33,776 bases of DNA, taken from the NCBI GenBank assembly GCA_025060295.1, contig JANXCH010000010.1, forward strand, positions 1-33,776. Direction: 5' to 3'. A program made the translations under genes and the position numbers. Source of the DNA: Dehalococcoidia bacterium. GTDB lineage: Bacteria > Chloroflexota > Dehalococcoidia > Lucifugimonadales > HRBIN23. The notes under the pieces were generated by a model. That model ran no database searches. It was given only the letters and a program-made list of their open reading frames with translations, and had not been told where the DNA came from. This document shows, piece after piece, positions 1 through 33,776 of the stretch. Each line of letters opens with the position of its first letter. Position 1 is the first letter of the stretch.

Positions 1-69
1 TGTGTCGCCCGCAGAGGCTCCCTTTCCATCATAGCAGGAGAACAAGGGCGGCGAGGGCTTACGCCCGTG

Positions 70-1192
70 CTAATCGGTCAAGGGGCGCAGGATTGAGGGA
101 ACAAGGGTATAGCGAAGGCCCTGGGCACCTTGGCTCGTGAGCACCAAGGAGAGGGGGTTTTGGGCGAGCACATCCTTGTAGGATCTCTCTGACATCCGCT
201 CCGTTGCGAACTGGAAAGCAAGGCTATGAGGCCATTCGGGCAAGGGTGGGGCTGTCCATCCCGTCCACTCGTGAAGGAGTGCCCACAGGGAGACGGCTTG
301 CTGACGGTTTGTCACCCTCGTGAACCCTAAGGGGGAGCTGGGCGGGGTGCCACGCCACTTTGGTGTAGCGGGGCACCAGCAAGGAGCGCAGGTGCAACGG
401 CTCCCGCACACGGCGCTGGGCGAGGGCGACATACTTCGGCTCCACCTCGTAGCCGATGGCACGGCGTCCGAGATGGCGCGCCACTTTGAGCGTCGTCCCA
501 CTCCCCGCAAAGGGGTCTAACACTGTATCCCCGCGGTAGGTGTATAGCACAATAAGGCGGTAGGGAATCTCCTCGGGGAAGGGACAGGGATGATCATACT
601 GTCCTGGGGGCACAGGTGCGATGTGCCATATATTGTTGGCCAGCTCATGGGTGAACAATTGGTCTATGGGTATCTTATCTCTCTCCTTCTCCTGGAGCGT
701 CCGCCTCTTCCCCAAGTGCTGCCCCGGTGTGCGGAACACCAAAATGCACTCGGTCATGATATTCGGCTTGTAATAGCCCGGATAGGGGTGTTGAATGGTT
801 ACCCCTGCCCGTTTGAGGCCTCCTGTAACCTTATGCCAGATGATATCCTGCTCTAGACTGAAACCGATTCTCTCCATTAGGGGAACGAAGTGGTAGGGCA
901 AGGGGTAGTACTGCCTCTCAAAGAGAACAGTGCCCAACACAACGGCGCAATAACCTCCTGGGATTATGGTTCTGTAAACTTCACGGAAACAGCGCTCGAG
1001 CCAGTCTAGGTATTCGTGGTAGGGGCCGCCGTTACGGGTGCGATACCAGGCCCTCGGATTGGCCGTGTGCTGGGCATAGTCAATGGAGTTCCAGTACGGA
1101 GGGCTGGTTACCACCAGGTGCACCGAGCCATCCGGCACCTCGTCCATCTGTTCACAAGACTTGTTATAGAGGCGGACCTGGCCCTCCTCCAC
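70..1192 (-). CDS. Beta-class DNA methyltransferase (N4-cytosine or N6-adenine), probably frameshifted near its C-terminus
   Basis: This protein should transfer a methyl group from S-adenosylmethionine to an exocyclic amine in DNA. The catalytic motif TSPPYW lies near the N-terminus (about residue 27) and the AdoMet-binding motif DPFAGSGTT near residue 230, an order typical of the beta class. I place the start at the GTG at 1192, behind GGAGG; an in-frame extension further upstream would run inside the enoyl-CoA hydratase gene. In the original frame the gene stops at 224 with an unconvincing tail. Shifting by one base at the five-C run (331-335) gives a protein-like C-terminus ending at 70 and about 373 residues in total. 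No restriction endonuclease is adjacent, so it looks like an orphan enzyme. The methylated base and target site cannot be read from the sequence. Fairly sure of the family, less sure of the frameshift. Confidence 0.78.
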
Positions 1193-1212
1193 CACGTCCT
1201 CCCGGCCGTTTT

Positions 1213-1989
1213 TTATCGCCCCTTCCACTGGGGCTTGCGCTTCTCGGCGAAGGCCCGCGGCCCCTCCTGAGCGTCCTCCGTGCGCAGCAACTGGTCGTAC
1301 AGGTGGCGCATCAGCGCCGCGATGGAGGTCTCGTTGGTGTCCAGCGCTCGATAGGCCACCTCCTTGAAGTAGCGGAGGGAGAGGGGGGCATTGTCTATGA
1401 TCTTCCAGGCCAGGGCGCGCGCCTCCTCCATCAGGCGCTCCTTGGGCACCACCTTGTTCACGAAGCCGATCTGGTAGGCCCGCTGGGCGCTTATGGGCTC
1501 CCCGGTGAACACCAACTCCAACACCACAGCCATGGGTATGAGCTTGGGCAAAGTGGCGGCGAAGGGGGGGAGCAAACTCCACTTGGCCTCGGTGATGCCC
1601 AACTGCGCGTCCTCGGCGGCGATGCGCAGGTCGCACATCTGGGCGATGGCCCATCCCCCCGCCAGGGCATAGCCGTTGATGGCGGCGATCATGGGCTTCC
1701 AGGTGCGGGGGAACATGGAGAGGCTTTCGGTGCCCATGCTGTCGGTGGCGCGGGCCTGGATGCCGGCGGCGTTGTCGGCGGCCCGCTCCTTGAGATCCCG
1801 CCCGGCGCAGAAGGCCCGCCCCGCCCCGGTGATGATAGCCACCCGTGCCGTGTCGTCCTGGTCATAGCGCAGGATGGCTTCTGCAAGTTCCCTCCGCAGT
1901 TGGCGGTTGATGGCGTTGAGGGCCTCGGGGCGGTTGAGGGTAATGGTAACGATGGGGCCGTCTTGCTCGTACAGAACGGCGGGGGGCAT
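1213..1989 (-). CDS. Enoyl-CoA hydratase/isomerase family protein
   Basis: A 258-residue crotonase-fold protein, the usual length for this family. Members hydrate or isomerise acyl-CoA thioesters in the cytoplasm using an oxyanion hole formed by two backbone amides. The first oxyanion segment is AFCAGRDL (about residues 60-67) and the second is NGYALAGGW (about 105-113). A glutamate in GITEAKWSL sits where the first catalytic Glu is normally found. The exact substrate cannot be inferred, because crotonases also include dehalogenases, racemases and isomerases. It starts 33 bases after gap ends, so the two are probably co-transcribed, and the methyltransferase gene begins 20 bases beyond its stop. 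A second, distinct family member lies at 10244-11047. Confidence 0.9.
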   Translation of the reverse strand: MPPAVLYEQDGPIVTITLNRPEALNAINRQLRRELAEAILRYDQDDTARVAIITGAGRAFCAGRDLKERAADNAAGIQARATDSMGTESLSMFPRTWKPMIAAINGYALAGGWAIAQMCDLRIAAEDAQLGITEAKWSLLPPFAATLPKLIPMAVVLELVFTGEPISAQRAYQIGFVNKVVPKERLMEEARALAWKIIDNAPLSLRYFKEVAYRALDTNETSIAALMRHLYDQLLRTEDAQEGPRAFAEKRKPQWKGR

Positions 1990-2022
1990 AAGGTCTCCTC
2001 CTTCCCTGCTCTGCTGGGGGGC

Positions 2023-3036
2023 TTACCACCCCCGTTTGGCCAGCAGGGCACACAGGTCAGCGGTGCGGCAGGCGTAGCCCCACTCGTTGTCGTACCAGCC
2101 CAAAATCTTCACCAGGTTGCCCCCGATGACCATGGTGCTGAGGCTGTCAAAGATGCACGAGGCGGGATGGCCCTTGAAGTCGCTACTCACCAGGGGCTCG
2201 TCGCAGTATTCCAGAATATCCTTTAGCGGGCCGCGGGCGGCCTCCTGGAAGGCCGCGTTCACCTCCTCGGGCGTGGTGGAACGCTCCACCACTGCGACCA
2301 GGTCGGTAACCGATACGGTGCTCACCGGCACCCGGAAGGCCAGGCCGTGAATCTTGCCCTGCAACTCGGGTATCACCACGCCCACCGCCCGCGCGGCCCC
2401 CGTGGTGGTGGGGACAATGTTCATAGCGGCGGCGCGGGCACGGCGCAGATCCTCGTGGACCAGGTCCAGGATGCGCTGGTCGTTGGTGTAGGCGTGCACT
2501 GTGGACATCAGGGCCTTCTGAATACCGAAGGCCTCGTGGAGCACTTTGGCCATAGGGGCCACGCAGTTGGTGGTGCAGGAGGCGTTGGAGAGGATGTGAT
2601 GCTTGGCGGGGTCGTAGCGGTGGTCGTTGACGCCCAGCACCACCGTCAGGTCTTCGCCCTTGGCGGGGGCGGAAATCACCACTTTCTTGACAGTGCCCCG
2701 CAGGTGGGCACGGGCTTTGGCGGCATCGGTGAAGCGCCCGGTGGATTCCACCACCATCTCCACCCCCAGGGAGGGCCAAGGGATAGCCCCCGGCTCCCGC
2801 TCCGAGAACACCTGCACCCGCTTGCCGTTGACGAGGATGGCATCCTCGCTGGCCTCCACAGTGCCGGGGAAACGGCCGTAGTTGCTGTCGTATTTGAAGA
2901 GGTGGGCATTGGTGCGAGCATCGGTCAGGTCGTTGACGGCCACCACCTCCAGTGTGGTGGGGTGGCGCTCCAGGATGGCTTTCAGCACTTGGCGTCCGAT
3001 GCGGCCAAAGCCGTTGATGCCGACGCGTACAGGCAC
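2023..3036 (-). CDS. gap: Glyceraldehyde-3-phosphate dehydrogenase
   Basis: A 337-residue glycolytic enzyme that oxidises glyceraldehyde-3-phosphate to 1,3-bisphosphoglycerate with NAD. The N-terminal Rossmann motif [10 protein letters not shown] covers residues 6-15. Asp36 in VNDLTD is the type of residue that favours NAD over NADP. The catalytic cysteine is Cys154 in SNASCTTNC, and its partner is His181 in STVHAYT. The C-terminal WYDNEWGY motif is intact. The start is a GTG at 3036 with a good AGGAGGT site five bases upstream. It is the first gene of a likely gap, enoyl-CoA hydratase, methyltransferase transcript. No other glycolytic gene (pgk, tpi) is next to it, which is unusual but not unknown. 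The family assignment is certain. Confidence 0.98.
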
Positions 3037-3066
3037 GGCGACCTCCTGTCAGGGGGGTACGCCTTG

Positions 3067-3075
3067 ATTGTAGCA
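3067..3075 (-). promoter_or_regulatory. Extended -10 promoter element for gap
   Basis: On the minus strand the sequence reads TGCTACAAT, an extended -10 box (TGn followed by TACAAT), 31 bases upstream of the gap start codon. No convincing -35 hexamer is seen at the usual distance. The identical nonamer occurs upstream of thrC at 7688-7696, which raises confidence that it is a real promoter class here. Confidence 0.55.
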
Positions 3076-3324
3076 TAAGAGCCTGCGGGGAAAGCCAGGG
3101 CGGGGTGGGTGGCGCTCCCTCCCGCTCAGATTACACCACAGGTGCGCACGCCTGCGGGACGCCCCTGGATAACGGAGCATGGGCAGTGTTCTGGAAAAGT
3201 TTCCCTCACAGGTGTTCCCGAAGCAGAGGCGTTTTCCCCTCCTGGCCGTGGGCCACACACGCCCGTTCACTTGTTGGCAGGTGGGTGGCGCGCCCGCTCC
3301 TTTTCTGCTAGGATAGGCCCCAGC
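3076..3324. other. Divergent intergenic region, nothing recognised
   Basis: About 250 bases separate the divergently transcribed gap (minus) and the small gene at 3325 (plus). It must hold promoters in both directions. I see the minus-strand -10 element described separately and a plus-strand TAGGAT at 3309-3314, but no riboswitch, hairpin or repeat that I can support. Confidence 0.4.
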
Positions 3325-3576
3325 ATGGCGTGGCTGGTGCGTGGTCTAGTCGTCCTTGTGGACGGGGCGCTGGCGCTCCTGGACCTCCTGCGGGCGCTCC
3401 TGGGGGCGGTGCGCTTCGCCCTGGTGAGTGGCCTATCCCCCGCCTACTTGCGTCAGCGGCGGGAGTGGTTCTCCCGCAAGATGCTGGGGCGTCCTTTGGG
3501 GGTGCGGGGTATCCTGGCCTTCGGCCTCTGGCACGCCGACCTGCGCCGCGGACGACGGGGCACCAGCATCTCCTAG
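3325..3576 (+). CDS. Small hypothetical protein with one hydrophobic N-terminal segment
   Basis: An 83-residue reading frame with no family that I recognise. Residues about 4-35 are strongly hydrophobic (rich in Leu, Val and Ala) and could form one membrane helix. The rest is basic, with several Arg clusters including RQRREW and a RRGRRG stretch near the end. It begins 12 bases after a TAGGAT -10-like sequence and ends 33 bases before the gamma-glutamyltransferase start, so it may be the first gene of that transcript. No strong ribosome binding site precedes the ATG. It could be a chance open frame in GC-rich DNA. Confidence 0.4.
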   Translation: MAWLVRGLVVLVDGALALLDLLRALLGAVRFALVSGLSPAYLRQRREWFSRKMLGRPLGVRGILAFGLWHADLRRGRRGTSIS

Positions 3577-3609
3577 CACTGTCGGCACGCCCGGGGAAAG
3601 GAGGGGCCT

Positions 3610-5268
3610 ATGGCGCTGTCCCTGACGGTTACCACAGGACGCAGTGTGGTGCTCACCCGCAACGGGATGGTCTGCTCCGCCTCGCCTTTGGCGGGGGCGG
3701 TGGGGCTGCGGGTGCTCCAGGAGGGGGGCAACGCCATTGACGCCACCATCGCCACCGCCGCCGCCGAGGGGGTGGTGCTTCCCCCCATGTGCGGCCTGGG
3801 GGGCGAGGTGTTCGCCCTGGTCTACTGGGCACGGGAGGGCAAGGTCTACGGCGTCACGGGGAGCGGGAAGGCCCCCCTCAAGGCCACACGGGAGTTCTTC
3901 GTCTCTCGCGGCTACACGGTCATGCCCCAGGACGGCCCCCTGGCAGTGGCTATCCCCGGGGAGGTGGACGCCTTTGACACCCTCCTGCGGCGCTTCGGCA
4001 GTGGGAAATTCAGCCTGGCCCGCCTGTTGGAGCCGGCCATCGCCCTGGCGGAGGAGGGGTTCCCTCTGCCCCCTCGCATTACCCGCTATCTGGTCGTCTT
4101 TGCGCCCCAGCTGGCGCGCCACCCCTCCACAGCGCGCATCTTTCTGAACAACGGCAGACCCTACCAGCCCGGGGATATCCTGCGCCAGCCCGAGTTGGCC
4201 CGCTCTTTGCGCGCCATCGCCGACAAGGGGCCGCGGGAGTTCTACGAGGGGGAGTTGGCGCGCAGGCTGGTGCAGGGTCTGCAGGAGGAGGGAGGCCTGT
4301 ATACCCTCCAGGAGTGGGCAGCCCACCGCACCATCGTGTACGACACCCCCCTTACCACCACCTACCGGGGCTTCACCGTCTACGAGACGCACCTGCCCTC
4401 CCAGGGCATCCTGGTGCTCCAGATGCTGAACATCCTGGAGGGGTTGGATTTGCGGGGCATGGGCCACACCAGCGCCGATTACATCCACCTGCTCACCGAG
4501 GCCAAGAAACTGGCCTATGCCGACCGCTTGGCCTACCTGGGGGATCCGGAGTTTGTGCCCGCCCCCTGGCAGGCTCTGCTGGATAAGGGCTACGCCGCCG
4601 AACGGCGCAAGGCCATAGACATGCGGCGCGCCGCCCCTAGCGTCGCGCCAGGAGCCCTGGCTGTGCCTGCGGGCGACGGTGCCACCAGTTACTTCTGCGT
4701 CATAGACCGCCAGGGGAACGCCGTCTCCTTCATCCACAGCCTCTCCAACGCCTTTGGGGCGTGCCGTGTGGTGGGGGATACGGGCATCCTGCTGAACAAC
4801 CGGGTGGGGCGGGGCTTCAGCCTGGTGGAGGGGCACCCCAATGTCATCGCCCCGGGCAAGCGCACCATGCACACCCTCAACGCCTATATGGTGTTCCAGG
4901 GGGGGCGTTTGCACCTTATCGGGGGCACGCCGGGGGGCGATAATCAGCCCCAGTGGAATGTGCAGGTGCTCACCCGCCTGCTGGACTTCGGCCTGAACCC
5001 CCAGGAGGCCGCCGAGGCCCCCCGCTTCACCCACTTCCCCGGCACTGACCCCGTCGCCGTGGATGCGCCCCCCGAACTGCGCCTAGAGGAGCCGTTCCTG
5101 CAGAATACAGCCCTGGTGGACGACCTGAAGCGCCGCGGGCACGCCGTCGGCCCCTATCCGGCGAGTGGCTTTTTGGGCGGGGTGCAAATTATCGCCATAG
5201 ACCCCGCCACGGGGGTGCGCATGGGAGGCTCCGACCCCCGCTGCGACGGGGGGGCATACGCCCATTAG
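3610..5268 (+). CDS. Gamma-glutamyltransferase family protein
   Basis: A 552-residue Ntn-hydrolase of the gamma-glutamyltranspeptidase family, which cleaves or transfers gamma-glutamyl groups from glutathione-like compounds after self-cleavage into two subunits. The N-terminal SPLAGAVGLRVLQEGGNAIDA motif region is typical. The expected nucleophile is Thr359 in GDGATSYFCVID, at the new N-terminus of the small subunit. The GGTPGGDNQPQWNVQVL region near residue 438 is also characteristic. There is no signal peptide, so unlike the classical periplasmic enzyme it is probably cytoplasmic, as in many members of this branch. A strong AAGGAGGGG precedes the ATG. The gene is isolated between convergent and unrelated neighbours, so the context does not identify its substrate. 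Confidence 0.93.
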   Translation: MALSLTVTTGRSVVLTRNGMVCSASPLAGAVGLRVLQEGGNAIDATIATAAAEGVVLPPMCGLGGEVFALVYWAREGKVYGVTGSGKAPLKATREFFVSRGYTVMPQDGPLAVAIPGEVDAFDTLLRRFGSGKFSLARLLEPAIALAEEGFPLPPRITRYLVVFAPQLARHPSTARIFLNNGRPYQPGDILRQPELARSLRAIADKGPREFYEGELARRLVQGLQEEGGLYTLQEWAAHRTIVYDTPLTTTYRGFTVYETHLPSQGILVLQMLNILEGLDLRGMGHTSADYIHLLTEAKKLAYADRLAYLGDPEFVPAPWQALLDKGYAAERRKAIDMRRAAPSVAPGALAVPAGDGATSYFCVIDRQGNAVSFIHSLSNAFGACRVVGDTGILLNNRVGRGFSLVEGHPNVIAPGKRTMHTLNAYMVFQGGRLHLIGGTPGGDNQPQWNVQVLTRLLDFGLNPQEAAEAPRFTHFPGTDPVAVDAPPELRLEEPFLQNTALVDDLKRRGHAVGPYPASGFLGGVQIIAIDPATGVRMGGSDPRCDGGAYAH

Positions 5269-5276
5269 CAGATGAG

Positions 5277-5312
5277 GCGGCACGGCCTGCCGCACACGGG
5301 AAGGGGCTTCCC
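5277..5312. terminator. Two short hairpins between convergent genes
   Basis: GCGGCA (5277-5282) pairs with TGCCGC (5288-5293), and GGGAAG (5298-5303) pairs with CTTCCC (5307-5312). They sit in the 55-base gap between the convergent gamma-glutamyltransferase and the ATC-hydrolase gene. Neither is followed by a clear T-tract on either strand, so termination is plausible from position and folding only. Confidence 0.4.
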
Positions 5313-5323
5313 CTCGTCAGGGT

Positions 5324-5839
5324 CTAAGGGGCGGGCGCGGGGGCGGGCTTGTCCGAAGGCGGGGTGTCCTCCACCACCCGGTAGGCGAAGTCGCAGAAGG
5401 GGGCACCCTGCATAATCGTCTGGGTGCGCTGCAGGCGGATGCGGGGGTTGAACCCCTCCACAAAGGCGAAGTCCCGGTTGCAGGAGAGCAGGTGCCCGAT
5501 ATCCCCCAGCCCCATCTCCCGATACATCTCGGCGAAGCGACAGCGCACCACCCGAAACACATACTCCGTCTCGGTCTCCTTCACCACCTCTATCTCCAGG
5601 TCGCCGGGGCCGTGGCGTCCCTTGCTCATGGCCTTGAAGTCGGCCAGGGTGGTGCGTCCCAGGCGCTGGGCCTGCTCCCGCCCCTGGGCGGAGGCGATGC
5701 GGGCGATGGCCTTCTGCACAATGGCATTCGCCCGCTCCGTCCCCAGTTCCTCTTGCAGGGTGCGGATGAACGGCCCCAGCACCCGCGCCTCAATGGTGCG
5801 CTGTTGCAACAGGGTCAGGCGGGGCAGTTCGGGGGGCAT
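5324..5839 (-). CDS. L-2-amino-thiazoline-4-carboxylate (ATC) hydrolase family protein
   Basis: A 171-residue protein resembling the ATC hydrolase family, whose founding member opens the thiazoline ring of ATC on a route to L-cysteine in Pseudomonas. The helical N-terminal half is followed by CRFAEMYREMG (about residues 100-110) and LLSCNRDFAFVEGFNP (about 118-133), with an FCDFAYR segment near 153. The three cysteines in these blocks match the pattern I associate with the family. The C-terminus ends in a low-complexity Ala-Pro tail. It is the last gene of a four-gene minus-strand operon with a sulfur carrier, an NIL protein and threonine synthase, and this sulfur-related context fits a role in cysteine or homocysteine metabolism. 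Many family members have no tested activity, so the precise reaction is unknown. Confidence 0.75.
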   Translation of the reverse strand: MPPELPRLTLLQQRTIEARVLGPFIRTLQEELGTERANAIVQKAIARIASAQGREQAQRLGRTTLADFKAMSKGRHGPGDLEIEVVKETETEYVFRVVRCRFAEMYREMGLGDIGHLLSCNRDFAFVEGFNPRIRLQRTQTIMQGAPFCDFAYRVVEDTPPSDKPAPAPAP

Positions 5840-5847
5840 GCCGACCC

Positions 5848-6123
5848 CTACCCGCCCGCCACGGCGGGCACAATGCTCACCTCATCGCCGGGCTTGGTAG
5901 CCGTATCCAAGCCCTGCAGGAAGCGCACATCCTCCCCGTTCACATAGATGTTCACGAAGTAGCGCACCTCGCCGTTCTCGTCCAGCAGGCGCTCCCGGAA
6001 GCCGGGGAAGCGGGCTTCCAGGCGCTCCACCACCTCGGCGACGGTGCGGGCGTCCACATCCACCTTGTCCAGCCCCTGGGTGAGCCGCCGCAGGGGCGAC
6101 GGAATGCGCACCACAACGCCCAT
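5848..6123 (-). CDS. MoaD/ThiS-like sulfur carrier protein
   Basis: A 91-residue beta-grasp protein ending in Gly-Gly (VPAVAGG), the hallmark of sulfur carriers that are activated to a C-terminal thiocarboxylate. The body matches the ubiquitin-like ThiS/MoaD family: a VVVRIPSPLRRLT start, a VVERLEARFPGFRERL helix and a FVNIYVNGEDVR strand. The DEVSIVPAVAGG ending is typical. No adenylating E1-like enzyme (MoeB/ThiF) lies in the window, so activation must be supplied elsewhere. It lies 8 bases upstream of the ATC-hydrolase gene and downstream of the NIL gene. Related carriers (CysO, HcyS) deliver sulfur to PLP enzymes making cysteine or homocysteine, which is a sensible hypothesis here given thrC in the same operon. 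Confidence 0.88.
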   Translation of the reverse strand: MGVVVRIPSPLRRLTQGLDKVDVDARTVAEVVERLEARFPGFRERLLDENGEVRYFVNIYVNGEDVRFLQGLDTATKPGDEVSIVPAVAGG

Positions 6124-6164
6124 GGGCCAATCCCTCCTGCCCTCACAGGGTCTCTACACCCATT

Positions 6165-6416
6165 TTACCCTTCCACCACATCCCCCGTGGCCAGGTCCAC
6201 CCGCACCCCCAAACCCCGCGCCCACTCCAACGCCTGCTGGATAGCCGACTCCTCCCCCGACAGCTCCAGAACCACCCAGCCGTAGTCCTCCCGCACATCG
6301 GCGCGCCGGATGTTGGTTACCACGGGGAAGCGGTGCCCCATCTCCCAGATGATGGGGCGAGTGATGAGATGTGGGGGGAAGGTTAACTTGACCCGCTGTT
6401 TGCCCATACCCCTCAC
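6165..6416 (-). CDS. NIL-domain protein
   Basis: An 83-residue protein that is essentially one NIL domain, the small ferredoxin-like fold found at the C-terminus of methionine ABC-transporter ATPases and in stand-alone proteins near sulfur-assimilation genes. Recognisable blocks are KLTFPPHLITRPIIWEM, TNIRRADVREDYGWVVLELSG and a closing helix-strand ending RVDLATGDVVEG. The GTG start at 6414-6416 overlaps the thrC stop codon as GTGA, which implies translational coupling; an alternative ATG lies at 6407. In methanogens and other bacteria NIL proteins are linked to homocysteine synthesis, possibly sensing or binding methionine or a sulfur intermediate. The role here is inferred from context. 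Confidence 0.82.
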   Translation of the reverse strand: MRGMGKQRVKLTFPPHLITRPIIWEMGHRFPVVTNIRRADVREDYGWVVLELSGEESAIQQALEWARGLGVRVDLATGDVVEG

Positions 6417-7639
6417 CGCCCGTTGAGCGCCCGCTGGAAGGAGGCCACCGTCGGCTCCACCACCAGAGGGCGCGCCACCCCTGCCACCACCTCTTGCGTC
6501 TTCAGGCCGTTGCCCGTGATGTAGGCCACCACCACCTCGTCCCGGCGGATGACCCCCTGCTGGGCCAGGCGCTTCAGGGCCGAAATGACCACACCCCCTG
6601 CCGTTTCGGTGAAGATGCCCTCCGTTTCGGCCAGGAGGGTGATGCCCTGGGCCACCTCCTCCTCGGGAACGGCCACGGCCGTGCCCCCGCTGGCCCGCAA
6701 CACCCGCAGGGCATACACCCCATCCGCCGGGTTGCCGATGGCCAGGGACTTGGCGATGGTCTGGGGACGCACGGGGCGCACATGGGTGTGCCCCGCATGG
6801 AAGGACTGCACCACGGGGCTACACCCCTCGGCCTGGGCAGCGTGGATGCGGGTGTGCACCGGCCCCGCCACCAGACCCAGGTCCACAAACTCGTGCAACC
6901 CCTTCCACACCTTGGTCAGCAGGGAGCCCGAGGCCACAGGGATGATGCAGTGGTCGGGCAAGCGCCAGCCCAACTGCTCCACCACCTCAAAGGCCAGGGT
7001 CTTGCTCCCCTCGGCGTAGTAGGGGCGCATATTGATGTTCACGAAGGCCCAATGATAGGTATCGGCCAACTCGGCGCACAGCTTGTTCACATCGTCATAC
7101 GACCCTTTCACCGCCACCAAGGTGGGGCCATACACCGCCGTGCCGATGACCTTCCCCTGCTCCAGGTCGGCGGGGATGAAGATGAAGGCCTTCATCCCGG
7201 CGCGGGCGGCGTGGGCGGCCACGCTCCCCGCCAGGTTGCCCGTGGAGGCGCAGGCCAGGGTGTCGAACCCGAACTCCCGGGCCTTGGTGGACGCCACCCC
7301 CACCACCCGGTCCTTGAAGGAGTAGGAGGGGTTGACGGCGTCGTTCTTCAGGTAGAGGTGGTCCAGGCCCAACAGGCGCCCCAGGTTGGGGGCCTTCAGG
7401 AGGGGGGTGAAGCCCGTCTGCATATCCACGGCGTGCTCCCCGTCCACGGGGAGCAGGTCCTGGTAGCGCCACATGGTGAGGGGGCCTTTTTGGATGCGCT
7501 CCCGGCTCACGACGCGGGCGATGGCGGGGTAGTCGTAGACCACCTCCAAGGGCCCGAAGCAGAACTCGCACACATGCAGGGGCTGAATAGGATACTGGCG
7601 CTTACACTCGCGACATTGGAGGGCACGGACGAAGGGCAA
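6413..7639 (-). CDS. thrC: Threonine synthase with N-terminal zinc ribbon
   Basis: A 408-residue PLP enzyme that converts O-phosphohomoserine to threonine. A zinc ribbon with Cys9, Cys12, Cys24 and Cys27 opens the protein, as in archaeal and several bacterial threonine synthases. The PLP lysine is Lys109 in NPSYSFKDR, followed by ASTGNLAGS near residue 132, which binds the cofactor phosphate. The start is a TTG at 7639 with GGAGGTGG eight bases upstream; no in-frame ATG is better placed. It is the first gene of the operon with NIL, sulfur carrier and ATC-hydrolase genes. That company raises the alternative that this paralogue uses a sulfur nucleophile to make homocysteine or cysteine rather than threonine. 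The family assignment is firm, the physiological product less so. Confidence 0.93.
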   Translation of the reverse strand: MPFVRALQCRECKRQYPIQPLHVCEFCFGPLEVVYDYPAIARVVSRERIQKGPLTMWRYQDLLPVDGEHAVDMQTGFTPLLKAPNLGRLLGLDHLYLKNDAVNPSYSFKDRVVGVASTKAREFGFDTLACASTGNLAGSVAAHAARAGMKAFIFIPADLEQGKVIGTAVYGPTLVAVKGSYDDVNKLCAELADTYHWAFVNINMRPYYAEGSKTLAFEVVEQLGWRLPDHCIIPVASGSLLTKVWKGLHEFVDLGLVAGPVHTRIHAAQAEGCSPVVQSFHAGHTHVRPVRPQTIAKSLAIGNPADGVYALRVLRASGGTAVAVPEEEVAQGITLLAETEGIFTETAGGVVISALKRLAQQGVIRRDEVVVAYITGNGLKTQEVVAGVARPLVVEPTVASFQRALNGR

Positions 7640-7687
7640 GGGGCATCCACCTCCGCACAGGGACGGCGCAGGGCCTACTGATAACGG

Positions 7688-7696
7688 ATTGTAGCA
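7688..7696 (-). promoter_or_regulatory. Extended -10 promoter element for thrC operon
   Basis: The minus strand reads TGCTACAAT, identical to the element upstream of gap, 49 bases before the thrC start. It lies 120 bases beyond the CRISPR array. A near-perfect dyad, CTTCGCTCC paired with GGAGGGAAG (7736-7753, one mismatch), sits about 40 bases further upstream and could be an operator, though this is speculative. Confidence 0.55.
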
Positions 7697-7816
7697 GGGG
7701 CGGGGAGGGGGGTCAATAGGAGCGGGGAGGGGGTGCTTCGCTCCGGAGGGAAGGGTGCGGGGATGTGCTCCGGCAGGGGAGGGCGTCGTCAGCCCTCACG
7801 AGGAGCGCGCCTTCCG

Positions 7817-8116
7817 CTCCGCATCCCACAGTGGTGGAGCGTGCACGGGTGAGGTATGTGCGCACGGGGGGCACAAGCGTCCCCCTCCGCATCCCACAGT
7901 GGTGGAGCGTGCACCCCCTTCCGTAGCCGTTGTGGAGGGGCGTCTTGTCCCCTCCGCATCCCACAGTGGTGGAGCGTGCACCGCCAAGGTACGGAGGGAG
8001 GTGTCGCGGGAACTTTTTGCTCCGCATCCCACAGTGGTGGAGCGTGCACGAGCCTGGAGATGTAGTCTGCATCGACTATCTTAACCCTCCGCATCCCACA
8101 GTGGTGGAGCGTGCAC
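7817..8116 (-). CRISPR. CRISPR array: five identical 30-base repeats, four spacers
   Basis: On the plus strand the repeats begin CTCCGCATCC and end GAGCGTGCAC, at 7817-7846, 7885-7914, 7952-7981, 8020-8049 and 8087-8116. All five are identical over 30 bases. The four spacers are 38, 37, 38 and 37 bases long and unrelated to each other. I favour transcription on the minus strand: the repeat then begins GTGCACGCTCC and ends GTGGGATGCGGAG, with a small internal stem (CCAC with GTGG around a CACT loop). This is also the direction of the nuclease gene 243 bases upstream. The bases flanking the outermost repeats show no partial copy. No cas1, cas2 or multi-subunit effector gene is in the window. 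The type cannot be fixed from the repeat alone. Confidence 0.95.
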
Positions 8117-8136
8117 CCCACCCCATGGACACGAGT

Positions 8137-8350
8137 GGATATCCCTAAGGCAGAATGCCTGGGGCGACGGATGTCGCCGGGATATCCTTCTCGCATGTGC
8201 GCCGTGCGTGCGGCGCACCCCCTGGGCGTGCAGGCTCCTGTCGCAGAGGCGACTATGCCCACCCGATGGGGACCCAGGGGGCCACAGTGATAAGGTGCTG
8301 TTCTTGCCGTCGACCCCCCTTTGCCTCCCCACGACCAGAGGTCGACGGCA
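8137..8350 (-). ncRNA. Densely structured region, candidate tracrRNA- or omega-RNA-like element
   Basis: Between the nuclease stop codon and the array nearly all sequence can pair. Seen directly: an outer stem GGATATCCC/GGGATATCC (8137-8145, 8179-8187) enclosing hairpins AGGCA/TGCCT (8148-8160) and GGCGAC/GTCGCC (8163-8178). Next come an 8-bp stem GTGCGCCG/CGGCGCAC (8197-8218), TGGGC/GCCCA (8223-8227, 8257-8261) enclosing GTCGC/GCGAC (8240-8253), and an 11-bp stem TGCCGTCGACC/GGTCGACGGCA (8305-8315, 8340-8350). An 11-base segment at 8228-8238 could pair with the repeat RNA at 10 of 11 positions and lies in an internal loop. Its place between effector and array fits a guide-scaffold or trans-activating RNA. 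It might instead be the right end of an IS605-like element. RNA expression is not shown. Confidence 0.6.
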
Positions 8351-8358
8351 CAGGTACT

Positions 8359-9605
8359 CTAGCGCTCCTGACGCAGGATGTCAAGGCCCCCCTGGGCGAT
8401 GTTGCGCGCCGCGTTGTAATCCCGCGGGCACGTGTTCCCACAGGGGCACTTAAACTCCCGCTGGTCCAGGGAGAGGTCCTGCTCCTTCCTACACTTGTAG
8501 CACCGCTTGGTGGTGCCGGCGGGGTTCACCCTTATGACACGGATGCCCTTCGCCCGCAGCTTGCTCTCCAGGATGTTCAGGAAGTAGCCGATGGGGAACT
8601 TGAGGGTCTGCCCCTTCAACTCATAGGTGAAGAAGGTCGGCTTGCGCAGGTCCAGGTTCTCCAGGGCCACCGCCTCGGCCCCGCCCTCCAGGGCGTAGTC
8701 CACCACCCGGTTGGCCAGGCGGTTGGCCCACCAGCGCCGGTAGCCCTCCCACCTCTTGCGCAGGGTGTGCAGGGGCTTGAACTTATAGCCCTTCCCGTGC
8801 CCCCGCCGTGCATCCCGCAAGGTCATGGTCTTCTGAATCTCCCTATACCTGCTCAAGAGGTTCTCCCGCATCCGGCGCAGGTCGCTCCCCTCCCAGTATT
8901 CCCGTTTCAAGGAGTCCGTCCACGCCGCCACCACGGCGTAGTGGATGCCCAGGTCAATGCCCATCACCCGCCCAGGCACAAAGGTGGGGCGCTGGGGCTG
9001 AAAGGTGTAGGCGATGCTCACAAAGAACTTCCCCCCCTGTCGGGTAATCGTCAGGTTGCCGGGCTTGTATTCCCGCGAGCGGATGCGCTCCAAGACGGCC
9101 CGCTGGGAGTCGTTCCCTGGGGGGATGAGTTCCAAAATGGGCTGTTGTTTCCCTTTCAGGATGGGCACCCACACCGTATCTTTCCCGACCCGTCATCCAG
9201 GAACTTCCACACCCTGTCCCGCACGGCCACACGGGTGGGCTTGAAGGAGGGGAAGGAGGCCCGCCCCCGCAGGGCCTCCCGTATCGCCCGCCTTTTGGCC
9301 CGCGCCTCGCTGTGGTAGAACACACTGCGCACGGCATCGGGGAGGAGGTCCCGGAAGGGCGCCTGTTCCTCCGGGGCGGTCTGGTTGGAGACTTTGGTGA
9401 CGATGTCCCAGTGCTTGGCGTCGGGGTTGAGCACGTCCTCGCGGATGAGGGCGTTGCCATAGGCGGCCGACAGGCGCGCCACGCGGGAGAAGAGGGTGCG
9501 CCACTCGGAGGGGGTGTAGTTGACGGGGAAGGCCTCCAGGCGCAGGGCAAGGGTAACTTTGCCCTTTTTTTGCTTTTGGAGGGCCTTGTCAGAGGCGTCG
9601 GCCAT
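8359..9605 (-). CDS. TnpB/Cas12-type RuvC nuclease, interrupted by a -1 frameshift
   Basis: RNA-guided nucleases of this family cut DNA with a single RuvC domain. Two overlapping frames make up the gene: the N-terminal 142 codons (9605-9180), then the -1 frame from 9180 to the stop at 8359. Joined, they give 415 residues, the size of TnpB or the smallest Cas12 proteins. The catalytic triad is complete: Asp218 in GIDLGIH, Glu316 in VALENLDL and Asp396 in CPRDYNAARNI. A zinc finger is formed by Cys369, Cys372, Cys387 and Cys389, the last pair spaced CxC. The N-terminus (VTLALRLEAFPV) departs from the usual TnpB YRLYPT start. No tnpA is present. It lies just after tRNA-Ile and before a folded region and a CRISPR array, which favours a type V-U-like effector. 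Programmed frameshifting, decay or an indel error are all possible. Confidence 0.85.
9180..9186 (-). other. In-phase -1 slippery heptamer G GGA AAG
   Basis: In the upstream frame the codons read TCG GGA AAG, so the heptamer G GGA AAG fits the X XXY YYZ pattern in the correct phase. A -1 slip here makes the next codon GAT at 9180 and leads directly into the RuvC-bearing frame. Without slippage the protein ends seven codons later without any catalytic residue. I see no strong stimulatory hairpin within 15 bases downstream. Confidence 0.55.
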
Positions 9606-9645
9606 ATGCTACCCCTCGCCGCACAGCGCACCCCGCCCCAGGGGA

Positions 9646-9722
9646 TGGTGGGCGGGCCTGGATTCGAACCAGGGACCTCGGTCTTATCAGGACCGCGCTC
9701 TGACCACCTGAGCTACCCGCCC
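9646..9722 (-). tRNA. tRNA-Ile (anticodon GAT)
   Basis: The minus strand folds into a full cloverleaf: acceptor GGGCGGG/CCCGCCC, D-stem GCTC/GAGC, anticodon stem CGGTC/GACCG around the loop CTGATAA, and T-arm CCTGG/CCAGG with loop TTCGAAT. The loop gives anticodon GAT, which reads ATC and ATT isoleucine codons. The discriminator A is followed by an encoded CCA (9648-9646). Nucleotides 8-10 of the tRNA are the TAG stop codon of the upstream cupin gene, so the two genes overlap by ten bases and are probably co-transcribed. The nuclease gene begins 41 bases downstream. Confidence 0.97.
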
Positions 9723-10132
9723 CGTGCGGGGGACGCCAGGGGTGCGCCCCGCTCCGCATCCCATTCTACCACAATCTCCACGGGCGTGTTGCGGGCCACA
9801 ATGAGTTCCATGGTCTCCATGCTATCGTTCACGGGGGCGTGCACCGCCCCGGGGGGGACATAGATGAAATCCCCCGGCCCGATGGGCAGGGCCTTCTCCA
9901 GCCGTTCGCCCACCAGGAAGCGCCCCCGCCCCTTGAGCACATAGATGGCCGATTCGCAGTTCACGTGGTAGTGGGGGCTGGAACGGCACCCAGGGGGGAT
10001 GCGGGCGATGGCCAGGTGGATGCCGGTGGTGCCACACAGTTTCTGGGAGACCCCGGCGTGGCGCGTCATGGCACCCGAGGACACCTCCACTTCATACTGG
10101 TCGGGATGGATGACCGTGACCTCCTGCGTCAT
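9713..10132 (-). CDS. Cupin-domain protein
   Basis: A 139-residue single-domain cupin. The first metal-binding motif is seen as [25 protein letters not shown] (two His, Glu) near residues 50-75. The second is [16 protein letters not shown] near 90-105, with the final His. Such small cupins bind a divalent metal and act as isomerases, dioxygenases or small-molecule binding proteins, so the substrate cannot be inferred. The ATG at 10132 has GGGAGG five bases upstream. The coding region ends inside the tRNA-Ile gene, its last ten bases being shared. It is divergent from the enoyl-CoA hydratase gene at 10244, with a 111-base shared promoter region. Confidence 0.88.
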
Positions 10133-10206
10133 ATGAGCCTCCCTAGAGGTGTGCTGGCCCCTCGTCGCGCACCTGGGGCCAGGGGCACGGGACACTCCGT
10201 CTTTTT

Positions 10207-10212
10207 TATAAT
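10207..10212 (+). promoter_or_regulatory. Consensus -10 box TATAAT
   Basis: A perfect TATAAT follows a run of T residues, 31 bases before the start codon of the plus-strand enoyl-CoA hydratase. No clear -35 hexamer is visible at 16-18 bases upstream. Confidence 0.55.
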
Positions 10213-10243
10213 ACCCTGGAACACCACGCACAGGGGGTGCCGT

Positions 10244-11047
10244 ATGCCCGACTATAGCACCTACCAACACCTGCTCATAGAGAAGCGGGATGGGGTGGCC
10301 TTTTTGACCATGAACCGCCCCGAGTCCCTGAACGCCACCAACGCCCGCCTGCACGCCGAACTGGCGCGCATCTGGCGCGACCTGGGGGACGATCCCCAGG
10401 TGCGGGTGGCCCTCATCACCGGGGCAGGCAACGCCTTCTCGGCGGGGGGCGACTTCGCCATGCTGGAAACCATGGCCGGCAACCCCGAGGTCATCGCCCG
10501 CAATATGCAGGAGGCGCGGGACATTGTGTACAACATGCTGGAGTTGGAGAAGCCCATTGTGTCGGCCATCAACGGGGTGGCGGTGGGGGCGGGATTGGCG
10601 GTGGCCCTGATGGCGGACATCTCCATCGCTTCGGAGCGGGCGCGCTTCACCGATGGGCATATTCGCCTGGGGGTGGCGGCGGGCGACCATGCCTGCATCA
10701 TCTGGCCCCTGCTGTGCGGGATGGCCAAGGCCAAATACTACCTGCTCACCTCCGACTTTCTGGATGCGCGGGAGGCGGAGCGCATTGGTCTGGTGAGCAT
10801 GGTGGTGCCCCACGAGGAGTTACTGCCCAAGGCGTGGGAGGTGGCGCGCAAACTGGCCTCGGGCCCCCAGCCCGCCATCCGCTGGACGAAGCGGGCTCTC
10901 AATCAGTGGCTGCGCCTGGGGGGCATTGCCTCCTTTGACTACTCCCTGGCCTTGGAGATGCTGGGCTTCTTCGGCCCCGATATGCGGGAGGGGCTCCAGT
11001 CCCTGAAGGAGAAGCGGGCGCCCAGGTTCCCGTCCGCCGCCTCCTGA
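10244..11047 (+). CDS. Enoyl-CoA hydratase/isomerase family protein
   Basis: A 267-residue crotonase-fold protein acting on acyl-CoA thioesters. The first oxyanion segment is AFSAGGDF (about residues 66-73) and the second [13 protein letters not shown] (about 108-120). The usual catalytic glutamate positions are not obvious: the segment that normally holds GQPE reads [16 protein letters not shown]. The reaction may therefore differ from simple hydration, and isomerase or hydrolase activity is possible. I start at the ATG at 10244, preceded by GGGGGTG and a consensus -10 box; the frame is open further upstream but that part opposes the cupin gene. It converges with gyrA, leaving only 8 bases between stop codons. 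Confidence 0.9.
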
Positions 11048-11055
11048 CCCTGCCC

Positions 11056-13530
11056 CTAGCCCCTGTCGGCCGACGACGCCTCCTCCCACGCCACGGCCAG
11101 GGAGGCGACACTATCCCCCTCCTCCAGGGCGATGATGCGCGCCCCTCGGCTGTCCCGATGGTAGGTGGGCACCTCCCCCAGGGTGGTGCGCAGGACATGG
11201 GCTTTGGCGGTGGCCACCACCAGGTCGGCCTCCGGGTGGGGGGGCACCACCCGCGCCAGGGCCACGGGGCCTGTCTTGTCGGAGACAGCGAAGGTGGCGA
11301 TACCCTTCCTCCCCCGCCTTAGGGGGCGGAACTCGTCCAGGGGGGTGCGCTTGCCGAAGCCCTGGGCGCTGACCACCAGCAGTTCGCCCCCGGGGCGCAC
11401 CACCTCCATGGCGACCACCTGGTCGTCCTTCGCTAGGCGGATGCCCCGCACACCCCCCGCCTGACGGGAGCGCTGGGGGATGGACGCCACCCGGGTGCGC
11501 AGAGCCTTCCCCCGGCGGGTAACCAGCACCACCTCATCCTCTTCCCCCACCACCTGGGCGGAGACCAGTTCGTCGCCCGCCTCCAAGTCCATAGCCACCA
11601 GGCCCGCGGTCCGCACACTGGCCAGGGCTGCCAGGGGGATGCGCTTCACCTCGCCCTGCCGGGTGCACAGGAGCAGGAACGCCTCGCCCCCCAGGGCGGA
11701 GACGGCCCGCACGGAGGTGATGGCCTCCCCCGTGCCGATGCCCACCAGGTTGGCCAGGGGTGTGCCCCGGGTGGCGCGGGTGGTGTCTTCGGGGATGTCG
11801 TAGACCTTGAGGGCATACACCCACCCCCGCTTGGAGAACAGGAGGAGGGTGTCGTGGGTGTCGCACACCACCAGGTGGCGGACGGCGTCGTCCTCGCGGG
11901 TGAGCATGCCCTTCACGCCCTTGCCCGCCCGGTGCTGGCGATGGTAGGTGCTGACGGGGATGCGCTTGATGTAGCCATTGGCCGAGAGGGTAACCACCAC
12001 CTGGGCGTGGGGCACCAGTTCCTCCCGGGAGAGTTCCCGCACCTCCTCGGCGAGCACCTGAGTGCGGCGGGCGTCGCCGTAGTCCTTCTTCAGTTGGAGG
12101 GTTTCCCGGCGCACCTCGGCCAGAATTTTGCGGGGGTCGGCCAAAAGGGCCTGGAGGCGTTCAATCTCCTGGCGCAGGGCCTGGTATTCCTCCTCCAGTT
12201 TCTGGCGGTCCAGGGCGGTGAGGCGGCGCAGTTGCATGTCCAAGATAGCCTGGGCCTGCACCTGGGTGAGGCCGAAGCGCTCCATCAGGCGTTGGCGGGC
12301 GGTGTCGGCGTCGGGGGCCTGGCGGATGATGCGAATGACCTCGTCCAGGAACTGGAGGGCGATGCGCAGGCCCTCCAGGATGTGGGCGCGCTCCTGGGCC
12401 TTGCGCAGGTCGTGCTGGGCGCGGCGGGTTACCACCTGCTGGCGATGCTGGATGTACAGTCCCAGCATCTCCTTCAGGGAGAGCACGCGGGGCTGGCCCT
12501 CCACTAGGGCCAGCATGTGCACGGTGAAGGCGCTCTGCAGGGGGGTGTGCTTGTAGAGGTTGTTCAGGACGATGTCCGCCTGGGCTTCCCGCTTGAGTTC
12601 CACCACTACCCGCAGGCCCTCCCGGTCGGATTCGTCCCGCACCTCGGCGATGCCTTCTATCTTCTTTTCGCGGGCGAGGGTGGCGATGCGCTCCACCAGG
12701 GCGGCCTTGTTCACCTGGTAGGGAACTTCCGTGATGACGATGGTGGGGCGGCCCTTTTTGGGCTCCACCACCTGGGCCTTCCCCCGCACCAGGATGCGCC
12801 CCTGGCCGGTGGCATAGGCGCGCAGGAGGCTCTGGCGCCCTGCGCCTGCCAGGACGATGCCCCCCGTGGGGAAATCGGGCCCCTGCACGATGCCCAGCAG
12901 GTCCTCCACGGGGGTGTCGGGGTCGTCTATGAGGCGGACGATGGCATCGCACACCTCCGCGAGGTTGTGGGGGGGGATGGAGGTGGCCATGCCGACGGCG
13001 ATGCCGCTGGCCCCGTTGACCAGCAGGTTGGGCAGACGGGCGGGGAGCACGGCGGGCTCCTGCAGGGAGCCGTCAAAGTTGAGGACGAAGTCCACCGTGT
13101 CCCGGTCAATGTCGGCCAGCATCTCCTCGGCGATGGGGGCCAGGCGCGCCTCGGTGTAGCGCATGGCGGCGGGAGGGTCGTCGTCAATGGAGCCGAAGTT
13201 GCCCTGGCCGTCCACCAGGGGGTAGCGGAGGGTGAAGTCCTGGGCCATGCGCACCATGGCCTCGTAGACGGGGGCGTCGCCGTGGGGGTGGTATTTGCCC
13301 AGCACCTCGCCCACGATGCGGGCGGACTTTTTGTAGGGGGCGCCGGGGCGCAGGCCCAGCTCCTGCATGGCGTAGAGGATGCGCCGTTGGACAGGCTTGA
13401 GGCCATCCCGCACATCGGGCAACGCCCGCGCCACGATGACGGACATGGCGTAGTCCAGGTAGGAGGAGCGCAGTTCCTCTTCTATGCGGACGGGGGTGAG
13501 GACTTTGGCGATGGCAGGGCCAGAGACCAT
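11056..13530 (-). CDS. gyrA: DNA gyrase subunit A
   Basis: An 824-residue type IIA topoisomerase subunit that cuts and rejoins DNA for ATP-driven negative supercoiling with GyrB. The winged-helix and tower domains fill the N-terminal 500 residues, with catalytic Tyr125 in [12 protein letters not shown]. Six beta-propeller blades follow; blade one holds a GyrA-box-like QHRAGKG (canonical QRRGGKG), which supports GyrA over ParC. In the quinolone-resistance region [12 protein letters not shown], Ala86 replaces the Ser83 of E. coli and Glu90 replaces Asp87. Such natural changes reduce drug binding through the water-metal bridge in other species. The ATG at 13530 is preceded by GCAGGAG. gyrB is not adjacent. 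An AT-richer island starts within 80 bases upstream. Confidence 0.96.
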
Positions 13531-13606
13531 ATCTACACTCCTGCAGGGGCCTGGGGGGCAGACAATGATGCGTTCATCAAGCGACGATCGTTATCGAACA
13601 TCACTT

Positions 13607-15906
13607 TTACTCCGCCTCCTCCCCCTTGTCAAGATCGCGTGGATGGTTATTCCTGAGAATATAGAGTACGTAATGCACTAAGTTCTTCATTATAGATGGC
13701 AATAAATCCTCGAGGGAGTCGAAGTCGTTACTATGTTGTGCATCACTGAGAGCTTTGTGAACAGCTACGGCGCAATAATAGATCGAACTGCAGTAACGCT
13801 CAATGAAAAATTGTCTTGCCTTCTCGAAAAGTTTAAGTTGTTGCAACGCGTTTTCGAATATTGTAGCGTTCATATTGATATACACATCCATGCTATCAGA
13901 CGATCTTCTCACATCAGCGATATCGTCGCCAGTCCAAGAGCGATTGTAACCCAATTTTTCGCCGATCTCTTGCCATTGTGACCTATCCACTGGAATGGGC
14001 CGGGGATAACTTGCTGAGCCTGGTAACTGGGGATTCTTCTTTCCAGGGTTTTGTTTAGTAGGATGGGGGGGTATATAACGAACCTGCAATTGGACTGTTA
14101 GGGGATCTAGTTCAGGTCTAGTCAGTTTTACAGTAACGAGTGTGGTTGATCCTTCCCGCGCGTCTCTTGCAGGTTTCAGAGTTAACCAAATGATGCCCTG
14201 ACGAATTTCACGAGATTTCAACATCTCGGGAGGATGCACGATCAGTGTACCTCCTCTACCGGGGGGACGACGGAAATAATCGTCACTCGCATCGGTTTCG
14301 AGTAAAACACGGACATAGGAATTGATCGGTAGGGCTTTTTGATACAAACCTTTGCCTTCGTTCCATTTGTGTATACGTAAATAAGTAGGTATCTCTCTGC
14401 CTCGCCACTGAATACTCTTCACAGGACCTGGATCCACCGCTGCTATCGGCCGAGAAGAACCGGATCGGAGTATAAAGCGCCCGAAGTAAGGGTCACTTAC
14501 TACTGAATCCAATATAACTTGATCCAATTTCTGTTGATCTCTTGCGACCGAACTGATAATATTTCTGCGATATTCTTCTTTCCAGGCTTTGAGTGTCGAG
14601 GATTCGCGCAACTCTTCGGCTAAAGCATCTTCGATACCCTTTGTATCCACACCTTTAGCCATCCGGTCACGCGAAGCCATGAAAACCCTCTCCAAAATAT
14701 TCACATCATCATCAGAACAATCGATATGAACCAATAGTTTATCGGCTATATAGGGTTTTTCGGCCTTCGATTTCAAAAAAGATCGACCGATAGTAGCATG
14801 GGTTTGACCATTGATGGTAAAAAATATAGCCTCGTCGTCACTGAAAAATTCGTTTTTTCTAGCTTCAGGTGAAAACGAATACTCCACTATATGTCTGTGT
14901 CCCAGTACCTTCAAATCAGCCTCAATATCCGTCTCGTCTTTCAAAAGACTGCGATCATCCACCTTGATCCGATATTTGTTGCCTAACAGTATCTTGGACG
15001 GGCTATGACCGCCATATTGGCGTTTATCATATAATATTATTGGTAGCGCAGGATAATAAAGGCGTCGATTCAGTTCTCTCCATAATCCGAGGGTGATCAC
15101 ACTGGTATCTCGCAGCTCGTAGTTGAACAATTTTATGAAAGTCCCGTGACTCAGCATTCTATCTTCACGCAATAACGGCAAATCCTCGCCTGAGAAAGAA
15201 AAAATCGGACCGTCTTCTCGGGTGCAATACTCAAACCAAGACGAACGATCACCTGGCCCCGCTCTATGCCATCGTATTAGTGTGAAACCCCACAAATCCT
15301 GCTGATCCCCCCTGAGCAACTTCGGATGTCGCCTTGATAATATGAATTTGTATCCATTGTTCCCGCAAAAACGCAGGACGCCCGAACTGCCCATATGATA
15401 TTTGCCTTGAACAAACTGTATACGCAACTTCACACCAGCATGTAAAGCTAAAAATGTTTGCTCAAAATCAGAAGGGTGTTGACCCTCACCGGTATCAATA
15501 ACACAAATGTTCATCGCTTCCTTCTCACCGTCGGCGACGACCCATATGTTATTTTCTGCTAACTCTCTGCGTTTTTTGTGATTACTTCTGAAAAATCGCC
15601 CTCGCGTATACCGAAGAAACGCTCCACTGCATCTGCCATGTTCCGTGGCGCTTGCGGGCTTTCGGGATCAATGCCCCTCAATCTGCACTCGCGGAGGAGA
15701 ACATGGTCGATACTGTTGACGATTATATCTGTCGATGCTGCGACAGGCTTTTGTTGCTGGTTGAAAACGGTTCCGGCAAACTGTCTGCCACCATAAGTTT
15801 TCCACCTAGCATTGTGTAATAGAGGGTGGTGTTCGATCAGATCAGTTACTGCGTTTTCGCTTTGTGCTCCGGCAAGCGCTAAAGCCAACTCTTTTTCAGA
15901 AGTCAT
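13607..15906 (-). CDS. Large GHKL-fold ATPase, split by a -1 frameshift
   Basis: The GHKL (gyrase, Hsp90, histidine kinase, MutL) ATPase motifs are divided between two overlapping frames. The first frame (15906 to 15571) carries an N-box-like VNSIDHVLL with Asn64. The second (15571 to 13607) carries the G1 box IDTGEGQ with Asp138 and a glycine-rich lid GKYHMGSSGVLRFCG (about 168-182). Joined at the A AAA AAC heptamer (15571-15577) they give about 766 residues. Alone, the downstream frame starts inside the ATP site and cannot work. The C-terminal two thirds have no domain that I recognise. Similar ATPases of this type are found in defence-rich regions, but their biochemical role is unknown to me. 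It follows a HARE-HTH gene by 15 bases and has CGGAGG before its ATG. Base composition is clearly lower in GC than the flanks. Confidence 0.72.
15571..15577 (-). other. In-phase -1 slippery heptamer A AAA AAC
   Basis: The upstream codons read ACA AAA AAC, so this classic -1 frameshift heptamer is in the right phase. After a slip the next codon is CGC at 15571, and the RRELAENNIWVV sequence continues into the ATPase frame. A six-A run is also a common place for single-base indels or sequencing errors. Confidence 0.5.
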
Positions 15907-15921
15907 ACTCAGCCTCCGTTA

Positions 15922-16476
15922 CTATATAATCTTATTGCCGCTTTTTTGCGACCTACTGCGTCGTTTGCGCCTTGCACTAACTGTTTCTGTTCCCCATGAT
16001 ACTAGCGCATAGTATCCCCGTTGCCCGGCTTGCACGAACCGCTTGTCGCGTGTGATCTGTGTGAGTAGATTTGCTGCCGGGTCTTTGCCGCCGATGTAGA
16101 CCCCATTTGCGAGGACTTTTTCCGCTATCATTCTGTAGTGCATAGGCTTACCATATCCGCATAAAACATCATATGCTACATCAACAGGTCTCCGCCCACG
16201 CTCTTGCTGTGTAGAAGGATTCTCAACCGCCAAACCCTCCAATCGCAATAATGCGTCAACATGGTCTAACTTTTCTTGTAAAATCTTCTTTTTTTGTTCC
16301 AAAGGCTTGATTTCCCGTACATATTGAGCGTGTATTTGAGCCAGCGACGCATCAACGCTCTGGAGCTCGGTTATCAGACGCTGGCGCGTCGCCTGTAGCT
16401 CCTGTAACCACAGACCACTTTTGTCATCTTGCTGTGTCAATGACGGTACGGGGGATAACCTGCCAACCTGCTCCAT
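15922..16476 (-). CDS. Coiled-coil protein with HARE-HTH winged-helix domain
   Basis: A 184-residue protein. Residues about 22-85 form a charged coiled coil (LQATRQRLITELQ through LQEKLDHVDALL). Residues about 95-160 match the HARE-HTH domain: RRPVDVAYDVLCGYGKPMHYRMIAEKVL, then KDPAANLLTQITRDKRFVQAG and a GYYAL strand. HARE-HTH domains occur in RNA polymerase delta, eukaryotic ASXL proteins and restriction enzymes, and have been proposed to sense modified DNA. The C-terminus is strongly basic (RRKRRSRSQK), as expected for nucleic-acid binding. It is the first gene of a two-gene unit with the GHKL ATPase, is AT-richer than the flanks and has its own near-consensus promoter. A role as the DNA-recognition partner of the ATPase is inference. 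Confidence 0.75.
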   Translation of the reverse strand: MEQVGRLSPVPSLTQQDDKSGLWLQELQATRQRLITELQSVDASLAQIHAQYVREIKPLEQKKKILQEKLDHVDALLRLEGLAVENPSTQQERGRRPVDVAYDVLCGYGKPMHYRMIAEKVLANGVYIGGKDPAANLLTQITRDKRFVQAGQRGYYALVSWGTETVSARRKRRSRSQKSGNKII

Positions 16477-16507
16477 AACTCTCTCCCTTGTTGTATTCTA
16501 CGCTGAT

Positions 16508-16535
16508 ATGATACCAAAAAATCGCTTGTTGTCAA
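16508..16535 (-). promoter_or_regulatory. Near-consensus sigma70 promoter for the HARE-HTH/GHKL unit
   Basis: On the minus strand a perfect TTGACA (-35, plus coordinates 16530-16535) is followed after 16 bases by TATCAT (-10, 16508-16513), itself preceded by TGG as an extended -10. The start codon lies 31 bases downstream with GGGAGAG as its ribosome binding site. It is far closer to the E. coli consensus than the other promoters in the window. Confidence 0.75.
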
Positions 16536-16568
16536 GCCCCTATTCCCACATTGCACTGAACCTTGTGG

Positions 16569-17768
16569 CTAGCCTTTTTGTCCCTCCCTCCGCACCACCA
16601 ACCACACCACCGGAATCGCCAACGCCTCCAGGGCGACGGCGAAGCCCACCACCCACCCAATACCCGCCTCATACAGTGCCCCCATGGCGGCGCTCCCCAC
16701 CATCCAGGCGATACCATAGGCTGCGTTGAAGACGCCGAAGGCCCAGCCCCGGCGCTCGGGCGGAGCCAGGGAGACCACCGCCGCTTTGCATACCGTCTCC
16801 TGGGCCCCCAGCACCACGCCCCACAGGAGCACCCCCGCCAGGGCCATCCCCGCCGAGGCGGAGAACACCAACGGGGCGATGGGCAGGCTGAGCAGGGGCA
16901 CCACCAGCAGGGAGCGCAGCCCCACCCGGTCAAACCAGCGCCCCAGGGCCAAACCCGCCAGGGCATCCACCCCCATCGCCAAGGCGAACAGGAGAGGGAT
17001 GTGCACCTCTGCCACCACGCCCGCCTGTTTGAAGTGGAAGCCCATGACCTGGAAGTGGGCGAAGCCCGCCACAGCCAGGGCAATGAAGGCGATGTAGAGC
17101 CAGAAGCGGGGGGACAGGCGGGACGCCTGGGCAGGGACGGGGGAGGGGGGCTCTAAGCGCTGGGGGTGGGGATACTGCCAACGCGCCAGGGCCAAAACCA
17201 GGAGGGCCATCCCCGCCGGCACGGCCAGAATGGCGAAAGCCCACCGATAGCCACCCCCCAGAGCCAAGGCCCCCGCCACCACCAGGGGGCCCGCCACGGC
17301 CCCTATCTGGTCCAGGGCCTCGTGGAGGCCGAAGGCCCACCCCCGCCCCAGACGGGCCGCAGCGTAAGAGAGCATGGTATCCCGTGCGGGGGTGCGTACC
17401 CCTTTGCCGATGCGTTCGGCCACGATAAGGGCCGAGGCCACATCCCACCGGCTGGCCAGGGCGAGAAGGGGCACGGCCGTCATGTTCACGGCATAGCCCA
17501 GCATAGCGATGGGCCAGTAGCGGCGGGTGCGGTCGGCCAGGTAGCCGGCAGGCAGGCGGAGGGCATAGCCCATCACCTCCCCCAGGCCGGCCACAACGCC
17601 GACGGTGGCGGCGGAGGCCCCCAGGTGGGCCAGGAAGGGGCCGGTGATGCTGCGGGCACCCTCATAAGCCACATCGGCGCAGAGGCTCACCACCCCCAGC
17701 AGGAGCACGAACCCCAGGGCACTGCGCAGGGGGGCGGGGGGAGCCTCCCCAGTGTGCGAGATGCGCAT
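16569..17768 (-). CDS. Major facilitator superfamily transporter
   Basis: A 399-residue integral membrane protein with about twelve hydrophobic segments, the normal MFS size. The first block (LGFVLLLGVVSLCADVAYEGARS) and the loop motif ADRTRRYWPIAMLGY between helices 2 and 3 match the MFS signature G-x-x-x-D-R-x-x-R-R. A second half starting near residue 215 repeats the fold. The branch resembles uncharacterised MFS proteins often annotated as drug or sugar efflux carriers; the substrate cannot be predicted. The ATG at 17768 has GGAGG six bases upstream. It is divergent from the lipoprotein gene at 17890 and upstream of the AT-richer two-gene unit, from which it is separated by 92 bases. Confidence 0.88.
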   Translation of the reverse strand: MRISHTGEAPPAPLRSALGFVLLLGVVSLCADVAYEGARSITGPFLAHLGASAATVGVVAGLGEVMGYALRLPAGYLADRTRRYWPIAMLGYAVNMTAVPLLALASRWDVASALIVAERIGKGVRTPARDTMLSYAAARLGRGWAFGLHEALDQIGAVAGPLVVAGALALGGGYRWAFAILAVPAGMALLVLALARWQYPHPQRLEPPSPVPAQASRLSPRFWLYIAFIALAVAGFAHFQVMGFHFKQAGVVAEVHIPLLFALAMGVDALAGLALGRWFDRVGLRSLLVVPLLSLPIAPLVFSASAGMALAGVLLWGVVLGAQETVCKAAVVSLAPPERRGWAFGVFNAAYGIAWMVGSAAMGALYEAGIGWVVGFAVALEALAIPVVWLVVRREGQKG

Positions 17769-17824
17769 GCACAGCCTCCGTGTACCGTTAAAAGAGAACT
17801 TGATGGCTGGTTACAGCATACACC

Positions 17825-17854
17825 TTGACGCCGAAAAATAAGCCATGTTAGATT
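17825..17854 (+). promoter_or_regulatory. Promoter for the lipoprotein gene
   Basis: TTGACG at 17825-17830 is followed after 18 bases by TAGATT (17849-17854), with TG one base before it as an extended -10; TTAGAT at 17-base spacing is an alternative reading. The ATG at 17890 lies about 35 bases downstream. Confidence 0.6.
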
Positions 17855-17889
17855 GGCGCTAGTTCGTAGGCGCTGGGATGGGGACGGTG

Positions 17890-18948
17890 ATGCCTAAGGT
17901 GCGCTACTTGGGAAGCCGAAAAGCCGCGGGAACAGCGCACACGGCCCTCTGAATTGCCCTCCTTCTGCTCTTGATGGCAGGTTGCACCCGTGTGGTGGTG
18001 GTTGTGGCGACTCCCACGCCAACAGCATCTGACACGCCTGGCCCCCTTGCACACTCGGTTGAATCCACACCTACATCACCTTCTACTCCTACGCCAACGG
18101 CCACGCCAACACCGACACCTAGACCCATCCCTACACCGACGCCGATACCGACACCTAGACCTACGCCCACTCCAGGCCCACGTTTGCAACAGCAATTGCC
18201 CAGACATGTCTATGAGGGTTTCTACAGAGCCTTCTACGAGGGCTGTCGGATTCCAGCTTTTGAAAGTCTCCGAGTCTTGCAGCAGTGGACCGGGAACCAA
18301 AACAAGCGGATAGAGTTTCGCCCACCAGAAGGTTCGTGGTTCTTGGCTGTTGTGGGCGCTCCTCAAGCCACCTTTTGGTCGTTCACCGCTCTTGTAGAAT
18401 CGCCTGGTGGGCAGAAATATCAAGTGTTAACAATAAACAATTCGGCAGGAGACACAAACAATGCCCATATGTGGTGCTCAACAGGCCGTTCTATTATACC
18501 GTATTTATTAGAGACGCAACCTGTCAATGTCGTTCGGACGGTTTTTCTTGTTGCTCCTGGTGCTGGTGACCCGCTCCCACGATCAGTTGCAACGGCATTA
18601 CAGGGGTTCTATGGGGATTGTCCTGAAAAGCCCTCTATTTACCAACTGCATGCCTCGATTCTAGCAACTTCACGGAGTGCCGTCCAAGGAACAATGACAA
18701 TCCCCTTTGATGTGCGTCCGCCTTTCTACTTCTTAGCAGTAGATTTTGATCCTCAGCAAAGCACTTGGCATTTCAGAAGTATAGATAGCAGCGCAAATTG
18801 GCGTTCATTGGGACCTAGTGTAAGTAGTGCCGACGGGAGGCGCATGGATTTCTCAGCGGTTTGTCCTCAGAGTCCGAGCCCCCACAGACTTGAGGTAGAC
18901 TGGAGTGGGGGACAATGGACACTTTATCTCATTATGGTCGCCCCGTAA
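17890..18948 (+). CDS. Predicted lipoprotein with Pro-Thr-rich linker; in-frame TGA in the signal peptide
   Basis: A secreted protein of about 352 codons. From the ATG at 17890 the frame begins MPKVRYLGSRKAAGTAHTAL, meets TGA at 17950-17952, then continues IALLLLLMAGC into the rest of the protein. Together these form a textbook lipoprotein signal peptide with lipobox LMAGC, so the TGA looks like a nonsense change or error, perhaps for a TGG codon. An internal start at the TTG or ATG at 17971-17976 would leave no n-region. A Pro-Thr repeat linker (about 25 to 68 residues after the Cys) is followed by a roughly 250-residue domain that I do not recognise, with a few cysteines. The gene is AT-richer than most neighbours, which hints at recent acquisition. 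A good promoter lies upstream. Confidence 0.7.
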
Positions 18949-18960
18949 TGATCAACTGTA

Positions 18961-19773
18961 CTATGACAATGGATCAGATTTTGTCACCTTTTTCTGGAAG
19001 AGCATCACATACTCGTGGCGGAAGATGTAGAACCCGCCCCGCAACGCCCGATAGCGCCACAGGTTGGTGGTCTTCCCCTTCCCTCGCTCGTTGCCCTGGA
19101 TGTCCTTCACATTGATGGCCTTCAGGCGCAGGCCCGCCTTCCGACACACCTCCATGCAATAGAACCCCAGGGGCACCCACTCCCCCCGCGTGTACTTGTC
19201 GCCGATGACCAGGGCCAGGTGCCGACCGGGGGCCAGCAGATCTACGGCGTTGGCCACCGCCTTGGCGAAGCGGTCTAGGAAAGCCTTCACCGTCGGGGCA
19301 CGGGACAGATCACGGGGGTCATCGCTGAACTTGATGATGTCGTGGTAGGGGGGATGGAGGATAAGGCAGTGGGCGTGGGAGAGGCCCAGACGGTGCAGTT
19401 CGTCCCGCACCCGCTGGGCGGTGGAGGGCTCACAGGCGTCCAGCCCCTCCAGCACAACCGTGTGGACGCCGTAGGGGTTTTCGGCCTGCTCTACTACCTC
19501 TTGGGCGCGCCTGGCCACATGGGGCACCAGTTCCACGCCGATGCCGTGGCGCCCCAGGCGGCGGCACTCGATGAGCGTGGTGCCCAACCCGCAGAACAGG
19601 TCCACCACCACCTCCCCCGGCTGGGTGAAGCGGCGGAGCACCTGGTTGGGGATTTGGGGGACAAAGTTGCCCCAGTATTCGGGGGTGTGGACGCTGGAGG
19701 CGTCCCTGCGCCCCAGAAGCCACAGGGAGTCTAAGATGAGGTCATCGGGGGGAGAAACCCGAGTCGTTTTCAT
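18961..19773 (-). CDS. DNA methyltransferase-like protein (N6/N4 amino-methylase fold)
   Basis: A 270-residue Rossmann-fold protein when started at the ATG at 19773 (GGTGGG upstream). The AdoMet-binding motif is VVDLFCGLGTTLIECRRLG near residue 60. The catalytic tetrapeptide region reads LILHPPYHDIIKF, so the usual Asp or Asn of (D/N)PPY is replaced by His. The segment HLALVIGDKYTRGEWVPLG resembles the late motifs of DNA amino-methylases. Unlike the enzyme at 70-1192, motif I precedes motif IV here, a gamma/alpha-like order. It ends 12 bases from the convergent lipoprotein gene and lies 55 bases downstream of the DUF1828 gene. Given the odd catalytic motif, it may methylate something other than DNA or be inactive. 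Confidence 0.75.
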   Translation of the reverse strand: MKTTRVSPPDDLILDSLWLLGRRDASSVHTPEYWGNFVPQIPNQVLRRFTQPGEVVVDLFCGLGTTLIECRRLGRHGIGVELVPHVARRAQEVVEQAENPYGVHTVVLEGLDACEPSTAQRVRDELHRLGLSHAHCLILHPPYHDIIKFSDDPRDLSRAPTVKAFLDRFAKAVANAVDLLAPGRHLALVIGDKYTRGEWVPLGFYCMEVCRKAGLRLKAINVKDIQGNERGKGKTTNLWRYRALRGGFYIFRHEYVMLFQKKVTKSDPLS

Positions 19774-19828
19774 CCCACCACCTGCTGGGGCAATCGTTTT
19801 CTGCACAGGGGCGTGCTGAACCCTGCCT

Positions 19829-20590
19829 CTAAGGGACAACTTTGAACTCCTCTAGCAGGATCTTAAGCAATTGGTGTTCGTTGAGGGAAAAGAGACGATG
19901 GGGACACACCTCGGCGAATCGGCGTAGAGAGCGTTTATCCACCGCCCCTTCGTTCTCAAAGATGCCGAGGGGGATGAAGGAAATGCCCTGCCGTTCGTAC
20001 CAGTACAGTTTCACCGCCGCCCGGTCGCAGTGCTCGTTGTTGGCGATGGCAAAGGCGAAGATAGGGGCTCCTTCCCGCTCTATCTTGAAGTCCACAGTGT
20101 ACGCACCTTCCTGATCGACTTCCACTGTATAGTTTTTGACCACACGATCGGAGGGAAGGATTTTGGCGAGAACACGGGCTACATCCTCGTGGAAGATGCG
20201 CCGCACCTCCTCTCGGCGTAGATACAGGAGATCCACCACCTGCTGGAGCAGTTGGAGGTAGCGCAGGAGGCCCTTGCCCAGGTCGTAGGTGGCAAGGCGG
20301 ATTTCTCCGTTCTGCTCTTCGGCGCCAGCCCCCCGCAAAATGGCCCCAAAACGCTCCTGGCGGGCCGGCGTATCAATCGTGAACTCCAAATCGGCCAGGT
20401 GGAAGAGAGTGTGCCCGTGGTCGGTGAACACCCAACCTTCACCCTTTTGCTGAACGGCGACGACGAAATGGTCGCCGTCGGGGAAAGCGAAAGGCGTGTC
20501 AATGACCCAGAGACCGGGTTCCACTTCGTTTACACGGACAGCCCGGCAGAGGCTCGTGCACAGCATCTCTTCTAATCGGCGCTTCTCCAT
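19829..20590 (-). CDS. DUF1828-domain protein
   Basis: A 253-residue protein. The N-terminal half fits the DUF1828 family, with the strand pair GLWVIDTPFAFPDGDHFVVAV followed by GWVFTDHGHTLFHLADLEFTI (about residues 48-70). The C-terminal half (about 130-250) resembles the DUF1829-type partner domain, with VDFKIEREGAPIFAFAIAN and an ISFIPLGIF strand. Neither domain has an established biochemical function that I know of; both recur near restriction, methylase and toxin-like genes. It begins 2 bases after the small gene upstream and is followed by the methyltransferase-like gene. This tight spacing suggests that the three act together. Confidence 0.68.
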   Translation of the reverse strand: MEKRRLEEMLCTSLCRAVRVNEVEPGLWVIDTPFAFPDGDHFVVAVQQKGEGWVFTDHGHTLFHLADLEFTIDTPARQERFGAILRGAGAEEQNGEIRLATYDLGKGLLRYLQLLQQVVDLLYLRREEVRRIFHEDVARVLAKILPSDRVVKNYTVEVDQEGAYTVDFKIEREGAPIFAFAIANNEHCDRAAVKLYWYERQGISFIPLGIFENEGAVDKRSLRRFAEVCPHRLFSLNEHQLLKILLEEFKVVP

Positions 20591-20592
20591 AC

Positions 20593-21093
20593 CTATCCCC
20601 CTAAAGGAAGTGGTAACTGATCACCGGGAGGTCGCTGTAGAGCACACTCCTGGATAAACTGCTCCCACGCCTCCTCCAGACTGGTGAAATGCGCCAGCAC
20701 AGCATAGTGGTCATGCCTTTCTGGGTTCTTCTCCCCATAGCGTTGCGTAGCCTTGTGGATATGGGGTTGACCTGCGGGGACTATCTCCCCCTCCAGGTCG
20801 TTCTCGTGGGCAGTCCGCAGAGGGCCGTGGTATCTCCGCAATCGCACCGCTCCATACTGAGGGTGGGTATAGAGGAGAACGATGGAGTAATCGTGCGGAA
20901 GCAGAGTGTTGGTGCGTACGATCACCTGGAAGTGATGCTCACCTACTGTGATGTCCACACGCCCCTCCTCATGGGGCTGGTGCCCTCCTTTAGGGCGTCG
21001 GCGTTTCATCAACCTTTCCCAATAGTCGGCGGGCAAAGGCTTCGGAAGACGCACCAGGAATTCTATTTCTTCATCGGTCAGAGGTGGAGGCAT
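20593..21093 (-). CDS. Uncharacterised protein of the DUF1828 locus
   Basis: A 166-residue protein that I do not recognise with confidence; it resembles small hypothetical proteins found beside DUF1828 genes. The N-terminus (LTDEEIEFLVRLPKPLP) looks like a short helix followed by a Pro-rich turn. The middle is beta-rich: VDITVGEHHFQVIVRTNT, then SIVLLYTHPQYGAVRLRRYHGP. The HPQYGAVRLRRYHG and PHIHKATQRYG segments give several conserved-looking His and Tyr residues, which could be a binding or active site. The C-terminus is a helix ending in a low-complexity tail. Its first 23 bases overlap the 3' end of the glutamine amidotransferase gene, suggesting translational coupling, and no strong ribosome binding site is visible. 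Confidence 0.7.
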   Translation of the reverse strand: MPPPLTDEEIEFLVRLPKPLPADYWERLMKRRRPKGGHQPHEEGRVDITVGEHHFQVIVRTNTLLPHDYSIVLLYTHPQYGAVRLRRYHGPLRTAHENDLEGEIVPAGQPHIHKATQRYGEKNPERHDHYAVLAHFTSLEEAWEQFIQECALQRPPGDQLPLPLGG

Positions 21094-21802
21094 CGCTTCT
21101 AACAGCTCTAGTGCCCTTGCGGGCAGCGGCGTGCTCTACGAGGAAGCGGAACAGGTTCTGGAACTGGGGCGGGACCTCCTTCACCCGCTCGGGGTGGCAT
21201 TGCACCCCCAGCACCCAGGTCTTCCCCGGGTGCTCCAGCCCCTCAATGATGCCGTCCTCCACGCTATAGGCCGAGGCCAGGAGCACGGGGGCCTTCTGGG
21301 CCTCCCGCAGGCCCTGGTGGTGGCGCGAGTTCACCCGCACCACACCTCCACTCCCCACAACCTGGGCCAGTTTGCTCCCCGGGGTGATGAAGATGCGATG
21401 GTAGGCCGACTCCCACCGCCCATCCCGGCGCTCGGCGCGGTGGCCGGGGATGTCCTGGAGCAGTTTGCCCCCCATGACCACATTGAGAGCTTGCATCCCC
21501 CGGCAGATGCCCAAGACGGGGTAGTCCCGCTCCACGGCCAGACGCAAGAGGGGCAGTTCCACCTCGTCGCGGGCGCGGAGCACTTCCAGGCCTGCGGCGG
21601 GGTCGGGGGCCTCCCCGTAGAAGGCGGGGTCAATGTCGGGCCCGCCGGTGAGCAAGAGGCCATCCACCTCGGCCAGGATGGCCTCGGGGGGGCGCTTCTC
21701 CTGGGGGGTGATGAGCACCACCTCCGCCCCGTGGGGCAGAAGGGCCTCCACATACGGGCGCGCCCAACGGTCGTCAGTGGTGGTCACAGCAATGCGCGGC
21801 AT
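21071..21802 (-). CDS. Class I glutamine amidotransferase-like (peptidase C26, PuuD-type) hydrolase
   Basis: A 243-residue protein of the gamma-glutamyl-GABA hydrolase type, which removes glutamate from gamma-glutamylated amines. The catalytic nucleophile is the Cys of GICRGMQALNV (about residue 100), with the partner His and Glu in VQCHPERVKE (about 203). The TGGPDIDP motif near residue 53 forms the oxyanion region. The segment SRHHQGL is typical of this branch. Stand-alone members act in polyamine or gamma-glutamyl catabolism, but no polyamine gene is close by. It overlaps the next gene by 23 bases. An extended -10 TGCTATCCT lies just upstream (21826-21834). Confidence 0.9.
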   Translation of the reverse strand: MPRIAVTTTDDRWARPYVEALLPHGAEVVLITPQEKRPPEAILAEVDGLLLTGGPDIDPAFYGEAPDPAAGLEVLRARDEVELPLLRLAVERDYPVLGICRGMQALNVVMGGKLLQDIPGHRAERRDGRWESAYHRIFITPGSKLAQVVGSGGVVRVNSRHHQGLREAQKAPVLLASAYSVEDGIIEGLEHPGKTWVLGVQCHPERVKEVPPQFQNLFRFLVEHAAARKGTRAVRSDASTSDR

Positions 21803-21825
21803 GCGTCCTCCTGGGGTGCGCTTCC

Positions 21826-21834
21826 AGGATAGCA
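21826..21834 (-). promoter_or_regulatory. Extended -10 element for the amidotransferase run
   Basis: The minus strand reads TGCTATCCT, an extended -10 box, 23 bases before the start codon at 21802. It is one of several TGn-type -10 elements in the window and may drive the four genes from 21802 down to 18961. Confidence 0.4.
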
Positions 21835-21925
21835 GAAGCCTCTGAAGGGGGACAGGAGGGAGGCGGCATGGCGGTCCTCCCTGTGGGGAGGTATACTGCC
21901 CCCCCCAGCATCAAGGAGGTATGCT

Positions 21926-22099
21926 ATGCGTTGTGCACGGGTGCACGTGCACGGTCGGGAGCACTACGCCGTCGTGGAGGGGCAACAGGTGCGTCTCCTG
22001 CGGAGAAGCCCCTTCGGGCGGTGGCAGGCTACTGACAAGGCGCATCTCCAGACTGCACCGAGGGGGACAAGGAAAGCCTCTGCTTCGGTTTCTGTTTGA
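21926..22099 (+). pseudogene. N-terminal remnant of a fumarylacetoacetate hydrolase family gene
   Basis: A 57-residue frame starting with a good AAGGAGG site and an upstream TATACT (21892-21897). MRCARVHVHGREHYAVVEG, then VRLLRRSPFGRW, resemble the N-terminal domain of fumarylacetoacetate hydrolase family proteins (typically MRxVRFxxxGxxxxGVxEG). The frame stops at TGA 22097, and no catalytic domain follows in any frame before ruvB, so about 80 percent of the gene is missing. It is likely a deletion remnant still carrying expression signals. It could also be a small unrelated protein. Confidence 0.5.
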
Positions 22100-22152
22100 T
22101 CTGCGCAAGCGCGGCTATCCTTTCCCCGCCTCACTCCGCAGCCTACGCCGCC

Positions 22153-23247
22153 CTACAACCCCTCCAAACGCCCCTGGGCGGGGGGTGCACCCCGCCCCCG
22201 CGGCACCCCCAGATACTCATACGCCAGACGCGTCGCCACACGCCCCCGAGGCGTCCGCTCCACGAACCCCCTCTGCAACAGATACGGCTCGTACACATCC
22301 ATCACCGTATCCGGGTCCTCCGACAGGGCCGCCGCCAGCGTCTCCAACCCCACCGGCCCCCCATCAAACTTCTCCACCAGCGTCCGCAGCAGCCGCCGGT
22401 CCACTGGGTCCAGCCCCAGGGCGTCCACCTCCAGGTGGACCAGCGCCTCCCGCGCCAGGGCCAGCGTGACCCGTCCATCCCCCTTCACCTGGGCATAGTC
22501 CCGCACCCGCTTCAGCAGGCGATTGGCCACCCGCGGCGTCCCCCGCGAGCGCTGGGCAATCTCCTGCAGAGCCTCCTCCTCCGCCTCCACCTGGAGCAGA
22601 CGGGCCGAACGGCGCAAAAGGACCGTCAGTTCCTCGGGGGTGTAGAAGTCCAGGCGAAACACCAGCCCAAACCTGTCCCGCAAGGGCGGGGAGATGGCCG
22701 CATAGCGCGTGGTGGCCCCCACCAGGGTGAAGGGGCGCAGGGTCAGGCGCACCGCCTTGGCGCTCTCTCCTTTCCCCCACACGATGTCCAGGCGGAAGTC
22801 CTCCAAGGCCGGGTAGAGCACCTCCTCCACCGCCGGGTGGAGGCGATGCACCTCGTCAATGAACAGCACATCCCCCGCCCCCAGGCGGGTGAGCAGGGCA
22901 GCCACATCCCCCTTGCGCTCCAACGCCGGCCCCGAGGTTATCCGCAACTGGGCACCCATCTCGTGGGCCACAATGCCCGCTAAAGTGGTCTTCCCCAGCC
23001 CGGGCGGGCCATACAGGAGCAGGTGGTCCAACGGCTCCCCGCGCCCTTTGGCTGCCTGGATGGCGATACGGAGGGTCTCCTTCACCTTCTCCTGGCCCAC
23101 AAACTCGTCCAGGGTCTTGGGGCGCAGGGCGCGGTCTAGGGCCTGATCCTCCCCCTGGACGCTCCCCAACACCAGCCGACGGGCAGGGGCGATGTGGGAA
23201 GCCGGTCCACCCCTTTGGGGCGACCCCGTGGGACGCTCCCGCCTCAT
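22153..23247 (-). CDS. ruvB: Holliday junction branch migration helicase RuvB
   Basis: A 364-residue AAA+ ATPase that drives branch migration with RuvA during recombination repair. The Walker A motif GPPGLGKTT holds Lys86, the Walker B segment LFIDEVHRL holds Asp131 and Glu132, and sensor 1 is in LVGATTRYA. The C-terminal winged-helix domain with [18 protein letters not shown] is complete. The ATG overlaps the trpC stop codon (ATGA), implying coupling. ruvA and ruvC are not nearby. The first 35 residues are a longer basic leader than usual. Identification is certain. Confidence 0.97.
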
Positions 23248-24032
23248 GCTTTCCCCAACAGTTCCCGTATCTTGGCTGCCGGGTCAGGACTTGTTACCAA
23301 CGCCTCCCCCACCAGGATGGCGTGGACACCCGCCCTCTGCACCCGCACCACATCTTGACGGGTGGCGATGCCGCTTTCGCTGACCACCACCTTCCCCCGC
23401 GGCACCCGCGGTGCCAGGCGCTCCGTAACGGCCAAGTCCGTGTGGAAGGTGTGCAGGTCGCGGTTGTTGATGCCGATAATCTCTGCCCCCGCCGCCAGGG
23501 CGCGCTCCATCTCCGCCTCGGTGTGCACCTCTACCAGACACTGGAGCCACAGGCGCCCCGCCTCCCGCAGGAGGGCCGTCAACTCTTCTTGCGTGAGGGC
23601 GGCGACGATGAGGAGCACCCCATCCGCCCCCGCCGCCCGCGCCTCATAGAGTTGATACACGTCAAGGATGAAGTCCTTGCGCAGGACAGGGATGCCCAGA
23701 GGGTGTACCGCTTCAGCCACGCGCCGGAGATCGTCCAGGCTCCCCTGGAAATGGCGGTCGGTGAGCACCGAGATGGCCGCCGCTCCGCTGTGGGCATAGG
23801 TGGTGGCCAGGGCGACGGGGTCCAGGTGGGGGTTGAGGGCGCCCTTGGAGGGGGAGGCGCGCTTCACTTCGGCCATGAGGCGCACCGGGGGCCCCCACAG
23901 AGCGCCCGATAGGTTCAGGGGCGGGGGCAAGCCCGCCACCTGCCGCTCTAGGTGGGCCAGGGGGAGGCGCCCCTTCTGGGCGTCCACCTCCCTGCGCTTC
24001 TCCTGCAATATCGCCTCCAGGATAGTGGGCAT
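23244..24032 (-). CDS. trpC: Indole-3-glycerol phosphate synthase
   Basis: A 262-residue TIM-barrel enzyme of tryptophan biosynthesis that closes the indole ring from carboxyphenylaminodeoxyribulose phosphate. The hallmark [11 protein letters not shown] has Lys57, the conserved RKDFI holds the second active-site lysine, and GINNRDL and VSESGI are in place. It overlaps ruvB by four bases. trpD lies 244 bases upstream on the same strand, with a structured leader between them, so the two may be partly uncoupled. Other trp genes are outside the window. Confidence 0.96.
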
Positions 24033-24276
24033 CTCTTAGCGTGTCCTAGCGCCTAGGATACGGACGGGTTGGTCTGTCCTCGCGCTCCCCTCGCCCGAGA
24101 GACGATGCCTCCCTCCTCGTAGCACTGGGGGAGGGGCACAGCCGACATTACCGTTGCTTCGGGAATTGCGCACCCCTGTCTCCCGCACCCATTCTAGCCT
24201 CGCTCCAGCCTGGGGAAGCACACGCACACGATGGGCGCAGACATCTCCCCTTCTTTCCGGGCGCACTGGGCGCTTC
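24033..24276 (-). promoter_or_regulatory. Leader region upstream of trpC
   Basis: The 244 bases between trpD and trpC hold a minus-strand TAGAAT preceded by GGC (24191-24196), a plausible -10, leaving about 150 bases of untranslated leader. Within it CCCTCC can pair with GGAGGG around a 12-base loop, and GTC-CTCG can pair with CGAGGAC with one bulge nearer the start codon. I see no run of Trp codons in a leader peptide and no T-box AGGGTGG motif, so tryptophan attenuation is not supported. A short frame across this gap has no protein-like features. Confidence 0.4.
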
Positions 24277-25293
24277 CTATCCTCCCCCCACCCTCTGGCT
24301 CACCGCCACCCACCGCTCCAACAGCGCCCCCGCCCGCCCGCTGTCCACCGCCTCCTGGGCCAGGCGTATCCCCTCGGCCAGGGTGCCCGCCAGCCCGTAC
24401 ACCACCAGCCCCGCCCCCGCATTGAGAACCACCCCATCCCGCAGAGGCCCCCGCTCCCCCTTCAGGAGGGCCCATAGGCGTTGAGCATTCTCCTGGGGCG
24501 TCCCCCCTTTCAGATCCTCGGGACGAGCGCGCGGCAAGCCCACCCCTTCGGGTGTAAGGGTGAAGAAGCGGAGGCCGTCGGTCTGTACATCCCACACACG
24601 GGTAGGGGCGCACAGGGTCAGTTCGTCCAGGCCATCCTCCCCGTGCACCACCCACGCCCGCCGCACCCCCAACAGGCGCAACACCTGGGCCAGCATCTCC
24701 CCCATGCCAGGATCGGCCACGCCCAGCACCTGGAACTGGGCACCGGCGGGATTGGTCAGGGGCCCCAGGATGTTGAACACGGTGCGGATGCCCAACTCCC
24801 TCCGCACGGGGGCGGCATGCTTCATCGCCGGGTGAAACACGGGGGCAAAGCAGAAGCCGATGCCCACCTCGCGGATGCACTGGGCAACCCCCTCGGGCCC
24901 CAGGGCAATGCGCACTCCACACGCCTCCAAGAGGTCGGCACTCCCCGAGGCACTGGAGACGGCGCGGTTACCGTGCTTGGCCACTTTGGCTCCCGCTGCC
25001 GCACACACGATGGCCGCCGCCGTGGAGAAGTTGAAGGTGCCGGCGCGGTCGCCCCCCGTCCCGCAGGTGTCCAGCAGGGGGAAGGGCACCTCTACCCGCA
25101 GGGCCTTGGCGCGCATGGCCTGGGCCATCCCCGCCACCTCCTCGGCTGTCTCCCCCTTCATGCGCAGGGCCACGAGGAAGCCAGCCACCTGGGCGGGGGT
25201 GGCCTGCCCGTCCATAATCGTCTGCATCGCCTGGCGCGCCTGCTCCTGCGAAAGGGAGCGACGGGCGACCACGAGTTCCAGAATTTCCCGCAT
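24277..25293 (-). CDS. trpD: Anthranilate phosphoribosyltransferase
   Basis: A 338-residue enzyme that joins anthranilate to PRPP in tryptophan biosynthesis. The PRPP-binding motif CGTGGDRAGTFNFSTAAA is near residue 79, KHGNRAVSSASGSADLLEACG near 105, and the anthranilate-binding region with R in VRRELGIRTVFNILGPLTNPA near 163. I start at the ATG at 25293 (MREILELVVARR); the frame is open upstream but the promoter TACAAT lies in that stretch. It is single-function, not fused to trpG. The C-terminus ends about 240 bases before trpC. Confidence 0.96.
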   Translation of the reverse strand: MREILELVVARRSLSQEQARQAMQTIMDGQATPAQVAGFLVALRMKGETAEEVAGMAQAMRAKALRVEVPFPLLDTCGTGGDRAGTFNFSTAAAIVCAAAGAKVAKHGNRAVSSASGSADLLEACGVRIALGPEGVAQCIREVGIGFCFAPVFHPAMKHAAPVRRELGIRTVFNILGPLTNPAGAQFQVLGVADPGMGEMLAQVLRLLGVRRAWVVHGEDGLDELTLCAPTRVWDVQTDGLRFFTLTPEGVGLPRARPEDLKGGTPQENAQRLWALLKGERGPLRDGVVLNAGAGLVVYGLAGTLAEGIRLAQEAVDSGRAGALLERWVAVSQRVGGG

Positions 25294-25328
25294 GCGTGGG
25301 GCTCCGCAAGCGGACGGTGCCACCTCCC

Positions 25329-25334
25329 ATTGTA
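25329..25334 (-). promoter_or_regulatory. -10 element TACAAT for trpD
   Basis: The minus strand reads TCCTACAAT, sharing the CTACAAT core with the gap and thrC promoters, 36 bases before the trpD start. This supports the shorter start codon choice. Confidence 0.5.
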
Positions 25335-25373
25335 GGAGAAGAGGGGGGGATGGCTCAACGCAGGCGCACAGCA

Positions 25374-26048
25374 CTAGGGGAAGCCCAGCCTTTTGGCCTT
25401 CAGGCTCACCCACCGCCCTTTGCCGATGACGATGTGATCCAACACCTCAATGTCCAACAGGTGGCCGGCGTCCACCAGGCGTCGGGTGATCTCCACATCG
25501 TCGGGAGAGGGGGAAGGGTCGCCCGAGGGGTGGTTGTGGACAACGATGAGGGAGGGACAGGTCTGGCGCACCGCCTCCCGGAACACCTCGGCCGTGCGCA
25601 CCACGGCCGTGTGCACATTGCCCTTATAGATCTCCTGGATGCCTAACACTTGGTTGCGGGTGTTCAGGAGCACCACCCGCAGGCTCTCCTGGGGCAACAG
25701 GGCCATATCGGCCATCAGCAGGGAGGCCACATCCTCGGGGCCGCGGATAGCGGGGCGCTCCTCGGGGGGAAGGGAAAGGAGGCGCTTCCCCAACTCCAAG
25801 GCGGCGTGCACCTGGGCGGCCTTGGCCATCCCCAGCCCCTTTACCCGCTCCAACTCGGCGAAGGAGGCGTTGGCCAACCCGCCCAGCCCACCGAAGGTGG
25901 CCAGCAAGCGCTGGGCCAGGCTCAAAGCGCTCTCCCCCGCCTGTCCCGTGCGCAGGATGATGGCCAAGAGTTCGGCGTGGCTTAGGGCCCCCGGCCCCGC
26001 CGTGCGCAGGCGCTCCCGCGGCCGTTCACTGGGGGGCAGGTCGTGCAT
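25374..26048 (-). CDS. radC: RadC family JAMM-domain protein
   Basis: A 224-residue protein of the usual RadC size. An N-terminal helix-hairpin-helix region includes [17 protein letters not shown] and [14 protein letters not shown]. It is followed by the JAMM/MPN metalloprotease-like domain with [19 protein letters not shown], where the two His and an Asp bind zinc. The ancestral catalytic set looks intact. Despite the name, a role in DNA repair was never established, and some members lie near mobile elements. The start at 26048 is the first ATG that fits the family start ([11 protein letters not shown]). The gene is separate from trpD, whose promoter lies past its stop. Confidence 0.93.
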
Positions 26049-26109
26049 GCGCAGTGGGCGCTCCTGCCTCCCCGACACGACATCCTCCCACACACACCGT
26101 ATACCCACA

Positions 26110-26194
26110 GGATAGTCCCCGGAGCCCCACCCCACAACGGGGTTATCCCCCAGTGTGTCTACAGGACATCCCCCATTTCACCCAGGGACTATCC
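26110..26194. repeat. Ten-base perfect inverted repeat between radC and the SDR gene
   Basis: GGATAGTCCC (26110-26119) and GGGACTATCC (26185-26194) are perfect inverses separated by 65 bases. The space between holds a small GGGG-ttat-CCCC hairpin and two more TATCCCC-like words. It may be an operator pair or a terminator-like fold after the SDR gene. Confidence 0.55.
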
Positions 26195-26202
26195 CCAGCA
26201 CC

Positions 26203-26961
26203 CTACGACCCACCCCCGTCTATGTAGATCACCTGTCCCGAAATCAGTTCCGCCTCGGGAGAGGCCAGGAAAGCGATGAGATACCCGATGTCCTCGGGCT
26301 GGATGACGCGCCCGAAGGGCATGCGCGGGTAGAGTTCCTTGATGTCCTGCACCCCCTGGGTAGCCCGCACCAGGCGTCGCCCCATCTCCGTCTCGACCAA
26401 GCCAGGGGCCACCACATTCACCCGAATGTTGTAGGCCCGCTCCTCTTTGGCCAGACAGCGGGCCATAGCCTCCATGGCCGCCTTGGCCGCTGCATAGGGC
26501 ACATGGCGGGGGGCGAAGGCCTGGGTGGCGCGGGAGGAGATAAAGAAGATGTCGCCCCGCGGCTGACGACGCATGACAGGGAGCACCAACTTGGTGCAGT
26601 AAAAGGCCCCGAACAGGTGCACCCCTATGACACGGTGCATCTCCTCCACATCGGTATCGGCCAGGGTGTTGCCGCGGGAGGCGATGCCCGCATTGTTCAC
26701 CAGGATGTCCACCTTCCCCAAAAAGTCAATGGCCTTGGGGATGGCCTCCTGCACCTGGGCGAAGTCGGACACATCGGCCTGAAAGGCCTCGGCCCGCCGC
26801 CCCAGGGAACGGACGGCCTGCACCGTCTCCAGAGCCGCATCCTTGTCCCGTCGGTAGAGGAGGGCCACATCGGCCCCCTCGCGGGCCAGCACCAGAGCCA
26901 CCCCGCGCCCTATGCCCCGCGAGCCTCCGGTGATGATTGCCGAGCGTCCAGCCAAACGCAT
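26203..26961 (-). CDS. Short-chain dehydrogenase/reductase (SDR) family oxidoreductase
   Basis: A 252-residue classical SDR that uses NAD(P)H for carbonyl reduction or alcohol oxidation. The cofactor motif TGGSRGIG covers residues 11-18 and NNAG residues 89-92. The catalytic set is Ser143, Tyr156 and Lys160. The basic residues after the second strand (LLYRRDKD) favour NADP(H). It resembles FabG-like reductases but has no fatty-acid genes nearby, so the substrate is open. TATACT (26995-27000 on the minus strand) is a likely -10. It is 65 bases from the ornithine cyclodeaminase gene upstream. Confidence 0.92.
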   Translation of the reverse strand: MRLAGRSAIITGGSRGIGRGVALVLAREGADVALLYRRDKDAALETVQAVRSLGRRAEAFQADVSDFAQVQEAIPKAIDFLGKVDILVNNAGIASRGNTLADTDVEEMHRVIGVHLFGAFYCTKLVLPVMRRQPRGDIFFISSRATQAFAPRHVPYAAAKAAMEAMARCLAKEERAYNIRVNVVAPGLVETEMGRRLVRATQGVQDIKELYPRMPFGRVIQPEDIGYLIAFLASPEAELISGQVIYIDGGGS

Positions 26962-26994
26962 GTGCGCCTCCCGTCACGAAGGGTATGTGCTCCC

Positions 26995-27000
26995 AGTATA
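26995..27000 (-). promoter_or_regulatory. -10 element TATACT for the SDR gene
   Basis: The minus strand reads TATCCTATACT just before the SDR gene, 33 bases from its start codon. No -35 hexamer is convincing. Confidence 0.4.
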
Positions 27001-27026
27001 GGATAGGGGGCGGGTGGGGTGCCCCT

Positions 27027-27986
27027 TCAGCTGGCGAAGGGGGGCAGGGATATCCCCACCTTCCGTTCCACCGCTTTCTGGTAGATGCGCCACGCCGTGA
27101 CGATGTCCTCCAGGGCCAGGCCTTGCGACTCAAAGAGGGTGATGGCGTCGGGGCTGGGGCGCCCGGGGATGATACCCCCCACCACATCCCGCAGGTCGCG
27201 CACCTGGTCCCAGCGGATAATGCCCCGCTCCACCGCCCACAGGAGTTCCCCACACTCCACCCGGGCATCCTCCACCTGGTCGGCCACGATCAGGTGGGCA
27301 CGCCGAATGGTGGTCTCATCCAGTTCCCGACGCATCCAACTGTTGCTCCCCGCAGCGTTGATGTGGGTGCCTGGGGAGAGCCATTCGCCGTTGAACACGG
27401 GGTCTCTGCTGGTGGTGATGGTGATGACAATGTGCGCACCCTCTACACATGCCTGGGCGCTCTCCACGGGGCGGACGGGGATGCCCAAGCGCTGGGTCAT
27501 CTCGTGGGCGAAGGCCTGGCGCTTGTCGGGGGTGCGGCTGAACACCCGTACCTCACGCACCGGGCGCACGGCGCACACCGCCTCGATCTGGGTGCGGGCC
27601 TGGTAGCCCGCCCCGATACACCCCACGATGGAGGCATCGGGGCGCGCCATATACTTCGTCGCCACGCCCGACGCCGCCCCCGTGCGCACAGCCCCCAGCC
27701 ACCCCGCCTGCATGATGGCCAGCAGTTCCCCTGTGTCGGCGCGGTAGATGTTCACCAGGAACCCGCCGTTGCGCCCCGTGGTGTAGGCCTTGAAGCCCGT
27801 GATGTTGAGGGCGTGGTCGGCGGCCGCCATGAACTGCAAATAGCCCCCCGCCACCCGCAGACGCCGACGGGGGTCGTTGGTCGCCTGCCCCTGTGCCCAA
27901 TGGCGGAAGCCCTCCTCCACTGCCTCCAAGGCGTCCTGCATCGTCAGGAGGGACTGCACATCCTGCTCGGTGAGGAAAATCGCCAT
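27027..27986 (-). CDS. Ornithine cyclodeaminase/mu-crystallin family protein
   Basis: A 319-residue NAD(P)-binding protein, the normal length. Members convert ornithine to proline, or act as alanine or ketimine reductases. Seen here are the substrate-binding region with FKAYTT near residue 69, the MQAGWLGAVRTGAASGVAT block near 95, and the Rossmann motif GCIGAGYQARTQIEAV near 125. HINAAGSNSW and the conserved acidic residues of ELDETTIRRA follow. The exact reaction differs widely within the family. It lies in a minus-strand run with threonine dehydratase and a saccharopine-dehydrogenase-like gene, which supports amino-acid or imino-acid metabolism. Confidence 0.92.
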   Translation of the reverse strand: MAIFLTEQDVQSLLTMQDALEAVEEGFRHWAQGQATNDPRRRLRVAGGYLQFMAAADHALNITGFKAYTTGRNGGFLVNIYRADTGELLAIMQAGWLGAVRTGAASGVATKYMARPDASIVGCIGAGYQARTQIEAVCAVRPVREVRVFSRTPDKRQAFAHEMTQRLGIPVRPVESAQACVEGAHIVITITTSRDPVFNGEWLSPGTHINAAGSNSWMRRELDETTIRRAHLIVADQVEDARVECGELLWAVERGIIRWDQVRDLRDVVGGIIPGRPSPDAITLFESQGLALEDIVTAWRIYQKAVERKVGISLPPFAS

Positions 27987-28031
27987 CTCTGTTCCTCCTG
28001 CAACGGTTGTGGCAAAGTGCGGGGGGGGTGG

Positions 28032-28400
28032 CTAGGAGACGGGCAAGGGGCCGGCCGGCACCAGGCGCTTGCGGACGGGGGCCACAACTGCCCCCAAGCC
28101 CTCCAGGGGGCACGCCCCCAGGAGCCATAGGTCGCCTGGCTGGGCGAAGACCACCTCGTCCACCGTTGCAAACCCCGCCACGCCACCTACGGCATACCCA
28201 GGAGAGCACCGGATGATGTGCCCGTCGGCCATCCTAAAGGCCTCATCCCGCTTCCGCTCCTCAATCCCCACCGGGCGCAGGGCCTCTCCGGGAACCCGTG
28301 TATAGGCGGACCCGCTGTCCACCAGGAGCCCCTCTACCACGATGGAGAGTCCCGCCTGGCGGGGGTTCTCTCTGGTGGCGTTCACACGGAAAAGCCCCAT
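28032..28400 (-). CDS. Small retropepsin-like aspartic protease
   Basis: A 122-residue protein with the aspartic-protease signature LLVDSGSAYTRVP, in which Asp28-Ser29-Gly30 is the catalytic triad. A hydrophobic strand near LLGACPLEGLG (residues about 92-102) corresponds to the second family motif. Its size implies a homodimer like viral proteases, each subunit giving one Asp. There is no signal peptide, so it is cytoplasmic. Members of this single-domain bacterial clan have few known substrates. It sits between threonine dehydratase and the ornithine cyclodeaminase-family gene, on the same strand with short gaps. Confidence 0.85.
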   Translation of the reverse strand: MGLFRVNATRENPRQAGLSIVVEGLLVDSGSAYTRVPGEALRPVGIEERKRDEAFRMADGHIIRCSPGYAVGGVAGFATVDEVVFAQPGDLWLLGACPLEGLGAVVAPVRKRLVPAGPLPVS

Positions 28401-28477
28401 ATGGTCTCCTTACACGGTGCCCCTGCCGTGCACGCTCCGGTGCTGTGGCGCATAGACGCCTTTCCAGAGGGCGGGCC

Positions 28478-29443
28478 TCACGCTCCGGGGGAGGTCAGCA
28501 GTGCCCGCACCTGGTCTATGGGCACATTCCCGCCGCTGACGATGAGGGCGACCCGCTGGCCCCGAATGCGCTCCCGCGCCTGGAGCGCCCCCGCCAGGGG
28601 TGCCGCCCCCGCTCCCTCCGCAATGATACGGCATTCGGTCAGGTACAGGCGCATGGCTTGGCGAATCTCCTCGTCGGAGACCAGCAGGAAGTCGTCCAGC
28701 AGGTCCCAGAGGATGCGCTGGGTGAGGGCATAGCCCTGGCGGGTGGCCAGCCCTTCGGCGAAGGTGTGCATGGGGGCCTCTACGAGGCGGCGCTCCTTCC
28801 AGGAGAGGTAGGCGGCGGGGGCCTGGGCCGACTGCACAGCGATGACGCGGATGGCGGGATTGACGGCTTTGGCCACGATGGAGGCCCCCGCCGCCCCGCT
28901 GCCCCCGCCCACGGGGACGAAGATGGCCTGGATATCGGGCTGGGCTTCCAGGATCTCCACAGTTTCGGTGGCCACGCCGGCGATGAGCAGAGGCTCGTTG
29001 ACGGCGTGGATGTAGCGGAGGCCCGCATCTTGGGCGAGGCGCTCGGCATACTCACGGGCGTCCTCAAAGACCTGACCGTGGTAGAGCACCTGCGCCCCCA
29101 GGCGGCGAATGGCCCGGGCCTTGAGGGGGTTGGCCCCCTGGGGCATCACGATGGTGCACTGCGCCCCGACCAGGCGGGCGGCGTAGGCGATGGATTGGCC
29201 GTGGTTGCCGGTGGAGGCGGTGATGACCCCCCTCTGGCGTTCGGAGGCGGGTAGCGTCAACAGCATGTGGACACCCCCCCGCACCTTGAAGGCACCGATG
29301 GGCTGGAGGTCCTCCCGCTTCAGGTATACCTCGGCCCCCAGGAGATCCGACAGGGCGGGGGAATACTGGAGGGGCGTGGGGGGCAGGTAGGGGGCGATGA
29401 TTTTGCGGGCGCGCAGGACATCCTGCAGGGTTGGGCGCTCCAT
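28478..29443 (-). CDS. Threonine/serine dehydratase
   Basis: A 321-residue PLP enzyme of the beta family that deaminates threonine to 2-oxobutanoate (or serine to pyruvate). The PLP lysine is Lys53 in IGAFKVRGG; STGNHGQS (about 93) and the glycine loop PVGGGSGAAG (about 175) bind the cofactor. It lacks the C-terminal ACT-like regulatory domains of biosynthetic IlvA and so matches the catabolic type, or racemase-type relatives. The gene starts 10 bases after the saccharopine-dehydrogenase-like gene ends. Together with thrC at 6413 it forms the second threonine-related gene in the window, though far apart. Confidence 0.93.
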   Translation of the reverse strand: MERPTLQDVLRARKIIAPYLPPTPLQYSPALSDLLGAEVYLKREDLQPIGAFKVRGGVHMLLTLPASERQRGVITASTGNHGQSIAYAARLVGAQCTIVMPQGANPLKARAIRRLGAQVLYHGQVFEDAREYAERLAQDAGLRYIHAVNEPLLIAGVATETVEILEAQPDIQAIFVPVGGGSGAAGASIVAKAVNPAIRVIAVQSAQAPAAYLSWKERRLVEAPMHTFAEGLATRQGYALTQRILWDLLDDFLLVSDEEIRQAMRLYLTECRIIAEGAGAAPLAGALQARERIRGQRVALIVSGGNVPIDQVRALLTSPGA

Positions 29444-29453
29444 CGGAGCCTCC

Positions 29454-30614
29454 TTAGGTGTTCTCGTCCAGCCCTTCGGCTACCACGCGCCGTTCCATAC
29501 GGAAGGAGCCCCCTTCCTTCAGCAGTTCCCGCAGGAGGGGGCGGGCATCCAGAACCTCCGGCCCCACAAGACCGTAGCGGGGGATACGCCCCTGAGCCAC
29601 GGCCTCGGCGGTGAGGGCAGCCGCCTGGGCCGTAACATAGGGGCTGGTGTAGCGCAGGGTTACTTCTACTCGGCGCCCCTGGGCGATGCCCTCCACCCGC
29701 ACCACCCGTGCCGAAAGGGGGCGGGTGCGGCTGAAGCCGAACACCCTATCGGCCGTGTCCGAGGCCAGGAAGGCCCCCAGGAACTGGGCGGGGGAGACCT
29801 GCGCCCCCCCGACGGGGATGGGCTGGCTATCCATAAGGCCGTAGCGGTAGAGGGTGTGGAAGGCCTCCAGCAAAGCGTTGGGGACGCGCCCGAACTTCAT
29901 GACCACCTCCCGCACCCCCGGGAGGAAGCGGGGGACGGTGATAGGCTCGGGGTGGCCGGCGGCGTAGCACAGGATAGGCTCCTCCACCTCCAGGAAGGTG
30001 AAGGTCTCGGGCTCGGAGAAGGGCGGGAGGTCCACCAGGCGTCCGTTGCGGTAGACGCGGGCGGGGTGGCTGAGGACGTGGATGAAGTGCTCCATCACGG
30101 CCTGGCCACGGAAGGCGACGGCGCTGGCCAGAGCGAAGGTGATGCGTTCCACCCGCTCCATGCCCTCGGCCCCCAGGCGGGCGAGCATATTGGTCACGCC
30201 GGGGCTGGTGCCCGTGCCCACCAGGACGACCTGACGGTTGTGGCGGGCCTGGGCATCCAGGGCAGGGTCGGAGAAGAGGTCCTCCACGGAGGAGGCGTCG
30301 TCGTTGATGTCCACATAGGGGGTGCCGGCCTCTAGGGCAGCCTCCACAGCGGGGCGACCCCAGCGGTAGAAGGGCCCGACGCAGTTGAGGACGACGCTGG
30401 CCTGGCGCATCAGGCGCACCAGGGCGGGGCGGTCGGCCATGTCTATGGCGACGGGCTGGGCGCGGCCGGGGGCGAGGGTGGCCGTATAGCGGGCGCGGGC
30501 CTCGTCCCTATCGGCGACCAGGAAACGGGCGAAGGTAGAGCGCCCCGCCAGCCACCGCACCACACCCTGCCCCACTGTCCCACACCCCAGGACGAGCAGA
30601 GTCGGCGTCGACAT
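29454..30614 (-). CDS. Saccharopine dehydrogenase family protein
   Basis: A 386-residue NAD(P)-dependent oxidoreductase. The N-terminal Rossmann motif is VLGCGTVGQGVVRWL (about residues 7-21), and the segment SVVLNCVGPFYRWGRPAVEAALEAGTPYVDINDD is characteristic of the family. GTGTSPGVTNMLA near 162 follows. Members include saccharopine and carboxynorspermidine dehydrogenases as well as many unknowns, so the substrate is open. It starts 3 bases after the DUF35 gene, so they are tightly coupled, and leads into threonine dehydratase. Confidence 0.9.
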   Translation of the reverse strand: MSTPTLLVLGCGTVGQGVVRWLAGRSTFARFLVADRDEARARYTATLAPGRAQPVAIDMADRPALVRLMRQASVVLNCVGPFYRWGRPAVEAALEAGTPYVDINDDASSVEDLFSDPALDAQARHNRQVVLVGTGTSPGVTNMLARLGAEGMERVERITFALASAVAFRGQAVMEHFIHVLSHPARVYRNGRLVDLPPFSEPETFTFLEVEEPILCYAAGHPEPITVPRFLPGVREVVMKFGRVPNALLEAFHTLYRYGLMDSQPIPVGGAQVSPAQFLGAFLASDTADRVFGFSRTRPLSARVVRVEGIAQGRRVEVTLRYTSPYVTAQAAALTAEAVAQGRIPRYGLVGPEVLDARPLLRELLKEGGSFRMERRVVAEGLDENT

Positions 30615-30617
30615 ATC

Positions 30618-31043
30618 TCATCGGGAGGCCGGACGGAAGTAGTAGAGCACCCCTTCGGGGGAGACCTGCTCAAACCCCACCTCTAAAGGCATATGGGGGC
30701 GCAGATCTTCGTTCCTGCACCCCACGATCCGACTGATGAGGCGGGGCCCCTCCTCCAGTTCCACGATGGCCACATTGTAGGGAATGTCCGACACGAAGGC
30801 GGGGTGGTAGCGCTGGTAGACCACTGTCCAGGTGTAGAGGCGTCCCCGCCCACTGACGGGCTCCCAAGTGTATTCCGGGGAGAGGCAGTGGGGGCAGATG
30901 GGGGCGGCGGGGAGGCCCCTCCACGCCTGACACCGTGTGCACCGTTGGAGCAGGAGGCGCCCCTGTTTCAGCCCCTCCCAGAAGGGGGCGTCGTCCAGGG
31001 TCGGTTCGGGGAGGGGGCGTTGGACAGTGGGCTGTTGGCTCAT
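30618..31043 (-). CDS. DUF35/OB-fold zinc-ribbon protein (acyl-CoA associated)
   Basis: A 141-residue protein with a helix, a rubredoxin-like zinc ribbon (CTRCQAW and CPHC, four Cys) and an OB-fold (GRGRLYTWTVVYQRYHPAF through PYNVAIVELEEGPRLISRI). The start is the ATG at 31043 behind GAGGTGTGG. DUF35 proteins usually accompany thiolases or HMG-CoA synthases and help in acyl transfer. No such partner is in the window, which is odd. It opens a five-gene run of amino-acid enzymes. A 12-bp terminator of the collagen gene lies just upstream. Confidence 0.9.
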   Translation of the reverse strand: MSQQPTVQRPLPEPTLDDAPFWEGLKQGRLLLQRCTRCQAWRGLPAAPICPHCLSPEYTWEPVSGRGRLYTWTVVYQRYHPAFVSDIPYNVAIVELEEGPRLISRIVGCRNEDLRPHMPLEVGFEQVSPEGVLYYFRPASR

Positions 31044-31113
31044 GTGCCCACACCTCGCAGGAAGATGTCGCTCCCTATTATGGCGCCTTGGGGGCGGAGT
31101 GGCTAGTCCCCCC

Positions 31114-31148
31114 AAAAAGGAAGGGCGGGGGGACCTCCCCGCCCTTCC
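31114..31148 (-). terminator. Rho-independent terminator of the collagen-like gene
   Basis: GGAAGGGCGGGG (31119-31130) and CCCCGCCCTTCC (31137-31148) form a perfect 12-bp stem with a six-base loop. On the minus strand it is followed by TTTTT (31118-31114). It lies 20 bases past the stop codon of the collagen-like gene. Confidence 0.88.
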
Positions 31149-31167
31149 GTGGGGCGAGCCGAGGGGT

Positions 31168-32187
<1,020 letters not shown>

Positions 32188-32196
32188 TTATCCAGT

Positions 32197-32235
32197 CCTC
32201 GGGAGGGGGCGGGGGTTACCCCCCGCCCCCCGAGG
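32197..32235 (-). terminator. Long GC hairpin between the two surface-protein genes
   Basis: CCTCGGG followed by a G-rich arm pairs with a C-rich arm ending CCCGAGG (32197-32235), with one unpaired base and a three-base loop. It has no T-tract after it and sits just before the ribosome binding site of the collagen gene, so it may attenuate rather than end transcription. Confidence 0.55.
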
Positions 32236-32246
32236 CTCCTGCGTCT

Positions 32247-33776
32247 TTATGGTCCGAGCCAGCCGATCAGGTTCCAGCCGCGCCGCAGGGTGTAGGTGTT
32301 CCCGGCGACCGTCCAGGTGGTATCCGCATCCACGCGGATCCAGTAGCCCTGGCCGCGCACCAACTCGCGCAGGGTGCTCCCAGCGGGGTCGGCGGGGTCG
32401 AAGAACAGCCACTCCTGGCGGCCCGGATCCCACGTCCAGATGGCGGTGCCCCGCGTGATCTGGGCGCGGATGGGAGCCACTACATCGGCGATGGTAGTGG
32501 GCCGTGCGGTGATGGTGAAAAGAGCCGAACGGGCATCATCAGCACGGGTTACGCGTCTGTCGCCGTTCAGGTCGCCAGCCAGCACGAACACCGGCGTGAC
32601 ACCGGCGGCCAGACCCGGCACCGTGACGCTGGCGCTGAAAGAACCAGTGGCATCCGTGATCACCGCCGGCAGCAGGTGGATCTCCGCACCCCCCGCACCT
32701 GGCGGAGCGCCGAAGGCGATGCGCACCTGGGTGAACGGAGCGAACCCACTGCCCGACACTGTGAGGCTGGTGCCCGGCGCGCCGCTAGAGGCGGACAGAG
32801 ACACCGTAGCATCAGGCACGGTGTGCACGGCTGTCGCAGCCACCACACCGTCAGAGGCACGCACAAAGTTGGTGGAGGGGATGGGAGCACCGTCTGGCAC
32901 GGTAATGACCGCAGTGAACGCACCAGCGCTATCGGCTGTAGCGCTCACGCCGGGGATGACCGGGTCTGCAGACGTGCCCGTGGGGCCGTAGTTGAAGGTA
33001 ACGGTCAGGCCAGCCCCGAACCCGGTACCCCGCACCGTGATAGCGCTCCCGCGCCCGCCGCTGGTGGGCGACAGGGTGATAGAGCGGGCAGGCACCGTGT
33101 AGGTGGCCATACCCGAAAGCCCGCCATTATCGGTAACGACGATACGCCGGGTCCCCGGTGTCGTTGCAATACCACCCAAGGCAAAAGACTCCTCCGCAAC
33201 ACCCGCATCGTGCAGGGTCAGGGTAACCGTGAAGTTCCCCGCACCATCAATGGGGACGGAAGCAGCATTCCACGCTACGCCATCGATGGTGATGTTACCG
33301 GCCGGTATATTCCCGCGCGGCGTGAAGCCGGAGCCGCTGATGGTCACCCGAGTCCGGTTGGGTCCGCTGGCAGGAGAGAGGGTAACATCTGCACCCACCA
33401 CGCGGAAGGTCCCCCGAGCGGTCTGGGCACCGATGGTAACCGCCAACTCCACATCCCCGAGGCTGGCTCCGGCGGGCACCACGAACTGCACCCACCCTGC
33501 AGGGGGAGCAGCTGTCCCCGGAGGGGCGTTGCCCGCAGCGCCGACACCAGGAATGCCACAAACAGGACCAGCAGGTTGACAGGCGACCACGCCACCGACT
33601 GTTATTGTCGTTGTCGTGGTGCCCACTGTTACAGTAAAGTCACGGAAGGGCACATTAACCACCACACCCATGCGTCCAGAGGTGGGGGCCGGAGTGCCCA
33701 GACTGGGGGTGACCGTAAAGTCGGTGCCCACCCAGTTGCCACTCCCGTCGCGCACCTCTAGGTCGTTCAGGCCGGC
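32247..33776 (-). CDS. Secreted TIG/IPT-repeat protein with dockerin-like motif, N-terminus cut off by the window edge
   Basis: At least 509 residues are present and the frame stays open to the right edge, so the start is missing. At least three repeats have TIG/IPT character: VTLSPASGPNRTRVTISGSG, ITLSPTSGGRGSAITVRGTG and VSLSASSGAPGTSLTVSGSG. A calcium-binding dockerin-like loop, DLNGDRRVTRADD, lies near the end. The last 80 residues form a GQGYWIRVDAD and GWNLIGW module seen in surface proteins of some Chloroflexota. The repeats are Ser, Thr and Gly-rich, as expected for an extracellular adhesin or S-layer-associated protein. It is followed by the collagen-like gene 68 bases downstream. 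Confidence 0.85.
   Translation of the reverse strand, partial: AGLNDLEVRDGSGNWVGTDFTVTPSLGTPAPTSGRMGVVVNVPFRDFTVTVGTTTTTITVGGVVACQPAGPVCGIPGVGAAGNAPPGTAAPPAGWVQFVVPAGASLGDVELAVTIGAQTARGTFRVVGADVTLSPASGPNRTRVTISGSGFTPRGNIPAGNITIDGVAWNAASVPIDGAGNFTVTLTLHDAGVAEESFALGGIATTPGTRRIVVTDNGGLSGMATYTVPARSITLSPTSGGRGSAITVRGTGFGAGLTVTFNYGPTGTSADPVIPGVSATADSAGAFTAVITVPDGAPIPSTNFVRASDGVVAATAVHTVPDATVSLSASSGAPGTSLTVSGSGFAPFTQVRIAFGAPPGAGGAEIHLLPAVITDATGSFSASVTVPGLAAGVTPVFVLAGDLNGDRRVTRADDARSALFTITARPTTIADVVAPIRAQITRGTAIWTWDPGRQEWLFFDPADPAGSTLRELVRGQGYWIRVDADTTWTVAGNTYTLRRGWNLIGWLGP

Follow-up and report, generated by a model that had tools for sequence, protein, structure and literature searches.

Why does an AT-rich segment with a large ATPase gene lie beside gyrA in a dehalococcoidial genome of otherwise high G+C content, and does the ATPase still work there? 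The window analysed here is a stretch of 33,776 nucleotides (contig JANXCH010000010.1 of assembly GCA_025060295.1, referred to as C10), which belongs to a 1.61-Mb genome assembled in 23 contigs. The answer that we consider rather probable is that the segment is a horizontally acquired operon encoding a HARE-HTH protein and an Hsp90/MutL-like ATPase, that the ATPase represents a family, as yet without a name, with links to DNA modification and defence, and that the operon has been inactivated in this genome, where it persists as a recent relic. The features on which the discussion is based are collected in Table 1.

Table 1. Features of the window discussed in the text
Feature	Coordinates	Strand	Remarks
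Remainder of GHKL ATPase, 635 aa	13607..15514	-	frame open upstream to ~15622
N-terminal GHKL ATPase fragment, 115 aa	15559..15906	-	carries the N-box; Asp60 for catalytic Glu, Ile61 for Lys
-1 frameshift site AAAAAAC dividing the ATPase	15571..15577	-	A6C
HARE-HTH protein, 184 aa	15922..16476	-	PF05066; model mean pLDDT 67
Sigma-70-type promoter TTGACA-16-TATCAT, extended TG	16508..16535	-	upstream of HARE-HTH gene; 11/12 matches
N6/N4 DNA methyltransferase flanking the variable spot	18961..19839	-	PF01555 E=1.9e-14; MTase_II E=8e-96; present also in G585

A probably acquired island at a variable site

The original prediction described an AT-richer, two-gene island next to gyrA with a near-consensus promoter of its own. 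The composition is as described. The 2,870 bp from 13607 to 16476 have a G+C content of 46.1%, against about 67% around them (segments of the same size elsewhere have a mean of 67.6%, a standard deviation of 1.6 and a minimum of 62.7), and the two 60-base G+C counts that had been given, 26 from position 14761 and 38 from position 12181 in gyrA, were exact on recount. GC3 is 0.43-0.49 in the island genes versus 0.90 in gyrA. The promoter is also present and is the best among 9 matches, with 4.7 expected by chance. The gene content, HARE-HTH and GHKL ATPase, stands as well, but the number of open reading frames does not, as there are three of them and the ATPase frame is broken. The island was probably acquired horizontally. 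A search at the ends of the AT-rich segment for terminal direct repeats that would mark an insertion was negative.

Gene orders in related genomes point to a variable spot upstream of gyrA. In the same-genus genome G585, gyrA (84.6% identical DNA) is followed after about 130 bp by the methyltransferase gene of Table 1 (82%) and then by the gene corresponding to 21129-21837 of the window. The segments 13542-19002 and 19742-21128 of the window are absent from G585. The first of these exceeds the AT-rich island and includes an MFS transporter and a 325-aa ORF. The transporter is native-like in composition (GC3 0.86), yet it lies in the segment missing from G585, and the history of this place may therefore include losses as well as gains. 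In G234, which belongs to the same order, a single ORF separates gyrA from what, judged by eye, looks like the same glutamine-amidotransferase-type gene. The window methyltransferase has only distant similarity to those adjacent to the ATPase in other loci and was therefore left out of the module.

Several other ORFs of the window were noted. The 325-aa ORF (17971-18948, plus strand) has a GC3 of 0.45, includes a stretch rich in Pro and Thr, and matched nothing in Pfam or NCBIfam. A DUF1828 protein (19829-20590, minus strand), absent from G585, matches the PADLOC phage-defence candidate PDC-M24B (E=3e-17). A 166-aa ORF without a family (20593-21093, minus strand) is likewise absent from G585, which retains the neighbouring methyltransferase. 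At 8359-9605 (minus strand), there are two overlapping ORFs that look, by eye, like the two halves (C-terminal and N-terminal) of a transposon protein of TnpB type and possibly, again by eye, are a single gene split by a frameshift.

The HARE-HTH protein

The HARE-HTH protein consists of a long coiled coil (residues ~14-83), a C-terminal HARE-type winged helix (~97-158) and a basic tail. Its identity is confirmed by Pfam (PF05066, E=2e-7, 31.8 bits against a gathering cut-off of 25.9). A Foldseek search with its model, which was built from a three-sequence alignment, gave no significant match, so the fold assignment is based on Pfam and the alignment. None of the PADLOC 2.0.0 models matched the protein up to E=1. 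It has been proposed, in two papers that cite Aravind and Iyer 2012 (PMC10853773, PMC11037411), that HARE-HTH is a reader of modified DNA. The window protein is predicted to bind DNA and perhaps senses base modification. Its gene is still intact beside the broken ATPase.

A divided ATPase with altered residues

The large GHKL ATPase gene of the original prediction is upheld by homologues and by a structural model as far as its GHKL identity is concerned, but it is not a single open gene, since it is divided into two ORFs in different frames. The break falls between the N-box and the G1 box. The 635-aa part holds the G1 box (DTGEGQ), the G2/lid (QGKYHMGSSG), the S5/middle domain and a C-terminal region made of a beta part and a helical part. 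A -1 fusion at 15577-15571 gives a protein of 766 aa that can be aligned over its whole length with intact homologues encoded by one ORF; these are 755-910 aa long and come from plasmids and other genomes. In nearly all the relatives examined the reading frame continues across the frameshift point. The HARE-HTH-linked ATPase of locus L092 (981-3273) is split by a frameshift at another point, that of L145 is split near the C-terminus, and that of L110 ends at a contig end.

The window copy is also unusual in its residues. The N-box Glu is kept in 60 of 61 aligned sequences and the window copy is the sole exception, with Asp at this position and Ile in place of the Lys that follows. Further changes at near-invariant positions are S154A and N159V. 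The window ATPase has four departures from near-invariant positions, one of the two highest counts, and its end branch in the FastTree tree is 1.09 versus a median of 0.34. The split frame, the lost invariant Glu and the long end branch together lead us to read the window copy as a relic. Since the frameshift detaches the N-box from the other elements of the ATP site and Asp stands in place of the catalytic Glu, the operon has most likely been inactivated. We infer loss of function in the window ATPase and regard the copy as a probable, recent relic.

The 635-aa frame runs without a stop, although 35 and 42 stops occur in its other two frames; this fits a recent frameshift but would fit an assembly error too. 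It is somewhat unlikely, though a serious alternative, that the ATPase is intact in the organism, with the frameshift stemming from faulty sequencing or assembly of a homopolymer and the E60D protein working, perhaps more slowly. The break lies exactly at the A6 run, where a single missing A would explain it, and the number of contigs in the assembly is in keeping with such an error. The L092 relative is split as well, at another place; loss of the ATPase may recur, or both splits may be assembly errors. However, E60D, K61I and S154A/N159V are not accounted for by one missing base, and the Glu is kept in all other complete relatives. Programmed -1 frameshifting at A AAA AAC, which would yield a short N-terminal product as well as the full ATPase, is highly improbable in our judgement. 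The heptamer is in the right register, it is the sole such site in the 115-aa frame and a moderate stem lies downstream (z -1.46). This stem is nevertheless ordinary, as 17 of 200 shuffles fold as well, and the ATPase gene has eight runs of at least six equal bases. No relative is split at the heptamer, and the complete relatives are open there. Inactivation of the window copy is the reading that we retain.

Extent and fold of the ATPase family

An alignment search of genome contigs found 422 relatives of the ATPase in bacteria and archaea; a single-protein query against the same kind of contigs gave no match. One candidate, G001/L009, proved to be a false match and was discarded. The family occurs on plasmids too, and only 8 members were found in 2.9 million viral contigs. 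Its occurrence is patchy, with members in 8 of the 301 genomes from the phylum and in 17 of the 393 from the class. No Pfam, NCBIfam or PADLOC model matched the family at its cut-off, and for the window ATPase PADLOC 2.0.0 gave no match up to E=1. No PHROGs family matched the ATPase, and a search of its profile against PDB sequences was also negative.

The fold was approached with an AlphaFold2 model of the relative in L080, built from 60 sequences (mean pLDDT 88). Residues 45-459 of this model align with TRAP1/Hsp90 with a Z of about 16 and an rmsd of about 4.3 over about 300 residues (VIA-align) and span both TRAP1/Hsp90 domains, as expected of a GHKL+S5 protein. SMCHD1, MutL and ParE are also among its Foldseek matches. 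According to the model, the first two domains fold like Hsp90/MutL. The family has the GHKL invariants E66, N70, D73, D143, G145 and G147 (A2) together with the GHKL fold. With regard to a known housekeeping domain at the C-terminus, only GHKL ATPases are among the matches listed, and these hardly cover the C-terminal third.

Upstream partners and genomic neighbours

If the two genes of the island form a functional unit, they should be found together elsewhere. The pair does recur, in G618, L080 and L092 and in two Dehalococcoidia. In the first three, all Chloroflexota, the HARE-HTH gene directly precedes the ATPase gene on the same strand within at most 15 bases, the ATPases are 38-43% identical, and the genomic place differs from that of the window. 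In L052 (7805-9420) and L060 (3584-5120), which represent two different Dehalococcoidia families, operons have the order HARE-HTH, N6/N4 DNA methyltransferase and ATPase, and the ATPases are larger and divergent (924-930 aa). In a search that started from HARE-HTH, 2 of 9 other Chloroflexota loci were found to encode, no more than two genes away, an N-terminal GHKL protein that differs from the present ATPase. These proteins (L071:7311-9554, 748 aa; L072:2911-4371, 487 aa) match Pfam HATPase_c, and the HARE-HTH association is therefore not limited to one ATPase lineage.

Among the 106 related loci, HARE-HTH takes the upstream place in just 5. In 26, the gene immediately before the ATPase, at -59 to +27 bp (for example L089:240-464 and L082:2084-2293), encodes a 75-aa protein for which no family match was found; these loci are spread over many phyla, including candidate-phylum bacteria and archaea. 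Other loci have PIN, HTH_17, DndB, C5 methyltransferase and other genes in this position, DndB in 2 loci. On the ATPase tree (FastTree, SH-like support) the minimum number of label changes is at least 15 for the 75-aa protein and at least 3 for HARE-HTH. Such partner exchange suggests a modular design in which a sensor is combined with an engine.

The surroundings of the family are rich in genes for modification and defence. Gene clusters within 3 kb of the ATPase were counted in the same 106 loci. Methyltransferases are found in this range, N6/N4 in 11 loci and C5 in 8, as are PIN (7), GmrSD_N/DUF262 (6), PAPS reductase (4), and SIR2, Vsr, DrmA and DUF4007 (3 loci each). In Ensifer and Devosia, a sensor histidine kinase (HATPase_c plus HATPase_c_3) adjoins the family member. 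A near/far comparison of PADLOC matches around the ATPase loci gave no separation. Genes far from the ATPase also match defence models, so the contrast is unclean and no enrichment statistic is claimed.

Possible role of the family

The family is most likely a paraMORC-like, modification-linked putative defence ATPase with an exchangeable DNA-recognition partner. A more specific proposal, which we put forward tentatively, is that it is an uncatalogued but widespread defence family in which the ATPase is the common engine and the swappable upstream gene (HARE-HTH, 75-aa protein, PIN, HTH_17, DndB or methyltransferase) sets target recognition. In intact members the small upstream partner would dock the ATPase on DNA; in the HARE-HTH protein, the winged helix would bind DNA and the coiled coil would dimerise. 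The ATPase may then, like MutL, Hsp90 and MORC, form a dimeric clamp that ATP drives shut, and the closed clamp could remodel DNA or license a nuclease or methyltransferase. In the operons that contain a methyltransferase, self and non-self would be told apart by the mark of this enzyme. What the analysis shows is the homology, the fold, the recurrence of the pair, the exchange of partners, the defence-type neighbours, the variable site and the frameshift in the assembly; the DNA reading, the clamp mechanism and the putative anti-phage role are inferred.

Could the HARE-HTH and ATPase genes be chance neighbours in an AT-rich insertion? The small share of relatives with HARE-HTH upstream speaks for this, but the close same-strand linkage at another genomic place in G618, L080 and L092, the second, methyltransferase-containing type of HARE-HTH operon in L052 and L060, and the other N-terminal GHKL ATPases beside HARE-HTH in L071 and L072 make this quite improbable. 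It is also unlikely, to a lesser degree, that the task of the family, in the manner of MutL or MORC, is methyl-directed DNA repair or the shaping of chromosome structure and not anti-phage defence. The MutL/Hsp90-type fold, the Vsr and C5-methyltransferase neighbours in some loci and the copies in many genomes that have no obvious defence neighbour are in line with such a role, whereas the patchy spread, the plasmid copies and the DrmA, DndB, GmrSD and SIR2 neighbours fit mobile defence better.

Prokaryotic GHKL+S5 ATPases of modification systems are the proposed source of the eukaryotic MORC chromatin ATPases. The intact compact operons, HARE-HTH with ATPase and HARE-HTH with methyltransferase and ATPase, allow direct tests of the link between a supposed reader of modified DNA and the ATPase. 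The window copy, a probable relic, matters mainly as a pointer to the ATPase family.

Comparison with known systems

In VcSduA (PMC12137116), as in the family proposed here, a GHKL ATPase is present, and there it serves anti-phage defence. The Shedu nuclease is fused to it, however, while the partner in the present case is a separate gene of DNA-binding type, and no nuclease domain was found in the ATPase or HARE-HTH module. HEF_HK/Response_reg_2 pairs (PMC8011034) also involve paraMORC-related GHKL proteins at restriction-modification loci, and in Ensifer and Devosia the sensor histidine kinase noted above adjoins the family member. That protein is a separate GHKL protein of histidine-kinase type, however, and the present family has no kinase domain match. 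The HARE-HTH of modification-dependent restriction, for which PMC10853773 and PMC11037411 cite Aravind and Iyer 2012, is the same Pfam domain in a modification and defence context. A nuclease is fused to it in the PMC10853773 defence loci, whereas here it is part of a coiled-coil protein encoded beside the ATPase. A likeness to DISARM (DrmA helicase and methyltransferase) is seen in Halarchaeum, where the order is C5 methyltransferase, ATPase and DrmA-like helicase. No DrmA was seen next to the pair of the window, however, and loci with DrmA are a minority of the family.

The closest comparison is with MORC and paraMORC, GHKL+S5 ATPases that belong to restriction-modification systems (Iyer et al. 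2008, PMC2292703); looping or remodelling of DNA has been proposed as the task of paraMORC ATPases in restriction systems (PMC2292703). The MORC signature GhXhhpXXRhl in the S5 domain (PMC2292703) is found in 0 of 61 sequences of the present family, the paraMORC2 ExxxH in the S5 region is found in 10 of 61 and is not conserved, and the paraMORC5 HxH is likewise not conserved among the 61. ParaMORC3 has a C-terminal RE-fold nuclease with E-D-ExK; the charged columns conserved after residue 459 in the 61 sequences include no conserved acidic-Lys set, as judged from the alignment. The absence of the MORC, paraMORC2 and paraMORC5 motifs leads us to regard the ATPases as a new family of the GHKL+S5 modification-linked kind, set apart from these three by their described motifs. 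Like MORC and paraMORC, they combine an N-terminal GHKL domain with a second, S5-like domain, are laterally mobile and have C5 and N6/N4 methyltransferases, Vsr and SF2 helicases as neighbours. Unlike MORC and paraMORC, they have an exchangeable upstream partner gene.

Follow-up and report, generated by a model that had tools for sequence, protein, structure and literature searches.

A 33,776-nt stretch of the genome of a Dehalococcoidia bacterium (GCA_025060295.1, contig JANXCH010000010.1), referred to here as the window, contains on its minus strand a gene that is divided between two reading frames, with the heptamer A AAA AAC at the frame transition. This locus raises the question of whether ribosomes are programmed to change frame within the gene or whether the gene was broken by accident.

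Layout and identity of the split gene

The frame-0 ORF (positions 15559 to 15906, minus strand) opens with an ATG at 15906 and closes with a TAG whose last base is 15559; ORF reading and a match to the N termini of homologues marked it as the 115-amino-acid N-terminal piece that carries the N-box. Homologue alignment assigned the rest of the GHKL domain, the transducer, and the C-terminal part to an open stretch in the −1 frame (13607 to 15667, minus strand). Alignments of homologues covered the first piece as far as residue 98 to 115 and the second from its first codons, with homology in the −1 frame starting near 15586. Because homologues span both pieces and the nearest relatives read through them in one frame, the two pieces are one gene. 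The N-box (DIIVNSIDH, 15703 to 15729) is in frame 0, and the D-x-G-x-G motif (DTGEGQ, 15479 to 15496) and a GKYHMGSSG box (15380 to 15406) are in the −1 frame, all three on the minus strand and identified by sequence and homologue alignment. In the relatives the N-box and the D-x-G-x-G box belong to one protein, whereas in the window copy they lie in separate frames and do not. The initial annotation, which had described an ATP-binding site divided between two frames, was borne out on this point, and its corollary that neither half alone would form a complete ATP site presumably holds as well.

Neither ATPase piece scored above the cut-off in Pfam, no family was assigned to the pieces by PADLOC and NCBIfam or to seven intact relatives by PADLOC, and a PDB sequence search with query A2 returned no matches. 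An AlphaFold2 model of the intact relative at locus L014 (pLDDT of 81.4; 25-row alignment) was predicted to have a Bergerat fold and an S5-like domain, and approximately residues 45 to 459 of the model aligned with the ATPase modules of Hsp90, MORC3, SMCHD1, and MutL with Z scores of 14 to 19 (VIA-align). Given these structural matches, the gene is identified, at the level of a predicted fold, as encoding a GHKL-S5 ATPase with an Hsp90/MutL/MORC-type module. Closest in kind is most likely the prokaryotic MORC/paraMORC set as described in the available part of PMC2292703, and "paraMORC-like" would apply by kind rather than by family motifs. Features shared with that set, as given there, are the GHKL plus S5-type module, a patchy distribution across bacteria and archaea, and, for some relatives, DNA methylases, helicases, or Dnd-type genes as neighbors. 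Among the plasmid relatives, DNA cytosine methylases adjoin two of the eight, and a helicase adjoins one of those two. Unlike the restriction-modification neighborhoods of paraMORC genes in the same part of PMC2292703, the window gene is directly flanked by a HARE-HTH ORF only, with no restriction-modification gene, and the window copy is also broken. GHKL is unmentioned in the available portions of PMC10853773 and PMC12839542.

The HARE-HTH domain ORF (184 amino acids; 15922 to 16476, minus strand; identified by domain match) lies directly upstream of the ATPase gene, and a similar ORF was found near the ATPase gene in five homologous loci (L014, L017, L095, L106, and L107). Two of these five are distant family members. 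The HARE-HTH ORF and the GHKL-S5 ATPase gene (15922 to 16476 with 13607 to 15906) possibly constitute a conserved two-gene system. The pair occupies a low-GC island (13550 to 16520; 43 to 49% GC, compared with 65% for the window overall) flanked by gyrA and an MFS transporter gene. This island is probably a recent acquisition; upstream of gyrA, four compared genomes do not match it across the short stretches that were compared.

Homologues across the break

Relatives of the gene were collected from plasmid records (n = 8), viral-contig loci (n = 7), and genome contigs (391 confirmed stretches, 80 of which were kept); within the same class, they were present in 20 of 393 genomes, the window's own included. 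A single-sequence scan of the genome contigs identified no relatives, and neither an exact-match search of viral contigs with 30 nt adjacent to the junction nor a DNA search of phage records returned a match. The split was tested at 111 loci. Five at which the second piece had no usable match were excluded, which left 106: two were the window itself (split), 93 had the two pieces together in a single ORF, and 11 had no match to the N-terminal piece. The initial annotation had hinted at a programmed site, and this comparison speaks against the hint: no shift at the window's break position was found among the 104 other homologous loci (among which a few organisms are apparently represented twice), with all 93 assessable loci in one frame. 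For the viral-contig relatives, both pieces were in one frame in six of seven. Loci L017 (at about 1661) and L074 (at about 4185 to 4207) are frame-broken, each at a position other than the window's, and the L017 break is a one-base difference from the whole gene at L095, to which it is 89% identical. Breaks in this GHKL-S5 ATPase family are therefore sporadic.

At the place of the window's frame change, the nearest relatives (L014, L095, and L017) have DFSEVGQRKRRELA in one frame and without gaps; in the window, frame 0 encodes DFSEVITK and the −1 frame encodes KRRELA. Homology placed the frame jump within approximately four codons of a six-A run (15577 to 15572) that is missing from these relatives. 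The nearest homologues are only about 40 to 57% identical to the window gene, and given this distance a very recent lineage-specific device is conceivable. The gene was unmatched in a same-genus genome (G001; 87% complete) and in a same-family genome (G002), so there was no close copy in which the A run could be tested.

The A AAA AAC heptamer and alternative readings

The heptamer (15571 to 15577, minus strand; identified from sequence) lies in phase just 5′ of the frame-0 stop (the heptamer through the stop codon spans 19 nt), and a −1 shift would lead into a downstream frame that is intact. Programmed −1 frameshifting here would yield little full-length ATPase and the 115-amino-acid piece as the main product, but the split is unconserved among homologues, and we consider this quite improbable. 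Stimulatory Shine-Dalgarno sequences are usually spaced 9 to 14 nt from the slippery site, and the sole GAGG-type element upstream sits 22 nt from the heptamer. The downstream RNA also argues against it: folds had z scores of −1.0 to −1.6, with 14 to 29 of 200 shuffles folding at least as well (pseudoknots fall outside the model). According to PMC4066793, A_AA.A_AA.C is weak and of low efficiency in E. coli, yet bacterial IS elements very likely make use of it. The window site resembles the IS sites described there in its heptamer, phase, and direction, but differs in that the split is unconserved, no stimulator was found, and the gene is not an IS gene. Programmed frameshifting was accordingly rejected as the main reading, as the relatives are whole and neither a significant fold nor a well-placed Shine-Dalgarno sequence was found; it keeps a slim chance. 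The corresponding biological proposal, that a lineage-specific −1 frameshift in the ATP site rations a GHKL-S5 defense-type ATPase such that only slipping ribosomes give ATP-binding protein, is likewise improbable. If the site were programmed, it would represent a frame switch within an ATPase active site and outside mobile elements.

Within the gene, 8 of 757 codon-stepped 30-nt stretches contain a comparable in-phase A6 run, so a break placed at random would coincide with one approximately 1% of the time. Indels favor short homopolymer runs, and a break already in the A run would be in phase for one phase in three; for both reasons, the heptamer is weak evidence for recoding. In stop-free frames of at least 300 codons in the genome sample and window, A AAA AAC occurs in phase four times and out of phase three times, and is thus unremarkable by itself, which further counts against a programmed site; the junction heptamer is not among these four, as its stop-free frame has 119 codons. 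What stands of the initial annotation's heptamer claim is the in-phase A AAA AAC and the −1 direction; the recoding site it implied does not, with the split unconserved and no stimulator found.

The six-A run at the junction could instead permit transcriptional slippage that restores the frame in some of the mRNA. A run of six is short for efficient slippage, however, and its absence from the nearest relatives makes this most unlikely. It is also most doubtful that the two pieces are made separately, by termination and reinitiation, and assemble into one ATPase. A possible internal start, identified from the letters alone (AAGG, 5 nt, then the ATG at 15514; 15512 to 15523, minus strand), lies approximately 45 nt beyond the frame-0 stop and would give a 635-amino-acid downstream piece to join the 115-amino-acid one, and the break corresponds to residues 114 to 118 of the L014 model, where a loop is predicted to give way to a helix (residues 116 to 123). 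However, no relative is split there, a restart at this ATG would leave out roughly 24 residues that have homologous counterparts in relatives, and the N-box Glu is replaced.

A one-base lesion and sequence decay

The best explanation is that an ordinary single-frame GHKL-S5 ATPase gene has acquired an accidental one-base frame lesion in or next to the six-A run, either as a recent natural indel (a pseudogene) or as a single-base assembly error; with mutation and error taken jointly, this is very probably the case. Translation of the gene as written would terminate at residue 115 without producing an intact ATP site, and the in-phase heptamer would be a by-product of a lesion hitting the A run and not a selected switch. 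We infer an accidental origin and a loss of function. According to PMC3711429, frame breaks that are singletons or fall outside clusters, and that homology supports, probably stem from sequencing errors or recent indels. The window gene resembles the GeneTack-type singleton broken genes treated there in that the break is found in one genome, is supported by homology, has whole relatives, and falls at a short homopolymer; it differs from them in carrying an in-phase −1 heptamer. Against the lesion are this exact in-phase heptamer (about 1% for a random break), the long stop-free −1 frame, and the fact that crude tests gave no sign of a wide frame-error problem in the assembly.

The catalytic Glu of the N-box, kept in 90 of 91 aligned homologues (one gap), is Asp in the window copy. 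At 74 alignment columns with conservation of 90% or more among the 91 homologues, the window copy deviates at 10 (one being an alignment gap); the homologues deviate at 2.9 on average, and 10 or more deviations occur in six of the 91. Ten relatives viewed singly, mostly the nearest, had 0 to 9. These 10 deviations, the catalytic Glu included, suggest from the alignment that the window copy is under relaxed constraint. Such decay would point to a genuine pseudogene more than to a simple error in the sequence, though not strongly, since the D-x-G-x-G box is preserved and the −1 frame still runs for 659 codons without a stop; most of the conserved residues are likewise retained in that frame. Overall, we lean slightly toward a real mutation over sequence error. 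The lesion reading removes a tempting recoding candidate, as an in-phase slippery heptamer at a break is insufficient without conservation. The intact members of the GHKL-S5 family, which sometimes occur with a HARE-HTH ORF and are hardly represented in Pfam or PADLOC, may merit attention.

Each Pfam-identified gene in the window is in one frame, and a crude frame scan of 314,748 bases identified four transitions, all resembling ordinary gene overlaps; the scan missed the ATPase break and is insensitive in low-GC DNA. As far as these crude tests reach, an assembly ridden with frame errors was rejected as the cause. The ATPase break had been called the second such case in the window, but no counterpart was found. 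The scan gave one other transition, near 1227, which resembles an overlap between the end of an enoyl-CoA hydratase gene and the start of a DNA methylase gene; the case originally meant may be something else.

Elsewhere in the window, a DNA methylase ORF (18961 to 19839, minus strand) has a Pfam N6_N4_Mtase match that covers positions 166 to 220 only. The short match gave the ORF a truncated look, but the motif order, judged by eye, suggests a permuted whole enzyme. The methylase ORF is adjoined by a DUF1828 ORF (19829 to 20590). A further ORF of 336 amino acids (31168 to 32178, minus strand) encodes collagen-like triple-helix repeats (Pfam PF01391) in this bacterial genome.
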